64,000 nt of DNA from Nitrospinae bacterium bin107. Its GTDB lineage: Bacteria; UBA8248. Of the stretch, positions 1 through 64,000 are shown piece after piece. The DNA lies in the NCBI GenBank assembly GCA_002238965.1, contig MPNJ01000003.1, forward strand, positions 248,001 to 312,000, read 5' to 3'. The notes beneath the pieces are model-generated. The model was not told the origin of the DNA and ran no database searches. It worked only from the letters and a program-made list of their open reading frames with translations. Made by a program: the position numbers and the translations under genes. Each line of letters starts with the position of its first letter. Position 1 is the stretch's first letter.

Positions 1-1
1 T

Positions 2-118
2 TGCCAAAAAGCCGCTCCCCATGCAGAAGTGGACATTATTCCCGACGCCGGGCACATGGCCCAGTGGGAGCAACCCGACATATTCAACGAACGCGTATTG
101 AAATTCCTGAGATCGTAA
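2..118 (+). CDS. alpha/beta hydrolase, C-terminal fragment (partial)
   Basis: Only the last 38 codons lie in the window, reading in frame from base 2 to a TAA at 116-118. The fragment has the typical end of an alpha/beta-hydrolase fold: a strand (VDIIPDAGH), the catalytic-type His in the GHMAQWEQP segment, and a terminal helix (FNERVLKFL). The substrate cannot be told from this fragment. The SDR gene follows 30 bp downstream on the same strand, so the two may be co-transcribed. Confidence 0.65.
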   Translation, partial: CQKAAPHAEVDIIPDAGHMAQWEQPDIFNERVLKFLRS

Positions 119-148
119 ATAGCCACCATCCCCTGAGGAGAATGTTTC

Positions 149-916
149 ATGGGCAAGACGAGCTTTGATTTTTCCGGACAGGTCGCCGTCGTCACGGGCG
201 CATCGCGCGGCATCGGCAAAGGATCGGCGGAGAAGTTCGCCGAGGCGGGCGCCAAGGCCTATCTCATCGACATCGACATCGAACTCGGCGAGGCGGCCGC
301 CGCCGGCATCCGAGAGAACGGGGGGGACGCCACCTTCATCGACTGCGACCTCACGGATTCGGTGGCCGTGAAACAGATGATTGAGCGCATTGCGAGCGAG
401 GCGGGCAGCATCGACATTTTCGTCAATTCCGCCGGCGGTTTTCACCAGCAACTATCCACAGGCGATACGACGGAAGACGAGTGGGACGCCGTGGTGGACA
501 GGAACCTGAAGAGCGTGTTCCTGACCTCGAAGCATCTGACACCCGTTTTCGAAAAACAAAACAGCGGCTGCGTGATCAACCTGGGCTCCATGTCGGGAAT
601 CACCACGCTCCAACCCTCCTCCCCGCCCTATGCGGCGGCCAAGGCGGGCGTTCACGCCCTGACCCGCGTGCTCGCCTACGAGCTTGGGCAATACAACGTG
701 CGCGTGAACGCCATCGCGCCGGGAACCACGGCGACCGAGCGCGTCATCGCTGTGCGCTCGGAAGAACAGCGCGAGATGATCGGCAAGGGCACGCTTTTGG
801 GCCGCATCGCCGATGTGGATGATATGGTCGGCTGGGTGCTCATGCTGGCGTCGCCCGAATCCACCTACCTCACGGGCCAGACCATCGCCGTGAACGCGGG
901 CCGATATATGTCGTAA
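149..916 (+). CDS. SDR family NAD(P)-dependent oxidoreductase
   Basis: A 255-residue classical short-chain dehydrogenase/reductase, a cytosolic NAD(P)(H)-dependent alcohol/ketone oxidoreductase. It has the TGASRGIG nucleotide-binding motif near residue 17, an NSAGG segment in place of NNAG, a Ser in the GSMSG stretch and the catalytic YAAAK (Tyr-xxx-Lys). The C-terminal LTGQTIAVNAGR is typical of the family. GAGGAG sits about 9 bases before the ATG. It follows a hydrolase fragment and precedes a flavin-reductase-like gene, which suggests a small catabolic operon. The substrate is unknown. Confidence 0.9.
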   Translation: MGKTSFDFSGQVAVVTGASRGIGKGSAEKFAEAGAKAYLIDIDIELGEAAAAGIRENGGDATFIDCDLTDSVAVKQMIERIASEAGSIDIFVNSAGGFHQQLSTGDTTEDEWDAVVDRNLKSVFLTSKHLTPVFEKQNSGCVINLGSMSGITTLQPSSPPYAAAKAGVHALTRVLAYELGQYNVRVNAIAPGTTATERVIAVRSEEQREMIGKGTLLGRIADVDDMVGWVLMLASPESTYLTGQTIAVNAGRYMS

Positions 917-962
917 ATGGACAGATATTTTTGCAAATTTACAGCCATTTTGAGGGTTTTTG

Positions 963-1586
963 ATGAGCGAATACCTGGAATTCGACCCCGATGAGATAGA
1001 GAGGCGCGCGGTTTATCGCCTGCTCACGGGCTCCATCGTCCCCCGCCCCATCGGCTGGGCGTCATCCATCAGCAAGGAGGGGATATACAACATCGCGCCC
1101 TTCAGCTTCTTCACCTGCGTCTGCGTGGCGCCGCCGATGATATCGCTCACCGTGGCGAGAAACCCCGACGGCACGAAGAAGCACACCCTCATCAACGCGG
1201 AGGAAACCGGAGAATTCTGCTTCAACGTCGTCACCCACCGCCATTGGGAGCAGATGGTGGATACGGCGAACGGCATCCCGGCGGAGGAGAGCGAGTTCGA
1301 CGCCACCGGTCTCGAACCGATACCCGCCAAGAAGGTGAAGGCGCCGCGCATCAAGGACGCGCCCATTCATTTCGAGTGCAAAACCCACAACGTGTTCGAA
1401 CTGGGGCCGAACAAGCACCCGCTCCTGATCGGGGAAGTCGTCTATTTTCACGTCAATCCGGACGTCATGACGGGCGGATACATCGACATGAAAAAACTCG
1501 AGCCCATCGGACGCCTGAACGGCTTCTGGCAGTGTACGCTCGGAGAGTTCCTGGAAAGAAGTTTCCAGGACGGGCAGCCGAGATAA
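963..1586 (+). CDS. flavin reductase-like domain protein (flavoredoxin type)
   Basis: About 207 residues matching the flavin-reductase-like split-barrel family that binds FMN and includes flavoredoxins and the reductase components of monooxygenases. The N-terminal RPIGWASSISKEG followed by NIAPFSFFTCVC and a Pro-Pro-hydrophobic strand is the family signature for FMN contact. I chose the ATG at 963 over the TTG directly before it. It lies 46 bp after the SDR on the same strand, so a shared transcript is likely. The electron acceptor is unknown. Confidence 0.85.
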   Translation: MSEYLEFDPDEIERRAVYRLLTGSIVPRPIGWASSISKEGIYNIAPFSFFTCVCVAPPMISLTVARNPDGTKKHTLINAEETGEFCFNVVTHRHWEQMVDTANGIPAEESEFDATGLEPIPAKKVKAPRIKDAPIHFECKTHNVFELGPNKHPLLIGEVVYFHVNPDVMTGGYIDMKKLEPIGRLNGFWQCTLGEFLERSFQDGQPR

Positions 1587-1695
1587 TACCCAGAGGTTGA
1601 AATCCCGAAAGTCTTGATATTGCAGAGCAAGTATTTCCTGCAGACAACGAGAACCTACTTTACATACAGGTCATAAGTAACTGTTATATCATATA

Positions 1696-1902
1696 TTACC
1701 CTGCATCGAATCCGGTGTCATCAACTGCGGCGCGTAGAGCGTCCAGATTCGTCACACCTTCATCGAAAACGACCGTCGCCTTACCGCCTTCCAGATCGAC
1801 CTCGGCCTCGGCCACGCCTTCCACACCGCTTAACGCCTCTTGCACAGCGGACTGGCACATCTCGCAACTCATTCCACCCACGTTGATTACCACTTTTTCC
1901 AT
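1696..1902 (-). CDS. copZ: heavy-metal-associated domain copper chaperone
   Basis: A single HMA-domain protein of 68 residues with the metal-binding GMSCEMC loop near the N terminus and the usual beta-alpha-beta-beta-alpha-beta length. Such proteins carry Cu(I) in the cytosol and hand it to copper ATPases. The ATG at 1902 is preceded by TTGGAG about 8 bases upstream; an in-frame TTG 15 bases earlier overlaps that ribosome-binding site and is unlikely to be used. It is the last gene of the tetR-htrA-copA-copZ order, 56 bp after copA. A mercury or other soft-metal role is possible, but the neighbour favours copper. Confidence 0.87.
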   Translation of the reverse strand: MEKVVINVGGMSCEMCQSAVQEALSGVEGVAEAEVDLEGGKATVVFDEGVTNLDALRAAVDDTGFDAG

Positions 1903-1958
1903 ATAAATTTTCTCCAAGTAAACCCGAGCCGTCAGACGCGCAAGCCCGCATCCGGAAT

Positions 1959-4370
1959 CTAGTCCACACTCCTCGTACGAGCGGGCTTCCAGTTTCTCAG
2001 CAATAAAGTGTTCGAGACGACGGATACCGAACTGAACGCCATGGCCGCACCTGCGACGATAGGGCTTAAAAACCCGAACGCCGCCAGGGGGATGCCGAGA
2101 ATGTTGTAGAAAAACGCCCAGAAAAGGTTCTGGCGTATTTTCCGCAAAACGGTCCTCGATAGGTGGATACCGGATACGACACCCATCAAATCGCCCTGCA
2201 TCAGCGTGATGTCCGACGCCTCCATCGCGATGTCCGTCCCCGTACCGATCGCGAATCCCACGTCCGCTGCCGCCAAGGCGGGAGCGTCGTTGATGCCGTC
2301 GCCCACCATGCCCACCTTGTTGCCGCCTCGCCTGAGTTGTTCCACCATGGCCGCCTTTTCATCCGGCATCACATCCGCCATGACGCGGGAAATGCCCGCC
2401 TCAGCCGCTATGGCCTGCGCTGTGCGCTCGTTGTCGCCCGTCATCATGTAGACCTCAACCCCCATGTCCTGGAGAGCCGCTACTGCTTCGGCCGAGTTCT
2501 CCCTCAGCGTATCGGCGACGCCGATGGCGCCCATCAGGTTTTCCTCTTCGGCGAGAAGCACTACGGTTTTCCCCTGCGATTCGAGGCGGCGAATCTCATC
2601 GACAGACCCGGGCGCTGCCACACCGCGCTCCGCCATGAACTTCTCATTGCCCAGATAAATTTTCCGCTCATCCACATTCGCTTCCAGGCCATGCCCCGGA
2701 AAGGCGCGGAAATCCCGCATTTCAAGGAATTCCACGCCGCGCGCTTCGGCCTCATCGACTATCGATTTTCCCAGGGGATGCTCCGAGCCGCGCTCCGCAC
2801 TCGCCGCGAGCCGGAGCAACTCCTCTTCTGTGAGCCCGTTCAACGGCAATATGTCTGTCACCACAGGCGTCCCTTTCGTCAGCGTGCCCGTTTTGTCCAG
2901 TATCATGGCGTCGAGCCTGTGCGCCGTCTCCAGGGACTCACCGCCCTTGATGAGTACCCCCGCCTCGGCCCCTTTGCCCGTGCCCACCATGATGGCCGTA
3001 GGCGTCGCTAATCCTAAGGCGCACGGGCAGGCGATAACCAGAACGGCGACGGCGTTGATGAGCGCGGGCGTGAACGGCCCCACGGCGTCCCAAAGAATGT
3101 ACGTGACGAGGGCGATTCCCAGCACGATGGGCACGAAAATGCCCGACACCCTGTCCGCGGTGCGCTGGATTGGCGCCTTGGAGCCCTGCGCCTGCTCCAC
3201 CATGCGGATTATCTGCGCCAGCACCGTTTCTTTCCCCACCCTCGAAGCCCGGAACTTCACCGCCCCGTCGATGTTGAGCGTAGCCCCGGTTACGGTGTCG
3301 TCCACGCCTTTTGCGACAGGAACGCTCTCGCCCGTCAGCATCGACTCATCCACGGAAGTCGCGCCCTCGAGGACTATCCCGTCCACGGGGTATTGCTCGC
3401 CGGGACGCACCATCACGACATCGCCCACGCGGACCTCGCCCACGGGTACCTCGCGCTCCTCCCCGTCGCGGAGCACGCGCGCCGTCTTGGCCTGAAGGCC
3501 CATGAGTTTCTTGATGGCTTCTGAGGTTCTGCCCATGGCGCGCTCTTCGATCACTTTTCCGAGCAGGATGAGCGTGATCAAAATCGCGGACGCCTCGAAA
3601 TACACGTGATGCCCGCTCAGGCCCCACAGCGTCACCACGCTGCTGTGCAGCCAGGCCGCGCTCGTTCCCAGGGCGACGAGAACGTCCATATTCGCGCCGC
3701 CGCCCATGAGCGAGTGATACGCGCCCCGGTAAAACCGCCGGCCCACGATGAACTGCACGGGCGTAGCGAGCGCGAACTGCCACCACCTGGGCAATTCCCA
3801 GCCGCCCGCGCCCGGGAGCATCCCCGCCATCTGTATGAGAAGCGGGGCGGATAAAACCGCAGAGAGCACAAGCAGGCGCACGCTTTTCCTGAACTCGTGC
3901 TCCCGCTTTAGTTTTTCCGCGTCCTGCTCTTCATCCATCACGGGACGGGCCGAATACCCCGCTTTGGCCACGTAATCGACAATTTCATCGGTATGAGCCA
4001 GTGCCGGCTGGAACTCCACATGGCCGCGGCCCGTCGAGAGATCCACGTCGGCGGAAACCACGCCGTCCAACCCAGTTAACTGCGCCTCCAAGCCTGCGGC
4101 GTCCGCCGCGTTCTCCACTCCTTCTATCGTGAACTCGACACGAGAATGCGGAACGCGGAACCCTGTTTTTTCCACCCTTTTGGTGATGTCGGCAGGCGTC
4201 ACCTGGGCGGGGACGAACTCGACCTGCGCGCGCGCAAGCGCCAGATTCACGTTCGCGTGCAACACGCCGTCGAGCGAGCCGAGTCGTTTTTCCAGCCTTG
4301 AGGAACACGCCGCGCACGACATGCCTTCGACCGGAATTTCCAGTGTCTCGGGTATTGAATTTATCGACAT
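1959..4370 (-). CDS. copA: copper-translocating P1B-type ATPase
   Basis: 803 residues. This inner-membrane pump exports Cu(I) using ATP. The first HMA domain carries GMSCAAC (Cys19, Cys22). A second HMA-like domain, residues about 76-145, has lost its CxxC. Transmembrane helices start near residue 165. The actuator has TGES (about 346), the ion path the CPC motif (448-450), the phosphorylation loop DKTGTLT (492-498), and the ATP/hinge region GDGINDAPA. The ATG follows AGGAG by about 6 bases. It lies 9 bp after the HtrA gene, so the two are co-transcribed. Cu(I) versus Ag(I) cannot be separated; Zn/Cd is unlikely because CPC is CPCALG. Confidence 0.95.
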
Positions 4371-4379
4371 GCCCCGCTC

Positions 4380-5528
4380 CTAGCCCAATGCCTGAAGTTT
4401 TACGCTCACGCTCATCCGGGTCCCGTCGCGCATCAGGTGCACTTCCACGACGTCGCCCACTTTGTGTTCATCGAGCGCGTCCAACAAATCATTGCGCGAG
4501 GTAACCGACTTCTCCCCCACCCCGACGATCACGTCGCCGAGCACGAGGCTCCCCGCCCGGTTCCTCCCGGTGCCGCGCAGCCCGGCACCCTCAGCCGCGC
4601 TGCCTTTTTGTACGCGAATGATCAGCACGCCCCGTACGCCGAAGCGCTCCGCCGTCCCCCTGTCGGCCACGTGAATGCCGAGCCCGGGCCTGATAACGCG
4701 GCCATGGCGGAGCAACTGGGGAACGACCCTGTTCACCGTATCTACGGGAACCGCGAAGCCGATTCCTGCGTTGGAGCCGGAGGGACTGAAAATAGCGGTG
4801 TTGACGCCTATGAGGCGCCCGGCGCTGTCCAGAAGAGGCCCCCCGGAATTGCCCGGGTTGATCGCGGCGTCGGTCTGGATGACGCCGCTGATCTTGCGGC
4901 CCGACACGCCGTTGATCTCACGCCCCAGCGCGCTGATGATCCCCGTCGTGAGGGTCTGATCCAACCCGAAGGGGTTGCCGATGGCGAACACCCTCTGGCC
5001 CACCAGCAGGTTGGAGGACTGTCCGACGGAGATCGGCTTGAGCCGGCTTTTGGGCGCATTGATGAAGAGGACCGCCAAATCCTGATCCGGCGCCATTCCC
5101 ACCACGCGCGCGTCCCACTCGGTGTTATCCGCCAGGGTGATGCGAAGGGCGCTCGCTCCCTGAATGACGTGAAAGTTCGTGATGACGTGGCCCTGATCGT
5201 TCCAGACGAAGCCCGAACCCGTGCCCTGGGGAATTTCGAACAAATTGAGACTGAACCTGTCGCGCCTCATCGCCAGCCTCGTGATGTAGACCACCGACGG
5301 AGAAGAGAGGCGGAAAAGCTCTATGTTGGATTTCTCCTCGGCGGCGAGGTCCCCTCGCGGGGTAACGACGCGAGGCACGGCATCAGGGTCGTGGAAGTTA
5401 TCGAAATATCCCCTTGCGAACATCCACGCGAGGGCGACGCCCAGCAAAAAAACACACCAGACGAGCCAACGCCATCTGCTCGAATAGGTTACGCCTCCAC
5501 CCCTGTGTTCACGACCTCCCCCGTTCAT
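4380..5528 (-). CDS. membrane-anchored HtrA/DegP-type serine protease with PDZ domain
   Basis: About 382 residues from the ATG at 5528. One N-terminal transmembrane anchor (residues about 21-38) places the protease in the periplasm. The catalytic triad is His120 (TNFHVIQG), Asp150 (PDQDLAVL) and Ser228 (NPGNSGG). A single PDZ domain follows, residues about 280-375. HtrA proteases degrade misfolded envelope proteins. The start overlaps the tetR stop (ATGA at 5525-5528) and has GAGG upstream, which indicates translational coupling; an in-frame start at 5552 is less likely. One PDZ domain and an uncleaved anchor resemble DegS or HhoA/HtrA of other phyla. Linkage to copA suggests a role in copper stress. 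Confidence 0.9.
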   Translation of the reverse strand: MNGGGREHRGGGVTYSSRWRWLVWCVFLLGVALAWMFARGYFDNFHDPDAVPRVVTPRGDLAAEEKSNIELFRLSSPSVVYITRLAMRRDRFSLNLFEIPQGTGSGFVWNDQGHVITNFHVIQGASALRITLADNTEWDARVVGMAPDQDLAVLFINAPKSRLKPISVGQSSNLLVGQRVFAIGNPFGLDQTLTTGIISALGREINGVSGRKISGVIQTDAAINPGNSGGPLLDSAGRLIGVNTAIFSPSGSNAGIGFAVPVDTVNRVVPQLLRHGRVIRPGLGIHVADRGTAERFGVRGVLIIRVQKGSAAEGAGLRGTGRNRAGSLVLGDVIVGVGEKSVTSRNDLLDALDEHKVGDVVEVHLMRDGTRMSVSVKLQALG

Positions 5529-6157
5529 TTCGATTCCTCTTTCTGCGCCCAAGGCAGGCTCATGACAGCACGCTCGCAGTCTTCGCGTAAAGACGCCTCA
5601 TCCTGAGAACATCTCGCAATGATATGCGCACCCTGCATCTGGGAAAAGAAAGAACGCGCATATACAAGCGGTGCGATTTCTCCCGGAAGCTCTCCTTCCA
5701 CTTGAGACTGCGCCAATACGAGAGCGATTCTCTCAAATACGCCGTCCCAGACCTCTTTCAGCCGCATGCGCATCTCTTCATCAAGAGCACTCAGTTCGAG
5801 CGAGAGGTTCCCGATGGGGCATCCGCAGCACGGGGAATCCTGATTCGGCATGCAGGCGTAGGATTCCGCCAGACACCTGATTTTCTCACGCCCACTCGCT
5901 TCTGTATCAAATGAGGGTTTGAGGTAGTTTTCGTGAAGAAGCGATTCGTAATGATCTATGATGGCGAGCCCCAAGTTTTTCTTGGAGCGAAAAAAATAGT
6001 ACAGACTCCCCCGGTTCACATTGGCGGCCTGCGCGACTATGTCCAGTGAGGTGGCGTGAAAGCCTCTTTGATAGACGAGCCACGCGGCCGCTTCTATGAT
6101 TTTGCGCTTCGTCCGGGAAGCCTTGGAACCTTTGGGCGTCGCCGTTGCTGCTTTCAT
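5525..6157 (-). CDS. TetR/AcrR family transcriptional regulator
   Basis: 210 residues. The N-terminal helix-turn-helix (residues about 18-65, with AAWLVYQRGFHATSLDIVAQAA and NRGSLYYFF) is that of TetR repressors. The C-terminal ligand domain contains a Cys pair region (SPCCGCPIG) resembling regulators that sense thiol-reactive ligands or metals. It heads the tetR-htrA-copA-copZ order and probably represses this operon through the inverted repeat at 6247-6270, which overlaps its own promoter. The inducer is unknown; copper is only an inference from the neighbours. Confidence 0.9.
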   Translation of the reverse strand: MKAATATPKGSKASRTKRKIIEAAAWLVYQRGFHATSLDIVAQAANVNRGSLYYFFRSKKNLGLAIIDHYESLLHENYLKPSFDTEASGREKIRCLAESYACMPNQDSPCCGCPIGNLSLELSALDEEMRMRLKEVWDGVFERIALVLAQSQVEGELPGEIAPLVYARSFFSQMQGAHIIARCSQDEASLREDCERAVMSLPWAQKEESK

Positions 6158-6235
6158 GCGCTCTCACTCCGGTGAGTGAAATTTCGTCTTGCGGAAAAAT
6201 GCTCCGCAATGGGCCACAAAGCGACCCACGAGAAA

Positions 6236-6264
6236 AATATAAACTTATTTAGTTAGTTAGTCAA
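6236..6264 (-). promoter_or_regulatory. sigma70-type promoter of tetR-htrA-copA-copZ
   Basis: On the minus strand TTGACT (6264-6259), a 17-base spacer and TATATT (6241-6236) lie about 80 bases upstream of the tetR start. Both boxes are near consensus and the element overlaps the inverted repeat. Confidence 0.65.
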
Positions 6265-6270
6265 CTAAAT
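6247..6270. promoter_or_regulatory. putative TetR operator (inverted repeat)
   Basis: ATTTAGTT at 6247-6254 and AACTAAAT at 6263-6270 form a perfect 8-bp inverted repeat with an 8-base spacer. It overlaps the -35 box and spacer of the minus-strand tetR promoter, an ideal place for autorepression. Confidence 0.65.
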
Positions 6271-6305
6271 TTATGGCTGCTGCCACACCAATCCTGAAAG
6301 ACATA

Positions 6306-7244
6306 TTACGCCGAGAGTTCTCGCAAGTGCGCTACGACGGAGCGCTCCAATGCGTCGAGGTTGTACCCACCTTCGAGCAGACAGATGAGCCGCCCCTCGC
6401 AAAGGCTTTCGGCAAGTTTCTTCAACCACCCGGTCAGGCGGGCGAAACCGGCTTCGGTGATCTTCAGCCCACCGAGCGGGTCGTCACGGTGCGCGTCGAA
6501 ACCCGCTGATACGACAACCGCTTCGGGACCATGCGCCTCGATGGCGGGGATGACGTTTTCCTCAAATTTCGCCAGATACGACTCCTCAGAGGTTCCCGCA
6601 GCGACGGGAATGTTGAGCGTCTTGCCCTCCCCGGCTCCTTCTCCCGTCTCGTTCGCAAGGCCCGTACCGGGATAGTGGGGATGCTGGTGCAGGGAGACGA
6701 AAAACACGTCCGGGTCTTGCCAGAAGATATCCTGCGTGCCGTTGCCGTGATGCACGTCCCAATCCACCACGGCGATTTTCCGGAGGCCGTGTTGTTCCTG
6801 CAGATACCGCACCAGGATGGAGGCGGTGGCGAAGAGGCAAAAACCCATCGACTGAAACGGCAAGGCGTGGTGGCCCGGCGGCCTGGCGGCGCAAAAGGCG
6901 TTGTCCACCTCACCACCAACTACGGCGTCCGCCGAACTCAGGGCCGCATCCACGGATGCAATCGCAGCCTCATAGCTTCCCGGACCAGCCTGCGTGTCTC
7001 CACCGTCCAGAATACACCTGCCGCTCGCACAAGCCTCGCGCACGAAGCGGTGGTGTTCTTCCTCATGCACCCGCAAAACCCACTCACTAGCGGCGTGGGG
7101 CTTACTCTCCATGTGTATGAGCGATGCGACTTGCGGGAGAATTCTCTCGGGCGCGAGACGCCTGGCGCGCTCTACGTTCTCCACATGCCGGCCGTTATCG
7201 TGCAGGAGCGATTCGGGCGTCCAGAAATAAGCGGTTCTGCTCAA
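6306..7244 (-). CDS. histone deacetylase family protein (acetylpolyamine amidohydrolase-like)
   Basis: 312 residues with the zinc-dependent HDAC/arginase fold. Motifs seen in order: RPPGHHA, DWDVHHGNGTQDIF (catalytic His pair and metal Asp-x-His region), SLHQHPHYPGTG, SAGFDAHRDDP (metal Asp) and EGGYNLDAL. In bacteria these enzymes deacetylate acetylpolyamines, other N-acetyl-amines or acyl-lysines in the cytosol. It starts with TTG at 7244, overlapping the stop of the ABC permease gene, so it is translationally coupled to the transporter. This suggests the importer brings in an acetylated amine or peptide substrate. Class II HDAC-like; the true substrate is open. Confidence 0.9.
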   Translation of the reverse strand: MSRTAYFWTPESLLHDNGRHVENVERARRLAPERILPQVASLIHMESKPHAASEWVLRVHEEEHHRFVREACASGRCILDGGDTQAGPGSYEAAIASVDAALSSADAVVGGEVDNAFCAARPPGHHALPFQSMGFCLFATASILVRYLQEQHGLRKIAVVDWDVHHGNGTQDIFWQDPDVFFVSLHQHPHYPGTGLANETGEGAGEGKTLNIPVAAGTSEESYLAKFEENVIPAIEAHGPEAVVVSAGFDAHRDDPLGGLKITEAGFARLTGWLKKLAESLCEGRLICLLEGGYNLDALERSVVAHLRELSA

Positions 7245-8158
7245 TGGAGTCTCACCCTGGGGTCGAGGACGGAATACATCAAGTCAACAATAAGGTTCAA
7301 AGACACGAAAATCAGGGCGGTGATGGTCACCGAGGCCTGCACGAGGGGGAAATCCTTGGCGTAGACGGCCTGTATGAGAAGCCTCCCCACGCCCGGCCAG
7401 GAGAAAATCGTCTCGACGATCACAGCACCCCCCAGCAGATGCCCGAACTCCAGGCCGATTATCGTGATGACCGGGATCATGGAGTTTCTGAGCACGTGCA
7501 GGTTGATGACGATCCATTCGGAAAGCCCCTTCGCTCGGGCGGTCTTCACGTATTCATGCCGGAGCACTTCCAGCATGGAGCTTCGGACTACCCGAGTGTT
7601 TCTCGCGATCGAGTAAGTAGAGAGCGCGATGGCGGGCAGAATCAGATGCTCCCAACCGCTTCTACCGCTCACGGGCAGCCACCTCAGACTCACCCCGAAG
7701 ATGAGGATCAGCATCAAGCCGAGCCAGAAAACCGGCATGGATTGCCCCAGTAACGCGAAAAGCATCCCCCCGTGATCATACGGTGAGCCGCGCTGCGTCG
7801 CGCTCACCACCCCTAACGGAAATGCCAGGATAATCGAGAGTACGAGCGCCACGAGGGCGAGTTCCAGAGTCGCGGGCAGGCGCTCCATGATGAGTTCGAA
7901 CGCGGGCTGGCGGTAGCGCAGGCTTTCGCCGAAGTCCCCCTGCACGGCCCTGCCCACGTATCGCCCGTATTGCACGAACCAGGGCTTGTCCAGCCCCATG
8001 TCCTGACGGAGTTGCTGGACCTCCTGAACCGTCCAGTCCTCACCCACCATGGTGTCGGTCGGATCGCCAGACAGGAACAAGACGGCGAACGAGATGAAAC
8101 TCACGCCGGCCACGACCACGATGGCCCGCAGGAATCGTCTGAAAAGATAGGCACCCAT
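7241..8158 (-). CDS. ABC transporter permease (DppB/OppB type)
   Basis: 305 residues and about six transmembrane helices. The N-terminal motif LSGDPTDTM with a following Gln/Arg-rich helix and the cytoplasmic EAA loop (VRSSMLEVLRHEYVKTARAKGLS) identify a DppB/OppB-type peptide/nickel importer permease. It sits between the substrate-binding lipoprotein gene (1 bp upstream) and the deacetylase gene (4-base overlap downstream). No ATPase gene is adjacent. Confidence 0.93.
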   Translation of the reverse strand: MGAYLFRRFLRAIVVVAGVSFISFAVLFLSGDPTDTMVGEDWTVQEVQQLRQDMGLDKPWFVQYGRYVGRAVQGDFGESLRYRQPAFELIMERLPATLELALVALVLSIILAFPLGVVSATQRGSPYDHGGMLFALLGQSMPVFWLGLMLILIFGVSLRWLPVSGRSGWEHLILPAIALSTYSIARNTRVVRSSMLEVLRHEYVKTARAKGLSEWIVINLHVLRNSMIPVITIIGLEFGHLLGGAVIVETIFSWPGVGRLLIQAVYAKDFPLVQASVTITALIFVSLNLIVDLMYSVLDPRVRLH

Positions 8159-8159
8159 T

Positions 8160-9707
8160 TTATGGATTCACTTCTTTCAACCGAATCGTAGGCAGGTAGA
8201 TTCTCTCATCCGGTCTCGGCGTCCACTGCGTTCTCGCGCTCAGACCGAAAAAATCGTACTGGTTCCAGAGGAACACCCACGGGCTATCCGCGCGAACAAT
8301 GCGCTGCATCCGGTAGCTGATTCTTCTGCGCTCGGCGGGATCGAACGTCTGACCGAGCATTTTGTAACCTTGAATAAAGTCCCGGTTCCTCCAGGCGGTG
8401 AGGTTTGCGAACAGGTTGGGCCTCAACACGCCCAGGTCGAGCTCTTCGTTGAAGGCGGAGCTGAACCCGTGAAAATACAAGGGCGCCAGCGTCTTTTTCC
8501 TTCTTCTCGCGAGGAAAACGGACCACTCCAGCGGGATCACCTCCACATGGACGCCCACGGTTCGGAAATATGCAGCCAAAAATTCCGACATCTCCTTTCC
8601 TTTCAGATACCTGGATGCAGGAACTTCAAGTTTTATCTCTAATGGTTTTCCATTTATTTCCAGCACGCCGTCCCCATTCGTGTCCTTAAGGCCGGCCTCG
8701 GCGAGGAGCGCTTTCGCCTTTCGGGGATCGTAGGCGTACGCCTTCATGTCCGGGGCGGCGTTCGGGGGGTTCACGATGCTCCGCATCCGCGAACCGTGGC
8801 CGAGAAAAACGTTTTTTGCGATTGCCTCGAAATCAATCGCATGATTCAGCGCCCGGCGGATGCGCACATCGCCCAGCACCCCGTGATCCGTGCGAATCCC
8901 CAGGTAAATCCTGCGTCCTCCCCGAGTCCCTTTGAGTTGCAGACCTTCTCCTCTCGCCAGGATGGTTTTCGACTGATCGGGCGAGATGTTCATAATAATG
9001 TCGGCCCCGCCCGTCTCAAGTTCCGCTATCCGGGCCGATGCCTCGGCCACCGGCCTCCAGAACACTTTTTTTATCGCAGGCTTACCCCGCCACCAGCCCT
9101 TGTTGGCCGCCATCTCGATGCGGTCGTCCTTGATCCATTTCACCAGTTTGTAGGGCCCAGTTCCCACAGGTTTTTTCAACAATTCCTTGGGCGGAGTCGA
9201 CGAATAATACCTGGGCGGCAGCATGAAAGCGTTGACCATCCAGACCGGCAGGGTGGCGACCGGACGCTTCGTGTGAATCTTCACGGTGTGGGAATCCACT
9301 TTTTCTATCCTGTCGAGGAATATCCGCCTGTACACCGTGATGCGCGGCTTCAGCTTCTTATCCCGCATCCGCTCGAAGGTGTAGCGCACGGATTCTGCAT
9401 CGAACGGCTCGCCGTTATGAAACTTCACACCCTTGCGGAGATGAAACGTCCAGACTTTTTTCGACTCATCCACCTCCCAACGCTCGGCCAGAGCGGGACC
9501 CAGCGTCATATCGCCGCGCCGCTCGATGAGCGGGTCGAACATGTTCATCAAGATGCTCCACTCGATGGTGGCGGTGGCGAAATGGGGGTCGAGCGTATTG
9601 GCCTCCACCGAGAGGATGACCGTGAAAGGCCCTTTTTTCGCTTCGCGGCCGCAGGCGGAGAGCGCCACGAGCAGCAGGCAAATTCCGCACAACAAGGCCC
9701 TTTTCAT
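8160..9707 (-). CDS. ABC transporter substrate-binding lipoprotein (SBP family 5)
   Basis: About 515 residues from the ATG at 9707, which follows GAAGGA by 8 bases. The N-terminal signal peptide ends in the lipobox LSAC, so the protein is predicted to be lipidated and to face the periplasm. The body matches family-5 binding proteins (DppA/OppA/NikA): WEVDESKKVWTFHLRKGVKFHNGEP and the RIRRALNHAID segment are hallmarks. It would deliver peptides or similar solutes to the flanking permeases. An in-frame start 24 bases upstream would spoil the signal peptide. Confidence 0.93.
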   Translation of the reverse strand: MKRALLCGICLLLVALSACGREAKKGPFTVILSVEANTLDPHFATATIEWSILMNMFDPLIERRGDMTLGPALAERWEVDESKKVWTFHLRKGVKFHNGEPFDAESVRYTFERMRDKKLKPRITVYRRIFLDRIEKVDSHTVKIHTKRPVATLPVWMVNAFMLPPRYYSSTPPKELLKKPVGTGPYKLVKWIKDDRIEMAANKGWWRGKPAIKKVFWRPVAEASARIAELETGGADIIMNISPDQSKTILARGEGLQLKGTRGGRRIYLGIRTDHGVLGDVRIRRALNHAIDFEAIAKNVFLGHGSRMRSIVNPPNAAPDMKAYAYDPRKAKALLAEAGLKDTNGDGVLEINGKPLEIKLEVPASRYLKGKEMSEFLAAYFRTVGVHVEVIPLEWSVFLARRRKKTLAPLYFHGFSSAFNEELDLGVLRPNLFANLTAWRNRDFIQGYKMLGQTFDPAERRRISYRMQRIVRADSPWVFLWNQYDFFGLSARTQWTPRPDERIYLPTIRLKEVNP

Positions 9708-9736
9708 GCGCAAATTTCCTTCAAAAAGCAAAACGA

Positions 9737-10669
9737 CTACATATCATCGCCGAGGCGGGGGTCCATGTAGTCCCGCAGCCAGTCGCCGATGAGGTTGATG
9801 CTCAAAACCGTCGCCATGATGGCGAGACCCGGAAAAGTCGCCATCCACCACGCGCCCCTCAGATATTCGCGCCCTTCGGAGAGCATGCCCCCCCAGGTGA
9901 CGACAGAAGGCGGAACGCCGAGCCCCAGGAAACTGAGCGAGGATTCGGAAATAATATTTCCCGCCACGGCGAAGGTGGCGATGACGATGAGAGGCGAGAG
10001 GGTGTTGGGCAGAATCTGCATGAACAATATGCGGTATACGGGATAGCCCAGGGCGTGGGTGGCCTCCACGAATTCGCGCTCCCTTATCGAGATGACCTGG
10101 CCTCTCACCACGCGGCCATACGCCACCCACCGGCTGATCCCCAGTACGATGATGATGTTGAACAGGCCCGGCCCGATGACCGCCATGATCGTGATCGCCA
10201 GCAAAATAAAGGGAAACGCCAGTTGAATCTCGGAAAACCCGCTGATGAGATCGTCTATTTTCCCGCCGAAAAAGCCGGAAACAAGACCCAGAACGATGCC
10301 GATCACCCCCGAAATCACCACCGAACTCAAGCCCACCAGAATGGAGACGCGGCCCCCGTAAATGAGCCGGCTCAGAATATCCCGGCCCAGCGCGTCGGTT
10401 CCCAGCATATAGCTCGCGCTTCCTCCCTCCATCCAAACGGGAGGCTTCAGACGCAGGTTCACGTCCACCTTACTCGGGTTTTGCGGCGCGATGAGAGGAG
10501 CCGTAAGGGAAAAGACGACCAGCAAAATGAGGAAAACGCCGCCGAGCATCGCCGGTTTGGATCGCATCATGCTCCGGCGGAATATCTCCCACCTGAGCTC
10601 CGATTCCGACATCATGGGGTATTCATCCGATTCAAAAGCAGATTCGGACATTGTTCTATCTTCGGACAT
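9737..10669 (-). CDS. ABC transporter permease (DppC/OppC type)
   Basis: 310 residues with an N-terminal helix near residues 40-60 and five more helices. GTDALGRDILSRLIYGGRVS and the EAA loop (GQVISIREREFVEATHALG) are typical of DppC/OppC. It is the first gene of the importer set; the binding protein follows after 29 bp. It faces the divergent ATP-grasp operon across about 70 bp. A second in-frame ATG at 10651 is possible. Confidence 0.93.
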   Translation of the reverse strand: MSEDRTMSESAFESDEYPMMSESELRWEIFRRSMMRSKPAMLGGVFLILLVVFSLTAPLIAPQNPSKVDVNLRLKPPVWMEGGSASYMLGTDALGRDILSRLIYGGRVSILVGLSSVVISGVIGIVLGLVSGFFGGKIDDLISGFSEIQLAFPFILLAITIMAVIGPGLFNIIIVLGISRWVAYGRVVRGQVISIREREFVEATHALGYPVYRILFMQILPNTLSPLIVIATFAVAGNIISESSLSFLGLGVPPSVVTWGGMLSEGREYLRGAWWMATFPGLAIMATVLSINLIGDWLRDYMDPRLGDDM

Positions 10670-10739
10670 TCACCTGCTCTCGCGCCTCGGAGGCGGTAAT
10701 TCGGGAATTTTGTCGCTTTGTATCCTAGCATAGCGCACT

Positions 10740-12314
10740 GTGAGTTGCAGAAAAATTGTCAATACCGAAATGTCGAATTGTGTTGATATCCACAAGGCTA
10801 TCGAATTAGAATCGCCTGTTTTTGATTTTAGCGCCGTCTGGATAATTGTGAAGATTCTCGGTGAAGGAATTCTCTCCTTGCCCTCCTACAATAAAGATAA
10901 TTTCAATGAAGCGCTGATTTCCGCCGTTCCAGACGGATCGACGTTCGGTTTCCAGGGCCTGCGCGCAGTCGATTCGATCACCATGGAGAGCATCGTCCCC
11001 CTCGATTTCCTCATCGCCTGCGACTACGGGCTCGACGGGCCTGAATGGGACAGGCGCCTGCGTTATTTCGCCGTGGAGCGCGGGCAAAACAAGCGCATCG
11101 TGTGGACGCACTCATCCCTCGTAGAGGCGTACGAAGGAGCTTTGGGTTCGCAAATTCGGAAATTTCTCTCAATTGGAGATGCTCCCCGGTACGTCATCCC
11201 CTACCGCTCCACGGAATTCCTCGGCAAACTCGCAGAAGAAGCCGATGGCAGGCTCCGCATCCTGGCGAATCCGGTGGAAATCAAGACGAGATTCGACGAC
11301 AAGATTTCCTTCCGGCGCCGGGCCGTCGAAGCAGGGTTCGCCGTTCCACCGGGCGACGTGGTGGCGTTGGGCGAACTTGGACCCAATCAAATCGAGCAAT
11401 TCGGGCCTGTCATGATCATTTCGGAGCAAATCGGCTCCTCGGGCAACCAGACGCACCTCATCGATTCACCCGAGGCGCTCGCGAATAAACGCGATGAACT
11501 CATCGAAAAGCTGGGCTCTGACGCGCCGGTGATCGTCAGTACGTTTCTAAGCGGGCCCGCCGTCGGCACGGCGGGGCTGGTTTATGGCGGCAAACCCTGG
11601 ATGTCTCATCCTTCGGTGATGTTCACGGGCATCCCCGGCTGTTCAATGCACCGCTTCGATTACGCCGGAAGCGACTATGCGGCGTATCGGCTGGTTTCCG
11701 AAAAGAGCCGGCGAAAAATCGAGGAATTCACTCTGAAAATCGGAGAATGGATAGCCGAGGCGGGCTACCGGGGTATATACGGCGTCGATTTCATCGTCCA
11801 TCAGGACGAACCCTACGCCCTCGAACTCAACCCTCGCGTGCTGGGAACTACGCAACTGATGACCGAACTCGAGGAAAAACACAGCAGCGCACCCACCACC
11901 ACCTACTGGCATCTGGCCGAATTCCTGAATCCGGACGCCGCTCTCGATGCGCATCAGGATCTGCTCGCCGAACTCAGCCGGCCGGATTTATCCGGTTACC
12001 AGCTTTTGATTCGAAACACGAGGAGCTCGAAAATGAGAATCGGCCATTCGCTGGAGCCCGGCATCTACACCATCCAGAATGGGAGGCCTGAATTCATCCG
12101 GCGAGGCTTCCGCCTGAGCGACGTTCAAGAGCAGGATGAGGTGCTCGTCACTTGCTCTCCTCCGGCGAAAGGCACCATAGTAGAGCCGAGGGGAGCGTAC
12201 TGTAAGCTTGAGGGCGTCTCATCCATCTATGAAGGGGAAGAAGAGCAGATATCCTCCGCCGCCCGGGAAATGATAGATGCATTCACGCGTCGTCTCGCTC
12301 TTTCTCCCGCTTAG
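10740..12314 (+). CDS. ATP-grasp domain protein, function unknown
   Basis: Up to 524 residues. The C-terminal two-thirds read as an ATP-grasp ligase: a central ATP-binding strand region (PVMIISEQIGSSGNQTHLI), VIVSTFLSGPAVG and the metal-binding end GVDFIVHQDEPYALELNPRVLG, where Glu and Asn coordinate Mg. ATP-grasp enzymes activate a carboxylate as acyl phosphate and join it to an amine or thiol. The start is uncertain: GTG at 10740 or ATG at 10770. The next gene begins 13 bp downstream, so this heads a four-gene operon. I do not recognise a named family. Confidence 0.75.
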   Translation: MSCRKIVNTEMSNCVDIHKAIELESPVFDFSAVWIIVKILGEGILSLPSYNKDNFNEALISAVPDGSTFGFQGLRAVDSITMESIVPLDFLIACDYGLDGPEWDRRLRYFAVERGQNKRIVWTHSSLVEAYEGALGSQIRKFLSIGDAPRYVIPYRSTEFLGKLAEEADGRLRILANPVEIKTRFDDKISFRRRAVEAGFAVPPGDVVALGELGPNQIEQFGPVMIISEQIGSSGNQTHLIDSPEALANKRDELIEKLGSDAPVIVSTFLSGPAVGTAGLVYGGKPWMSHPSVMFTGIPGCSMHRFDYAGSDYAAYRLVSEKSRRKIEEFTLKIGEWIAEAGYRGIYGVDFIVHQDEPYALELNPRVLGTTQLMTELEEKHSSAPTTTYWHLAEFLNPDAALDAHQDLLAELSRPDLSGYQLLIRNTRSSKMRIGHSLEPGIYTIQNGRPEFIRRGFRLSDVQEQDEVLVTCSPPAKGTIVEPRGAYCKLEGVSSIYEGEEEQISSAAREMIDAFTRRLALSPA

Positions 12315-12327
12315 GACTTGGTGAAAA

Positions 12328-13497
12328 TTGAAACCAGATTTATTCGCATCCACCACCCGAGGATTGTTTCTGTCGCCTGAAAGCCCATTTACGTTTGAGG
12401 GGGAATTCACACCCGACCCCAGGCCCGTTCCCTCAAACGGAATCGCGCTGGGCGAAGTCGTCGTTGCGCCCAAGAACGCTCCCATCGATCGCCTGGAATC
12501 ACTCGAAGTCCTCCGGGGAACGCAGGACGCCTGGAATACGGGCGAAATAAAATTGCGCGAAAAAATGAACGTGGCCGTTGCGATCGGCGGGCGCTATGCG
12601 AATCGCAGCATTTCGGGCCGAGAGCCGGACTCGCCCGCAGAGCCCGGAGCCGTACTCGACCTGTTGAACGTCGGCGGCGTCTGCGGGATCCGCGCGAACC
12701 CCGAAACGCCGTGCGTAAAAATAGAGGTGAAAGGGGGCGTCTCGCTTCGAGGCGAATCCGCTCAGCTTTCCCATCTCCCCGTCATCCCCGATACAAGGTG
12801 CCCCGTGGATGAAGAGGGAATTCCCTGTGCTCCCATCATCCTGGTGACCGGCTCCGAGATGGACGTGGGTAAAACGACATGCGCCTCTTCGCTCGCCTCC
12901 GCCCTTCACTCTTCGGGCATCCACGTCTCATATGTGAAACTCACCGGAACCGGCCGGATGCGGGATCTCATGCAGGTGAACTACGGAAGGCCGCTCGGGT
13001 TTTTCGACTCGGCGAGACTCGGCTGGGATTTCGTCGATGCGGGTCTTGCTTCCACGTGCGGCGTCCCTGGACACAGGGTCAGGCGATGCGCCCAAAACCT
13101 GCTTCGCCACGCATGCGCGAAGGCGGAAATCGTCATCGCGGAACTGGCGGATTCTCCCTCATCGGACGCCAGCCTTCACGTAGCGAGCGACCCATGGGTC
13201 AGAGACTGGCTCGCGCGCAGGGGTCTGTTAATCTGCGCATGTGATACGCTGGAATCAACGCTCATCGTTCATTGGATTAGAAGCCACCTGGGGGTGGATG
13301 AGGAGAACATGCTGATTTCCGGAAGGCTCGCCAACGAAGCGCACGCGCGCGAGGAGGCGTACCGGATGACGGGGATACGCGCCTTGAGCTGCATCGCCCC
13401 GAACCCCACCTCCCTTGCAACCGACAATGCCGTGGGCGGCGCCATTGCGGACTGGGTGATCAAACACTTCATGCGTCAGCGCAAGTCGGTGTTCTAG
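12328..13497 (+). CDS. P-loop NTPase, DUF1611/BioD-like
   Basis: 389 residues from a TTG start. The N-terminal half (1-165) is a unique domain; the C-terminal half begins with the Walker A motif GSEMDVGKTT (175-184) followed by a helix and VKLTGTGR, the layout of DUF1611 and dethiobiotin-synthetase-like P-loop proteins. Some DUF1611 proteins act on D-amino acids as N-acetyl-D-glutamate enzymes, but that function cannot be carried over here. It lies 13 bp after the first and 17 bp before the second ATP-grasp gene, which implies one transcript. It probably uses ATP or GTP in the same pathway. Confidence 0.65.
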   Translation: MKPDLFASTTRGLFLSPESPFTFEGEFTPDPRPVPSNGIALGEVVVAPKNAPIDRLESLEVLRGTQDAWNTGEIKLREKMNVAVAIGGRYANRSISGREPDSPAEPGAVLDLLNVGGVCGIRANPETPCVKIEVKGGVSLRGESAQLSHLPVIPDTRCPVDEEGIPCAPIILVTGSEMDVGKTTCASSLASALHSSGIHVSYVKLTGTGRMRDLMQVNYGRPLGFFDSARLGWDFVDAGLASTCGVPGHRVRRCAQNLLRHACAKAEIVIAELADSPSSDASLHVASDPWVRDWLARRGLLICACDTLESTLIVHWIRSHLGVDEENMLISGRLANEAHAREEAYRMTGIRALSCIAPNPTSLATDNAVGGAIADWVIKHFMRQRKSVF

Positions 13498-13514
13498 GTC
13501 TCGAGAGCGAAACC

Positions 13515-15131
13515 TTGGCCTCACGTAAAACATTCAACCATCTCCGAATCGCACGTGAACCCTCTCTCTACTATCTCACGCCCGATGCAAGCGGCGGCGC
13601 CTGGGATCTGTACCGCGTGAGCCAGGAGTTCGATTCGTTTGAAGGTGATCTGAACGAAACGCTAATCGAAAGCCTCAACCACTGGGCGTCGCGCGAGCCC
13701 CGCTTCGCAGACTTGCGCATTCTGGAAGACTCGCCACCCATTCAACGCCCGGGAGAAATCCTTTTGCTGGACGGCTCTCCGAGCCGACTGCCCCTCACCA
13801 TGGAAACGGCGCGCGTAATGAGAGCGCACTTGAAGCAACTCGGGCTGTCCATCCCCGTCAGGGTACTGAACCGGCGCGAAGAACTTCTGGCGCGCGCCGC
13901 AAAGGCGCCGAAAGAACTGCTCGTCATCAGTCAGACCGCCCAGAGAAGCCTCTACGACGCGACCCTCGCCAAGGTTCTGGAGGCGCGGGGAATCGTCGTG
14001 GCGCCGGGGTCTCTCACCGCTCCCGGCGGGCCGCTCTCCAACAAGAAAACCACCTATGAACTCCTGAACGGAAACGGCGAGAACGTCCAAAACCCGAAAT
14101 CGGACGGGCATGGACATCGGCTGACAGCCCGCTATGAAGTGGTGGAATTAAACGGGGGAAGACCTGCGGACACCGCCGCCGCCATCCTGGATTCCGCCTC
14201 CGCCTTGTCGCAGAAATGGGGGGCGGGGACTTTCTTCGTCAAACCGCAAGAAGGCGGCGGGGGACGTGGATGTTTCCGCCTGGACGTCTACCCCAACGGG
14301 TTCGGGATGCCGGATTTAAGCAGGCTCGGCGTAGCGGCGGAACATGCGACACCCCTGCCCTTGTCCCTTGACGCGGAAAACCCCTATCACCTCCAGGCGA
14401 TGGACTGGCTTGTTCAACGCTTCCAGGCCAGCCCTGCGACTTCGAGAGCCTATATCAAGACCCAAAGGGTGGAAGGCGACTCTTCACCGGACGTTTTGGG
14501 GGAAATGCTCAGGAACTGCGCGCCCAGACTCGAATCCGAACTGCGCGAAGCGTCCCGCTCCCGGGAGGATTCGATTCGCCTCCTGGCGAGCGCCATCGAA
14601 AACTACGAGCAGGTATTCGACACGCGCTATCTGCCGCTGATATGCAACTGGATCGATTTCGGCCTTTTCAGCATTCGCGTGCATCTGAGACTCAGCCGCG
14701 AGGGAATCGTTGTGGAAACGATCTACGCCCGGCTATTTCCGGTGGAATTCTCGGATGATTCGGTCGGGGTCGTCGGCGTGGACAGCATCACGAACCGCAC
14801 GGATGGAGGCATGGAACTGAACCGCTATGCGCCATTGTTACCCCCTCTGGTCGCATACGCGGGAGGCGCGGAGCGATTGTGCGAGAAGATTCGCGGCGCT
14901 TTTGACGCGTTCGCGCGCTTTTTGTCCCTCCTCGACCCCGGGGAGCGCGGCAGGGTGCCAGTTCGGGCCGAATTCGATCTATCGCCGCTCAACGGCCTGA
15001 TCGCCGAGGGCAACGCCGACCCCGTCCGCGCCCAATGCGCCAACAGCCGCTGGGAAAGGTTCAGCGAAAACTGCGCGCAGTGGACGGATGACGCCTTGTC
15101 GTTCTACTCATGGAAATCTCAAAAAGTCTAA
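13515..15131 (+). CDS. second ATP-grasp-type protein, function unknown
   Basis: 538 residues from a TTG start preceded by a purine-rich CGAGAGCGA stretch. The ATP-grasp signs are LSNKKTTYELL (about 175-185) and FFVKPQEGGGGRG (about 240-252), a Lys followed by a Gly-rich loop that closes over ATP. The C-terminal third has RAEFDLSPLNGLIAEGNADP where Mg ligands are expected, but it is less typical. It differs clearly from the other ATP-grasp protein in this operon, so it is not a recent duplicate. A ligase acting on the product of the first enzyme is a reasonable guess. Confidence 0.6.
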   Translation: MASRKTFNHLRIAREPSLYYLTPDASGGAWDLYRVSQEFDSFEGDLNETLIESLNHWASREPRFADLRILEDSPPIQRPGEILLLDGSPSRLPLTMETARVMRAHLKQLGLSIPVRVLNRREELLARAAKAPKELLVISQTAQRSLYDATLAKVLEARGIVVAPGSLTAPGGPLSNKKTTYELLNGNGENVQNPKSDGHGHRLTARYEVVELNGGRPADTAAAILDSASALSQKWGAGTFFVKPQEGGGGRGCFRLDVYPNGFGMPDLSRLGVAAEHATPLPLSLDAENPYHLQAMDWLVQRFQASPATSRAYIKTQRVEGDSSPDVLGEMLRNCAPRLESELREASRSREDSIRLLASAIENYEQVFDTRYLPLICNWIDFGLFSIRVHLRLSREGIVVETIYARLFPVEFSDDSVGVVGVDSITNRTDGGMELNRYAPLLPPLVAYAGGAERLCEKIRGAFDAFARFLSLLDPGERGRVPVRAEFDLSPLNGLIAEGNADPVRAQCANSRWERFSENCAQWTDDALSFYSWKSQKV

Positions 15132-15229
15132 GCTAGAATCAACCTGTTCAGCACAGCCTGCGTTCCGGAAATCCCAGAGGGCGGGATACACGCGAAGGAC
15201 CCTCATCCACCGCTCTACAAGTGATTGAC

Positions 15230-18200
15230 ATGGCGAAACTCCTCAAAAAAGCCTTCAACATCCAGGAAGAGGAGTTGCTCGTCTTCTCGGTATTCTTTTT
15301 CTTCTACTTCCTGATCGGGATCCAGTTCTCCATCGGGCTCACCGTATCCGAAGCGTTGTTCCTCTCGGAAGTCGGCCCGGGATTTCTCCCCTACATGTAC
15401 ATTTTCAATGCCCTGATGATCATCTTCATCAGCACGTTCTACTCCTCACTGACCGAAAAACTCTCGATTCCGGCGATGTTCAAGACCGTCTTGATCTTTT
15501 TCATCGCGCTCGTCTTCGGCATCAAATTGCTTATATTCGCCGATTTCCGCGCCTATGCGATGCCGATCGCTTTTCCGCTTCTCCACACGCTGTTCGTCAT
15601 GTTCACGAACATGCTGCCGAACAATTTCCGCGCCCTTTACGGCCAGTACCTGGACGTTTTGCAATCCAAGCGGCTCGTTCCGATCATCCTCACCGGGGGG
15701 CGCTACGGCGGTATAGTGGGCGGTCTGGCCATTCCATTGCTCATCCCTGTCCTGGGGAGCGTCTCGAACCTGCTCTACGTATGGATTGGAGCCATCGTCG
15801 TCAGCATCGGGGTGGTGCAGTATGCAGAATGGCGGCTCAGAGACCATCTCATCGAAGACGCGGGCCCCAAAAAACGCAAAACGACGAAGAAGACGGCATC
15901 AAAAGGCGGCAATCTCGCACTGATGAAGTCGAACAAATATGTCTGCGCGTTCGCGCTTTTCAGCTTCATCGTTGTGATTCTCAGGAGTTTTCAGGATTTC
16001 CAGTACAGCCTCATCTTCCGCGAGGTTTATCCCGATCGCGCGCAACTCGCCTCGTTCCTCGGGTATTTCACCGCCATCGGGAGCGCCTTCTCGCTGCTCG
16101 TACAGACGTTCATCACCCCGCGCATCATCAAGCGGCTCGGACTGGGAACGGCGAACCTCCTCTACCCGCTCACGACCATCATCGGCCTTGCCGGCATGGC
16201 GATTTCGCCCGGTTTCTATTCCGCCGTCTTCCTGCGCTTCAACAACAAGAATCTCCAGGAATCGATTCGAAACGCCATCAACGCCCTGCTCTATAACGCC
16301 GTCTCCCCCTCGATCCGCGCGCGCGTGGGCGCGTTCGTCGCCGGCCAGGTGGTCGCCGTGGCCAGCATCGTCAGCGGCGTCACCCTGCTCATCATCAAAC
16401 CCACCGGCCTCGCCCTATTCCCCCTGAGCGCAGGCCAATTGGCGCTCATCTCCCTGTTCATCGCGTTCGCCTATCTCGCCACAGGCTTCTTCGTGCGCCA
16501 TGAATACGGCGCCGCGCTGCGCCGGATGCTCGAGGAGCGAAACCTGGGGCTGTTCCGCTACGCCCAGGAGGGATACGGCCCGGTTGACGATGAGAACATG
16601 GCGATACTCAGAAAAAACATCCGCGAGGGGGATGACGATCTTAGCGTATTCACGGCACAGATGATGGCGGAAAGCGGCAGAAGCGAAACCAGTCAAATTA
16701 TTCTCGAAGAAGTCCCCCGGCGGAAAGGACATGCGGCGGCCGAGTTGCTGAAAATTCTCGCCAAGGCGCCCGGCGCCGAAGTGGGCGAGAAAATACGGCC
16801 CCTGCTGGAGGAATACCTCACTTGCGAGGAGCCCGTCCTGCAGTGCGCCGCCATGGATGCGGCCGAATCCATCGGACTGACGGAGGAAACGGCGGAACTG
16901 GTTCACGAGAACCTGGAGAGCGGCTCCCCCGAAGTCAGGGCGCGCGCCGTCGAGCTGCTTGTGCGCTCCGATGACCTGTTCTGGCTCGCCAACGGCCTCC
17001 AAACGCTCCACCGGATGCTGAACGAAGAAGACGCGGCGGCCAGAGTCTGCGCCCTCAGGTGCATGGGAGAGCTCCAGAATCCGCGCTTCATCAAACGGTT
17101 GATTCCCTATCTCTACCAGAACGAGGAGAAAGTCCGCGAAGCCGCTTTGAAGGCGATAGAAGTTCTGGCCATGAACCAGGGGGTCGATGAGGAGAGCATG
17201 GACGAAGTCATCCGGGTGACCACCTCGGATGAGAGCGCGGCCATCAGGCGCAGAGGCGTCCGGCAACTGGGCAACAAAGGCACGCGGGAGAATTTCGAAT
17301 GCGCCCTGACCGCTCTTTCGGACGTCGATTCTCTGGTGAGGCGAGAGGCCGTCGAATCGCTCAAGAACATGAAGCGAAAAGGAACCCTCTCTCTCGAAGG
17401 CTCCGGTCTTGTATCGTTCATCGCTCCGCTGTTGTTCAAAAGCGCGAAAAACGGCTCCCGCGAGATGAGCGAGCAGGAAATCGTGGACTCCCTTTCCGGG
17501 TTCGCAGTCGAACACCTGAAGGAGGTGTATGACGTCATCAATCACCTGCACGTCATCGAACGCCGGGAAAACGAATCCGCCTTCACGATGTTAAGAAAAG
17601 CGCTCGAAGACGTCGTCGCGGAAAGACAACTCGTCCTGCTGGAATTGCTGGGGGTGATAGGGGACGAGAAAACAGTGGACACCGTGTCGGAGTCCCTCTC
17701 CCGGGGCGGCTCCTCATCGAGAGCGATCGCCATCGAGACGCTCTCGAACTTCTCCTCGACAGGCAATACGAGACTCCTGATTCTGGCCCTGGAGCCCCTG
17801 TTGCTCGGCAGATCGACCGCCGATAAGGTTTCCGAGGGCAGGAAACTATGGGAGATACCCGATAAATCGATTGATGAGGTTCTGACGACCTACATGGATT
17901 CCGAGAACGCGTGGCTGGAAGCCATCGCCGTGGATGCGGCGGGCAAACATCTTGCCGGCGAAGCGGATGGAGAAACCGCCTCGCGGCGCGCGCAGTTCAA
18001 GGAGCGGGCAACCGAGGGCGACCCGTACGTCCGTGAGGCCGCGGTTGCCGCTTTAAGAATAATCAAGAAAGATGAAGACGACGTTGTGTCGTTATTCAGA
18101 ACCCTGGAAAATGACGAGAGTCAACAGGTTCGCCTTCAGGTACGCCGCGAACTCCTGCGTTATGAGGGAAGCGGCGAAAATCTATCCGAACAGGAGAAAA

Positions 18201-18631
18201 TCATGCTCTCGACCATCGAAAAAGCCTTGTTCCTGAAAGGCGTCAACATGTTCGAGACGATGAGCGCGGATGAACTGAAAATACTGAGCAACATTTCCAG
18301 GGAAATTCAGATAGAGGCGGGAAAGGTTCTTTTCGAGCAGGGAGACCTCTGCGATTACCTCTATGTCATCGTGGATGGGGAAATAGAGATCATCCTCAAC
18401 CAGGAGAGCGGGGAACCCAGGATTCTCGCCACGCTCGCCCCCCCGAACTCGTTCGGTGAAATCGCGCTGTTTGGCGATGAGGGAAGAAGCGCAGGCGCAC
18501 GCGCGAGCCGGGACACCTCACTGCTGGGCATCGAGAAAGAACCTCTTCTCGAACTGATCCACGAGCACCCGACCATCTCCATCGCCATCATCGGCCAGCT
18601 CGCCGGCATCATCAGAAGCCAGAACGAATAG
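15230..18631 (+). CDS. MFS-like transporter fused to HEAT repeats and a cyclic-nucleotide-binding domain
   Basis: About 1133 residues. Residues 1-430 form roughly 10-12 hydrophobic helices resembling a major-facilitator or nucleotide-translocase-like carrier, with a Lys-rich cytoplasmic loop (KKRKTTKKTASK) between the halves. Residues about 440-1000 are a run of amphipathic helix pairs (for example VREAALKAIEVLA, IRRRGVRQLGN, VREAAVAALRIIK), typical HEAT/armadillo repeats. The last 130 residues are a cNMP-binding domain with the phosphate cassette FGEIALFGDEGRSAGARA, keeping the Glu and Arg that bind cAMP or cGMP. A GTG nine bases upstream (15221) is an alternative start. It is 98 bp after the second ATP-grasp gene and probably ends that operon. 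Confidence 0.8.
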   Translation: MAKLLKKAFNIQEEELLVFSVFFFFYFLIGIQFSIGLTVSEALFLSEVGPGFLPYMYIFNALMIIFISTFYSSLTEKLSIPAMFKTVLIFFIALVFGIKLLIFADFRAYAMPIAFPLLHTLFVMFTNMLPNNFRALYGQYLDVLQSKRLVPIILTGGRYGGIVGGLAIPLLIPVLGSVSNLLYVWIGAIVVSIGVVQYAEWRLRDHLIEDAGPKKRKTTKKTASKGGNLALMKSNKYVCAFALFSFIVVILRSFQDFQYSLIFREVYPDRAQLASFLGYFTAIGSAFSLLVQTFITPRIIKRLGLGTANLLYPLTTIIGLAGMAISPGFYSAVFLRFNNKNLQESIRNAINALLYNAVSPSIRARVGAFVAGQVVAVASIVSGVTLLIIKPTGLALFPLSAGQLALISLFIAFAYLATGFFVRHEYGAALRRMLEERNLGLFRYAQEGYGPVDDENMAILRKNIREGDDDLSVFTAQMMAESGRSETSQIILEEVPRRKGHAAAELLKILAKAPGAEVGEKIRPLLEEYLTCEEPVLQCAAMDAAESIGLTEETAELVHENLESGSPEVRARAVELLVRSDDLFWLANGLQTLHRMLNEEDAAARVCALRCMGELQNPRFIKRLIPYLYQNEEKVREAALKAIEVLAMNQGVDEESMDEVIRVTTSDESAAIRRRGVRQLGNKGTRENFECALTALSDVDSLVRREAVESLKNMKRKGTLSLEGSGLVSFIAPLLFKSAKNGSREMSEQEIVDSLSGFAVEHLKEVYDVINHLHVIERRENESAFTMLRKALEDVVAERQLVLLELLGVIGDEKTVDTVSESLSRGGSSSRAIAIETLSNFSSTGNTRLLILALEPLLLGRSTADKVSEGRKLWEIPDKSIDEVLTTYMDSENAWLEAIAVDAAGKHLAGEADGETASRRAQFKERATEGDPYVREAAVAALRIIKKDEDDVVSLFRTLENDESQQVRLQVRRELLRYEGSGENLSEQEKIMLSTIEKALFLKGVNMFETMSADELKILSNISREIQIEAGKVLFEQGDLCDYLYVIVDGEIEIILNQESGEPRILATLAPPNSFGEIALFGDEGRSAGARASRDTSLLGIEKEPLLELIHEHPTISIAIIGQLAGIIRSQNE

Positions 18632-18757
18632 CTTGGGGCAAGGCGAATGCGGTGCATGAACGCCCGCTGCCTTCATCATGAACCACATCTTGTTTTTCGC
18701 ATATTCTCCCCGTCTGGAGGCGGGTATACGCTGCATTGAAACTACCCCCTTTTAAGG

Positions 18758-18786
18758 TTGACGCCCGCCCTGCCCGTACCTATAAT
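18758..18786 (+). promoter_or_regulatory. near-consensus sigma70 promoter of the octaheme cytochrome gene
   Basis: TTGACG at 18758-18763, a 17-base spacer and TATAAT at 18781-18786. It lies 69 bases upstream of the chosen ATG, separates this gene from the preceding operon and suggests strong vegetative expression. Confidence 0.75.
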
Positions 18787-18854
18787 CAGCCGGATTTTAG
18801 CCAAGAAACCCGGAATTTCCGCTCAGAACGCCGGTGGGGGAGCGTTTTTTCAAG

Positions 18855-21782
18855 ATGCAAGGTCGAGACTTCAAGCCTCCGGAAGAGAAAACCAGTCCAA
18901 TCACGTTTTTCATCCTAGGCCTCATCATGGTCGCGGTGACGTTTTGGACCGTCTGGGACGAAGCGTTCACGCGCAGACCCTGGAAGCAATACCAGAAACA
19001 GTTCAACGCCTATGAAAGAACCCAGGTAGAGAAAAAACTCGCCAGTCTCAAGAAAACCACGGGTTCCGCGGTCGCCGACCTCGACAAGAAAATCGCCGCG
19101 CAACAACAAAAACTCGCCGCAGACGAAGAACTCAGACAACTCAAGGACGAACTCACGAAAAGCGAGTTGGACGCTTTCGAGAAAGTGCAGGAGCTGGGCT
19201 TCAGAAAAGCGCTTTTCGATCAGTCCTACTTCTATCTCCAGGAAGCCATCCGGCAGGGACACGATAAAGAAGCCGAGCAAAAGGAAGTCGACGAAGCCAA
19301 GGCCCTGCTCGATGAGATAACACCCGTCGCGGCGAAAGCCGAAGCCGCCAGAGACGCGATAAAGGCGAAGATTGAGGCCAAAGAAAAAGAGTTGAAAACG
19401 CTCGAAGCGACGAAACGAAAAGTGGCGGGCGATATTTCCTTCCAGGAGCGCCGGCTGAAAGGCATCGCCGCCCGACCCTATGAAATCAGCCAACTCGTCC
19501 TTCGCGAATACGAACGCAACAATTTCAACGAACCCGTGATGAAAGTCGAACGGTGCCAGACCTGTCACCTGGGCATCAACAGGGCGGGCTTCGAGGATGC
19601 GCCCCAGCCGTTCCGCACGCATCCCAACAGACGCCTCTATCTCTCGACGCACGAATTCAACAAGGTCGGCTGCACGCTTTGCCACGGCGGCCAGGGAACG
19701 GCCGTCACCAGCCTCAATACGGCCCACGGCTATGTGCAATTCTGGGAAGACCCCCTCCTCCGCGGCAGCGAAACGCAAACCAAGTGCAGAAGCTGCCACA
19801 CCGAGATATTCAACATTCCCGAAGCGCCTAAAATCTCGCGCGGCATCTCGCTCACCCGGGAACTCGGATGCAACGGCTGCCACACCCTCCCGGGCACGGA
19901 AGGCCTGCGCAAGGTGGGGCCGGACCTCTCGAGAATCCAGGAGAAAGTGGCGCCCGCCTGGCTCGTCTCCTGGGTCAAAAGGCCGAAAGACTACAACCCG
20001 CGCACCCGGATGCCCTATTTCAGCCTGACGGACCAGGACGCGCTGGACATCGCCACATACGTCTGGCGGCAGGGCCCGCGCAAGGTGGAATCGGCCGAGT
20101 TCCCGAATCTGGACGACGCCTCTCTGATCCAAAAAGGAAAATCCGTATTCGAAGACGTCGGGTGTCTGGGTTGCCACATCCGCAACGAAAAAGATGCGGA
20201 ACCCGGGCCCCCGCTCGAGGGCGTGAACGGCAGGCCCCTCGTGTACAGGAACCGCGATTTCGCGCCGGCGCTTCAGAACATCGGCGCCAAGGTCCAGCCC
20301 GACTGGCTGTTCCGGTGGCTGAAAAACCCGAAGGCGTACTGGCATGACACCAAGATGCCGAGCCTCCGCCTCACGGATGAGGAGGCGAGCGCGGTCACCT
20401 CGTATCTCATCAGCCTCACGCCCGCCTCGAAGCGGCCCAAACCCCGGAAGCTGGGCGATGAGGCCTCCTTTGAGCGCGGCAAGAAACTCGTGGCGACGCG
20501 CGGTTGTTTCGGCTGCCACGTCATCCCCGGCACCGAAGAACTCTCCAAGATCGGGCCGGACCTGACACGATTCGCCGCCAAAAAACCGTTCGAACTATCG
20601 TTCGGCAACGTGGTGGACATGCCCCACACATGGGAATCCTGGACCTTCGGGAAGCTCAAAAACCCGCAACTCTACCAGACAGAGCGCGAGACGCTGCTCA
20701 TGCCGAACTTCGAATTCTCGGACGCGGAAGCCTCCGCCATTCGCACCCTGCTGCGCTCCATGACGCCGCACGGCGCGCCGCACAGCGTCCACCAGGTGCT
20801 CGACACGCGCGCCCGGCGAATCGAAAACGGCCGCCGGATGATCGAGAAATACAACTGCAACGGCTGCCACGTCATCGAGAACTGGGGCGGCGACCTCCTC
20901 AGGCGCTATGAAGACAAGACGAACGGCCCGCCCCTGCTGAACGGCGAGGGCAGAAAAGTCCAGCCCGACTGGTTCTTCGGCTTCCTGCGCAACGTCGTGA
21001 CGCTGAGGCCATGGCTCAAGGTGCGGATGCCCAGCTTCCAGATGCCCGACGAAGACGCCGCGGCACTCGTGGACTACTTCGCCGCGCTGGACTCGAAACT
21101 GAACCCCTACATCCATTTCGACGCCAAGAGCGTGAGCGCGGAAAACTACAAGGCCGGAAAGCAACTCTTCGAGATGGCCGAATGTCTGGCCTGTCATGGC
21201 GCATGGCCGCCTCCGCCGGGGCAGGAGCCACCGACGGCGCCGAACCTCTCGTTCGCCAAGAATCGCCTGCGTCCCGACTGGGTAGTCGACTGGCTGATAT
21301 ATCCGGGCAGAATCCAGCCCGGAACCAAGATGCCGAATTTCTTCGAGGGCGCGGGTTCAGTGGCCGATATCGTCAAGGGCGTCCAGGGAGATAAGGAAGA
21401 CGACCTGTTCATCTACGAGCTCGAAGCCACCAAGGAAGTCGAATTGCCGGAAGAGCAATTCGCCACCCTGCGGGTCGGAGACGCTACCCACCTCGTCAAG
21501 GTAACGGAAATCGATGAAAAGAAAATGACCATCTCCTCGCCCACCGATCTCGGGAAGAGCATCGGCAAAGCGACGATAGAGAGCCACGGCGAGCCCATCG
21601 ACGAGGAACTCCTCGGGGGAGACGCGTACCGGCAAATCCGCGCGATGCGCGATTACATGATGATCGAGACGAATTTCCTCAAACCCGCTGAGTCCAGCGC
21701 GAAGAACGAGGCGCCTCAAACGGATAAACCCGAAAAAGAAGCCGAGAACAAACAGACAGATAGCGACGCATCGCCTGGCTAG
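18855..21782 (+). CDS. membrane-anchored octaheme cytochrome c
   Basis: About 975 residues from ATG 18855 (a GTG at 18834 is in frame). A transmembrane helix near residues 15-35 anchors it with the bulk in the periplasm. A charged coiled coil follows (about 45-205). Eight CxxCH heme sites are seen at about Cys234, 273, 311, 339, 437, 551, 668 and 777. The last five are each followed by a Met-Pro pair (RMPYF, KMPSL, LMPNF, RMPSF, KMPNF), the distal Met of class I cytochrome c, so there are five monoheme domains after a triheme segment. The tail is Lys/Glu-rich. It probably carries electrons from the quinol-oxidising complex to a terminal reductase or oxidase. Confidence 0.88.
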   Translation: MQGRDFKPPEEKTSPITFFILGLIMVAVTFWTVWDEAFTRRPWKQYQKQFNAYERTQVEKKLASLKKTTGSAVADLDKKIAAQQQKLAADEELRQLKDELTKSELDAFEKVQELGFRKALFDQSYFYLQEAIRQGHDKEAEQKEVDEAKALLDEITPVAAKAEAARDAIKAKIEAKEKELKTLEATKRKVAGDISFQERRLKGIAARPYEISQLVLREYERNNFNEPVMKVERCQTCHLGINRAGFEDAPQPFRTHPNRRLYLSTHEFNKVGCTLCHGGQGTAVTSLNTAHGYVQFWEDPLLRGSETQTKCRSCHTEIFNIPEAPKISRGISLTRELGCNGCHTLPGTEGLRKVGPDLSRIQEKVAPAWLVSWVKRPKDYNPRTRMPYFSLTDQDALDIATYVWRQGPRKVESAEFPNLDDASLIQKGKSVFEDVGCLGCHIRNEKDAEPGPPLEGVNGRPLVYRNRDFAPALQNIGAKVQPDWLFRWLKNPKAYWHDTKMPSLRLTDEEASAVTSYLISLTPASKRPKPRKLGDEASFERGKKLVATRGCFGCHVIPGTEELSKIGPDLTRFAAKKPFELSFGNVVDMPHTWESWTFGKLKNPQLYQTERETLLMPNFEFSDAEASAIRTLLRSMTPHGAPHSVHQVLDTRARRIENGRRMIEKYNCNGCHVIENWGGDLLRRYEDKTNGPPLLNGEGRKVQPDWFFGFLRNVVTLRPWLKVRMPSFQMPDEDAAALVDYFAALDSKLNPYIHFDAKSVSAENYKAGKQLFEMAECLACHGAWPPPPGQEPPTAPNLSFAKNRLRPDWVVDWLIYPGRIQPGTKMPNFFEGAGSVADIVKGVQGDKEDDLFIYELEATKEVELPEEQFATLRVGDATHLVKVTEIDEKKMTISSPTDLGKSIGKATIESHGEPIDEELLGGDAYRQIRAMRDYMMIETNFLKPAESSAKNEAPQTDKPEKEAENKQTDSDASPG

Positions 21783-21805
21783 ACTTTCAGGTTCCCACAC
21801 AAAAC

Positions 21806-21832
21806 AAGCGCCTCGAACGGGGCGCTTTTTTT
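21806..21832. terminator. rho-independent terminator
   Basis: AAGCGCC (21806-21812) pairs with GGCGCTT (21821-21827) around an 8-base loop and runs into a T tract to 21832. It closes the cytochrome gene on the plus strand. Its right end overlaps the stop of the convergent endonuclease V gene. Confidence 0.85.
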
Positions 21833-22520
21833 ATGCTCTTTTCCGCTTCTTCCGCTCCTCACCCACGCGCCTGTGAGCCGCGCGTATCACCTCAGGCAGA
21901 CGATACCGCGAAGTAGCCGCCAGCACCCAGCGAACCGAGTCTTCGATGTCGATAAGGTGGCCGGGAGAAACGTACACGGGCTTCACGCCCCGCCTCGTCC
22001 TGAGAACGGCGCCTATCTCCAGTCCATCGGGTGAGCGCAGGTATCGCCAATCGCCCTTCTCCTCTCCCGGCGGCTCGGCCGCTTCGCCGAACAAGCGGCT
22101 CTTGGCGCACCCGATGGAAGGCACGCCCAGCCGAAGGCCCAGGTGCGAGGCGATGCCGAATCCCCTGGGATGGGCCGTGCCCTGACCGTCGAAGATGATG
22201 AGGTCCGGCTTTTCCCTCAATCCCAGAAATGCTTCTTCGAGTAAAAACCCTTCCCGGAAAGAGAGCAGCCCCGGCACGTAGGGGAACCGCAAATCTCCGC
22301 CGTAGAATGATTCGTCGATGAGTCCCATATCCGGCCAGGAGAAAACGACCATGCCCCCGACGCCGAAGCGGCCGCGCCACTCGCATGAGATATCGGCGCC
22401 CGCAATCGTTTTCGGCGCGGCGGACAACGGATGCAGGGCCAGGTGTTTTTCAAGCGCTTTTTGGAGCCGAACCGCTTCGGGGGGCGCGATCTCCCAGGAA
22501 TGATGGAGCGAGTCGGTCAT
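21831..22520 (-). CDS. nfi: endonuclease V (deoxyinosine repair)
   Basis: 229 residues matching the endonuclease V family, which cleaves the second phosphodiester bond 3' of deoxyinosine in a Mg-dependent way. The signs are AGADISCE (first catalytic Asp), YVPGLLSFREG (mismatch wedge), DLIIFDGQGTAHPRGFGIASHLGL (second catalytic Asp, substrate pocket) and GCAKSRLFG. The C terminus is Lys/Arg-rich. It sits between the convergent cytochrome gene and the upstream rel gene on the same strand, 107 bp away. Confidence 0.95.
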   Translation of the reverse strand: MTDSLHHSWEIAPPEAVRLQKALEKHLALHPLSAAPKTIAGADISCEWRGRFGVGGMVVFSWPDMGLIDESFYGGDLRFPYVPGLLSFREGFLLEEAFLGLREKPDLIIFDGQGTAHPRGFGIASHLGLRLGVPSIGCAKSRLFGEAAEPPGEEKGDWRYLRSPDGLEIGAVLRTRRGVKPVYVSPGHLIDIEDSVRWVLAATSRYRLPEVIRAAHRRVGEERKKRKRA

Positions 22521-22627
22521 GAATCCGTTATCGATCCTTGAAGGGGCGAGCGGTTTCCGGCGTCACTCGCCCTGATAATGAGACGATGGGGATGCGCGCC
22601 ATTACGCCGAGACGGCGGGAAAGAGAC

Positions 22628-24823
22628 CTACTCCGTGGGAATCTGCGGAACCTTCCCCTTGACCGGGGCCACCTCGGGTGCGATGCGGTTGACGGAGTAG
22701 ATATATTTTTCGCCGCGAACCTTCTTGACGACTTCGTTGAGTTGGGCCAGATCATGCACCTGAACGTCCAGACGAATCTTCGCCCTGCTCCCGGAGGTCT
22801 CGGCCTCGACACGCGAGATGTTCGCATCACAGGTCGCGATGTCGGCGCTCAGGCTCGCCAGCACGCCCGGCCTGTCGCGCGCCTCGATGACGAGCGTCAC
22901 CAGGTGCATCTGATCCTTGTCGACTTCGCCCCAGGAAACCTCCACCAGGCGCTCCTGATCGTCCATCAGCGCCTTGATGTTGGGACAATTCTCGTTATGC
23001 ACCGTCACGCCGCGTCCGCGCGTGATGAAACCCACGATTCCGTCGCCCGGAATCGGCTGGCAGCATTTCCCGTAACGGATCAAAACGTCGTCCTGGCCTT
23101 TGACGAGGATGCCCGATTTGTTCTTGTGGCGGCTCACGCGGTTCACGAGGCGCCTGAGGCGGGAGTTCTCCCGCTTTTCCCGCTCGCGCACGAGTTGTTC
23201 GGGCAACAGCTTGTGCACCACCTGCCGCGCGGATACGCGCCCGAAGCCAATCGACGTCAGCAAGTCTTCATCGCCCTGAACCCCGAAGGAGCGCGCCACC
23301 TGCTGCAGCTCCCCGGGCTTCATGTATCCCGCGACTTCCTTCTTCTCCACGCATCGCTCCAGCTCATGTTCGAGCAACTCATGGCCGAGCGTGAGGGAGC
23401 GCTCTTTCTGCTCCTGCCTTATCCAGTTTCTGATTTTCTGCTTCGCCCGGGCGGTGACGACGAACTTCAGCCAGTCCGCACTGGGCCTGCGGTGCGGGTT
23501 CGTGATGATTTCGACGATGTCGCCGTTCTCGAGCAGCGTGCTGAGCGGCGTGATTTTTCCGTTCACCTTCACGCCTACGCAACGGCTCCCCACTTCCGTA
23601 TGGATGGAGAAAGCGAAATCCACCGGCGTCGCCCCGCGCGGAAGACTCTTCACCTCACCCCGGGGCGTAAAGACGAACACCTCGTCCTGAAACAGATTCA
23701 CCTTGACGGAGTCGACCAGGTTCCTGGGGTCGGACTCCTCGTTCAGGCTTTCCACGATTCTCCTGATCCACTCGAACTTGTCGGCCATGCCGTCGTCGGC
23801 CTCATCGCCCTCCTTGTACTTCCAGTGCGCGGCGATGCCCTCCTCCGCCACCTGGTGCATTTCCCTGGTGCGAATCTGGAACTCCACCCTCTGGCCCTCC
23901 GGCCCCACCACGGTGGTGTGAAGAGACTGATACAGATTCGCCTTGGGGAGTGCGATGTAATCCTTGAAGCGGCCGGGGATGGGCGTCCATTTCGAGTGCA
24001 GGACGCCTAAAACCGCGTAACAATCCTTCATGGAATCCACGATGATTCTTACGCCGCAAATGTCATACACCTGATGGAAATCGAGGTTTTGCGTCTGCAT
24101 TTTCTCATAGATGCTGGAGTGGAGCTTGAACCTGGCGGACGCGGCGCCGTCGACGCCTTCGAGTTCCAGGCTCTCCTTCACCTGTTCGATGATCAGTTCC
24201 ATGTATGCTTCGCGATCCTTGAGGCCGTCCCGGAGCATCTCGTCAATTTCGAGAAATTCCTTGGGATGCAGGTGCTTGAACGCCACGTCCTCGAGCGCTC
24301 CCTTGAGCCATCCGATGCCGATGCGATTGGCGAGCGGCGCGTATATTTCCGCGGTCTCCCGCGCAATGCGTTCTCTGCTTTTCTGGGGGAGGTGGTGGAG
24401 CGTCAGCGCGTTGTGGAGCCTGTCGGCGAGTTTGATGATGATGACGCGAATATCCTTCGCCATGGCGATCAGCATCTTGCGGTAGCTTTCCGCCTGGCGA
24501 ACCTGTGTGTTCGAGACGTCGATTTTGGCGAGCTTCGTGACGCCGTCCACGAGTTCGGCGACGTCATGTCCGAAATGCTCGTCAACTTCCTTGAGCGTCG
24601 TGGCGGTGTCCTCCACCGTGTCGTGGAGAAGCCCCGCGCATACGGTCTCGGGGTCCTGGCGCAACTCCGCCAGAAGCCGGGCCACTTCCAACGGGTGGGA
24701 TATGTAGGGTTCGCCGGAAATGCGGGATTGTCCCTTATGGACCTTCGCCGTGAAGATGTAGGCTTTGGTGAGCAGATCCGAGCAGTCCGGCGAGTAATCC
24801 TCGACCAGATCGACGATGTCCAT
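22628..24823 (-). CDS. rel: bifunctional (p)ppGpp synthetase/hydrolase (Rel/SpoT)
   Basis: About 731 residues from the ATG at 24823; longer in-frame starts up to 24928 exist but the protein normally begins near MDIVDL. Domains in order: HD hydrolase with HDTVEDT (Mn-binding), synthetase with GRFKDYIALPK and YQSLHTTV, TGS, a linker with a Cys-containing segment (GKCCQPIPGD), and a C-terminal ACT domain. The RFKD motif together with an intact HD site is typical of bifunctional Rel enzymes, which make (p)ppGpp at stalled ribosomes and degrade it on recovery. No second synthetase gene is seen in the window. Confidence 0.95.
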   Translation of the reverse strand: MDIVDLVEDYSPDCSDLLTKAYIFTAKVHKGQSRISGEPYISHPLEVARLLAELRQDPETVCAGLLHDTVEDTATTLKEVDEHFGHDVAELVDGVTKLAKIDVSNTQVRQAESYRKMLIAMAKDIRVIIIKLADRLHNALTLHHLPQKSRERIARETAEIYAPLANRIGIGWLKGALEDVAFKHLHPKEFLEIDEMLRDGLKDREAYMELIIEQVKESLELEGVDGAASARFKLHSSIYEKMQTQNLDFHQVYDICGVRIIVDSMKDCYAVLGVLHSKWTPIPGRFKDYIALPKANLYQSLHTTVVGPEGQRVEFQIRTREMHQVAEEGIAAHWKYKEGDEADDGMADKFEWIRRIVESLNEESDPRNLVDSVKVNLFQDEVFVFTPRGEVKSLPRGATPVDFAFSIHTEVGSRCVGVKVNGKITPLSTLLENGDIVEIITNPHRRPSADWLKFVVTARAKQKIRNWIRQEQKERSLTLGHELLEHELERCVEKKEVAGYMKPGELQQVARSFGVQGDEDLLTSIGFGRVSARQVVHKLLPEQLVREREKRENSRLRRLVNRVSRHKNKSGILVKGQDDVLIRYGKCCQPIPGDGIVGFITRGRGVTVHNENCPNIKALMDDQERLVEVSWGEVDKDQMHLVTLVIEARDRPGVLASLSADIATCDANISRVEAETSGSRAKIRLDVQVHDLAQLNEVVKKVRGEKYIYSVNRIAPEVAPVKGKVPQIPTE

Positions 24824-24995
24824 GATCCGGGCGGGAGGGCGTGACGTCAAAACTGGAGGCAACGAATTTCCTCCTCTTTCGACTTGCTCGGCCTGAAGAC
24901 GAAAAAGAGCAAAATCAGACCCTTGCAATGAGATTATGGGCCTCTTGCAAAGGAAACGCTACCTGAGCGCCGATATAGCGTCAAGGAGTTCGCTC

Positions 24996-25024
24996 AAAAA
25001 AAGACTCCCCCGATGCCGGGGGAG
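24996..25024 (-). terminator. rho-independent terminator of the ferredoxin gene
   Basis: CTCCCCCG (25005-25012) pairs perfectly with CGGGGGAG (25017-25024) around a 4-base loop. On the minus strand it is followed by TCTTTTTTT, directly after the ferredoxin stop at 25047. Confidence 0.88.
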
Positions 25025-25046
25025 CCTGGATGTGAAATGTCTCGTC

Positions 25047-25526
25047 TTAATATGCGCGCAGCGGCGAGGTGACGAACTCGTGCATGAACGGCGTCATGTA
25101 TTCGGATTCGTCATCGTGCTTGGGAACGATAATCGCTCCCTTGTTGCAAATCTCCTCGCACAGACGACAGCCGACGCACGTGGACTGATCCACCACGGCC
25201 ACCGCGCTGTGGTCGCGCTCCACCGAAGACGGCGCCATGCGGATGCAGTCGAACGGGCAGACGTCCACGCACCAGATGCAGCCCGTGCAGTTTTCCTCCA
25301 GCACGAACGCCTTGGGCATTTCCTTGTGCTTGATGTTTTTGATGATGTCGCCCGTATCGTCCTGAATGGCGAAAGCCGGGCAATACTTGCCGCACACGCC
25401 GCAATCGATGCAGAGCGTGGGGTCGATCATGTAGATATCGCGCGGCTCGCCCGTGATGGCTTTCGTGGGGCAGACGGGTTCGCACACCGAACACCCGATG
25501 CAAGCGTCAAAAATGAAATGGGGCAT
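25047..25526 (-). CDS. ferredoxin-type protein with four [4Fe-4S] cluster sites
   Basis: 159 residues from the ATG at 25526, preceded by AAAGAGG at 9 bases; the reading frame extends upstream but has no better start. Four CxxCxxCxxxC motifs are seen: CIGCSVCEPVC, CIDCGVCGKYC, CTGCIWCVDVC and CVGCRLCEEIC, so four [4Fe-4S] clusters are expected. There is no signal peptide, so it is cytosolic. It probably transfers low-potential electrons between a dehydrogenase and a reductase. It has its own promoter and terminator, so it is transcribed alone. Confidence 0.9.
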   Translation of the reverse strand: MPHFIFDACIGCSVCEPVCPTKAITGEPRDIYMIDPTLCIDCGVCGKYCPAFAIQDDTGDIIKNIKHKEMPKAFVLEENCTGCIWCVDVCPFDCIRMAPSSVERDHSAVAVVDQSTCVGCRLCEEICNKGAIIVPKHDDESEYMTPFMHEFVTSPLRAY

Positions 25527-25610
25527 AACCGCGCCTCTTTTCTGACTCGATTCAGAATGGGCGACCCGCCGGAAGAAATTACATCCCGGCGAAATCCTTT
25601 CGATTAAATA

Positions 25611-25640
25611 GATATATCCATTCCGCACGCCGGTTGTCAA
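25611..25640 (-). promoter_or_regulatory. sigma70-type promoter of the ferredoxin gene
   Basis: On the minus strand a perfect TTGACA (25640-25635), an 18-base spacer and TATATC (25616-25611), about 85 bases before the ATG. Confidence 0.6.
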
Positions 25641-25767
25641 GGCGTTCTGCAGGTGAAATACCTTCAAATTCAGGAACGAAACTCTTGAATCTCTTGCCCT
25701 CGGCCCGGAATTGCGTCAGAATGCGGACGTAACATTTTTTCACCAATTCGACTGAAAAGGATTCGAG

Positions 25768-25935
25768 ATGGAAAATTTCCTGCTCATTCTGACAAAACCC
25801 GACAACATCCCCATCGCCTTCATGATTCCCCTGGTAGGGTTTTTCGTCTGGCTGGCAATCGCTCAGGGCCTCAGACATGACAAACTCATCAAAAAGGGGA
25901 AAAAAGACGACGTCTACGACGAGATGATCCGATAA
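25768..25935 (+). CDS. 55-residue single-pass membrane protein
   Basis: ATG at 25768 follows AAAGGA by 8 bases and runs to TAA at 25933-25935. The peptide has a short N terminus with TKPDNIP, one hydrophobic helix (about residues 15-32, containing PLVGFFVWLAIA) and a Lys/Asp-rich cytoplasmic tail (IKKGKKDDVYDEMIR). The ribosome-binding site, clear topology and in-frame end support a real gene. It lies 115 bp before the Mrr-like membrane protein on the same strand and between two iron-sulfur/quinol-linked loci. A role as a small accessory subunit of a respiratory complex is only a guess. Confidence 0.65.
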   Translation: MENFLLILTKPDNIPIAFMIPLVGFFVWLAIAQGLRHDKLIKKGKKDDVYDEMIR

Positions 25936-26050
25936 GCGCCTTGGGCTTCACTCACTCCCACGTCAATACCTCCTGTGCATGGAACCTTGAATCCTTGATG
26001 GTCGGCCGCGGCTCGATGCCTTCGTTCTCACCCGTATTCTGGAGGCCGAC

Positions 26051-26563
26051 TTGCTAGAACTCATCTTCGTCGCGCTCTTCCTGGGATTCATCACCATATT
26101 GTTCGTCAAGAGAACGACCTCGAACATCGCGCTCGAAGCGGATGCGGAGAAGACCAGAAACGATTCGGAAATCGAATCCCTGCGCCAGATGTCTCCCCAG
26201 GTGTTCGAGCGCATGCTCATCGAACTGCTCGAAGGCATGAACATGCGCATCGTGGAGGTCCACTGGGTCAACGAGGAGGAAATCGACATCCTCGCGCACA
26301 ACCCCGCGCCCATTCTCGGGGGCGACTACATCATCCACGGCATACTCGTGCCGGAGGGCGACTTCGTGAACTCGATACGGGTCATCGGCCTCTCCGACAC
26401 CGTGCGCGCCGAGCGGGCCCTGAAGGGAATCCTGGTATCGACGGGATACTTCACCGAAGAGGTGCAGAAATACTCCGAAGGCGCGCCCATGGAGCTCATC
26501 AACGTCACCAAACTCCGCGAGATACTCCACGCCCACGACATGGCCTGGCCTGGCGCGGAGTGA
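26051..26563 (+). CDS. membrane-anchored Mrr-like nuclease-fold protein, probably inactive
   Basis: 170 residues from a TTG start with GGAGG 7 bases upstream. One N-terminal helix (1-19) anchors it; the rest faces the cytosol. Residues about 50-165 follow the restriction-endonuclease (Mrr_cat) pattern: FERMLIELLEGMNMRIVEVHW, EIDIL, then a strand and GILVSTGYFTEEVQKYS and a final helix. The catalytic QxK/ExK expected after EIDIL is not seen; the strand reads YIIHGIL. It may bind DNA or a partner without cutting. No methyltransferase or specificity gene is nearby. Confidence 0.6.
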   Translation: MLELIFVALFLGFITILFVKRTTSNIALEADAEKTRNDSEIESLRQMSPQVFERMLIELLEGMNMRIVEVHWVNEEEIDILAHNPAPILGGDYIIHGILVPEGDFVNSIRVIGLSDTVRAERALKGILVSTGYFTEEVQKYSEGAPMELINVTKLREILHAHDMAWPGAE

Positions 26564-26586
26564 GACGGCGGCTTAGAAAAAGTCCC

Positions 26587-27009
26587 TTACGCGCTCGTCC
26601 ACGGATCGATGACGTCAATCCCCATATATTCGAAGTCCCGGACATTCCTCGTCGCCACCGCCATCTCTCTTGAGCGTGCGGTAGCCGCAATCTGACAATC
26701 GGCCAGCGGGGCAGGACGCCCTGCGGCGCGGCGCACTGAAGCGACTTCCGCATAGGCGCGCGCTGCGGCGCCGTCGAACGGCAACACGCGGCCTTCGAAA
26801 TCCTCGCGAAGCATGGCTTCAATCTCCGAGGCAAGCCTGTCACGACGCCGACCCGTCGGCATGACGGCAACGCCGTAGCGCAGTTCCGCTTCACCGACCG
26901 CCGAGAAGAACAGGTCCTCCACGGGATGTCCCGCTATCCATGCTTCTACGGCCGGCTCGGGTGAGGAACGCATCAGTTCGGAAACGACGTTCGTGTCCAG
27001 CAGGATCAT
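26587..27009 (-). CDS. vapC: PIN-domain toxin, VapC/FitB type
   Basis: 140 residues of a PIN-domain ribonuclease. Conserved acids are seen in order: Asp5 (LLDTNV), Glu in GEAELRYG (about 42), Asp in PLADCQIAA (about 104) and Asp in NVRDFEYMG. VapC toxins cleave RNA, often tRNA or rRNA, when free of antitoxin. It starts 9 bp after the stop of the ribbon-helix-helix antitoxin gene. The repressor-type antitoxin and IDVIDPW end resemble FitB/VapC. All active-site acids are intact. Confidence 0.93.
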   Translation of the reverse strand: MILLDTNVVSELMRSSPEPAVEAWIAGHPVEDLFFSAVGEAELRYGVAVMPTGRRRDRLASEIEAMLREDFEGRVLPFDGAAARAYAEVASVRRAAGRPAPLADCQIAATARSREMAVATRNVRDFEYMGIDVIDPWTSA

Positions 27010-27018
27010 ACCGCCGCC

Positions 27019-27261
27019 TCAATCGAAACGGGGCGGTTCACGAGCAGGCTCACGCGGCGGCAACTCCAGATCCACGCCCCCCAAGGGCCCGAATCGGGCG
27101 CGGATAAGGCTTGCGAGGTTTTGCGAACCGGACTTGCGCCCCACCGCCTCGCGCAGGATCAGCCGCGCTTCCTCTTCCATCGAACGGCCGTTTTCCGCCG
27201 CGCGCACGCGAAGGCGGGTTTTCACGTCGTCGTCGAGGTTGCGGATCGTGATACTCGCCAT
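27019..27261 (-). CDS. vapB: ribbon-helix-helix antitoxin, VapB/FitA type
   Basis: 80 residues from the ATG at 27261, which follows GAGGAGGG; the frame extends upstream without an equally good start. The N terminus MASITIRNLDDDVKTRLRVRAA and SMEEEARLIL is the ribbon-helix-helix of FitA-like antitoxins (Arc/MetJ fold). It binds the toxin through its C terminus and probably represses its own promoter at the palindrome 27301-27317. Confidence 0.92.
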   Translation of the reverse strand: MASITIRNLDDDVKTRLRVRAAENGRSMEEEARLILREAVGRKSGSQNLASLIRARFGPLGGVDLELPPREPAREPPRFD

Positions 27262-27279
27262 GTCCCTACCCTCCTCTGG

Positions 27280-27309
27280 TTTATATTTTACCCTACAAAT
27301 TGATTGCAA
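27280..27309 (-). promoter_or_regulatory. vapBC promoter
   Basis: On the minus strand TTGCAA (27309-27304), an 18-base spacer and TATAAA (27285-27280). The -35 box lies inside the palindrome at 27301-27317. Confidence 0.5.
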
Positions 27310-27317
27310 TGCAATCA
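27301..27317. promoter_or_regulatory. palindromic operator of vapBC
   Basis: TGATTGCA-A-TGCAATCA is a perfect 8-bp inverted repeat with one central base, 40-56 bases before the antitoxin start. It fits antitoxin autoregulation. Confidence 0.6.
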
Positions 27318-27353
27318 TTCGACGGCGGCATGGCAAGACCTGCGAAGAACAAC

Positions 27354-27390
27354 AAAAAACCGCCTCCCTGTCCGGGAAGCGGTTTTATAA
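27354..27390 (-). terminator. terminator of the quinol-cytochrome operon
   Basis: AAAACCGC (27356-27363) pairs with GCGGTTTT (27379-27386), with a second CCC/GGG stem inside. Read on the minus strand it ends in a T run, downstream of the 35-residue peptide gene. Confidence 0.8.
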
Positions 27391-27434
27391 TTTTGGATAG
27401 TTATCAGCTAATTGATCTTGTGTCCTAAAACCCC

Positions 27435-27542
27435 TTAGACCAGCAGATAAATCACGCCCGAGACGACGAGCAGGGCGACCGCGGCCACCTTCACGCCGCA
27501 GGCGTCCCACCAAAGATGTTTACGCTGTCTGTCCTGAACCAT
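27435..27542 (-). CDS. 35-residue membrane peptide ending the cytochrome b operon
   Basis: ATG at 27542, preceded by GGAG with a short spacing, to a TAA at 27435-27437. The peptide has a basic N terminus (DRQRKHLWWDA) and a hydrophobic helix (VKVAAVALLVVSGVIYLLV), so one pass with the N terminus inside is predicted. It starts 16 bp after the subunit IV gene and is followed by a terminator, so it belongs to the Rieske-b6-IV operon. Cytochrome b6f complexes carry several small single-helix subunits, which makes a structural subunit plausible, but I cannot assign a family. Confidence 0.6.
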   Translation of the reverse strand: MVQDRQRKHLWWDACGVKVAAVALLVVSGVIYLLV

Positions 27543-27558
27543 CTTCTCCGCTCAATAC

Positions 27559-28338
27559 CTAGATGTTGAACCAGGGCGTGACGAGAACGTATTTGACGTT
27601 GAGCCCGATGCGCAGGACCATTTTCGCCACTATCCCCATCATCGTCATGTTGAGCGACGCTTTTATGAGATAGCGCACCAGGCCTACGTTCTTCATGCGC
27701 TCGCGCCGCCAGATGTAGTAAGCCGGTATGGTGGCGTACCAGAGCACAATCATCACGGTGCCCGCCGCCGCCTGGCTCCAGTAACTCCTGAAGCCGAGCA
27801 TGTAGGGAAGATCCACGTTCGTCAGCGCCACGACCTTGTGCGGGTCCCAGTATTCCCAAGGCATGAAGAAGTTCCACCCCGGCCCGCGCAGGAAGGTTCC
27901 CTGCACCACCATCCACACCCACAGGACCAGAAATCCGAACAGGAAGGTGAAGATGGCGAACCTGCGCTCGTGGAAGGTGTAATACCCGTTCCCCTTTGGG
28001 TTCACGTCGATGAAGGGAATGGCCATCAGGCCCACGATGATGAGGGTGGGCAGCACGACCCCCGCCATCCACGGGTCGAAATAGACGAGCAGCTCCTGAA
28101 GGCCCAGGAAATACCACGGCGCCTTCGAGGGGTTCGGCGTGACGGAAGGATTGGCCGGCTCTTCGAGGGGCGCGTCGATCACGATGGACCACACCACCAG
28201 GAATATGGTGATGATGATCGCGCACATGAATTCGAGGCGCGTGAGGTAGGGCCACACGTGAACCTTGTCGTTCACCCGCTCCCAACTCGTCTTGGCCATC
28301 TCATCGGCAGAGCCGACTACCCTGTCTTCCTTCGCCAA
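27559..28338 (-). CDS. petD: cytochrome b C-terminal subunit (subunit IV/PetD-like)
   Basis: 259 residues with an N-terminal helix (37-54), then the Qo-site region NPSKAPWYFLGLQELL, in which the usual PEWY is APWY (73-76), and helices at about 91-109, 127-146 and 194-211. This is the C-terminal half of a split cytochrome b; it forms much of the quinol-oxidation site. The KAPWYFLG form is common in menaquinol-oxidising bacteria. The C-terminal extension after about 150 (WEYWDPHKVV and LVRYLIKASLNMTMMG) is longer than in plastid subunit IV. It is 32 bp after petB. Confidence 0.9.
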   Translation of the reverse strand: MAKEDRVVGSADEMAKTSWERVNDKVHVWPYLTRLEFMCAIIITIFLVVWSIVIDAPLEEPANPSVTPNPSKAPWYFLGLQELLVYFDPWMAGVVLPTLIIVGLMAIPFIDVNPKGNGYYTFHERRFAIFTFLFGFLVLWVWMVVQGTFLRGPGWNFFMPWEYWDPHKVVALTNVDLPYMLGFRSYWSQAAAGTVMIVLWYATIPAYYIWRRERMKNVGLVRYLIKASLNMTMMGIVAKMVLRIGLNVKYVLVTPWFNI

Positions 28339-28370
28339 TGTATTCGCCCTTCCCTGTTATGCCACGAAAC

Positions 28371-29159
28371 CTACAAGGGTCCCGAGATACCCCCGTCTTT
28401 TCGGATTCTCCAGAAGTGCACCATCATCAGAATCGCCGCTATCAAAGGAACGACTATGCAGTGCAGCACGTAGAAGCGCAAAAGCGTGGGCGGTCCGACG
28501 ATGGTTCCGCCCAGCAGCGCCGAGCGCGCGTCGAAGCGCGGAGTGACGCCCACCATTTCGGCGAACGGGCCCTCGTACCCCAGAAGCGGCGTCGCCCGCG
28601 CCATGTTCGTTCCCACCGTCACCGCCCAGATGGCGAGCTGATCCCAGGGGAGCAGATAGCCGGTGAAGCTGAGCAGGAGGGTGAGCGTGAGCAACAAGAC
28701 CCCGATGACCCAGTTGAACTCGCGTGGCGGCTTGTAGGAGCCCGTCATGAAGACGCGCAGCATGTGCAGCCACACGGCGATGACCATCGCGTGCGCCGCC
28801 CAGCGGTGCATGTTCCGCATGAACATGCCGAAGGGGGCGTCGAATTCAAGATACTTGATGTCGGCGTAGGCGTATTCGCCCACGGGCCGATAGTAGAACA
28901 TCAAGACCACGCCGGTGACGACGAGGTAGAGGAACAGCAGGAACGTCACCCCGCCCATGCACCACGTGAAGCGGATGCGGATGGCGTGCCGCCTGATTTT
29001 CGTGGGGTGCAAGTGCAGCCAGAGGTTGTCCACCACCATGAGAACGCGGTTTCTCGGCGTGTCCTCATACCCGTGGCGGAACATCGACCTCCACACCTGG
29101 GAGTCGAGCACATTGCGTTTCACCTGATCCAGATTCAAGCGTTCTTTCAAACTCGGCAT
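28371..29159 (-). CDS. petB: cytochrome b6-type subunit of quinol-cytochrome c reductase
   Basis: 262 residues with four main helices. Heme ligands are seen as His118 and His132 (spacing 14) and His233 and His248 (spacing 15); the 14/15 pattern is that of cytochrome b6 rather than bc1 cytochrome b. Cys67 in TWCMGG matches the cysteine that binds heme ci in b6. It sits in the inner membrane and moves electrons across it during quinol oxidation. It follows the Rieske gene by 43 bp and precedes subunit IV. Confidence 0.92.
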
Positions 29160-29202
29160 CTAAAAACCCCCACGTACTCGCATCGAACGAACATATTAGC
29201 TC

Positions 29203-29757
29203 TTAGGTAAAGAGAAAAGCACCCGGGTCGTCCCACTGCCCTTTCTCGTGGCGAAACAGCTTGCTCTTGTCGATAATCAGTTGCCCATCCTCGGCCAGGC
29301 CGATCTTGAGCCTCTCGAGCGGCCTGGGCGCCGGACCCTCGAAGTTGATACCGGACCTCCAGAACCCGCTCCCGTGGCAGGGACACTTGAACTTGTCCTC
29401 TGACCCTAAGTATTTCGGCGTGCATCCCAGATGGGTGCATATCGCGCTCAGGGCGTAGAATCCGTTCTGCTCGCGGATGATCCACACGCGCTCGCTGTTC
29501 ACGTAGCGGGTGTCCACCACGCCCACGGCGTAGTCCGCCGGATCCCCCGCCTTGAACTCGGTGGGCGGTTCGAACAGAACGCGCGGGAACATGAAGCGCA
29601 GGAAACCGATCAGCGCGACGTTGATGGCGCCCAGTACGCCGAGCCACCCCGTGTAGTTCATGAACCGCCTGCGGTCGATGAACGGCTTTTTCTCTTTCGC
29701 CTCCTCCTCGTAATCGGCAGGCAACTTTACCGGAGGGGCTTTCAAGCGAGTATTCAT
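29203..29757 (-). CDS. petC: Rieske iron-sulfur protein of quinol-cytochrome c reductase
   Basis: 184 residues. An N-terminal DRRRFMNYTGWLGVLGA segment looks like a twin-arginine signal anchor (helix about 35-55). The cluster ligands lie in CTHLGC (Cys107, His109, Cys112) and CPCHGSGF (Cys125-His128), binding a [2Fe-2S] cluster that accepts the first electron from quinol. It heads the minus-strand operon and has AGGAGG upstream of the ATG. An inverted repeat at 29847-29871 lies upstream. Confidence 0.93.
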   Translation of the reverse strand: MNTRLKAPPVKLPADYEEEAKEKKPFIDRRRFMNYTGWLGVLGAINVALIGFLRFMFPRVLFEPPTEFKAGDPADYAVGVVDTRYVNSERVWIIREQNGFYALSAICTHLGCTPKYLGSEDKFKCPCHGSGFWRSGINFEGPAPRPLERLKIGLAEDGQLIIDKSKLFRHEKGQWDDPGAFLFT

Positions 29758-29846
29758 GAGGACTCTACCCTCCTGTTTTGAAACCTAAACCACCTTTCGA
29801 CCTCGCACATCCCAAATCGATCCACCTTCCAGCGTAGCACGGATAT

Positions 29847-29871
29847 ATTATCCCCCATAACGACGGATAAT
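29847..29871. promoter_or_regulatory. inverted repeat upstream of the Rieske operon
   Basis: ATTATCC (29847-29853) and GGATAAT (29865-29871) are a perfect 7-bp inverted repeat with an 11-base spacer. It lies about 90-115 bases before the Rieske start, inside the 357-bp gap 29758-30114, where I saw no gene. It could be a regulator site. Confidence 0.35.
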
Positions 29872-30114
29872 GAAACCGATTCGCTTGGTTTCGCCACGGG
29901 CGGCGCATGGCCTCGCCGGACGCCGAGACCATCAGGATTTCAGCTATTGCCAAGGTTCTTATTACGGACGAAAGCAACCGATGTCAAGAGCGAATGTGCG
30001 TTTCCCGCCGGATGGCGGGAGTTTCGCGAACTTGTGGACGGCTTTCTTCTGGAATACGATAAAATATGAGAACAAACAGGAGAGGCACTGTTTCAAGAAT
30101 CCACGGGAGCAACG

Positions 30115-30405
30115 ATGAAACGGGATGAAGTCCTGAAAATTCTCCGGGCGCACAAAGGGATACTCTCGGAGCGCTTCGGCGTCGCCGAGCTCGCCATTTT
30201 CGGCTCCTTCGCGCGCGACGAAGCCACGGAGGAGAGCGACGTGGATATTCTGGTGCATTTCGATGGGCCGGCGCACTGGAAACGATTTTTCGACGCGCAG
30301 TTCTACATCGAAGATCTGCTGGGTCGAGATGTCGATCTTGCGACGGAGAAGATGGTGCGAGCCGAGATACGCCCTTACGTCGAGCGGGAGATCGTTCATG
30401 TCTGA
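30115..30405 (+). CDS. MNT-family nucleotidyltransferase antitoxin
   Basis: 96 residues of a minimal nucleotidyltransferase: GSFARDEATEESDVDILVHF holds the GS...DxD signature (Gly30-Ser31, Asp42 and Asp44). MNT proteins pair with HEPN (DUF86) toxins and neutralise them, in studied cases by AMPylation. A start codon overlaps its stop (ATGTCTGA at 30398-30405) as in intact pairs, but that second frame closes after 11 codons. The gene is therefore probably an orphan half of a module. Confidence 0.85.
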   Translation: MKRDEVLKILRAHKGILSERFGVAELAIFGSFARDEATEESDVDILVHFDGPAHWKRFFDAQFYIEDLLGRDVDLATEKMVRAEIRPYVEREIVHV

Positions 30406-30433
30406 GGCCGGTCATGGCGGGCGTGAGAAATAG
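30398..30433 (+). pseudogene. remnant start of a HEPN-type partner gene
   Basis: ATG overlapping the antitoxin stop opens a frame reading MSEAGHGGREK and then TAG at 30431-30433. Position and first residues fit the beginning of a DUF86/HEPN gene, whose rest is missing. The neighbouring DNA is repeat sequence, so insertion or recombination may have removed it. The assignment rests on position only. Confidence 0.4.
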
Positions 30434-30500
30434 TCCGATGGACGGGGGCAACGCCTCGACCACGGGCGGTCAGCCCCTCCTTCCTCAGTCGGGGCTGACC

Positions 30501-30691
30501 TTCGATACGCGGCTTCGCCGCTACTCAGGATGAGGCGGACAGCGAGACGCTACCGGAAGCCATAGTCAGGATGAACAGACGGGGAGGCTGCTACGAAGGG
30601 TGAGAAGGCCGCTGGACGGAATCAGGCGCGGGAGAATCTGCGCCGCCACCAACCCCCTCATCCTGAGTAGGCGCGTCAGCGCCGTATCGAA
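30501..30691. repeat. 190-bp palindromic-ended repeat, copy A
   Basis: Begins TTCGATACGCGGC and ends in GCGCCGTATCGAA, with CTACTCAGGATGAG near the left end and CTCATCCTGAGTAG near the right, so the ends are inverted. A near-identical copy lies at 31194-31383. The element has no coding capacity and looks like a miniature inverted-repeat element. Confidence 0.8.
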
Positions 30692-30724
30692 GGACGAGGC
30701 CCGGCGTTAGTGGGAGCGTGGAGA

Positions 30725-31036
30725 TTAGCTCTCCCGCCGGAACTCCTTTTTCGCGGCCCGCCTGATACCCTCCCAGTCCCCCTTGATGAGTGAGATCTTC
30801 TTGCGCCGTGACCAGCCTTTGATCCGCCGCTCCGCCGCCACGGCGTCACTCGCAAGCTGGAACTCCTGCCACCAGACGAGCGTGACCGGCCTACGTCCGC
30901 GCGTATAACCCGCTACTGCCCCGGCATCGTGCTCGCCGACGCGTTCCTCGGGCGGGCGGCGGGTCAGCCCGGTGTAGAAACTCCCATCCGCGCATCGTAG
31001 CATATAGACGTAAGTCGTCGACTCGTTCACGCTCAC
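30725..31036 (-). CDS. GIY-YIG nuclease superfamily protein (UPF0213-like)
   Basis: 103 residues. The N terminus TTYVYMLRCADGSFYTGLT carries a GIY-YIG-like pair (YVYML, FYTGLT), followed by Arg in RRPPEERVGEHDAG and Glu in AERRIKGWSRRKKISLI. Proteins of this small family are predicted nucleases of unclear role. It lies exactly between two copies of the 190-bp repeat, so it may have been mobilised or duplicated with them. I see no partner gene. Confidence 0.85.
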   Translation of the reverse strand: MSVNESTTYVYMLRCADGSFYTGLTRRPPEERVGEHDAGAVAGYTRGRRPVTLVWWQEFQLASDAVAAERRIKGWSRRKKISLIKGDWEGIRRAAKKEFRRES

Positions 31037-31193
31037 CCTCTCCCCGGTCTTCTCGAACGTCTTCTAGTGTTATGAAAAATGAAAGACGACCCATTTCATG
31101 CGAACACGTTTTCGTTTGGATTTCAAACCCCTTTGCGCAGAGGCAGAAGGGCAGAGCGGGAGCGAACGCCCCGCTATAGGCGAGAGGGCATCC

Positions 31194-31383
31194 TTCGATA
31201 CACGGCTTCGCCGCTACTCAGGATGAGGCGGACAGGGAGACGCTACCGGAAGCCATAGTCAGGATGAACAGACGGGGAGGCTGCTACTCAGGATGAGAAG
31301 GCCGCTGGACGGAATCAGGCGCAGGAGAATCTGCGCCGCTACCGACCCCTCATCCTGAGTAGGCGCGTCAGCGCCGTATCGAA
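31194..31383. repeat. 190-bp palindromic-ended repeat, copy B
   Basis: Direct copy of the element at 30501-30691 with scattered substitutions and the same inverted ends. The gap 31037-31442 holds nothing else I can call. Confidence 0.8.
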
Positions 31384-31442
31384 GGAGGAGACGGACGAAG
31401 AGGCTGCCGGCCGAAACGAGACGCAATCAAGTATCGCTCTCC

Positions 31443-32435
31443 CTACAAGCCCGCGCGGTTGTTGTCCTTCACCTTTCTGTTGACCACGTTCACGGGCCAT
31501 TCGCCCGATAATACGCGCCTGACCTCGCCCGGCGCGCCCTGCTGGAGGCCGACCATGGACTCCTCGCTGTACCAGGCCGCGTGGGGGTTGATGATGACGT
31601 TCTCACGGCCTCTCAGCGGGTGCGGGTCGGGCAGGGGTTCGGGGTCGGTCGTATCGAGGGCGCAGCCTGCGATTTCGCCCGCATCGAGCGCGCGCACGAG
31701 CGCATCGGTGTCGATGATGGGGCCGCGCGAGCAGTTGACGATGACGGCGGTGTTCTTCATCTGCGCGAAAGCCTCGTCGTTCATCATCCCGCGCGTCTGG
31801 GGGATGAGCGGCGGGTGGATGGAGACGAAATCGGACTGCGCGTACATATCCGCGAGCTCCTCCATCTTCTCGCCGGGCGCGTCGAACTGGCCCTGCTCCA
31901 CGAAGGGATCGTTGAAGAGCACCCGCATCCCGAACGAGGCGGCGCGGACGGCCACCATGCGGGCGATGTTCCCGAAACCCACGAGACCCAGCGTGGCGCC
32001 CACGAGACGGAACATCGGCTTGCCCGGCGGCACAGCCCAATCGCCCGCGCGCACCTGGCGATCGTAAAACGCCACCTTACGGGCCGATGTAAGCAACAGC
32101 GCCATCGTGTGCTCGGCGACTTCCTCGATGCAGTAGGTGGGGTTGTTCGTGACGATGATGCCCGCCTCGGTGGCGGCGTCCAGGTCGATGGTGTCCACGC
32201 CGATGCCGTAGCGCGCGATGATCTTGCAGTTCGGCATCCCCGCCATGTCCTCTCGCGTGATGGGGCCGGCGTAGGTGTTCAAGATCGCCTCGCAATCGGC
32301 GGCTTCCCCGAGAAATTCCGCGGGCGTCTTCGTCTGCATGGCGACGATATCGGCCAGATCTCCCAGAATCTCGTTCTCCACGTCCAGGGACTCCCAGACG
32401 TAATCGGTCAGGACGACTTTCGCCTTGTCCGGCAT
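31443..32435 (-). CDS. D-2-hydroxyacid dehydrogenase
   Basis: 330 residues of the NAD-dependent D-isomer-specific 2-hydroxyacid dehydrogenase family (phosphoglycerate/CtBP-like). The Rossmann motif is GFGNIARMVA; the catalytic Arg is in NCSRGPIID, the Glu in DTTDPEPLPD and the His in NPHAAWYSE. No ACT domain is present, so it is not a regulated SerA. It resembles the gene at 44745-45692 in family but not closely in sequence. The substrate is unknown. Confidence 0.92.
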   Translation of the reverse strand: MPDKAKVVLTDYVWESLDVENEILGDLADIVAMQTKTPAEFLGEAADCEAILNTYAGPITREDMAGMPNCKIIARYGIGVDTIDLDAATEAGIIVTNNPTYCIEEVAEHTMALLLTSARKVAFYDRQVRAGDWAVPPGKPMFRLVGATLGLVGFGNIARMVAVRAASFGMRVLFNDPFVEQGQFDAPGEKMEELADMYAQSDFVSIHPPLIPQTRGMMNDEAFAQMKNTAVIVNCSRGPIIDTDALVRALDAGEIAGCALDTTDPEPLPDPHPLRGRENVIINPHAAWYSEESMVGLQQGAPGEVRRVLSGEWPVNVVNRKVKDNNRAGL

Positions 32436-32589
32436 GTTGTTCCCCTTTTGTTGGTTTCCATGATGGCTGAAATTTAATTGCGCGATGCTATCCCACGCTC
32501 ATAAGGGAATCAAGGCTTTGGGCGCATTCCTTGACCCCCGAGAGACCCTGTAATAGCCTTTTTCTTCACTTCCCGCTTGAGGAGAGCGC

Positions 32590-33156
32590 ATGCCGGACAT
32601 CGATTCGTTCAGGCTCAGCCCCGATGACAGCCTCCTGCTCATCGTCGACGCGCAGGAGCGGCTCATGTCCGCCATGAGAGAGGACGTGCGAGAGCAAGTC
32701 GTCGGGCGCATCCTCACGCTGACGGAAACGGCGAAGCGCCTCGATTTTCCGGTCCTCGTCACCGAGCAATACCCAAAGGGACTCGGGCCCACCGTCGAAG
32801 CGGTGGCGGAGAAGGTGCCGGGGTTCGCCCCCATCGAGAAAATCGCGTTCAGCTGCTGCGCGGAGGAGACGTTCCTGCCCCGCCTGCATGAGACGGGCAG
32901 GACGAAGATACTGCTCACGGGTGCGGAGACGCACGTATGCTGCTACCAGACGGCGCTCGATCTGCTGGAGAACGGCTTCATCGTCCACGCCGTGGCCGAC
33001 GCCACCTGTTCGCGTTCGAAGCTGAACTGGCGGACGGGCCTCTCGGCGCTCGAGCGCGCGGGCGCGATTCCCGCCACGACCGAGCAGGTTCTCTTCGAGC
33101 TTCTCCGCGTGGCGGGCACCGAGGATTTCAAAATCCTCTCGAAACTGATACGTTAA
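32590..33156 (+). CDS. isochorismatase-like cysteine hydrolase
   Basis: 188 residues with the catalytic triad Asp20 (LLIVDAQERL), Lys84 (PIEKIAFSC) and Cys117 (GAETHVCCYQTA). The cis-peptide region precedes the Cys. These enzymes hydrolyse amides or vinyl ethers such as nicotinamide, N-carbamoyl compounds or isochorismate; the substrate is open. GAGGAG is 7 bases before the ATG. The Ddl gene follows 53 bp downstream. The next gene upstream is divergent, across 154 bp. Confidence 0.9.
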   Translation: MPDIDSFRLSPDDSLLLIVDAQERLMSAMREDVREQVVGRILTLTETAKRLDFPVLVTEQYPKGLGPTVEAVAEKVPGFAPIEKIAFSCCAEETFLPRLHETGRTKILLTGAETHVCCYQTALDLLENGFIVHAVADATCSRSKLNWRTGLSALERAGAIPATTEQVLFELLRVAGTEDFKILSKLIR

Positions 33157-33209
33157 TCCCCACGCCCACCTGAAACGCTTCACACGCCCCGAGGAAGGAT
33201 TCGCCACAA

Positions 33210-34304
33210 ATGGCGTTACCGTCCCAAAAGACAAGCGTCGGCGTCGTGTTCGGCGGCCGTTCGACCGAGCACGAGGTGAGCCGCAACTCGGGCCGGGCCA
33301 TCATGGCGGAGCTCGATCCTGAGAAATACGAAGTCCATCCCCTCCTGATCACGAAATCGGGCGCCTGGATCGCCCTCCCCGCCCCGGATGCGCCGCCTGA
33401 TGACGGGCGGGAAGTTCTCTTCTCGGGCACGCCGAACGGGCGGCCGCTCAGATACGCCGAAAGCGGTGAGGACCTCAAGATTGACGTTTTCTTCCCCATC
33501 ATCCACGGCACGTTCGGGGAAGACGGCACGCTGCAGGGATTGTTCGAACTGGCGGAGGCGCCGTTCGTCGGTTCGGGGTGCGCGTCTTCGGCCGTCACGA
33601 TGGACAAGGCCGTCGCCAAGGCGGTGCTGCGCGCGGCGGGTCTGCCCGTTCTGCCGGCGCTGACGCTGTTTCCCGAAACCTGGGAGGCGGACCGCCACGC
33701 CGTTTCAGAAGAAGCCGCAGCCAAAATAGGGTATCCCCTGTTCGTCAAGCCCTCCTCATCCGGCAGCAGCGTCGGCGTCCATCTGGTGGAGAGGCCTGAT
33801 GAACTCGACGACGCGGTCGCCGACGCCTTCCGCTTCGACAGTAAAGTTTTGATCGAGGAGCACGCGCTAGGGCGCGAACTCGAGTGTTCGGTGCTTGAGG
33901 GACCATTGCCGGGAGAATTCCTCGCCAGCCCGCTCATGGAGATTACGACACGTACGGGCTGGTACGACTACGAGGCGAAATACGAGGAAGGCCGCGCTGA
34001 ACTGATTATCCCGGCTCCGGTGGAGGAATCCCTCGCCGATCACGCCCGCCTCTACGCGCGGGGCGCGTTCAGCGCGCTGGGCTGCTCGGGACTCGCCCGT
34101 GTGGATTTCTTCTACCGCGAGCGGACGGGGGAGACCTACATCAACGAGGTGAACACCCTGCCCGGCTTCACGCAGCTGAGCGGATACCCCCGCATGATCC
34201 AGGCGGCGGGCGTCTCCTACCCCGAAATGCTGGACCGCCTGATCGCTTGCGCAATGGCGCGCCACGAGAAACTTGCAATGAGGGAATACGACAGAGGCGC
34301 CTGA
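33210..34304 (+). CDS. ddl: D-alanine--D-alanine ligase
   Basis: 364 residues of the ATP-grasp Ddl family, which makes the D-Ala-D-Ala dipeptide for peptidoglycan in the cytosol. GGRSTEHEVS near the N terminus, HGTFGEDGTLQG, the ATP loop KPSSSGSSVGV and the metal-binding EVNTLPGFT are all present. GAGGAAGGA precedes the ATG. A D-Ala-D-Lac variant is not excluded, but no van-type cluster is nearby. This is probably the essential housekeeping copy. Confidence 0.95.
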   Translation: MALPSQKTSVGVVFGGRSTEHEVSRNSGRAIMAELDPEKYEVHPLLITKSGAWIALPAPDAPPDDGREVLFSGTPNGRPLRYAESGEDLKIDVFFPIIHGTFGEDGTLQGLFELAEAPFVGSGCASSAVTMDKAVAKAVLRAAGLPVLPALTLFPETWEADRHAVSEEAAAKIGYPLFVKPSSSGSSVGVHLVERPDELDDAVADAFRFDSKVLIEEHALGRELECSVLEGPLPGEFLASPLMEITTRTGWYDYEAKYEEGRAELIIPAPVEESLADHARLYARGAFSALGCSGLARVDFFYRERTGETYINEVNTLPGFTQLSGYPRMIQAAGVSYPEMLDRLIACAMARHEKLAMREYDRGA

Positions 34305-34350
34305 CCGCTTAAACCCCTTGCAACGGCGGCCGGAAAGGGAACGATGTAAT

Positions 34351-34554
34351 CACTCCCCCCTTGAGGGTCGGCTTCCCTCGGGGAAAGCCGACGAGGAAGA
34401 CGAGCGGTTTGTGCGAAGTCTGAATCGGTGGGGGGTGAATCGCGTTTTATCGCCACTCCGAGTTATACCCCCCACCGAATCGCTTTCGGGCTTACGCCCT
34501 CAGCTCTTCGTCGGTCTACCCGAGGAGGATAGACCGACCCTCAAGGGGGGAGTG
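34351..34554. repeat. 204-bp element with perfect 21-bp terminal inverted repeats
   Basis: The left end (34351-34371) and right end (34534-34554) are perfect 21-bp inverted repeats starting CACTCCCCCC. An inner inverted pair also exists (GAATCGGTGGGGGG near 34422 and CCCCCCACCGAATC near 34468). It has no coding capacity and fits a MITE-like element. It fills most of the gap 34305-34681, in which I see no gene. Confidence 0.8.
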
Positions 34555-34681
34555 GTTCTCTTCTCTCTCGTCGGTTGGCGATGCTGCCCAAGTGCGAAGC
34601 CCGCAACCGCGCCGATGGGGAACAGGTTCTCCTCTCCTGAAATTTATCCCCCACCGCCATTCCCCGCATCGGGTCTCTACG

Positions 34682-35674
34682 TCACGCTCGCAGGCAACCG
34701 TCCAGAAACCCGAACGCTCGTTCTTCGGCCCAGTAGGCCGGCGAGCGGGGGTTCCCTCCAGCCACGAATCCGACGTGCCCGCCATTTTTTACCAAAACGC
34801 CGCTCAGCCAATCCGATTCCGCCACCTGGTCGTGGGGGAACACGTGGGGCGGAACGATGGGGTCGTCTTCCGCGGAGAGGATGAGCGTTTTTACGCGAAT
34901 ATGGGGCAGATAAGGCGAAGCGTCGGCTTTCTCGTAATAATCAAGCTCATCCCTGAAACCATAGAGCGGCGCGATGACGAGGCGGTCGAAATGGTGAAAA
35001 GTCTGCGCGCGGCGCACCCCCTCGATGTCGATGAGGCCGGGGTGCAGTTTCACGAATCGCTCCGCTTTTCTCTTGACGCTGCTCAGCAGGTGCCACCTGT
35101 AGAAATAGCCGGCCACGGAATCGAGCACTTTCGCGCATGCGGCAGGATTGATACTCGCGGATATGCAGGCGGCCCCGCGTATGCGCGCGGATACCCCATC
35201 GCCGCACTCACCGAGCCATTTTAGCAGGACGTTCCCTCCCAGGGAGAAGCCCGCCAGCACGAGCGGCCCGCTGAACCGCTCCAGAATCCGCCCCGCCACG
35301 AAGCCCGGATCCCCCGTTTCTCCGCAATGGTAGAACCTGGGATTCCGGTTCGGCTCGCCGCTGCAGGAGCGGTAGTTGAGCGCCAGCGTCCGCCAGCCGA
35401 GCGCGCGCGCCCTGGCCGCCGCGCCGCGCACGTAATGGGAATCGGCCGAGCCTTCCAGGCCGTGCAGGACGAGCAGCGTCGGGGCGTCCGGATCGTCTGC
35501 GTCCAAAAAATCGACGTCCAGGAAATCGCCGTCGGGCGTATCCCAACGCTCGCGCCGCCAGGGGATGCGCGGGCGTTTTCTCAAATAATATCCCCAAACG
35601 CTCTGGAGATGCCGCCCAAGGCAATACCACGCCGGGCGGAACGGGGGGGTGAGCGAAGATTTTTTAAGTTTCAT
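34682..35674 (-). CDS. YheT-family alpha/beta hydrolase
   Basis: 330 residues. LVLHGLEGSADSHYVRG is the oxyanion region and LVLAGFSLGGNVLLKWLGE holds the nucleophile Ser, with His in NGGHVGFV near the C terminus. The protein has the PAWYCLGRHLQSVW start typical of the YheT/UPF0017 group of esterases with unclear substrates. It is the only gene between the 204-bp element and the 509-bp gap 35675-36183. Confidence 0.92.
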   Translation of the reverse strand: MKLKKSSLTPPFRPAWYCLGRHLQSVWGYYLRKRPRIPWRRERWDTPDGDFLDVDFLDADDPDAPTLLVLHGLEGSADSHYVRGAAARARALGWRTLALNYRSCSGEPNRNPRFYHCGETGDPGFVAGRILERFSGPLVLAGFSLGGNVLLKWLGECGDGVSARIRGAACISASINPAACAKVLDSVAGYFYRWHLLSSVKRKAERFVKLHPGLIDIEGVRRAQTFHHFDRLVIAPLYGFRDELDYYEKADASPYLPHIRVKTLILSAEDDPIVPPHVFPHDQVAESDWLSGVLVKNGGHVGFVAGGNPRSPAYWAEERAFGFLDGCLRA

Positions 35675-35829
35675 GCCGCGCGCATGGATACTGTTGAATC
35701 ACACCGATGAACGAGGGTTTGAAACGCGCGATGAAAGAGCAAGATACATTGCCTCCTGGAGGGTCAGCACCGACCGAGGAAGGAGGGGCTGCAGACTCCA
35801 TTTGTTTCGCCTCTTCGCCTCTGCGCGTC

Positions 35830-35849
35830 ATTCCGGCGAAAGCCGGAAT
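35830..35849. repeat. REP-like hairpin
   Basis: ATTCCGGC-GAAA-GCCGGAAT, an 8-bp stem with a GNRA tetraloop. A sister copy with loop GCAT lies at 38862-38881. These resemble the ATTCCGGC hairpins common in many proteobacterial genomes. Confidence 0.7.
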
Positions 35850-36017
35850 CCATTTGCAGGTGCGGGTGAATGCACAGCGGCGTTTCATTCCCCTGACAAT
35901 GTACGAGAACCCCGACAAAAGGCAAAAGGCGTAAAAATGGATTCCGTCGAACCCTCTCTCCTCGGTCGGTTCCGACACCGGAATGACGATGCCTCTGCTT
36001 GGTCGATAAACAAGAAT

Positions 36018-36045
36018 GTAGGGACAGGTCGCGACCTGTCCCTAC
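36018..36045. repeat. 28-bp perfect palindrome
   Basis: GTAGGGACAGGTC and its exact inverse meet at a central GC, giving a 28-bp perfect palindrome in the gap 35675-36183. It belongs to the GTAGGGACA family scattered at 40469, 40577, 43124, 56827 and 58223. No gene is seen in this 509-bp gap. Confidence 0.75.
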
Positions 36046-36183
36046 CAAAACACAATCGCTCGCTCCTCGCTCATGTCAAACCCTCGTCCATCGGAGCTTT
36101 TTCAACAGCCCCCTCAAGGGAGGAGTGAAATCTAGCGCACTTCTTCCGACGCTTTTCCAACAACACCGTATGCGGGAGTGCGA

Positions 36184-37101
36184 TCAGGCGTCCTGATCTA
36201 GAAACGCTTTATAGATACCCTCGCGGTGCGTCGGCGGGTCGAAGCGGTATTCCAACTTGTATTTCTGCGCCAGCACCTGATAGAGACCCAGCGAATTACA
36301 GAAAAACGCGTTCGATGAGCAAACCAGCCAGATGCGGTAAATCCGGTACGTGCGCTCGCCGACGAGTTCCTTTATTTTCTGCGCGTTCGCCTCGAATTTC
36401 TCGTACCAGTGCTTGCACGTGCGCGCGTAGTGGAGTCTCAGATTCTCCACGTCCAGGATCTCCCAGCGCGCAAGCTCCATGATGTCCTGAATGTGGGAGA
36501 TGTTGTCCATCTCGCCGTTGGGGAAGACGTTACGCAGAAGAAATTCGTTCTGGCTCGATGGTTTCCAGAATTTGTTCGTCGTGATCCCGTGGTTGAGGAA
36601 CAAGCCGCCGTCGCGCAGGCGCTTTCTCACCGAAGTGAAGTAGCTCATATAGTTCGCAATGCCGACGTGCTCGATAATCCCGATGGCGGAAATCTTGTCG
36701 AAAGTCCTCTCTTCGGGGAAATCGCGGTAATCCATGTGGTGGATCTCGCACCTGTCGTCGATGCCCTCGCGGCGCGCCCACTCCTGGCCCCACTTCGCCT
36801 GCTCGCGCGAGAGGGTGACGGCGGTGGCGTTCACGCCGTAGTGCTTCGCCGCCCATATCGCCAGCGAACCCCACCCGCAGCCGATGTCGAGATAGTCCTC
36901 TCCGGGCGAGAGCCTGAGCTTCCGGCAGACGAGGTCCATCTTGTCGCGCTGCGCCTGGGCGAGGTCTCCGTCCGGTTCGCGGTAATAGGCGCATGTATAG
37001 AGCATGTTCTCGCACAGGAACTGCTCGTAGAACTCGTTGGAGAGATCGTAGTGGTGCGAAATCGCCTCGGCGTCGAATTCCTTTGTTCGCTCTTTTACCA
37101 T
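36184..37101 (-). CDS. cfa: cyclopropane-fatty-acyl-phospholipid synthase, C-terminal methyltransferase part
   Basis: 305 residues carrying the SAM-dependent catalytic domain of CFA synthase, which adds a one-carbon unit across the double bond of membrane lipid acyl chains. The signs are ISHHYDLSNEFYEQFL, a YTCAYY Cys segment, SAM motif I (YLDIGCGWGSLAIWAA), GIIEHVG and NHGITT. The N-terminal domain is missing; it is encoded separately at 38230-38586 with a flavoprotein between. GAGG precedes the ATG and the gap to the flavoprotein stop is 19 bp. Tuberculostearate-like or furan-fatty-acid methylases are also in this family. Confidence 0.9.
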   Translation of the reverse strand: MVKERTKEFDAEAISHHYDLSNEFYEQFLCENMLYTCAYYREPDGDLAQAQRDKMDLVCRKLRLSPGEDYLDIGCGWGSLAIWAAKHYGVNATAVTLSREQAKWGQEWARREGIDDRCEIHHMDYRDFPEERTFDKISAIGIIEHVGIANYMSYFTSVRKRLRDGGLFLNHGITTNKFWKPSSQNEFLLRNVFPNGEMDNISHIQDIMELARWEILDVENLRLHYARTCKHWYEKFEANAQKIKELVGERTYRIYRIWLVCSSNAFFCNSLGLYQVLAQKYKLEYRFDPPTHREGIYKAFLDQDA

Positions 37102-37120
37102 GGCAGCCTCAATTTTTTGT

Positions 37121-38233
37121 TCAACCGATTCCGAATGCGCCTTCCAGAACCAGCCGGCGTCTGAGCCAGGCGTTGCCGCAAATGAACTTCGCCACGCCGA
37201 AAAGAACCTTATCCGGAAGACGATCGATCAATTTATCGAACAACCCTTCCCCGCCGCTTCCGTATTTCTCATAGAGCGCCTCGCCGTACTCGGCGATGCC
37301 CTCCCCCGTATCCAGATACTCGTGCGCAGCCTCGGCCGCCATTTTAGCACTATGGACGGCGGGGCCGATGCCCTCTCCGCTGAAATCTTTCGCAAGTCCT
37401 GCGGCGTCGCCGATAAGCGCGAAGCCATCGCCCGCAGGCCGCCGGACGTGCCTGCGGTGGACCGAATAGGCGTGGCCGCGGAATTTCGTGAGTTCCATCT
37501 TCGCGGGCAGCCTGCCCGACTCGCGGAATTTCTCGAGCAGAATATCGAGACGCTCGTGAACGCTCGGCTTCTTGCCGATGCAGCCCACGCCGATGTTCAA
37601 AAAATCCCCTTTGGTGAAATACCAGGCATAACCCTTGAAGTCGGGTTCGGCGAACAACTCGGGCAGACCGTAGTTGGGCGCCAGGGCGCGGAGTTTCTCG
37701 GCGCCCACGTTCGTCTCGCTCTCCTGGGTCAGGACGACGGATTCTTTTGACGACACGTCGCCGAAAGCCCTGGCCACGGGGCAGGTATGCCCCCCCGCGC
37801 CGATTACGAGCGGAGCCTCGATTTTCTCATCGCCAACATCAACGCGCATCCCGCCTGACGTTTTCTCCACGCCGCGCACCCGGACGCCTTCACGCACCTC
37901 CGCGCCCTCTTCCTGCGCGCGCCTCAGGAGCCAGGTGTCGAACTGGCTCCTGATGATCCCATAGCTCGCCGGTTCGCTCCACCTGGTCTCCAGAAGCTTG
38001 TCGTCATAGCCCACGAACACACTCTGGAACGGCTGGATGGTGTGGGGGTATTCATTCGGGTCTAGTTTCAGGTCGCCCATCACCTGCTTCGTCACCCAGC
38101 CCGCGCAGAGTTTCACGCGCGGGAACGCCGCCGCATCGAGCACCAAAACGCGGCGGCCGCGCTTGGCCAGCTCCCAGGCGGCCGTGCTGCCCCCCGGCCC
38201 TCCTCCGACAACGATGACGTCCCAAGTACTCAT
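37121..38233 (-). CDS. geranylgeranyl-reductase-family flavoprotein
   Basis: 370 residues from the ATG at 38233, whose ATGA overlaps the stop of the upstream gene; a longer frame to 38485 runs out of phase through that gene. FAD binding is shown by VVGGGPGGSTAAWELAKRG and FALIGDAAGLAKDFSGEGIGPA. The CAGWVTKQV segment is typical of GGR-like reductases that saturate isoprenoid or other double bonds in lipids. It sits between the two halves of a CFA synthase, so a lipid-modifying role is likely. A monooxygenase activity cannot be excluded. Confidence 0.88.
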   Translation of the reverse strand: MSTWDVIVVGGGPGGSTAAWELAKRGRRVLVLDAAAFPRVKLCAGWVTKQVMGDLKLDPNEYPHTIQPFQSVFVGYDDKLLETRWSEPASYGIIRSQFDTWLLRRAQEEGAEVREGVRVRGVEKTSGGMRVDVGDEKIEAPLVIGAGGHTCPVARAFGDVSSKESVVLTQESETNVGAEKLRALAPNYGLPELFAEPDFKGYAWYFTKGDFLNIGVGCIGKKPSVHERLDILLEKFRESGRLPAKMELTKFRGHAYSVHRRHVRRPAGDGFALIGDAAGLAKDFSGEGIGPAVHSAKMAAEAAHEYLDTGEGIAEYGEALYEKYGSGGEGLFDKLIDRLPDKVLFGVAKFICGNAWLRRRLVLEGAFGIG

Positions 38234-38586
38234 TCCGAGAGTTTCCATATGCGAAGGGCCAACTTGAATTTCTGCATCGCAGTCAATTCGATATTCTCGA
38301 AGCTGTCGGCCACCTTCATGGCCTCGAACAGATCGCCCTCGAATTCGATGACCGAGTTGCAATACGCCTCGGCGAAAGCATCCGCGGTGGGATTCAGCAA
38401 TATGTGCTTGAAAGAATCGAGCGAGGGGAACGTGATTTCCAGGGGCAGCACTTCGCGACCCACGGATATCGTAGTCCCGTCCCACATGCGGAAACGGAGC
38501 CCGTGGTCCATATCGCCGAAAACGTCGCGGAGAATATCGGCGGCGCCGGAAACTGCGGAACGGCTCTTTACATGAGTTGACTGCAT
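38230..38586 (-). CDS. cyclopropane-fatty-acid synthase N-terminal domain protein
   Basis: 118 residues resembling the N-terminal domain of CFA synthase, which in the E. coli enzyme is separate from the catalytic domain. The shared features are the LRFRMWDGT strand, the PLEITFPSLDSFKHILLNP region, FAEAYCNSVIEFEGDLFEAM and a short basic C-terminal helix. It is encoded first, overlaps the flavoprotein start by 4 bases, and is expected to bind lipid or the catalytic subunit. An SCP2-like or unrelated protein is less likely. Confidence 0.75.
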   Translation of the reverse strand: MQSTHVKSRSAVSGAADILRDVFGDMDHGLRFRMWDGTTISVGREVLPLEITFPSLDSFKHILLNPTADAFAEAYCNSVIEFEGDLFEAMKVADSFENIELTAMQKFKLALRIWKLSE

Positions 38587-38861
38587 GATGTCATCCTCCC
38601 ATAGGGCGATAGGGGATGATATGTTCTACGCATTCTCTTAATTTGCAACTCGTCCATGGCCTCGTGTTGCGCCAGCGAGATAACCTCAAGAAACCCCAAC
38701 CTTCATACCTTTTGAATTAACGCTCATCGCGCATTCTGTCAACCCTTTTTTTCGGATCAATAGCGATTGATGAATGAATGATTGACGCGACTGAGGAGTG
38801 AGGGGTTTCGGTTCGCCTACCGATGAGGGTTGTTCCTGATCCACGCAGAGGCGCCACCGTC

Positions 38862-38881
38862 ATTCCGGCGCATGCCGGAAT
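38862..38881. repeat. REP-like hairpin
   Basis: ATTCCGGC-GCAT-GCCGGAAT, an 8-bp stem, second copy of the hairpin at 35830-35849. It lies in the gap 38587-39055, where I saw no gene beyond repeat fragments and an operator. Confidence 0.7.
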
Positions 38882-39001
38882 GGCGGCGAAACCTCCATCT
38901 CCGGGCTTTTTCAACAACCCCGACAAGGGAGCAATGGTGGTTGCGACAGAGAATGTCGTTTTCCACATGCGTCTATCGATATAATAAAAATGCAGTTGAT
39001 G

Positions 39002-39031
39002 TGTCAGATATATATGATATATTTTCTGACA
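39002..39031. promoter_or_regulatory. putative operator of the AbiEi-like gene
   Basis: TGTCAGA (39002-39008) and TCTGACA (39025-39031) are perfect 7-bp inverted repeats around an AT-rich centre, 25-54 bases before the start at 39056. AbiEi antitoxins are known to autorepress at such repeats. Confidence 0.55.
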
Positions 39032-39055
39032 TCAGGAAGCAGGAGGAATCCACAA

Positions 39056-39679
39056 ATGAGTTCTGTGGCCAACAGGATTATGAAAAGGATATCCGAAAAC
39101 GCCGGCGAGGGATGGGTTTGCGCGCCGAGGGACTTTCTGGATATCGGAAGCCGAGAGGCCGTCGATCAGGCCTTGTCGCGCCTCGTGAAGGCCGGAAAAG
39201 TGCGCCGGATCGGCCGCGGCTTGTACGACCAGCCGAGGATGAGCGCTGTGCTGAAGCGTACCGCCCCTGTCGACCTTGACGCCGCCATAGCCGCAATCGC
39301 CAGGAGGGACGGAATTCACGTCATGCCCGACGGCATGGCGGCCGCCAACGGACTCGGCCTCACGAACGCGGTTCCCGCCAGACCCTGCTACGTTACGGAC
39401 GGCGCCTCGCGGTCGGTCGAGATCGGCGGGCGTACGATCCGCTTCCGGCATGCGAGTCCGAGCGTCATGCGCTGGGCGGGAAAAGCGGCGGCCCCGGTCG
39501 CTCAAGCGCTCCGGTGGCTGGGTCCCGAGGCCTCCAGGGACGCGCGGGTCGCCTCGATACTGAGACGCCGTCTCCCCAATGCCGTGAAACGCGACTTGGC
39601 GAAAAACTGCCGGGACCTGCCCGGCTGGGCGATGCCGCTCGCACGCAGCATCACAAGTGATGAGACTATCGCTTCATGA
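39056..39679 (+). CDS. AbiEi-like antitoxin (DUF6088 family)
   Basis: 207 residues from the ATG at 39056, 10 bases after AGGAGG; the frame opens upstream at 38990 without a ribosome-binding site. The N-terminal winged helix (about 1-60, APRDFLDIGSREAVDQALSRLVKAGKVRRIGRGLYD) matches AbiEi/DUF6088 antitoxins of type IV modules. The rest is the C-terminal AbiEi domain. Its stop overlaps the ATG of a short frame that looks like a cut toxin gene. An inverted repeat lies upstream. Confidence 0.8.
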   Translation: MSSVANRIMKRISENAGEGWVCAPRDFLDIGSREAVDQALSRLVKAGKVRRIGRGLYDQPRMSAVLKRTAPVDLDAAIAAIARRDGIHVMPDGMAAANGLGLTNAVPARPCYVTDGASRSVEIGGRTIRFRHASPSVMRWAGKAAAPVAQALRWLGPEASRDARVASILRRRLPNAVKRDLAKNCRDLPGWAMPLARSITSDETIAS

Positions 39680-39828
39680 ACGATGCGTTCAAATCCTTTT
39701 TCGCCTTGGCCGGGCAGGACAGCAAAGGCGGGCTTATAACACCTCTCCGACATTTTCAGGGATTTTGGGGAGCCGAAAGTGAGCGCCCAATAACTAACTT
39801 CTCGATGGACTTATTTAATTCCCAGTAA
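39676..39828 (+). pseudogene. truncated AbiEii-like toxin gene
   Basis: An ATG overlaps the antitoxin stop (ATGA at 39676-39679) and opens a 50-codon frame beginning MNDAFKSFFALAG and ending in a TAA at 39826. Intact partners in this position are nucleotidyltransferase toxins of about 250-300 residues, so this is a remnant. From about 39750 the DNA becomes AT-rich and carries the next gene on the other strand, which suggests that foreign DNA replaced the toxin body. Confidence 0.45.
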
Positions 39829-40350
39829 TGATTTCAGCAGTTTAGCTCCAATACTGGGTTTACCTTTTGGACTGTTCAAAACTCCTGGAATCTGTATTTT
39901 CTTGATAAATGATGTGTTCTTTGTGTTCACTAGTTCGGAATTAGCCGAAAGAGATTGACTGATTAGGAGTTGCTCGACAAAATTCGCCTCTGACAAAGGA
40001 AGGGCTTTTGATAGTTTCGTTTTCTTTTCAGATGTATGCCGCGCGACGAGGATCATAACAGGGGTGCCTTTCCCAGTATTATTGATGACATTGTTGTAAT
40101 GAGCTTTCTTTTGAGGTTGGAAACATTCATCTTTGAAAGTTTTCTTAGTCTGACCAACATACCATGGTTTGATACCTTTACTAGCCTTGATAGCGAAAAC
40201 ATAACAGCCCTGTGCCTTTGAAAGACCTGGAGTTTGCTGGTCTACCATTTCCCAAAAATCGTTTATAACTTTTGTTGAGTCATCGAAAACTTTTCCCTTT
40301 GGTGTCTGTTTGCGAGGCACTTCGAACTCACCATAGGTTTCATAAAACAT
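39811..40350 (-). CDS. GIY-YIG-like protein, AT-rich, function unknown
   Basis: 179 residues. The core GCYVFAIKAS and KPWYVGQTKK resemble the paired strands of GIY-YIG domains, followed by KAHYNNVI and a late Glu in SEANFVEQLLI. The C terminus is basic. Codon use is A/T-rich, unlike the neighbours, and the gene sits where the toxin half of the AbiEi module should be. It probably arrived by transfer. A named family cannot be given. Confidence 0.6.
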   Translation of the reverse strand: MFYETYGEFEVPRKQTPKGKVFDDSTKVINDFWEMVDQQTPGLSKAQGCYVFAIKASKGIKPWYVGQTKKTFKDECFQPQKKAHYNNVINNTGKGTPVMILVARHTSEKKTKLSKALPLSEANFVEQLLISQSLSANSELVNTKNTSFIKKIQIPGVLNSPKGKPSIGAKLLKSLLGIK

Positions 40351-40468
40351 TTAACATTCCCTCGTGATGTGTTTGAATAATTGGCCTTTAACACTTGTTA
40401 TTACATTCTCTTACCACGTCATATTGCCCCAAACAACTAGAAAACACAATTGTGATGAGAAGAGCGAC

Positions 40469-40498
40469 CGTAGGGGCCGTTCGCGAACGGCCCCTACG
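40469..40498. repeat. 30-bp perfect palindrome
   Basis: CGTAGGGGCCGTTCG followed by its exact inverse. It belongs to the dispersed GTAGGG palindrome family. Confidence 0.75.
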
Positions 40499-40576
40499 AA
40501 CGGGAATTGCAGAATCCATGACAAAACAGGGCGACGGTGTGGACACGCAGTACCAATTCACTCCATCGCAGGTCTC

Positions 40577-40633
40577 GTAGGGACAGGCCCCTGCGCCCCT
40601 CCGCAAAGGACAACCACGGGGGGTTGTCCCTAC
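40577..40633. repeat. bipartite hairpin element
   Basis: Starts GTAGGGACAGG and ends in GGTTGTCCCTAC, with an inner hairpin GGACAACC/GGTTGTCC. The element at 58223-58296 has the same two-part layout. The rest of the gap 40351-40862 is AT-rich with no gene; it is probably the promoter of the XRE gene. Confidence 0.65.
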
Positions 40634-40862
40634 AAAATCATCACAAGCCCACGTTTCCAATCGAGTTCGACCCGAAACCCTGCTCATCACCTCCGAAACA
40701 TCTAAATATCCCACTTAAATGACATAATAGCCTTAATATCCACTTATATATCTCATATTATTGTAGATATTATCAATTTAGTCCTTTAATATCTTATATT
40801 ATATGGTGTATTATGGTTCACGGATACAGAGATGACAAACTTTTCCGCATGAGGTTCATACA

Positions 40863-41825
40863 ATGAGGATACACCCTGAAACACTGAAACGGCTGCGCAA
40901 GGCGCGTGGATGGAGCCAGCAGGAACTGGCCGAGAAAGCGAAGATCGAAAAGAAGACAATCGGCCGCCTCGAGAGCGAAAACGGGGGCGAAGCAAGGGAA
41001 TCCACCGCCCGGCAGCTCGCCTCCGCCTTGAAACTGGGGAGTCCCCGGATTCTGGCCCAAGCCCCCGAATCAGAAACGGTGCGGGAAGAAGTATCCCGGC
41101 TCAACTTCGATTCCGGCGGCTCAGGCCCCAGGGTCCACCTGGACAGCGAAACCGCCCTCGCCTACGACCTGGTGGAGGAACATTACGGGGTGGACATGCA
41201 CAGACTCATCGAAGAGGCGCCCACCCTCTTCACCCTGCTTGCGGAGGCGAGCCTCGCCGAGCGCCGCCGCCGGGTCGGTGAGGCGAAAGCGGCTTTGGAG
41301 GAGTTCAACCGCACCCTGCCAGAGCATCTGGCGGAATCCGGGTGGACGTATCAGGAGGAGGAAGAATCCATCGAGAAGCGCGACCTGTTCCGCCACCCCG
41401 GCGACATCGAATGGGACGACCCCCGCTGGGAGGAATACAGGGAAAAGGGAAACCCCTTCGCCAATTTCCTGAAACGGCTGGCGAATAACATCAAAGCCGA
41501 CAACGGAGCACTCGACCCCGCCGACGTCGGGTTCGACCCCGATATGGTTTGCCGGGGCTTTCTCTTCCCCGAACGCCGCGCGCGCCTGACCGGCGGCTCA
41601 CGGCGCGCCGAGTGGGTTCTTTCCCACGGATATGCGCGCCTGGGCCAGATTCCCAAGCGCCTGCGCGGCGAAGGCGAAGACGTCGACCGCGAGCGCACCG
41701 GGTGGCTCGAAGCGCAGATCAGCGACGATGAGTGGGCCGAATGCGAAGAGATGATGGCCGCCTCCGAGAGACTCGGGAAAATGCTGACGGGCGAAACCGA
41801 GCCCGACGGGGAACCAGGCGGATAG
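40863..41825 (+). CDS. XRE family helix-turn-helix protein with unknown C-terminal domain
   Basis: 320 residues. The first 60 (LKRLRKARGWSQQELAEKAKIEKKTIGRLES) form a Cro/CI-type helix-turn-helix. Residues about 100-320 form an acidic domain I do not recognise, with HYGVDMHRLIEEAPTLFTLLAEASL and a late LFPERRARLTGG stretch. It starts after a GAGG and a strongly AT-rich upstream region, and is followed 74 bp later by an unknown gene. It probably regulates itself or that gene. Confidence 0.8.
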   Translation: MRIHPETLKRLRKARGWSQQELAEKAKIEKKTIGRLESENGGEARESTARQLASALKLGSPRILAQAPESETVREEVSRLNFDSGGSGPRVHLDSETALAYDLVEEHYGVDMHRLIEEAPTLFTLLAEASLAERRRRVGEAKAALEEFNRTLPEHLAESGWTYQEEEESIEKRDLFRHPGDIEWDDPRWEEYREKGNPFANFLKRLANNIKADNGALDPADVGFDPDMVCRGFLFPERRARLTGGSRRAEWVLSHGYARLGQIPKRLRGEGEDVDRERTGWLEAQISDDEWAECEEMMAASERLGKMLTGETEPDGEPGG

Positions 41826-41899
41826 AGAACCGGAGAGTTTCTATCTCCGGCATGGGACAGGGGCAAAACCGAGACGACGGACAGAGGAGAAGTAAAAAC

Positions 41900-42904
41900 A
41901 TGAACGCCGAATGCCTGATGCAGTGGAACCGCCTGAAGAAGGAAGCCGGGGATTTTCCCCTGGAAAAACTCGAACGCGAACTCCAGACCTACCTGCACGA
42001 AAACACCGGAAGCGACGAGCAGGGCGTACGCGCCGCACTCAGGTCCATCAGAGAGGCCCTTACATGCAGGGAGCACGAAGACGAGGCCGTCAGGCACAAG
42101 GCCGGGAAACTCCTCAAGAGTTGCCGCCATTCCTTCGATGAGGTCTGCAAGAATGCAGGTCATTTCAGAAAGGCATTGACCGAGGCCAGGGAGAGGAATG
42201 CCGAAGAAAAAGCCAGCCCAAGAGTCATCCCTCTCGGCGGCGGGTTCCGCCTCGAAGAAGTGCTCTCCATCAAGATGCTCATGACAATCGGAAAGACTCT
42301 CGAACTCTGCGTCGCCAAGCGCGAGGATGCACGAAGTTATTGGAAGGAGGCCGAGTCCGGCGAATCCGGGCTGTGGCTGCTCCTGAAGGGAGAGGAGCGA
42401 TTCGCCCTGCTGAAAATCGACCTGGAGGAGCATAAGGTGGGGGAATTCTCCGCCCACGACAACGACGACCCCGAAATCTCATTCGAGCTGGCCATGGAAA
42501 TTCTCGAGAAGCTCGGCGTCACCGCCGATGATGAGACTTCATTCGCCCGCGTCGGCGCATTCGGCAGGTTCAAGTGTGGCCGGCCCGAGGGCGAACCCGT
42601 CCGCGTCGGCGAGCAGGAAATGTGGGTCTGGCTGTATGAGGACGAACTCATCGTGGGGATGGAAGAACATGCCGACGGGAAACTCTTCTGGTCCCGCTTC
42701 GAACGCAAGCAGAAGAAATATAATCCATTCGAAGACCCCAGGAGTCCCTGGGACCTCTTCAGCCGGGAGGAGTGGGAGGAGAATACCGGTAACCACCTCA
42801 GCATGGGGATGCTCTTCGAGATCGTCCGGCGTAATCCACATGTCCTGGAAAGATTCCGCTCCCCCGTCAACGCCGAACCGGCTCGCGTCAGGAAAGCCGC
42901 CTGA
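41900..42904 (+). CDS. hypothetical protein paired with the XRE regulator
   Basis: 334 residues from the ATG at 41900, preceded by AGGAGAA; the frame opens earlier at 41732 inside the XRE gene. It is acidic, mostly helical in the first 110 residues with Lys/Glu-rich segments, then a mixed region (LWLLLKGEERFALLKIDLEEHKVG) and a Trp-rich region (MWVWLYEDELIVGMEEH). No transmembrane helix or known catalytic motif is visible. It follows the regulator by 74 bp and may be controlled by it. Confidence 0.7.
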   Translation: MNAECLMQWNRLKKEAGDFPLEKLERELQTYLHENTGSDEQGVRAALRSIREALTCREHEDEAVRHKAGKLLKSCRHSFDEVCKNAGHFRKALTEARERNAEEKASPRVIPLGGGFRLEEVLSIKMLMTIGKTLELCVAKREDARSYWKEAESGESGLWLLLKGEERFALLKIDLEEHKVGEFSAHDNDDPEISFELAMEILEKLGVTADDETSFARVGAFGRFKCGRPEGEPVRVGEQEMWVWLYEDELIVGMEEHADGKLFWSRFERKQKKYNPFEDPRSPWDLFSREEWEENTGNHLSMGMLFEIVRRNPHVLERFRSPVNAEPARVRKAA

Positions 42905-43123
42905 GCGCGCCGCCCTTCTTTTAGCGCTCCGGCGCATCTCCGAAACGCCCATCTTGCAATTTCGGCGACACCGCAACATCTTCACTCTTCGCGGCTCCGG
43001 ATTCCCTCCCGGTCGTAGCCGGCCCCCGCCGGAATGACGGCTGTCATCGAACCCTTGGAAGCCGGCGGCAAACCCTTCCTCTCGGGGCTGTTGTAAAAGT
43101 CCGATGAAGGAGGAATGACGGTT

Positions 43124-43305
43124 GTAGGGACAACCCCTCCTCGGGGTTGTCCCGCCCCTCCTCGGGGTTGTCCCGCCCCTCCTCGGGGTTGTCCTGCCCC
43201 TCCTCGGGGTTGTCCCGCCCCTCCTCGGGGTTGTCCTGCCCCTCCTCGGGGTTGTCCATTTGCAGGATGGTTACAATCAGGACAGGCACGGAGGCCTGTC
43301 CCTAC
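43124..43305. repeat. expanded bipartite hairpin element
   Basis: Same family as 40577 and 58223 but inverted and enlarged: GTAGGGACAACC at the left, six 21-bp units (43134-43259), a short spacer, then a GGACAGGC/GCCTGTCC hairpin ending in CCCTAC. No gene is seen in the surrounding gap 42905-43831, which also holds a repeated TTTTTGAACAGCCCC fragment near 43484. Confidence 0.7.
43134..43259. repeat. six-copy 21-bp tandem repeat
   Basis: Six head-to-tail units of CCCCTCCTCGGGGTTGTCC with a two-base ending (CG or TG; AT in the last). The units are nearly identical, so the array is recent or kept by slippage. Each unit can fold as CCCC/GGGG. Confidence 0.9.
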
Positions 43306-43831
43306 GGGGTCGTCGCGTCGGCGAACGGGCGTGATTGGTCGTGTAGATAGCGCTACCTTCTTGGGAGCGCTACAGAAATACGGCCCATGGTCGGCAGGCC
43401 TAAAAGGCAGGGTCGCATAATACGTCGGTCATACATGTCCGACCTACACCTTCACACCCGTCGAACCAAACTGCTGAATCAAGGCTTTTTGAACAGCCCC
43501 CTCACTCAGGACGGACCACGCACTTCCCCGCATTTATCGTCACGGGCATTTCGCGTCGAAGGGGTATGCTGGAGAGGCCGCCCGTCGGCCTGCGGTTTTT
43601 CAGGCGGCGCGAATCGCGGGAATCGGGCCACCGCCCGGGTGAGGCGCGGATGGCGCAAAATGCAAATAATAATTTCCGAAAATATGGATAAATTCAGATA
43701 AATTCACGGGGTTTTTCGATAAAAAACGATAAATTATTTTCCTGGGATGGGGCGCCGCGGAATCCGGGCGCAGGGGAATTCTGCCATGGCCCGCGCCTTC
43801 TGCAATGACGGCAATTGCGCGGAATTGCGGG

Positions 43832-44689
43832 CTAGCGCAGCGACGTCACCAGAATCACCCCCGCCACCGTGACGAGCACCCCCAGAACGATGCGCGGGGT
43901 GATTTTCTCGCGCTTCCCCAGTATCAGGGGCGCCAGCACGAGCATGAACAGCGGCACCGTCGCCACCAGGGGCGTGACGCGCGAGACCTCCCCCAGGCTC
44001 AGGGCGGCCATCAGGCACAACTGGGCGGCGGCCATCGCAAGTCCCGCCAGGATGAAGTTGCCGAGCGAGGCCTTGTTGAACACGAACGGACTCCACCCGG
44101 TGCTCGCCTTCAGGATCAGCGGGCCCAGGGCGCATGCCGAGACGGATTGCAGAAACCCCCCGAAAACAAGGGATTCCACGCCTCCGAGCCCCATTTTCCT
44201 GAACGTATGGGCGAGTCCCATAAAAGCCGCCGCGCTAATCGGCAACAGCAGCACCCGCCCTCTGGCGAGCGGACCTCCCCCGCTCGACATAATGTAGACA
44301 CCGGCCACGACCACGAGAATCCCCACCCACACGACCGCGGGCGGGCGTTCTCCGAGCACCAGAAAGGCCCAGAACGCCCCGAAAATGGGGTGGGTGTTCG
44401 AGACGGGACTCGTGGAGGCGACGCCGATTCTCTGAATCGAGCGAAACAGGAACATCAGGGACAGCGCGGGTGAGGATATCCCCGCCGCCAGGAAGGCGAG
44501 CCAGTAGACCGAGGGCGATATGCGGGAGAAATCCACCGCCACCAAACAGAGGGAGAAAAATACAACCTGCATGATGAGAACGACCAGGCTTCCCGTGTGG
44601 GGCGTGCTGCCGTCCAGCCCTCGCCTGGTCATGATGCTAGAGAGGGCGAAGAAGACAGCCGGGCTCAGGGCGACCAGTTCGAACGGCAT
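43832..44689 (-). CDS. EamA/DMT-type transporter
   Basis: 285 residues and about ten transmembrane helices in two EamA repeats. The repeat ends are seen as FWAFLVLGERPPAVVWVGILVVVAG and a closing FMLVLAPLILGKREKITPRIVLG. This family exports metabolites such as amino acids or nucleosides across the inner membrane. It lies 55 bp upstream of the D-2-hydroxyacid dehydrogenase stop, on the same strand. Another EamA gene is at 60746. Confidence 0.9.
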   Translation of the reverse strand: MPFELVALSPAVFFALSSIMTRRGLDGSTPHTGSLVVLIMQVVFFSLCLVAVDFSRISPSVYWLAFLAAGISSPALSLMFLFRSIQRIGVASTSPVSNTHPIFGAFWAFLVLGERPPAVVWVGILVVVAGVYIMSSGGGPLARGRVLLLPISAAAFMGLAHTFRKMGLGGVESLVFGGFLQSVSACALGPLILKASTGWSPFVFNKASLGNFILAGLAMAAAQLCLMAALSLGEVSRVTPLVATVPLFMLVLAPLILGKREKITPRIVLGVLVTVAGVILVTSLR

Positions 44690-44744
44690 TCACACTCCGA
44701 CCCGGCCGGCCCCCATCGACCTGTCCGGTTCAAGGGGAAACCGA

Positions 44745-45692
44745 TTAGATGACCCCTGGATTCACGATGTTTGTGGGTTTTTGGCCGGCCAGGGCCAGAC
44801 GCATGTTCTCCGCCGTGCGCTCCATGGCGGCGACCTGCGTCTCGGGCGTCCGGGAAGCGTGGTGCGGGCTGATCATCACGTTCTCAAGCCCCCACAGGCC
44901 ATGATCCTTCGGCAGAGGCTCAGGATCGGTGACGTCGAGCCCCGCGCCTGCGAGGTGGCCGCCGCGCATCACCTCCAGAAGATCGTCGCTCACGACGGCG
45001 GGACCCCTGGAAACGTTGATAAGAATGGCGTCGGGCTTCATTTTCAGGAGATTATCCTTGTTCATGATGCCCCGCATCTCGGGAGCCAGGGGCATGCACA
45101 GAATCAGGAAATCGGCGCGCGGCAAGAGCGCATCGAAAGACATGAACTCGAGCTTCGCCTCGGGCACGTAGGCGGGATCTTCCGTCCGCGTGTTGATGAG
45201 CAACTCCATCCCGAAACCATGGCCGATGCGCGCTGCTCTCCGGCCGATATCCCCGAGACCCACGATGCCGAGCGATTTGCCGCCCAATTGCACCGCAGGC
45301 ACATGCTCCCAGGTTTCCTGCTGATCCTGCATCCAGGCATGGCGGGCGACATAGAGCGCCAGGAAAAAGGCATGCTCCGCCACGGAGCGTCCACGTACAC
45401 CCTCGACGTTGCACACCATGACGCCGCGTTCGTTGGCCGCATCGACGTCGATGTTGTCCACGCCCGCGCCCGGCTTCGCCACAACCTTTAGATTCGGCGC
45501 CATGTCCATCATTTCGGGCGAGACGGGCCGAAATACCGTCAGAATGCCCTCCGCATCCGGCAGCAGCGGATTTATGGCCTCCGGGGTGTATTCGGACGGA
45601 GCTACGATTTCGTGCTCCGCGCCCAGCCAATCGGAAGCCACGTTCCACGCAGGCGTCGAATAAAGCGGATCTACCAAAACTACTTTCGCCAT
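44745..45692 (-). CDS. D-2-hydroxyacid dehydrogenase
   Basis: 315 residues from the ATG at 45692, 8 bases after GAGGA; the frame opens earlier at 45758 without such support. Rossmann motif GLGDIGRRAARIG; catalytic Arg in NVSRGPAVV, Glu in DVTDPEPLPKD and His in SPHHASRTP. It is NAD-dependent. The following EamA exporter suggests the product or substrate moves across the membrane. The substrate is unknown. Confidence 0.92.
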   Translation of the reverse strand: MAKVVLVDPLYSTPAWNVASDWLGAEHEIVAPSEYTPEAINPLLPDAEGILTVFRPVSPEMMDMAPNLKVVAKPGAGVDNIDVDAANERGVMVCNVEGVRGRSVAEHAFFLALYVARHAWMQDQQETWEHVPAVQLGGKSLGIVGLGDIGRRAARIGHGFGMELLINTRTEDPAYVPEAKLEFMSFDALLPRADFLILCMPLAPEMRGIMNKDNLLKMKPDAILINVSRGPAVVSDDLLEVMRGGHLAGAGLDVTDPEPLPKDHGLWGLENVMISPHHASRTPETQVAAMERTAENMRLALAGQKPTNIVNPGVI

Positions 45693-45850
45693 GATTAAAT
45701 CCTCAGATGAAAAATCGGCCGCTCGCCTCGCAGATGAAAAGCGATATAACCGAACCAAGCCGCCGATGGGCTCTATGACAAATCACAGGTTCTAAGCCGG
45801 AATTGCGAACCCAGGCTTCCCGCTTCGGGACGTCCCAATTACGAACTCTT

Positions 45851-46942
45851 CTACCCGATGATCTTGAGTTCAGGCACTGAAATGGGTCCCGATGCGTTGG
45901 CGATAGCCACCTGTTCGGCCACTTTTCTGGCCGCCTCCCGAAACGACCTGGCCGTAGGATGACCCGGCTCCCCCGCTACGACGGGCATGCCGAAGTCTCC
46001 CCCCAGCCTTACCTTGATGTCGAGTGGAATGGCGCCCAGAAACGGGACTTCATAGCGCTGGGAGGCCTTCTCCCCGCCTCCCGTATCGAAGATGTTCTCT
46101 CGATGGCCGCATTCGGGACACAGGTAGTAGCTCATGTTTTCGATGATCCCGAGGATGGGAACGTCAGTTTTTCGGAACATCTGAAGACCCTTGCGCGCAT
46201 CGAGCAAAGCGATGTCCTGAGGCGTGCTGACGATGACGGCGCCTGCAAGGGCCACTTGCTGAACGATGGTCAGTTGCGCGTCGCCTGTGCCAGGGGGCAG
46301 GTCCAGGACAAGATAGTCGAGCTCCCCCCAAATCGTCTCGCTCAGAAACTGTACGAGCGCCCGCATGACCATGGGGCCGCGCCAGATGACGGGGCTGTCC
46401 TCATCGACGAGAAAACCCATCGACATGACTTTCAGGCCGTGCGCCTCCAGAGGCCGTATCTTGTTCTCCGCCTCGGCGATGGGCCGCGCCGCGGGGATCC
46501 CGAGCATGAGGGGCTGGCTCGGCCCGTAAATATCGGCGTCCAATATACCTACCTTCGCGCCTTCAGAACGCAGGGCAAGCGCGATGTTCACCGCCACGGT
46601 CGACTTGCCTACGCCGCCCTTCCCGCTCGCTATGGCGATGATATTCTTCACACCCTCGATATCCATCTTGCCCGCCATCGAAGGACGCGCGGTGACGTGG
46701 CTCGTCACCCGGACGTTCACCGAATTCACGTTTTCCAAAGAGCCGACGGCCAGCTTGCACTCCTGCTCGAATTCTTCTTTGCGCGGATGCGCAGGCGTGG
46801 TCAACTGCAGCGTGAAGGCGACCGCATCTCCACAAATCTGAACTTCTTTAATCATGTTGAGGCTCACGAGATCTTTACCGACTTCGGGGTCTCGCACCTT
46901 CTTCAGAGCCTCTAGAATCTGGGCTTCGGTTGCTTCTGCCAT
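45851..46942 (-). CDS. mrp: Mrp/ApbC iron-sulfur cluster carrier ATPase
   Basis: 363 residues from the ATG at 46942, after GAGGATT; 46987 is a weaker start. The N-terminal FeS-assembly domain (ILEALKKVRDPEVGKDL) precedes the deviant Walker A GKGGVGKS (about 107-114), a DADIYGPSQP switch and a CPEC pair near residue 265 that binds a bridging [4Fe-4S] cluster in the dimer. It delivers clusters to apoproteins in the cytosol, which fits the many Fe-S and heme proteins here. Confidence 0.94.
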   Translation of the reverse strand: MAEATEAQILEALKKVRDPEVGKDLVSLNMIKEVQICGDAVAFTLQLTTPAHPRKEEFEQECKLAVGSLENVNSVNVRVTSHVTARPSMAGKMDIEGVKNIIAIASGKGGVGKSTVAVNIALALRSEGAKVGILDADIYGPSQPLMLGIPAARPIAEAENKIRPLEAHGLKVMSMGFLVDEDSPVIWRGPMVMRALVQFLSETIWGELDYLVLDLPPGTGDAQLTIVQQVALAGAVIVSTPQDIALLDARKGLQMFRKTDVPILGIIENMSYYLCPECGHRENIFDTGGGEKASQRYEVPFLGAIPLDIKVRLGGDFGMPVVAGEPGHPTARSFREAARKVAEQVAIANASGPISVPELKIIG

Positions 46943-47026
46943 AGGGGAATCCTCTAATCCAAAGCTGGTAACGCGTTGAAAAATCATTTATCGGAAAGTT
47001 GCGCTCTCATACTGGAGCGTTTTCAT

Positions 47027-47055
47027 CTTATCGCGCGGATTTTTTTGACTGTCAA
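47027..47055 (-). promoter_or_regulatory. promoter of mrp
   Basis: On the minus strand TTGACA (47055-47050), a 17-base spacer and GATAAG (47032-47027). The -35 box lies in the inverted repeat TTTGAC-T-GTCAAA at 47044-47056. Confidence 0.5.
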
Positions 47056-47128
47056 ACGTGAAAGGGCGAAACCCCTTTTGGGTGAGCGCGGAAAGGCCTC
47101 ATAAAATCAGGAAAAATGCCTTTCTCGG

Positions 47129-47157
47129 TTGACGCATCGCCTACATCTCATTATTTT
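47129..47157 (+). promoter_or_regulatory. promoter of etfBA
   Basis: TTGACG (47129-47134), a 17-base spacer and TATTTT (47152-47157), about 94 bases before the etfB start. Confidence 0.5.
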
Positions 47158-47250
47158 TAGGCCGTCTCGTTTGTCGATTCAGGAATACAACCGAGCACTT
47201 CATGCAACCATGACGGATCCAATCTGGCAATAACAAGGAGAATCAATCCT

Positions 47251-48051
47251 TTGGATATCATCGTCTGCATCAAGCAAGTACAAGACCCCGACATTCCTCC
47301 CCGCGACTTCAAGGTCGATGAGGAGAAGATGGACGTCATCCCGCCTGCGAACGTATCGCCCGTCATCAACGGCTTTTGCGAAAACGCCGTTGAGGCGGCC
47401 ATCAACCTCAAGGATGAACACGGCGGAAAAGTCACCGTCATGACGATGGGCGACGAGAAAGCCAGAGACGGCTTGAAGAAATGCCTGGCCATGGGTTGCG
47501 ATGAAGCCGTCTTGCTGCAAGATGAGGCCTTTGGGGGTTCCGACGCCTTCGCTACTGCGCGCATCCTGGCGAGCGCCATTCAAAAGCTGGATGGCTTCGA
47601 CATCATCCTCTGCGGCAGGCTGAGCAGTGACTGGAGCTATGGAACGACCGCCCTCGCCCTAGCCGAAGCGCTGGACCTCCCGAGCGTAAGCCAGCTTCAG
47701 AAAGTGGAGAAAACCGACGCAGGGATCCGGTGCGAACGCGCCCTGGAAGACGGTGTGGAGGTCGTGGAAGTATCGACCCCTTGCCTGCTCACCGCCAGCA
47801 ATGAGATCAACACGCCTCGCCTGCCCTCGGTCAAAGGCATTTTGATGGCGTCTCGCAAGCAAATTCCCGTATGGAGCTTGGCGGACGTCGGAATAGACCC
47901 AGATGCGGTCGGTGAAGAGGCGGCTACCATTGAAGTCACCAAATTTTATAAACCTGTCTTTGACGGTAATTGTGAATTCATCGAAGGCGAATCACTCGAA
48001 GAAGCAGCCGGCGCTCTGGCGCTTCGCCTTCGTGAAGACAAGATTATTTAA
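47251..48051 (+). CDS. etfB: electron transfer flavoprotein beta subunit
   Basis: 266 residues from a TTG start with AAGGAG upstream. MDIIVCIKQVQDP, GGKVTVMTMGDEKARDGLKKCLAMGCDEAVLL and LCGRLSSDWSYGTTALALAEALD are the beta-subunit signature. It binds AMP or a second FAD and, with EtfA, carries electrons from acyl-CoA or other dehydrogenases to the quinone pool. The alpha gene begins 18 bp downstream. I cannot tell from the sequence whether it bifurcates. Confidence 0.95.
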   Translation: MDIIVCIKQVQDPDIPPRDFKVDEEKMDVIPPANVSPVINGFCENAVEAAINLKDEHGGKVTVMTMGDEKARDGLKKCLAMGCDEAVLLQDEAFGGSDAFATARILASAIQKLDGFDIILCGRLSSDWSYGTTALALAEALDLPSVSQLQKVEKTDAGIRCERALEDGVEVVEVSTPCLLTASNEINTPRLPSVKGILMASRKQIPVWSLADVGIDPDAVGEEAATIEVTKFYKPVFDGNCEFIEGESLEEAAGALALRLREDKII

Positions 48052-48069
48052 GGGAGAACGAATAACGCC

Positions 48070-49062
48070 ATGTCGAACAACGTCCTCATCCTGGCCGAGC
48101 GCGCGGGAGACAAACTCGCGCTCGTGAGCAGTGAGCTTTGTGGTATCGGCCGAAAACTTGCCGATGAAAAGGGGGGTTCCCTGGTAGCCCTTCTCATGGG
48201 AGGTGCAGGCACACAGGAATTGGCGAAAGGACTCATCGCCCTGGGAGCCGACAAAGTGCTGGCAGCCGAGTCGGATATTCTGGATGGGTATACCAACGCG
48301 GCGTATCTCAAAGTGATAGACGCCGTCATCACGGAAGAGAACCCGAACATCTTGTTGGTCGCCAACACCTCCATGGGTCGAGACGTCGCGCCCAGGCTCG
48401 CTTTCAGACATGGAGCCAGCTATGCGCACGATTGCACGGATCTGTCGATCGAGAACGGCAAACTCGCCGCAGTCCGCCCGGTGCACGGAGGCAGCGCCAT
48501 CAGCCACGTCCGCTCAAAAACGGATTCCCTCTCCATAGCGTCCACGCGTGCGAAAGCCCTGCCGCTGGCAGATATCGAAGAGGGCCGTGAGGGCGAATTT
48601 ATGGAAATCGGCGTTTCTGTGGACGAAGACGAGATTCGCATGAATTTCGTAGAGGCGAAAAAGGTGGAAGCCGAAGGCGTCCGCCTGGAAGATGCGGAAA
48701 TCGTCGTGAGCGGCGGCCGCGGCCTAGGTGGGCCTGAGAATTTCGAATACTTGCAGGAACTCGCCAAAGTTCTCAAAGCGGCCGTGGGCGCAAGCCGAGC
48801 CGCCGTCGACGCCGGCTGGGTGCCGACGCCGATGCAAGTGGGCCAGACGGGCAAAATCGTGAGCCCGAATCTCTACATCGCCGTCGGCATTTCGGGCGCC
48901 ATGCAGCATATGGTCGGCGCAGGTCCGAGTAAAAATATCGTGGCCATCAACACGGACGCCGAAGCGCCCATCTTCCAGCGCGCGCGCTACGGCATCGTGG
49001 GAGACTATAAGAAAGTGATCCCCGCTCTGACGGAAAAATGCAAGGAATTGATGGATTCCTAA
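48070..49062 (+). CDS. etfA: electron transfer flavoprotein alpha subunit
   Basis: 330 residues. The C-terminal FAD domain shows [48 protein letters not shown] and [18 protein letters not shown]. The N-terminal half has the Rossmann-like AlphaETF domain. It forms the heterodimer with EtfB. Its stop lies 3 bp from the stop of the convergent repressor gene, with no clear terminator between. Confidence 0.96.
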
Positions 49063-49065
49063 CCC

Positions 49066-49800
49066 TCAGGCGAGCGGTTGATAGGCCCAGACGACTCGGC
49101 CTACGATTCGATCAGCAGGCTCTTCCCCTACCAAATCAATATGGGCGACCACCTCTTCTCGATTCTCCGGCACCAGCCATAGACGAGGCGGGGTCCACTG
49201 CAACCGTTTGAGCGTACACCCGCCGGATTCATCCCGAACGGCGTAAATACCATCCGCAACGATCGTCTTGTCACGGCGATCGATGACGACCACAGCGCCC
49301 GGCTGTATCAAGGGAACCATGCTGCGGCCCATCTCTCTGTCAACTCGAACCGAGACCAAATCTCCACGCCCGGCAATTTGAGAGACGTGGATGAGTGCGT
49401 ATTCTTCGATTTGCTCATCCACGATTCTGGCGCTGCCCGCTGCGATGGAGCCCGACACCAAAGGCACGGCGCGAAACTCCGCATCGCTCACCTTTCCCGG
49501 CGCCTGCAAGTTATCACTCATGCTCAAAGTGACGTCCAAAGGCCCGACACCTGGAATCTCAGGCGCGCCGGTTCGGCCCAGCAACCAATCGCCGGACACG
49601 TCGAGCACCTTTGCAATTTCAAAGAGTTTGCTCGCGCTCGGCTCGTTTTGTCCCTGTTCATAGCGGGTGAGATTCGCCCATGTGATCCCTGCGGCGCGCG
49701 CCAGTTGATTGCGGTTCCATCCCCTGCGCTCACGCGCGTGCGCGATACGTCTTCCCAGTTCGAACGCATACTCTGAGCGGGGTTGGGGAGACTCGGGCAT
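49066..49800 (-). CDS. XRE/S24-peptidase (LexA/CI-like) repressor
   Basis: 244 residues. An N-terminal helix-turn-helix (about 12-65) is followed by a C-terminal S24 fold. A possible Ala-Gly cleavage site is in SIAAGSARI; the catalytic Ser lies in GRSMVPLI and the Lys in CTLKRLQW. Such repressors self-cleave on RecA activation and often control prophage or DNA-damage genes. No phage genes are nearby, so it may be an independent stress regulator. It faces etfA tail to tail. Confidence 0.85.
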   Translation of the reverse strand: MPESPQPRSEYAFELGRRIAHARERRGWNRNQLARAAGITWANLTRYEQGQNEPSASKLFEIAKVLDVSGDWLLGRTGAPEIPGVGPLDVTLSMSDNLQAPGKVSDAEFRAVPLVSGSIAAGSARIVDEQIEEYALIHVSQIAGRGDLVSVRVDREMGRSMVPLIQPGAVVVIDRRDKTIVADGIYAVRDESGGCTLKRLQWTPPRLWLVPENREEVVAHIDLVGEEPADRIVGRVVWAYQPLA

Positions 49801-49888
49801 AGGCTTTGTGGAGGGCTAAGAAATCCCCTCCCCGGGGCGGATGTCGCATATAGACACCCAACCTATCACATTTTTGCCATTTAATCGA

Positions 49889-49927
49889 AAAGACGGGGTC
49901 CCCGCCATTCTGGAGGCAGGGACCCCG
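49889..49927 (-). terminator. terminator of the cyclase operon
   Basis: GGGGTCCC (49896-49903) and GGGACCCC (49920-49927) form the stem, with an inner GCC/GGC pair. On the minus strand it runs into CTTTT, directly after the cyclase stop. Confidence 0.65.
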
Positions 49928-49936
49928 GAAGGTGGT

Positions 49937-50626
49937 CTAATCGTCTAATACCGCAACTGCACGGACGGGGCTGCCCGTCCCCTCGCGGAACTTCAGGGGA
50001 AGTGAGATGAACTGGAACTCGCCCTTGCCAAGCAGCGCTTCCAAGTTGCACAGACTTTCCAGATGCGTGATTTCCCTCTCCCAGCAGGTTTTGTGGACCA
50101 GGGCGTTGACGTCTCCTTCGGGACCGGGACGCATGGAATCGATACCGAAATGGACAATCCCCTGATCCGCAAGCCATTCGGTGGCTTCCACGTTGATGCC
50201 CGGATTATCCGTCCCATACGCCTTCGTGGGGAATGTGCGGGCATGATGACCCGTGCAAAGCAGGATCGTGCCGCCCTGAGGAGCCGAGAGGCCGGTCTTC
50301 TTCACCGCTTCATCGAGGTCGCTCGAGGTGATTTCCGCCCTGGGCGCGATGTGCTGCAAATCGATGCAAATGCCACGCACGATGCAGTTCTCGAGCGGGT
50401 ACTCGTTCATCGGCTGCGCATCCTGGTGGAAATGGCGCGGCGCGTCGAGATGCGTGGTGCCATGCTCAGGCATCGTGACAAAGTTCAGTGCGTTCCCCCA
50501 GACGTTTCCCGAATCCTTGAAGGCTTCTTCATGATTTTTCCAAGCGGCGTACAGAATGGGAGGCTGGCCCGGATACGCGGGCGTGCGATGATAAATCTCT
50601 CGTGAAAGGTCAACGATGGTAGGCAT
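49937..50626 (-). CDS. cyclase family protein (kynurenine-formamidase-like)
   Basis: 229 residues from the ATG at 50626, preceded by AGGAG. The metal-binding motif is HGTTHLDAPRHFHQ, with a further GHHAR and a final FGIDS region. Members hydrolyse formamides or cyclise small acids in the cytosol with Zn or Mn. It lies 20 bp after the LVIVD-repeat gene and shares its transcript. The substrate is not known. Confidence 0.88.
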   Translation of the reverse strand: MPTIVDLSREIYHRTPAYPGQPPILYAAWKNHEEAFKDSGNVWGNALNFVTMPEHGTTHLDAPRHFHQDAQPMNEYPLENCIVRGICIDLQHIAPRAEITSSDLDEAVKKTGLSAPQGGTILLCTGHHARTFPTKAYGTDNPGINVEATEWLADQGIVHFGIDSMRPGPEGDVNALVHKTCWEREITHLESLCNLEALLGKGEFQFISLPLKFREGTGSPVRAVAVLDD

Positions 50627-50646
50627 AGAATTTTTCTCCTTTTCGC

Positions 50647-51888
50647 CTAAACGGTGCAACGCAAAATATGCAGTCCATGGTTCTTGTCCGTTACGTATAT
50701 CACCCCGCGTCTATCCACGATGACGTCCTCGCTCTGCGTGACGAGCGTCTTGGGCAGCATGCCGAGGCGTTTCGTCGGGTCGGCGGGTATGTAGTGCGCA
50801 ATCTCGCGTGGATGGATGGGCTCGGAAATATCATAAACGCGGAGGCCGGCGTTGAAATACGTCAGATAAACGCGGTCTTCCCTTTGTTCGAGACAGTCGA
50901 GCCCCTGGGGGTGGTGCTGATTATGCGGACCGAATCGTCCGCCTCGTTCGCAAAAACTCTTGTGGGAATAGCCAGTCGGCGGCTCGGGCACCGGGAAAAG
51001 GGACATGAGCCTCGGGTCCGCCTCGTCAGTTATATCCACTATTGCCGTGTAGTTGAGGGGCTCGTCGCAATTCTCCTTGAGCGCCTCGCTGTTGATGATG
51101 GCGAATCCACGCTTGAGATAGGGATACGCCGTGTGCACGGCGATCGCGCTGCCAAGCGGCGGGTAGACGTTGAAACGGCTGATGAGCCTGGGGCTTGATA
51201 TATCCTCGATGTCCGCGATGACGAATCCACCGCGCGCATACGGCAGATAGGCTCGCCCGTTTTCCGCATGAGCGGGCCCGTGCTGGAACACGCGCATCCC
51301 CTCACTCCAGTCGTCCGACATATCGGTTTCGACCCCCTCCTGTTCGGGCAGCCAGAAGCGGCCCGCTTCCCTGGGGTTCCGAGGATCAGCCAAATCCAGA
51401 ATGCGGTAAATGTTCCCGTCGTAGCCGGGCGCGTATGCGGAGAGGTGGGCGTAGCGGCCGCCGTTGTAGAAATTCCTGTGCGTGCCATCGGCTCCCGTCT
51501 GCCAATGTGAGATAAGCTCCGGATCGGCGGGGTCTTTTTTCACGTCCCAGATGTAGACGCCCTCGGCCTCGGGCGGGTCCTCGGGGCGCGGCCCCCAGCC
51601 CGGGGGAATTTTCTCCAAAGAGGTGATGAGCAGGCCGTCCGCCACCTGCACCTGCAACGTCCAGGTATTGTCGGGACCCTCGATAAATTTGAGGAGTTTC
51701 GCGTCTTCGGGCTCGGTCACGTCCATGACGCTCCAGCCGCTCTCCCAGAATTGCGATAGATACAGATAAAAGCGTCCATCCACCTCCTGTATCGCCGTCT
51801 TGAAGGCGGGCCTGTCTGCTAAATCATGATATCCGACCAACTCCATGTTTTCGCTGCTGATTGCCGCAGGCGCCTGCGCGAGACTCAT
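50647..51888 (-). CDS. LVIVD-repeat beta-propeller protein
   Basis: 413 residues built from repeated blade segments such as SGWSVMDVTEPEDAKLLKF, GGFVIADIEDISSPRLISRF, TAIVDITDEADPRLMSLF and AGLRVYDISEPIHPREIA, the LVIVD pattern. Several His/Asp-rich loops (GPAHAENGR, GPHNQHHPQG) might bind metal. No signal peptide is clear, so the location is uncertain. It heads a two-gene operon with the cyclase; the function is unknown. Confidence 0.8.
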   Translation of the reverse strand: MSLAQAPAAISSENMELVGYHDLADRPAFKTAIQEVDGRFYLYLSQFWESGWSVMDVTEPEDAKLLKFIEGPDNTWTLQVQVADGLLITSLEKIPPGWGPRPEDPPEAEGVYIWDVKKDPADPELISHWQTGADGTHRNFYNGGRYAHLSAYAPGYDGNIYRILDLADPRNPREAGRFWLPEQEGVETDMSDDWSEGMRVFQHGPAHAENGRAYLPYARGGFVIADIEDISSPRLISRFNVYPPLGSAIAVHTAYPYLKRGFAIINSEALKENCDEPLNYTAIVDITDEADPRLMSLFPVPEPPTGYSHKSFCERGGRFGPHNQHHPQGLDCLEQREDRVYLTYFNAGLRVYDISEPIHPREIAHYIPADPTKRLGMLPKTLVTQSEDVIVDRRGVIYVTDKNHGLHILRCTV

Positions 51889-52083
51889 CGCATCCTCACA
51901 AAAGTTGTTCTCTTTGACTCGTCGCCAAAATTGTGAAAGAGAATGTTTGTCGATTTCATGGCGAAACCATGCCTTATGTACCCCACTACCGCATGGTGGT
52001 AAAGTCCCGCAGCGACTTTGAGTACGCCTACCGGAACATGGTGCGGACGCCTTGCGCCCAATACAGAGGAAGTCACAGAAAAA

Positions 52084-52848
52084 ATGACCTCACCCGGTGT
52101 GGATTTGAACGGCAAGGTAGCCTGCATCACGGGCGGCGGCCAGGGGCTCGGCGCCTCGATGTCCATCGCACTGGCGGAGGCTGGAGCGGACCTCGTCCTC
52201 ATCGGCAGACGGCCCGAGCCGATGGCCGAAACCGCGAAAGAATGCGAGAAATTCGGCGTACGGGCCAGACCCGCCGTCTGCGACGTGACAGATTCGGCGC
52301 GGGTGAACACCCTGTTCGGGCAGGTAAACAAGGAACTCGGCGGCCCGCATATCCTCATCAACAACGCGGGCGTCTCGCTCCCCAGCCCCATTCTCGAGAC
52401 GACGGACGAACTCTGGCGCGAGACCATCGATTTGAACCTGAGCGGCATGTTCTACTGCTGCCGGGCGGCGGTGCGCTTCATGCTCGAAGCGGGGGAAGGC
52501 AAAATCGTCAATCTCGGCTCGGGCGCCGGCAGTAGGGGCCGACCGAACCAGGTGGCCTACGCGGCGTCGAAATCTGGCGTACGGGGATTCACCGAGGCGC
52601 TCGCCGTCGAGCTTGCGGAGAAGAACATTCAGGTGAACAACATCGCGCCGGGACGCTTCCCTACTCCGATGACGGTCGACCGTATTGCCGACCCGGCGCA
52701 GAGTGAAGAGTTCCTGCGCTACGTTCCCATGAAGCGTTACGGCGAACTCGAGGAAATCCGGCCCCTCGTCGCGTACCTTTGCGGCCCGCAGAGCGACTAC
52801 ATGACGGGACAGACGATTTACTTAGACGGCGGCAGCAACGCCCTCTAG
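52084..52848 (+). CDS. SDR family NAD(P)-dependent oxidoreductase
   Basis: 254 residues from the ATG at 52084; the frame opens at 52018 but AGAGGA lies nearer this ATG. TGGGQGLGASMS binds the cofactor; NNAGVS and the active-site YAASK are present, and the end is TGQTIYLDGGS. A classical cytosolic SDR. Its stop overlaps the stop region of the convergent SDR gene at 52845. The substrate is unknown. Confidence 0.9.
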   Translation: MTSPGVDLNGKVACITGGGQGLGASMSIALAEAGADLVLIGRRPEPMAETAKECEKFGVRARPAVCDVTDSARVNTLFGQVNKELGGPHILINNAGVSLPSPILETTDELWRETIDLNLSGMFYCCRAAVRFMLEAGEGKIVNLGSGAGSRGRPNQVAYAASKSGVRGFTEALAVELAEKNIQVNNIAPGRFPTPMTVDRIADPAQSEEFLRYVPMKRYGELEEIRPLVAYLCGPQSDYMTGQTIYLDGGSNAL

Positions 52849-53639
52849 GGTCTCACCACGTCGCACCGCCCGCCGTCCACGTTGATTGACTCACCCGTGA
52901 TGTTCGAGGCCAGATCGGAGACCAAGAACAAAGCCGCGCCTGCGCAATCCTCGGCCCGCGTCAGGCGGTTCATGGGCAGTTCGGCGCGCCTCTCGGCATC
53001 CACCTCCTCATACGTGCGATTCGTGATTTCAGCGATTCTCGTCGTCTGCCGGACGTACCTCGGGGTATCCGTCGTGCCGGGATTGATGAGGTTCACGCGG
53101 ATGTTCTCGGGCGCGAGCCTGCGGGCGAGCTGATGTTTGTAGGCGGCGAGGCCTGCGTTCGGGATGCAGCCCGAGCCGTGGAATTCCGAGGTATGGACGT
53201 GGCTCAGCCCCGAGAAATAGACGATGACGCCCCCGCCCCGTTTCCTCATCTTCGGTATCACAGCCTTCGTCACGCGGATGGCGGCGCGGAGTTTCAAGTC
53301 GATGGCGAGGTCGATGTCCTCATCTGTCGTCACTATCGGGTCCGTGCGCCTGCTCACGCCCGCGGCGCTTACGAGAAAATCGATTCCCCCGAACCGGGCG
53401 CAGGTCTCCTCCACTACATTCTCGGTCTGTCCGGAAGCGGTGAGGTCGCCCGCCAACACTTCCGCGCGTCCCCCGGCGGCAATGATATCCGAGGCGGTCT
53501 GCTTCAAATTCTCTTCGTTTCGGGCCGCGAGCGCGACCGAAGCTCCCGCGCGCGCCATCACCATGGCGCACGCCTGCCCGATGCCCTGGCTCGAACCTGT
53601 CACAAGGGCGATTTTTCCGTTCAAATCTATCGTGATCAT
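52845..53639 (-). CDS. SDR family protein lacking the catalytic Tyr and Lys
   Basis: 264 residues. TGSSQGIGQACAMVMARAG, SAAGVS and the C-terminal ITGESINVDGG are normal for an SDR. The YxxxK site is not: aligned on the following NIRVN motif, the region reads GCIPN, with Gly at the Tyr place and Asn at the Lys place. It would bind NAD(P) but may have no dehydrogenase activity, or use a different mechanism. It converges with the intact SDR at 52084. Confidence 0.85.
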   Translation of the reverse strand: MITIDLNGKIALVTGSSQGIGQACAMVMARAGASVALAARNEENLKQTASDIIAAGGRAEVLAGDLTASGQTENVVEETCARFGGIDFLVSAAGVSRRTDPIVTTDEDIDLAIDLKLRAAIRVTKAVIPKMRKRGGGVIVYFSGLSHVHTSEFHGSGCIPNAGLAAYKHQLARRLAPENIRVNLINPGTTDTPRYVRQTTRIAEITNRTYEEVDAERRAELPMNRLTRAEDCAGAALFLVSDLASNITGESINVDGGRCDVVRP

Positions 53640-53810
53640 CTATTCCCCTTTCCTGGCAATTCATTCATCCTCACATCCGCGCCGGATGAAAAAACGTCAA
53701 CTTCGTGAATAGCAGCTCGGACGCTGGATTTTCATGGCGATTTTTCTTATACACCACTTGTCACGCGGCGACATTCCCGGCGAGGTGCACATTCATAGAG
53801 GCGATACCCG

Positions 53811-55049
53811 ATGACGAAGAAAAGCATATCGAACCTCGACGTGCGTGGTAAACGCGTTCTGATGCGGGTGGACTTTAACGTCCCCCAGGACGCGAACGGA
53901 CGCATCGCCGATGATCGCAGAATCCGCATGGCTCTTCCCACGATAAACCACATCCTGGATGGCGGCGGCCGCCTCATTCTCATGAGCCACCTGGGGCGCC
54001 CGAAAGGAGAAGCCCCACAAGCCGACGGCAGATGGACGCTCAGGCCCATTGCTGAACGCCTGGAGGAACTCTTCGGAAAGAGTGTCGTTTTTGCGAATGA
54101 CTGCGTGGGACCCGCCGCCGAGAGCGCAGCCGCCTCGCTGAAAGACGGGGAATGCTGCCTGCTCGAGAACCTACGCTTTCACAAAGCCGAGCAGATCAAG
54201 GACAAAGCGGCCTCCGGCGATGCGGACTTAAAGTGCGCAAAAGACGCCTTCGCACAGGGGCTGGCGTCGTTAGCCGACGTTTACGTGAACGATGCTTTCG
54301 GCACCTGTCACCGCGACAACGCAAGCATGCTCACCGTGCCGCAGATGATGGTCGGCAAGCCCCGCGTCGCGGGGTTTTTATTGGAAAAAGAGCTTCAGTA
54401 CTTAGGCAATACACTGAATGCGCCGGAAAGGCCTTTCCTCGCCATCATCGGGGGCAAGAAAGTCTCCGATAAGATGATGGTCATCGAAACTTTATTGGGC
54501 AAATGCGACCGGGTGCTCATCGGAGGAGCGATGGTCTATACGTTCATGCGGGCGATCGGCCAGGAGACGGGCGCGAGCCTCGTGGAGGAAGACAGGATCG
54601 AGGTTGCCGCGCGGCTGAAATCCATAGGCGGTGAGAAACTCGTTTTACCGACAGACGTCATCGCCGCACACGCTATCGAAGAGGGAGCGACCTTTGAGGT
54701 ATTCCAAGGAGAGATTCCCGAGGGACTGATGGGGCTCGACATCGGCCCTGAATCCGCGAGGCGTTTCTCGCAAATGATTTCAGAAGCGAAGACCATCGTC
54801 TGGAACGGCCCGATGGGCGTCTTCGAGGTCAAGCCCTTCGATGGAGGCACGTTCACCGTCGCGCACGCCCTCGCGGAGGCGACGAGAAACGGCGCCACGA
54901 CCGTTATCGGCGGCGGCGACAGCGCAGCGGCCATCGAGATGGCCGGGCTGAGCGCGGATGTGAGCCACGTAAGCACGGGTGGGGGGGCGAGCCTCGAATT
55001 TATGGAGGGAAAATCGTTTCAGGCCGTCGAAATTCTCGATGATTTGTAG
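53811..55049 (+). CDS. pgk: phosphoglycerate kinase
   Basis: 412 residues of the glycolytic/gluconeogenic enzyme that moves a phosphate between 1,3-bisphosphoglycerate and ADP. VLMRVDFNVPQ, LMSHLGRPKG, ENLRFH, VNDAFGTCHRDNAS, WNGPMGVFE and IGGGDSAAAIE are all in place and at the normal length. GAGGCG precedes the ATG. The cystathionine beta-synthase-like gene follows 77 bp downstream. Confidence 0.97.
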   Translation: MTKKSISNLDVRGKRVLMRVDFNVPQDANGRIADDRRIRMALPTINHILDGGGRLILMSHLGRPKGEAPQADGRWTLRPIAERLEELFGKSVVFANDCVGPAAESAAASLKDGECCLLENLRFHKAEQIKDKAASGDADLKCAKDAFAQGLASLADVYVNDAFGTCHRDNASMLTVPQMMVGKPRVAGFLLEKELQYLGNTLNAPERPFLAIIGGKKVSDKMMVIETLLGKCDRVLIGGAMVYTFMRAIGQETGASLVEEDRIEVAARLKSIGGEKLVLPTDVIAAHAIEEGATFEVFQGEIPEGLMGLDIGPESARRFSQMISEAKTIVWNGPMGVFEVKPFDGGTFTVAHALAEATRNGATTVIGGGDSAAAIEMAGLSADVSHVSTGGGASLEFMEGKSFQAVEILDDL

Positions 55050-55126
55050 AGGCCGCGTGGATGCCGCATAATCGTCTCGCAAGCTGAGGTTTTCGAATCA
55101 TTAAGCCGCTCTCAAGGGTATAACGA

Positions 55127-56134
55127 GTGAAGAACAACATTCTGGAGGCCATCGGCGACACACCGATCGTAAGGCTCAATTCCATCGGCGCGAAAGTCGA
55201 ATCGGAACTGTTCGTCAAGGTCGAATACATGAATCCGGGCCTCTCGGTGAAAGACCGCATCGCGCCACTGATCGTCGAAGACGCGGAGAAAAAGGGTGAA
55301 CTGAAGCCAGGCGGCATAATTGTCGAGGCGACCTCCGGGAACACCGGTGCGGGACTCGCCATCGTCGCCGCCATCAAGGGCTACAAGTGTGTTTTCGTGA
55401 TGCCCGACAAGATGAGCCAGGAAAAAGTCGACCGGCTGCGCGCATATGGCGCGAAAGTCATCGTCACGCCCACAGTGGCCCTTGATGACCCCGAGAGCCA
55501 CTACTGCGTCGCCAAGAGGATCGTGGAAGAAACGCCCAACTGCATTCTGGCGAATCAATATAACAACACTAACAACCCCGAGTCCCACTACCGCATGACG
55601 GGCCCTGAAATATGGCGTCAGACGGGAGGCGAATTCGACGCCTTCGTCACGGGCCTGGGCACCGGCGGCACCATCTCGGGTACGGGAAGATATCTAAAAG
55701 AAATGAATCCCGACATCAAGATCGTCGGCGTCGACCCCATCGGTTCAATTTTATACGGCCTTTTCTACGGCGAAGCGGAACCCGAGGCGGACTCCTACAA
55801 GACCGAAGGCATCGGGGAGAGCTTCAAGCCCAATACGCTCAGTTTCGATAACATCGACGAGGTGGTCCGCGTGACCGACAAGGAATGCCTGCTGATGACG
55901 CGCAGGCTGGCGAGAGAAGAAGGCATCCTGGTAGGGGGGTCTGCGGGCGGCGCGGTTGCAGGCGCGGTGCGCTACGCGGAATCCCTCGATAAACCGCAGA
56001 GAATCGTCACGCTGATGCCGGATTCGGGCATGTTTTATCTCAGCAAGATATTTTCCGATGAATGGATGGTCGCCAACGGCTTCCTCAGTGAGGAGGAGTT
56101 GAAAGATGCGCCGGCATCCAAAAGCGCGCGATAG
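55127..56134 (+). CDS. cystathionine beta-synthase/cysteine synthase family enzyme
   Basis: 335 residues from a GTG start with AAGGG upstream. A PLP fold-type II enzyme: the PLP Lys lies in SVKDRIAP, the substrate loop is ATSGNTGAGL and the phosphate loop GTGGTISGTGR. YNNTNNPESHY is typical of the cystathionine beta-synthase catalytic core. CBS domains and the heme domain are absent. With the cystathionine gamma-lyase-like gene at 57051 it would make cysteine from homocysteine and serine. O-acetylserine sulfhydrylase activity is the main alternative. Confidence 0.9.
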   Translation: MKNNILEAIGDTPIVRLNSIGAKVESELFVKVEYMNPGLSVKDRIAPLIVEDAEKKGELKPGGIIVEATSGNTGAGLAIVAAIKGYKCVFVMPDKMSQEKVDRLRAYGAKVIVTPTVALDDPESHYCVAKRIVEETPNCILANQYNNTNNPESHYRMTGPEIWRQTGGEFDAFVTGLGTGGTISGTGRYLKEMNPDIKIVGVDPIGSILYGLFYGEAEPEADSYKTEGIGESFKPNTLSFDNIDEVVRVTDKECLLMTRRLAREEGILVGGSAGGAVAGAVRYAESLDKPQRIVTLMPDSGMFYLSKIFSDEWMVANGFLSEEELKDAPASKSAR

Positions 56135-56193
56135 AGGCGGGAGGACCGCCTGCTTCACGACGGCTACTCACAGACCCTGAGGCAGCGCTATCG

Positions 56194-56724
56194 CTACCAA
56201 TACCCCGCATTGTTCAGCGACGCCACGCATTCGATTTCGACTGTGTCTCCCCTGATTTCACATCGGTTCAATTCCAGGGTCTGCCAACCGAAAGGATATC
56301 CAAGCGGATAGGGAGGAATGAACCTCGACGCCGCCTCGGCATCGAATCCGAATCTGCCGTAATAGGCGGGATCGCCGTATACTAGGATGATATGCGCGCC
56401 GTCCTTCGACAGAAGCCGCTTTCCGTAATCGATTAAAGCAGAACCGATGCCCTGGCCTTGGCAATCGCTGCGAACGGCCAAAGGCGACAATATATATGCC
56501 CTGACATCCTCATGCCCCGTGATCGAAACCGGACTGAAAGCGATATGCCCCTTCACGACACCTGCGTCGTCCATCACGAGAGATTCGGTGGTTGGATTCG
56601 TCTTTTCGGAAAGCAGGCTGACCGCAAGCCTCCCTACCATCCCGCCCTCATTATCGGGGAATGCTTCATCATATAAATTTTGCAATGCAGGTGTATCGTT
56701 TTGCCTGGCAGGCCTTATGTCCAT
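56194..56724 (-). CDS. GNAT family N-acetyltransferase
   Basis: 176 residues with the acetyl-CoA loop in LSPLAVRSDCQGQGIGSALIDYGKRLL. The downstream LVYGDPAYYGRFGF segment is typical of the YhbS-like group of GNAT enzymes. Acts on an unknown amine in the cytosol. It is single, opposite to and between the two transsulfuration genes. The region 56725-57050 holds only palindromic repeats and the leader of the next gene. Confidence 0.88.
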   Translation of the reverse strand: MDIRPARQNDTPALQNLYDEAFPDNEGGMVGRLAVSLLSEKTNPTTESLVMDDAGVVKGHIAFSPVSITGHEDVRAYILSPLAVRSDCQGQGIGSALIDYGKRLLSKDGAHIILVYGDPAYYGRFGFDAEAASRFIPPYPLGYPFGWQTLELNRCEIRGDTVEIECVASLNNAGYW

Positions 56725-56826
56725 GCTTCCCTTCTACCTTTTTTCTGGAGATGCGGCGGATGCGCCGTCATGCAAAAGATATGACGATTTCCTTGAAGAA
56801 TCCAGGCTTTCGGGACGAACAGAGTC

Positions 56827-56896
56827 CGCGGGGACAGGCCCTCGTACCTGTCCCTACAGACTACTCTTGCGGGCGGACACACGGGTCCGCCCCCAC
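56827..56896. repeat. palindrome pair
   Basis: Two hairpins: GGGGACAGG...CCTGTCCCTAC near 56829-56857 and GGGCGGAC (56871-56878) with GTCCGCCC (56885-56892). They belong to the dispersed GTAGGGACA family. Confidence 0.6.
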
Positions 56897-57050
56897 AAAC
56901 TCCATCGCGTATTGTGCAGGCGTATCCACCTGTTCCCATCGCGGATGTTCGGGTAGACTGCTTATCGAGAAACGCTCTTGTCAACCTCGCCGAAATATGA
57001 GTAAAGGTCGATACGAAGTTTAATGCCGCCCCTCGCCTTACGGGAGTCCC

Positions 57051-58226
57051 ATGAAGATATCTACCAGAGCGGTTCACCACGGAAAAGAACCCAACGAACT
57101 CACCGGCGCCGTGAAGCCCGACATCTGCCTGAGCAGCACGTTCAAGCAGCATACGCCCGGCGAGCCCGTGGGCGATTTTGATTACTCGCGCTCTGGCAAC
57201 CCGACGCGAGAGGCGCTCGAGATGAACATCGCAGGCCTCGAACGCCCCGACAACGAGGATGCCGAATGCCACGGGCTGGCTTTCTCCTCAGGCCTGGGCG
57301 CGACGACCACGATTCTTTTCGCCCTGCTCTCCCACGGCGATCACATGCTCTGCTCGGACGACGTGTACGGCGGGACCTTCCGCCTCATCACGGGCAAGGA
57401 TTTCAGGGGTTTCGAGAAATTCGGGATCGCGTGCGACTACGTGGACATGGCGGATGAAGAATCCTTGGCAGGCAAAATCAGGGAAAACACGAAGCTCATC
57501 TGGATAGAGAGCCCCACGAATCCGCTCCTGAAGATGGCCGACATCCGGAGCATCGCCTCCACGTACGGGAAAGACGGCGCCATCGTCGCCGTGGACAACA
57601 CCTTCATGAGCCCATATTTCCAGAGACCGCTCGCCCTGGGGGCGGACATCGCCGTACACAGCACGACGAAATATATCGGCGGACACAGCGACGTCGTCGG
57701 AGGCGCACTTGTGACGAGAAGCCGGGCGCTCCATGAACGCATCAAGCATTACCAGAACGCGCTCGGGGCGACGCCCGCCCCCTTCGATTGCTACATGACC
57801 ATGCGGGGCATCGACACCCTGCCCGTGCGGATGGAAAAACACCAGAAAAACGCCATGAAGATCGCAGGCTTCCTGGAGGGACACGGGGGCGTGGAGAAAG
57901 TGATTTACCCGGGGCTGGAATCTCACCCCCAGCACGAGCTGGCCAAAAAACAAATGAGCGGCTTCGGGGGCATGCTGGCGTTCTACCTGAAAGGCGGCTT
58001 GCCCGAGGCGCGCAGGTTCCTGGAAAACGTCCGGCTATTCACCCTCGCGGAGAGCTTGGGCGGCACCGAGTCCCTGGTGGAGCATCCCGCCATCATGACG
58101 CACGCCTCCCTCACCGAGGAGAGCAGAAAAGAACTCGGCATCAGCGATACCCTCATCCGGCTATCCGTGGGAATCGAGGACGCAGACGATTTGATCGAGG
58201 ATCTGAAACAGGCCCTGAATGCGTAG
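57051..58226 (+). CDS. cystathionine gamma-lyase/gamma-synthase family enzyme
   Basis: 391 residues of the fold-type I Cys/Met-metabolism PLP family. The PLP Lys lies in STTKYIGGHSDVVGG; VDNTFMSPYFQRPLALGADI precedes it, and SRSGNPTREALE is near the N terminus. With the cystathionine beta-synthase-like gene it would complete reverse transsulfuration; gamma-synthase or methionine gamma-lyase activity is also possible. GGGAG precedes the ATG. Its TAG stop lies inside a GTAGGGACA palindromic element. Confidence 0.9.
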   Translation: MKISTRAVHHGKEPNELTGAVKPDICLSSTFKQHTPGEPVGDFDYSRSGNPTREALEMNIAGLERPDNEDAECHGLAFSSGLGATTTILFALLSHGDHMLCSDDVYGGTFRLITGKDFRGFEKFGIACDYVDMADEESLAGKIRENTKLIWIESPTNPLLKMADIRSIASTYGKDGAIVAVDNTFMSPYFQRPLALGADIAVHSTTKYIGGHSDVVGGALVTRSRALHERIKHYQNALGATPAPFDCYMTMRGIDTLPVRMEKHQKNAMKIAGFLEGHGGVEKVIYPGLESHPQHELAKKQMSGFGGMLAFYLKGGLPEARRFLENVRLFTLAESLGGTESLVEHPAIMTHASLTEESRKELGISDTLIRLSVGIEDADDLIEDLKQALNA

Positions 58227-58296
58227 GGACAGGTCCCTGTGCCTGTCCTGATCACATCAGCCAAGAAATAGGACAACCACGGAGGGTTGTCTCTAC
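58223..58296. repeat. bipartite hairpin overlapping a stop codon
   Basis: Starts GTAGGGACAGG, of which TAG (58224-58226) is the stop of the preceding gene, and ends in GTTGTCTCTAC at 58296. Two hairpins are joined by a short linker, as at 40577-40633. Confidence 0.7.
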
Positions 58297-58377
58297 GGAA
58301 AATTAAATATTTAATATCATTTCCCTATCGAGGAGTGCTTCAAATCCCCTCTCCCGGACGCATTCCTGGCCTTGCAC

Positions 58378-58422
58378 AAAAAAAAACCATCCTCCTGCCC
58401 TCTATGAGGCCGGAAGATGGTT
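58378..58422 (-). terminator. terminator of msrP
   Basis: AACCATC (58385-58391) pairs with GATGGTT (58416-58422), with a TCC/GGA extension. The minus strand runs into nine Ts, right after the MsrP stop. Confidence 0.85.
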
Positions 58423-58441
58423 TTTTCTCTAAAACTTAAGC

Positions 58442-59446
58442 TTACATGAAATACTTCCGGTCGTTCATGTCCGGATACATGTCCCCCACCCACTTTGCAT
58501 AGCCGTTGAACAGGAGTGTCGGCCTTCTCTCGTTCGTTCCCAGCATTCGCTCTGTGGCCTGGGACCACCTGGGGTGATTGAATTTCGGGTTGATGTTGGC
58601 CCAGAAGCCGTATTCGCTGGGCGCCGCCTTCTCCCAAAACGTGCGAGGCCGCTTGTCGGTGAATTCGATGGAAACGATGGATTTTATATTCTTGAAGCCG
58701 AATTTCCAGGGAATCACCAATCGCAGGGGCGCGCCATGCTGCTGCGGCATGGGATGCCCGTAGATACCCGTACCCATCATGGCCAACTCGTTCATGGCCT
58801 CCTTCATGGTGAGGCCTTCCACGTAAGGCCACGGGTACCAGACCTGGAGCTGCCCCAACGCCACCTTGCGGTTCAAGAATGTGGTGAATTTGATGTATTT
58901 CGCCTTGCTCGTGGGCTCTACTTTCTTGATCAGTTCAGATATCTTAAAGCCCGTCCACGGAACGGCCATCGCCCACGCTTCCACGCAGCGGAAACGATAA
59001 AGCCGCTCCTCGAGCGTCATGCCTTTGATCAACTCGTCGATATCGTATGTTTTGGGCTTCTTGACGTGGCCCTTCACCTCCACCTGCCAGGGGCGGGTCT
59101 CCATGCGCTTGGCCAGCCAGGAGATTGCCTTGTTGCCGCCGAATTCGTAGAAATTGTTGTATTCGGCCGCCACTTTTTCATCCGTCAGGGGCCGGTCCAG
59201 CGTGAATGCGGGATTCCGGCGCGCCGGGTAAAGGCCCACCGTCTGATCCTTGGGATGCGCGCCGGCATTTTTCGCCTGCGCCAGGGCGAGCGGCCCGTCA
59301 CGTTCGGGCCAGTAGGGAGGCGTCACCATCTGGCTCAGCATCAGACCCGCGCCGCCTGCCAAAAACTTGCGGCGGTTCAAAAACACGGATTCCGGCGTAG
59401 CCTCACGCTCGGGCATCAACCATTCGGGCTTTTTGATAAAATTCAT
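58442..59446 (-). CDS. msrP: MsrP-type periplasmic methionine-sulfoxide reductase, molybdopterin subunit
   Basis: 334 residues with a twin-arginine signal (NRRKFLAGGAG, Arg25-Arg26), so it is exported folded. Cys154 in RFRCVEAWAM is the expected molybdenum ligand. MsrP repairs oxidised methionine in periplasmic proteins with electrons from the membrane heme subunit MsrQ. No MsrQ-like gene is adjacent, so its partner lies elsewhere or another donor is used. Confidence 0.93.
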   Translation of the reverse strand: MNFIKKPEWLMPEREATPESVFLNRRKFLAGGAGLMLSQMVTPPYWPERDGPLALAQAKNAGAHPKDQTVGLYPARRNPAFTLDRPLTDEKVAAEYNNFYEFGGNKAISWLAKRMETRPWQVEVKGHVKKPKTYDIDELIKGMTLEERLYRFRCVEAWAMAVPWTGFKISELIKKVEPTSKAKYIKFTTFLNRKVALGQLQVWYPWPYVEGLTMKEAMNELAMMGTGIYGHPMPQQHGAPLRLVIPWKFGFKNIKSIVSIEFTDKRPRTFWEKAAPSEYGFWANINPKFNHPRWSQATERMLGTNERRPTLLFNGYAKWVGDMYPDMNDRKYFM

Positions 59447-59686
59447 GTCATCCCCTCTTGGGTGGCGGCTGGAGTCGGGTGTATCCTCCAGAACAGGCGA
59501 TTCGTTTCGAGCTATCCCATGGATGCGAATTCGCCTTCCATGACGGCCTTTAGAAATATATCATAGAAATCTCACCCCGTAGTGAGAAAACCCGCAATTA
59601 AGGAAACTTTATAGATGGACTGTGCAAATTCACCGCGCTGGCGCACCTATCAGGCACAGAGACCATAATTAGAGCGAGGAGACCCG

Positions 59687-60745
59687 ATGTCAGAACTGCG
59701 CTATCCCGTTGAACGCCTGGAGAATTTCATTCACGCCGTCCTCACGGCGCACGACGTACTGGACGATCACGCTCGCATTTGCGCCGTCCGCATGATCGAA
59801 GCCGACCTCCACGGGATGCACGGCCACGGCATCTTCCGGCTCCCTCCCTATTGCCGCAGAATTCGCGAAGGCGGCTACAACTTAAAGCCCGACATCCGCG
59901 CCGAGCGCGAAACCGCCGTGAGCGCGCTTGTGGACGGAGACAACGGCTTCGGCCAGGTGGTCGTGACTTTTGCGGCCGAACTCGCGATCCAGAAGGCGAG
60001 AGAAAGCGGGCTGGCATGGATCGGCATACGCCACGGAAACCACGCCGGCGCCGCAGGCGTTTACGCCGCCCTGCCCCTCGCGCACGACATGATCGGGATG
60101 TACATGGCCGTCGCCAATGCGAACCACATGCCTCCCTGGGGCGGCGTGGACATGCTCCTGAGCACCAACCCCATCGCCTACGCCATCCCGGCGGGCGAGG
60201 AGCCGCCCTTCGTCCTCGACATGGCCACCACCGAGACCTCCTACGGCAAGGTGAAGGTCTACGCCCAGGAGGGAAAACCGATGCCCGAGGGCTGGATGAT
60301 GACCAGAGACGGAAAACCCCTCACCGACGCCTCGCGTGCCGAGGAGGGTTTTCTGCTACCCATCGGGGGTCACAAGGGCTACGGGCTGAACATGATGATC
60401 GGAGCACTCGCCGGCGTGTTGAACGGAGCGGCCTTCGGCTCGGACGTCATCGATTTCAACAAGGACTTCCAGACGCCCACGAACACCGGCCAGGTGTTCT
60501 TCGCCATGCGGCCGGACATCTTCCGGGACCTGGATGACTTCAAGGCGGAGATGGACCTCAGAATCCGCGAGATCAGAAACTCCGCTCCCATGGAGGGCAA
60601 AGGTCCCATCCGGATTCCCGGTGAGAACCTCGCGCGCCGGAAAGATGAGATGCGCCGAGAGGGCGTGCCCGTCGCTGCACCCGTGATCGCCCAACTCAGA
60701 GAATTGGCCGAAGAGCTCGACTTAGGCGACAGACTCGCCGACTGA
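59687..60745 (+). CDS. malate/L-lactate/ureidoglycolate dehydrogenase family protein
   Basis: 352 residues of the LDH2/MDG2 family of NAD(P)-dependent 2-hydroxyacid dehydrogenases. DLHGMHGHGIFRLP, RHGNHAGAAGVYA, STNPIAYAIP, DMATTETSYGKV and GHKGYGLNMMI are family hallmarks. GAGGAG is 7 bases before the ATG. Its stop abuts the stop of the convergent EamA gene at 60746. Candidate substrates are L-malate, L-lactate, L-sulfolactate or ureidoglycolate; the sequence does not decide. Confidence 0.92.
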   Translation: MSELRYPVERLENFIHAVLTAHDVLDDHARICAVRMIEADLHGMHGHGIFRLPPYCRRIREGGYNLKPDIRAERETAVSALVDGDNGFGQVVVTFAAELAIQKARESGLAWIGIRHGNHAGAAGVYAALPLAHDMIGMYMAVANANHMPPWGGVDMLLSTNPIAYAIPAGEEPPFVLDMATTETSYGKVKVYAQEGKPMPEGWMMTRDGKPLTDASRAEEGFLLPIGGHKGYGLNMMIGALAGVLNGAAFGSDVIDFNKDFQTPTNTGQVFFAMRPDIFRDLDDFKAEMDLRIREIRNSAPMEGKGPIRIPGENLARRKDEMRREGVPVAAPVIAQLRELAEELDLGDRLAD

Positions 60746-61603
60746 TCACGCGAGGCTGATCAGCGCGCCGCCCGCAACGATGAAAGCCGCGCCCAGCACC
60801 ATGAGCGGCGTCAGCGGCTCCATGCCCTGCGGCAAAAACCGCGAGAAGAGCAGCACGAACAGGGGTTGGGCCGAGGTGATCGGCGTCACGACGACGATGC
60901 GCCCCTCCTCGAGCGCGAAGAAAAGCGCCGTAAGGGCCGAGAAACTGGCGATTCCCACGAGCACAAAATAAAAGAGGCCCTTCCCGGTAAAATCCTTGCG
61001 CCCACTTCTGGAATTCGCCAGGACAACAGCCATGACAATGCTCGATGTTCCCGCCATCACGAAAATCGCCAGCGTCTTGTAGGGCACGTCGGGCGAGGAG
61101 TAGCGGATAATGAGATCGCGCATGACCCATATGAGCGTGGCCCCGATGGCGTAGGCGATTCCGGTGAGCGCCCACGAGCGCATTTCGTCTTTTCTGATCG
61201 ACAGTACGATGATGCCGCAGACGATGAGCGCGGTTCCCGCGGTGAGGACAGGCGTGAGCTGCTCGCCGAGAAGCAAGACGGCCAGCGTGCTCGAGAAGAG
61301 TGGCCCCAGACCGCGCAGGATTCCCGAAGGTGCCGCCCCGATGCGCTGAACACCCGCGAACTGAAACGTCCTCGATATGCTGGGGGTGATCACGCCGAGC
61401 CCCACGAACCAGAGCAGGTGCGGGTTGGCGAAAGCGCTCATCGGCACGCTCGCCGCTATCCAGGGCAGATAGAGCAGCGTCACCACGGCCGAAGCAACGA
61501 ACCCGCCGAACACGGGCGTCGCCTCCCGCGTCGCCAAGCGCGAGAAGATGAACGTCAGCGCGAAAAAAGCCGACGCCGCAACGGCCAGGGGAATTTCGGT
61601 CAA
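60746..61603 (-). CDS. EamA/DMT-type transporter
   Basis: 285 residues with ten predicted helices in two EamA repeats; the conserved repeat end FSSTLAVLLLGEQLTPVLTAGTALIVCG is clear. It exports an unknown metabolite across the inner membrane. It follows the M24 peptidase gene on the same strand but a terminator lies between, so it is probably transcribed separately. It resembles the EamA gene at 43832 only at family level. Confidence 0.9.
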   Translation of the reverse strand: MTEIPLAVAASAFFALTFIFSRLATREATPVFGGFVASAVVTLLYLPWIAASVPMSAFANPHLLWFVGLGVITPSISRTFQFAGVQRIGAAPSGILRGLGPLFSSTLAVLLLGEQLTPVLTAGTALIVCGIIVLSIRKDEMRSWALTGIAYAIGATLIWVMRDLIIRYSSPDVPYKTLAIFVMAGTSSIVMAVVLANSRSGRKDFTGKGLFYFVLVGIASFSALTALFFALEEGRIVVVTPITSAQPLFVLLFSRFLPQGMEPLTPLMVLGAAFIVAGGALISLA

Positions 61604-61624
61604 CGCATGCCTCGTCTCAGAATG

Positions 61625-61657
61625 AAAAAGCGCCCCCGGACCACACGCCAGGGGCGC
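61625..61657 (-). terminator. terminator of the M24 peptidase gene
   Basis: GCGCCCC (61630-61636) and GGGGCGC (61651-61657) form a 7-bp stem; on the minus strand it is followed by TTTTT. It lies directly after the peptidase stop. Confidence 0.8.
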
Positions 61658-61678
61658 CGATTCAGGACAATCACCTGC

Positions 61679-62917
61679 TCAATCCTGAATGATCAACTCC
61701 TCGCAATAGGGAGCGCGCGTCATGTAGACGGGTTCATCCTCGGTGATGAGAATATGATCCTCGATGCGCACGCCGGCCCCGCCCGGAATTCCCGGAACGA
61801 AGATGAGCGGCTCGATGGCGAACGTCATCCCCGGCACGAAGTCCACGCTCTCGGCCCCGGGCATCACCTCGCCCACGTAGGGCGGTTCGTTGGGCGATAT
61901 GCCGCAGCCGTGCCCGATGAAGAGTTTAATGAAATTATCCTCGAGACCCGCAGAACGAGCGATTTCCAGGAACTCCGCCGCCGAGTCGTCGTTCGTGTAG
62001 CCGGGGCGCATCTTGGCGATACCAGCCTTGAGCGCTTTGTAGACGGTCGTATACACCTTTTGCTGCATGGGATGGGGCGGGCCGCCGGCCACCTTCGCGC
62101 GTCCGCAGTCGCCGAAATACCCGTTCCAGCAGGCGCCGATGTCGATGAAGACGATATCCGCGTTCCTGATGATTTTATCGGTGGGAAAGCGCGTCGGCGG
62201 CGCCATGTGTTCGCCCGAGGCGACGAACGGAGACGCCAGATGCCCGAACTCCCCGCCGTGGGTAAAGAGCGTCTTCATGGCCTCGGCCGCCACGTCGAAC
62301 TCGCGCACGCCCGGCACAGCGTGGTTCAGAGCCGTGATGGTCACGGCGTCGGCGATGGCGCACGCCTGGTGGAGGCAGGCTATCTCGTCCGGCGTCTTCT
62401 GCACCCGGCTCATGTACATGAACTGCTCGCCATCCACGAAGTTGGCTTCGGGGAAATATTTTTCGATCATCGCCCGCTGGGTGAACGTGTGCCCATCCAG
62501 CCCGATGGTGCCGTTCGAAACCCCCCAGTCATCGAATCGCGTCTTGATGTCGATCCCCACCGTGTGCTCGACGAGACCGGGCTCCTCCAGGATGCCGATA
62601 GGCACGTAATCGTCTATCCAGGGCATGCACTCCTCGATGCGGTGCGCCTCGCCGCTCGAGGCGAGCAGCGTCGGATTACCTTCCTGCCTGAGCAGTACGC
62701 CGTAGGTGGTGGAGGAGCGGTACTGAATCATGATGACGCGTGCGCTTGTGAGGTAGCGCACGTTCTCGTCTTTCCAGAGTATGAGGGCGTCGATACCCTG
62801 TTCCTTCATCGCCGCCTGGGTTTTCTCGACGCGCTCTCTGCGCATCTGGTCCATGTCGATGCGGTGCTCCCAGTCGACCATCATCGAGCCGCGCGCCCAC
62901 GTGGGGTAGTCCGTCAT
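61679..62917 (-). CDS. M24 family metallopeptidase (Xaa-Pro peptidase-like)
   Basis: 412 residues. The N-terminal creatinase/aminopeptidase P domain is followed by the pita-bread domain with dinuclear metal ligands: Asp in FIDIGACWNGYFGDCGR, His in GHGCGISPNE, Glu in FAIEPLIF and Glu in RIEDHILITED. It removes N-terminal residues next to proline or acts on related amides. GAGGAGGAAG precedes the ATG. An export signal is absent, so it is cytosolic. Confidence 0.92.
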   Translation of the reverse strand: MTDYPTWARGSMMVDWEHRIDMDQMRRERVEKTQAAMKEQGIDALILWKDENVRYLTSARVIMIQYRSSTTYGVLLRQEGNPTLLASSGEAHRIEECMPWIDDYVPIGILEEPGLVEHTVGIDIKTRFDDWGVSNGTIGLDGHTFTQRAMIEKYFPEANFVDGEQFMYMSRVQKTPDEIACLHQACAIADAVTITALNHAVPGVREFDVAAEAMKTLFTHGGEFGHLASPFVASGEHMAPPTRFPTDKIIRNADIVFIDIGACWNGYFGDCGRAKVAGGPPHPMQQKVYTTVYKALKAGIAKMRPGYTNDDSAAEFLEIARSAGLEDNFIKLFIGHGCGISPNEPPYVGEVMPGAESVDFVPGMTFAIEPLIFVPGIPGGAGVRIEDHILITEDEPVYMTRAPYCEELIIQD

Positions 62918-63090
62918 TGCTTCTTCCTCCTCGAAAACAAAGATTTCGGCCTGAAATTATCGAGTCTGCAAAAGATAATTCTGAATATGGAATTCGCGGC
63001 GACGCTAGCACCCGCGCCCTGGCCTGTCAAGAAAACGCGGGCGGGGCGGCTTGTCGAATGCGTGCAAAAGAGATGGATACCTCCGCATCG

Positions 63091-63119
63091 TTGACTTGAA
63101 GGCCCGGCCTCGCTACTTT
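63091..63119 (+). promoter_or_regulatory. promoter of the enoyl-CoA hydratase gene
   Basis: TTGACT (63091-63096), a 17-base spacer and TACTTT (63114-63119), 55 bases before the ATG. Confidence 0.5.
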
Positions 63120-63173
63120 CGGCGCAAAGGACTTGCAACAAGCGCATTCACCAAATCAACATGGAGAAGTCCC

Positions 63174-63941
63174 ATGAGCCTGGTCAATTACGAAGTGAAG
63201 GATAAAATCGCCACAATCACCCTGAATCGGCCCGAGAAGCTCAATGCCTACACCGAGGAGATGGTGGACGAGATGTACGAAGCCTGCCAGAGATTCGCCA
63301 AGGACGACGACGCCTGGACGGCCATCGTCACAGGCGCAGGCGATCGCGCGTTCTGCGCAGGACACGACCTCACCCTGGTCGTGGAAAGCGAAGGACAATA
63401 CAAGGATCACGACTCTCCCACAGTGTGGTACGGAGAATTCGAGATATACAAACCCATGATCGCCGCGGTGAACGGCTACGCCTTCGGCGGGGGGTGTTCC
63501 CTGGCGCTCTCGTGCGACATCCGGATCGCGTCCGAGAACGCAGTGTTCGGCTACCCGCAGCCCAAGTACGGCGCGATGAGTCTGGGCGGCCACCAGCGGA
63601 TGCCCAAGACCATCCCGCCCGGCATCGCCATGGAATTCATGCTCACAGGGAGGCACATCCCGGCGGAAGAAGCCGCACGCTGGGGTATGGTGAACAAGGT
63701 GGTGCCCCAGGACGCCCTGATGGACGAGGCGCGCGCCATGGCCGCCCTCATCAACGAGAACGCGCCCTTATCCGTCCGGCACACGAAAGAGGCGGTGCTC
63801 AAGGGTCTGAGAACGCCCGACGTTCGCGAAGGAATCGCCATGGCGAAACTCATCAGCTATCGACTCCAGACCTCACATGACACGCAAGAGGGTCTCGCGG
63901 CCTTCATGGAGAAGAGAAAACCCGAATGGCAGGGCCGTTAG
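63174..63941 (+). CDS. enoyl-CoA hydratase/isomerase family protein
   Basis: 255 residues from the ATG at 63174, 7 bases after GGAGAAG. A crotonase-fold enzyme: GDRAFCAGHDLTLV and the oxyanion hole NGYAFGGGCSLALSCDIRIAS are present. The catalytic Glu position of true hydratases (usually a GxxE) is not clear, since YPQPKYGAMSLGG occurs there, so it may be an isomerase, hydrolase or carnitinyl-CoA-type enzyme. It is the last full gene; 63942-64000 holds nothing I can call. Confidence 0.88.
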   Translation: MSLVNYEVKDKIATITLNRPEKLNAYTEEMVDEMYEACQRFAKDDDAWTAIVTGAGDRAFCAGHDLTLVVESEGQYKDHDSPTVWYGEFEIYKPMIAAVNGYAFGGGCSLALSCDIRIASENAVFGYPQPKYGAMSLGGHQRMPKTIPPGIAMEFMLTGRHIPAEEAARWGMVNKVVPQDALMDEARAMAALINENAPLSVRHTKEAVLKGLRTPDVREGIAMAKLISYRLQTSHDTQEGLAAFMEKRKPEWQGR

Positions 63942-64000
63942 AATAAATTGCCTGTCCGTCTCTCCATTCACATTAGGTGTAATGCGCATATATCTTCATA

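Follow-up and report, generated by a model that had tools for sequence, protein, structure and literature searches.

A conserved three-gene unit encoding a P-loop protein and two known or probable ATP-grasp ligases may make an N-acylated peptide-like metabolite in an uncultured bacterial phylum

Introduction

What might two ATP-grasp-like proteins and a P-loop protein, encoded side by side just ahead of a very large membrane protein, be doing together? This question is raised by a locus in Nitrospinae bacterium bin107 (contig MPNJ01000003.1), of which we analysed a stretch of 64,000 nucleotides, referred to here as the window. An earlier reading made from the sequence alone (the sequence-only reading) proposed that the four genes form one operon for an amide-linked small molecule. 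Here we examine the four gene products (G1 to G4), their relatives inside and outside the phylum and the importer genes upstream, and we weigh what the locus might make.

Results

Four coding genes, three of which occur together

The four same-strand open reading frames lie at 10740-12314, 12328-13497, 13515-15131 and 15221-18631, exactly as the sequence-only reading listed them, and the gaps of 13 bp between G1 and G2 and 17 bp between G2 and G3 are also correct; G3 and G4 are 89 bp apart. All four are protein-coding as judged by conservation, with orthologues at 47–97% identity in relatives. The true start of G1 is very probably later than 10740, near the TTG at 10878, since the first invariant alignment column falls at residue 59, the motif AAGGAA stands 8 bases ahead of this TTG, and three relatives carry an in-frame stop ahead of the conserved part. 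The promoter-like site listed in Table 1 belongs to a class of matches found at chance level (4 in the region versus 3.0 expected).

Table 1. Features of the locus, in window coordinates
Feature	Position	Strand	Assignment	Basis
OppB-type / family-5 solute-binding protein / OppC-type trio	7241-8158, 8160-9731, 9737-10669	-	possible partner importer	
Promoter-like site TTGATA-18-TAGAAT	10783..10812	+	5' of corrected G1 start	10/12 matches
G1	10878..12314	+	ATP-grasp ligase, ~478 aa	profile match and invariant residues
G2	12328..13497	+	P-loop protein, distant DUF1611/DgcN relative; probable amino-acid N-acyltransferase	model, fold matches and context of relatives
G3	13515..15131	+	probable ATP-grasp ligase, new family seen only in the phylum	motifs and weak fold matches
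G4	15221..18631	+	membrane (MFS/nucleotide-carrier-like)-HEAT repeats-cyclic-nucleotide-binding protein; probably an independent neighbour	profiles and outside occurrence

Of 18 genomes from one small phylum of uncultured bacteria, 14 carry G1, G2 and G3 together; in the remaining four we detected no member of the trio.

G1 is an ATP-grasp protein and G3 probably founds a new ATP-grasp family

The assignment of G1 as an ATP-grasp protein is borne out by its match to Pfam PF02655 (ATP-grasp_3; 28.8 bits, cut-off 23.2). D350, E362, N364 and R366 are invariant across an alignment of 13 orthologues that omits genome G006, and we take the conserved D and E-x-N at D350/E362/N364 to be the ATP-grasp metal site. 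G1 can be aligned with PRK06524-like ATP-grasp proteins over residues 171-468, but its score against this NCBIfam profile, 63.2 bits, is so far under the cut-off of 684 that we reject G1 as a true biotin carboxylase. Relatives of G1 at E <= 1e-25 are found in 5 genomes outside the phylum; at the 8 outside loci that we read there were no relatives of G2 or G3, and a tandem hydrolase/esterase lay nearby at 4 of them.

G3 is present in 14/18 phylum genomes and 0/368 others. When 84,980 species genomes were scanned with two short patterns from the G3 alignment, a search that could miss distant relatives, 10 loci came up, all apparently on phylum contigs already found. G3 matches no ATP-grasp family in Pfam or NCBIfam and no relevant PDB sequence, a profile search of 13 members gave three unrelated weak matches (one member each) and no ATP-grasp, and hhalign detected no similarity between G3 and G1 (probability 0.6%). 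What points to an ATP-grasp is the pattern of residues that are invariant in 13 rows, the cut gene of genome G015 being left out: K243-P244, GGGG at 247-250, R388, D488, E498 and N500. These comprise a glycine-rich loop that follows a KP strand, together with a D-x9-E-x-N site, and we take both to be motifs of the ATP-grasp type. The structural model of G3 is of low confidence (mean pLDDT 46.5). Searched with Foldseek, this model returned ATP-grasp proteins by name in 25 of 50 rows (best E 1.3e-3, none <= 0.001), the others being 22 type II dehydroquinases, 2 RsmI and 1 glycosyltransferase. VIA alignments of the same low-confidence model returned ATP-grasp proteins by name in 30 of 50 rows, with a top Z of 7.1 to LysX; every row reaching past residue 170 is an ATP-grasp, and the 20 other rows stay within residues 74-169. 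The sequence-only view of G3 as an ATP-grasp protein is thus confirmed by no profile, but the invariant motifs and the weak fold matches of a poor model suggest that it probably represents a new ATP-grasp family.

G2 is a probable N-acyltransferase related to DgcN

G2 had been described as a DUF1611/BioD-like P-loop protein. By profile it is not a DUF1611 member: it scores 16.9 against PF07755, under the gathering cut-off of 25, and the relatives given (10/10) fail this cut-off too. Its AlphaFold model (mean pLDDT 88.2), on the other hand, has the predicted two-domain fold of DUF1611, with VIA-align Z scores of 14.5 to 2g0t and 14.1 to 2obn, both DUF1611 structures, and of 13.2 to 7xrj, the N-acetyltransferase DgcN. 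DgcN, which we take to belong to DUF1611 and to act on D-glutamate, aligns with the stretch from residue 71 to residue 380 of the model at an rmsd of 3.1 (178 residues) and shares the two-domain P-loop fold with G2; the two differ in sequence (15% identity), and the G2 unit has no DgcA-like partner gene. On this model, together with the gene context of its relatives, G2 is a probable DgcN-related amino-acid N-acyltransferase.

The genomic context of its relatives outside the phylum is consistent with acyl transfer. In 9 of 14 loci these relatives lie immediately beside argC, always with argB (9/9) and in six of the nine with a relative of N-acetylornithine carbamoyltransferase; the four such carbamoyltransferases that we scored all exceed the matching NCBIfam cut-off. 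Neighbour Pfam checks at the outside loci covered 10 of many ORFs, and one further G2 relative adjoins an AstE/aspartoacylase-type deacylase. The formation of N-acylglutamate is the first step of arginine synthesis. ArgJ, the sole acetylglutamate-synthesis enzyme sought in these genomes, is absent from 7 of the 9 argC-linked genomes (6 of 7 genera) and present in the other two (one genus), and it is also missing from 3 of 5 genomes (one genus) in which the G2 relative is not argC-linked, all as raw counts. Its lack in 7/9 is as expected if the argC-linked family supplies acylglutamate. According to PMC9026213, ArgA and GNAT-type acetylglutamate synthases can substitute for one another.

The argC-linked P-loop family is unnamed in Pfam and NCBIfam and was found here. 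It matches the G2 profile at length (E 1.7e-17 to 1.8e-23) and shares with G2 20 invariant columns across 22 sequences, namely 14 outside sequences and 8 of the 13 rows of the G2 alignment, which omits G006. In the tree, G2 forms its own long-branch group separate from the argC-linked family, and it has ADSP/ADAP where the latter has GDG, so that its reaction may differ from theirs. G2 as the arginine-pathway acetylglutamate synthase of its host can be rejected, since its own genome has ArgJ and neither in the window nor at 9 relative loci did we find arg genes. The presence of ArgJ leaves G2 free for another role.

The best surviving alternative, though an unlikely one, is that G2 works like BioD or CTP synthase, activating a carboxylate with ATP or forming a carbamate. 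The trio would then carry out three ATP-dependent steps in succession, ending in a peptide, ureido or amide compound that is not acylated. The P-loop half of G2 is fitted about as well by CTP synthase (Z up to 14.4) and by dethiobiotin synthetase (Z up to 13.1 within a bifunctional protein, 12.7 alone), neither of which is an acyltransferase, as by the DUF1611 structures; BioD provides the only matches below E 0.001 in PDB sequence searches with G2, and the P-loop lysine K182 is invariant. Against this stands the extent of the alignments: among the 50 rows only those to 2g0t, 2obn and 7xrj start early (at model residues 71-116), whereas the others begin at 157-168. Moreover, the N-acetyl-type arginine operons that house 9 of the 14 outside relatives need an acylation step.

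A divergent importer is a possible partner of the unit

The importer trio upstream of G1, of the peptide type, matches BPD_transp_1, SBP_bac_5 and OppC_N in Pfam, with the solute-binding protein (SBP) and both permeases present; the 7 ORFs that we tested between 1959 and 10669 include no ABC ATPase. Its permC adjoins G1 in 11 of 12 relative loci and was not found beside G1 in genome G010. In genome G007 the importer trio and G1-G4 are both missing between the HDAC and cytochrome genes, while the outer genes persist, and neither G007 nor G009 has an SBP match above 37% identity, as compared with 56-71% for orthologues. Genome G016 retains an SBP relative at another site, with no G1-G3; together with G010, this counts against a strict link of the importer to the trio.

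This association would fit uptake and salvage, in which the family-5 importer takes up a peptide or D-amino-acid compound that G1-G3 modify or recycle, much as DgcN would in D-glutamate use, with no new product. DgcN offers a precedent (PMC12363236 and the fold match to 7xrj), and the adjacency of permC and the findings in G007 and G009 point the same way. We nevertheless consider salvage improbable: genes for a peptidase, a racemase or a deacylase are missing from the unit, a pair of ATP-grasp ligases points to synthesis, and the importer operon is divergent, without an adjacent ABC ATPase gene, and subject to the two exceptions in G010 and G016.

The operon reduces to three genes and a neighbour

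Gene order is indeed conserved in relatives, as the proposal of an operon led one to expect. With start codons of our own choosing, the G1-G2 gap ranges from -4 to 39 bp in 12 of 13 loci (in the aberrant locus, L020, a frame break shortens the G1 ORF and the resulting figure of -185 is not meaningful), and the G2-G3 gap from -4 to 17 bp in 12 loci; most of these gaps are below 20 bp, and we consider it probable that G1-G2-G3 are co-transcribed. Where contigs reach, however, the flanking region is colinear too, including genes for a copper-type ATPase, a TetR protein, an HDAC-type protein, the importer, a cytochrome, endonuclease V and a RelA/SpoT protein, and linkage alone is for this reason weak evidence of joint function. 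That G1-G3 share no function, their order being retained only through the colinearity of a small phylum as it is for the genes on both flanks, is nonetheless doubtful, given that spacing under 40 bp persists at 47-59% protein identity between genera, that G2 and G3 overlap by 4 bp in genomes G012 and G014, and that either the whole trio or none of it is detected in a genome, with the outer genes outlasting the trio in G007.

G4 does not share this tight arrangement, lying 55-95 bp from G3 in 12 loci. Of its reading as an MFS-HEAT-cNMP protein, the HEAT and cNMP domains hold (HEAT_2 1e-23, cNMP_binding 3.7e-20), but the membrane part reaches MFS_1 in only 3 of the 12 orthologues aligned. This part has a weak partial match to the solved ADP,ATP carrier protein 1 (9j3n; E 0.0044, residues 207-320), and the ADP,ATP-carrier/NTT family is not among its Pfam matches in the 12 rows. 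Outside the phylum, 35 of 368 genomes have a member of the G4 family, and at 15 loci drawn from 13 of these 35 there are no relatives of G1, G2 or G3 at E <= 0.001. The outside MFS/nucleotide-carrier-HEAT-cNMP proteins share the domain order of G4, with the cNMP domain fused in 6/15 and in a neighbouring ORF in another 6/15; G4 is unremarkable beside them and, among the loci checked, adjoins G1-G3 only in the phylum. The proposed role of G4 as a coupled carrier and sensor is therefore not supported; it is unlikely to be a pathway member and is probably a separate neighbour. What remains of the four-gene operon is a conserved, tight three-gene unit and the gene next to it.

Discussion

In this study we have reduced a putative four-gene operon to a unit of three genes, and we have asked what this unit might make. 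The reading that we favour, to which we give a probability of roughly 45%, is that G1-G2-G3 form a biosynthetic unit for an N-acyl peptide-like product. G2 would use acyl-CoA to acylate, with acetyl or something similar, the amino group of an amino acid, for which glutamate or one of its relatives is the likely candidate. G1 and G3 would then activate carboxylates with ATP and make amide linkages, so that an N-acylated peptide-like metabolite results. The importer may bring in a precursor or retrieve the product. We infer this chemistry, the order of its steps and the link to the importer from gene content, conservation, co-occurrence, the predicted fold of G2 and the context of its relatives. 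The original idea of an amide-linked small molecule made by two ATP-grasps and a P-loop protein is in this respect plausible and is supported by the conserved trio (14/18 genomes, tight gaps, overlaps), with the coupling to G4 removed.

More tentatively, the finding may be wider: an N-acyltransferase of the P-loop rather than the GNAT type may, with two ATP-grasp ligases of which one represents a new family, make such a metabolite in this phylum near Tectomicrobia, and, at the same time, N-acetylornithine-type arginine operons may have in the wider G2 family an acylglutamate synthase that has gone unrecognised. If true, this would mean that an uncultured group close to the natural-product-rich Tectomicrobia has a small pathway, amenable to cloning, for an amide-linked metabolite; it would also add a new ATP-grasp family in G3 and extend DUF1611-like P-loop proteins from D-amino-acid use to biosynthesis. 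The argC-linked P-loop family, found in genomes mostly without ArgJ, is a candidate answer to how some bacteria make N-acylglutamate.

In the open-access literature that we searched there was no described pathway with the G1-G4 gene set, in agreement with the sequence-only reading, and nothing on DUF1611 together with ATP-grasp. A close comparison is with the ATP-grasp amidoligase systems of Iyer et al. (2009), which reportedly work with acetyltransferase-like partners and make small amide-linked metabolites. In those systems ATP-grasp enzymes are reportedly combined with an acyltransferase, and G1-G3 would resemble them in this. There are two differences: G3 fits no ATP-grasp profile tested, and, while those systems reportedly use GNAT-type acetyltransferases, the acyltransferase here would be a P-loop protein.

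Gene models and conservation of the trio

The four plus-strand ORFs are present where a sequence-only reading had placed them (table), a reading that took them for a single operon of two ATP-grasp proteins, a P-loop protein and a transporter/sensor fusion that might make an amide-linked small molecule. For the ligase gene G1 we set the start at a TTG codon, since residue 59 is the first column invariant across 13 orthologues, an in-frame stop lies ahead of the conserved part in three relatives and AAGGAA stands before the codon.

Positions of the features discussed (loci with the prefix L were read from other genomes)
Feature	Location	Strand	Content or context
G1, ATP-grasp ligase	ORF 10740-12314, start placed at TTG 10878	+	Pfam ATP-grasp_3, score above cut-off
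G2, P-loop protein	12328-13497	+	P-loop; DUF1611/BioD matches below threshold only (Pfam, NCBIfam)
G3, probable ATP-grasp	13515-15131	+	No family matched (Pfam, NCBIfam)
G4	15221-18631	+	Membrane part, then HEAT and cNMP domains
CxxCH-rich protein, 982 residues	18834-21782		Downstream of G4
Histone-deacetylase-family gene	6306-7244 (region 6306-8158)		Overlaps the OppB-type permease gene at its 3' end by 4 bases
G4 tail and permease tail, genome G016	L176:1870-2884		About 300 and 31 residues, abutting
argC-linked G2 relatives	L075, L077-L082, L086, L087 (e.g. L077:9381-10433, L081:9333-10382)		
One-genus subgroup of G2 relatives	L083:9256-12257, L084:7426-10409, L085:1365-4356		Flanked by an oxidoreductase-like ORF and an ORF of ~650 residues
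PRK06524-like G1 relative with tandem Abhydrolase-Esterase	L142:8628-13313, L146:8760-12241, L148:6902-10439, L145:4072-7306		

UBA8248 is described in one report as a GTDB phylum that clusters with Tectomicrobia (PMC10839748). The window probably belongs to it; the window's phylum is represented by 18 genomes, all from one family. G1, G2 and G3 are each found in the same 14 of these, and the order G1-G2-G3-G4 is kept on a single contig in 12 of the 14 (G4 of genome G014 is cut by a contig end); in G006 and G015 contig ends interrupt the locus and the partial gene order agrees. The gaps are -4 to 39 bp for G1-G2 (12 of 13 loci), -4 to 17 bp for G2-G3 and 55 to 95 bp for G3-G4 (12 loci each). 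All four genes went undetected in G007 and G009, G007 showing cNMP-domain matches and nothing more. G008, whose cytochrome gene runs off the end of its contig, gives no call of presence or absence. Since the genes flanking G1-G4 are colinear among relatives as well, gene order alone proves little. The CxxCH-rich protein is itself conserved among relatives, and in G009 Rieske-like and cytochrome-b-like ORFs, judged by eye, come after its relative.

Relatives of G4 and G1 outside the phylum

Relatives of the G4 membrane part occur in 35 of the 368 genomes sampled outside the phylum. Across 15 of these loci the cNMP domain is fused in six, lies on a neighbouring ORF in six and was not found in three, and no relative of G1, G2 or G3 appears at E <= 0.001. 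The proposed conserved neighbourhood of four genes holds for the trio, whose order is kept in relatives, with G4 left out.

The G1 profile matched in 32 of the 368 genomes, five of them with E <= 1e-25. A tandem alpha/beta-hydrolase/esterase lies near the G1 relative in four of the eight loci read and directly next to it in three (at L142 two small opposite ORFs intervene), and relatives of G2 and G3 were found in none of the eight. This context is a setting different from the trio; the PRK06524-like ATP-grasp and its tandem Abhydrolase-Esterase possibly form a separate conserved pair.

The upstream importer

The divergent ABC importer operon ends with the OppB-type permease gene. Its OppC-type permease gene, permC, adjoins G1 in 11 of the 12 relative loci where G1 is present together with sequence upstream of it. 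It is not seen there in L020 of G010, which has ~1.2 kb upstream. In G007 the histone-deacetylase-type gene directly adjoins the cytochrome gene, the importer and G1-G4 being absent between them and the outer genes retained. The solute-binding protein (SBP) has no match above 37% identity in G007 and G009, versus 56-71% among orthologues. In G016, one SBP orthologue survives elsewhere in the genome, broken into two frames, with neither the permeases nor G1-G3 found within the 20 kb read. On this evidence we regard the link of the importer to G1-G3 as suggestive, not firm. The tails of G4 and of an OppB-type permease that meet in G016 stand at the position of the importer and G1-G4 in relatives; their junction is either the scar of a deletion or the product of a faulty or chimeric assembly.

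G3 as a probable ATP-grasp protein

Of the 386 genomes sampled, the 14 with a G3 hit all belong to the phylum (14 of its 18 members, 0 of the 368 others); in a profile search its orthologues gave three unrelated weak matches, one member each. Invariant in 13 orthologues are K243-P244, GGGG 247-250, R388, D488, E498 and N500, which we take to be an ATP-grasp pattern. AlphaFold gave a poor model of G3 (mean pLDDT 46.5), and Foldseek returned no match at E <= 0.001 among 50 rows; the top row is a D-Ala-D-Ala ligase, 25 of the 50 bear the name of an ATP-grasp enzyme (TTLL6 and carboxylases included) and type II dehydroquinases make up 22 of the remainder. ATP-grasp entries make up 30 of the 50 in the VIA list, the other 20 being confined to residues 74-169; the best match, LysX, has Z 7.1 (rmsd 4.5, 163 residues), a value that can come from a common arrangement. 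Taken together, G3 is very probably an ATP-grasp protein.

G2 relatives in arginine operons

The G2 profile matched in 31 of the 368 outside genomes, in 14 with E <= 2e-15 across long stretches and in the other 17 around the P-loop only. When the loci of the 14 were read out, the G2 relative directly adjoined argC on the same strand in nine. These nine all hold argB, and six each hold ArgR and a relative of N-acetylornithine carbamoyltransferase; all four carbamoyltransferases tested exceed the NCBIfam cut-off for that enzyme. Pfam identified ArgC-type dehydrogenases, a carbamoyltransferase, amino-acid kinases and ArgR among ten chosen neighbours, and an AstE/aspartoacylase-type deacylase adjoining the G2 relative at L076.

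ArgJ was not found in 10 of the 14 genomes, that is in seven of the nine argC-linked ones (six of seven genera) and three of the five others (one genus); the identical search was positive in 10 of 14 control genomes. As GNAT-type substitutes for acetylglutamate synthesis exist, according to one source (PMC9026213), the missing ArgJ is weak support taken alone. The argC-adjoining P-loop family has no Pfam or NCBIfam name above cut-off; with its place beside argC, N-acetylornithine carbamoyltransferase often nearby and ArgJ missing from seven of the nine genomes, it is a candidate for an unrecognised acylglutamate synthase. An alignment of G2 and its relatives (22 sequences) has 20 invariant columns, and the tree resolves three groups: the argC-linked one (support 77/99), another, and the phylum's G2 on a long branch; according to a caution issued by the program, groupings of long branches can be spurious.

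DISCUSSION

We propose, with a probability of roughly 0.45, that the trio makes an N-acylated, amide-linked small molecule, by steps that we infer. ArgJ is present in the window's own genome, so G2 is not needed there for arginine.

DgcN presumably belongs to the DUF1611 proteins and acts on D-glutamate. Its PDB title names it an N-acetyltransferase. One report presents dgcN as the key gene in a newly described pathway that racemizes D-acidic amino acids (PMC12363236). The G2 model, a good one with a mean pLDDT of 88.2, aligns with two DUF1611 structures (Z 14.5 and 14.1) and with DgcN (Z 13.2); CTP synthase and dethiobiotin synthetase match its P-loop half about equally well.
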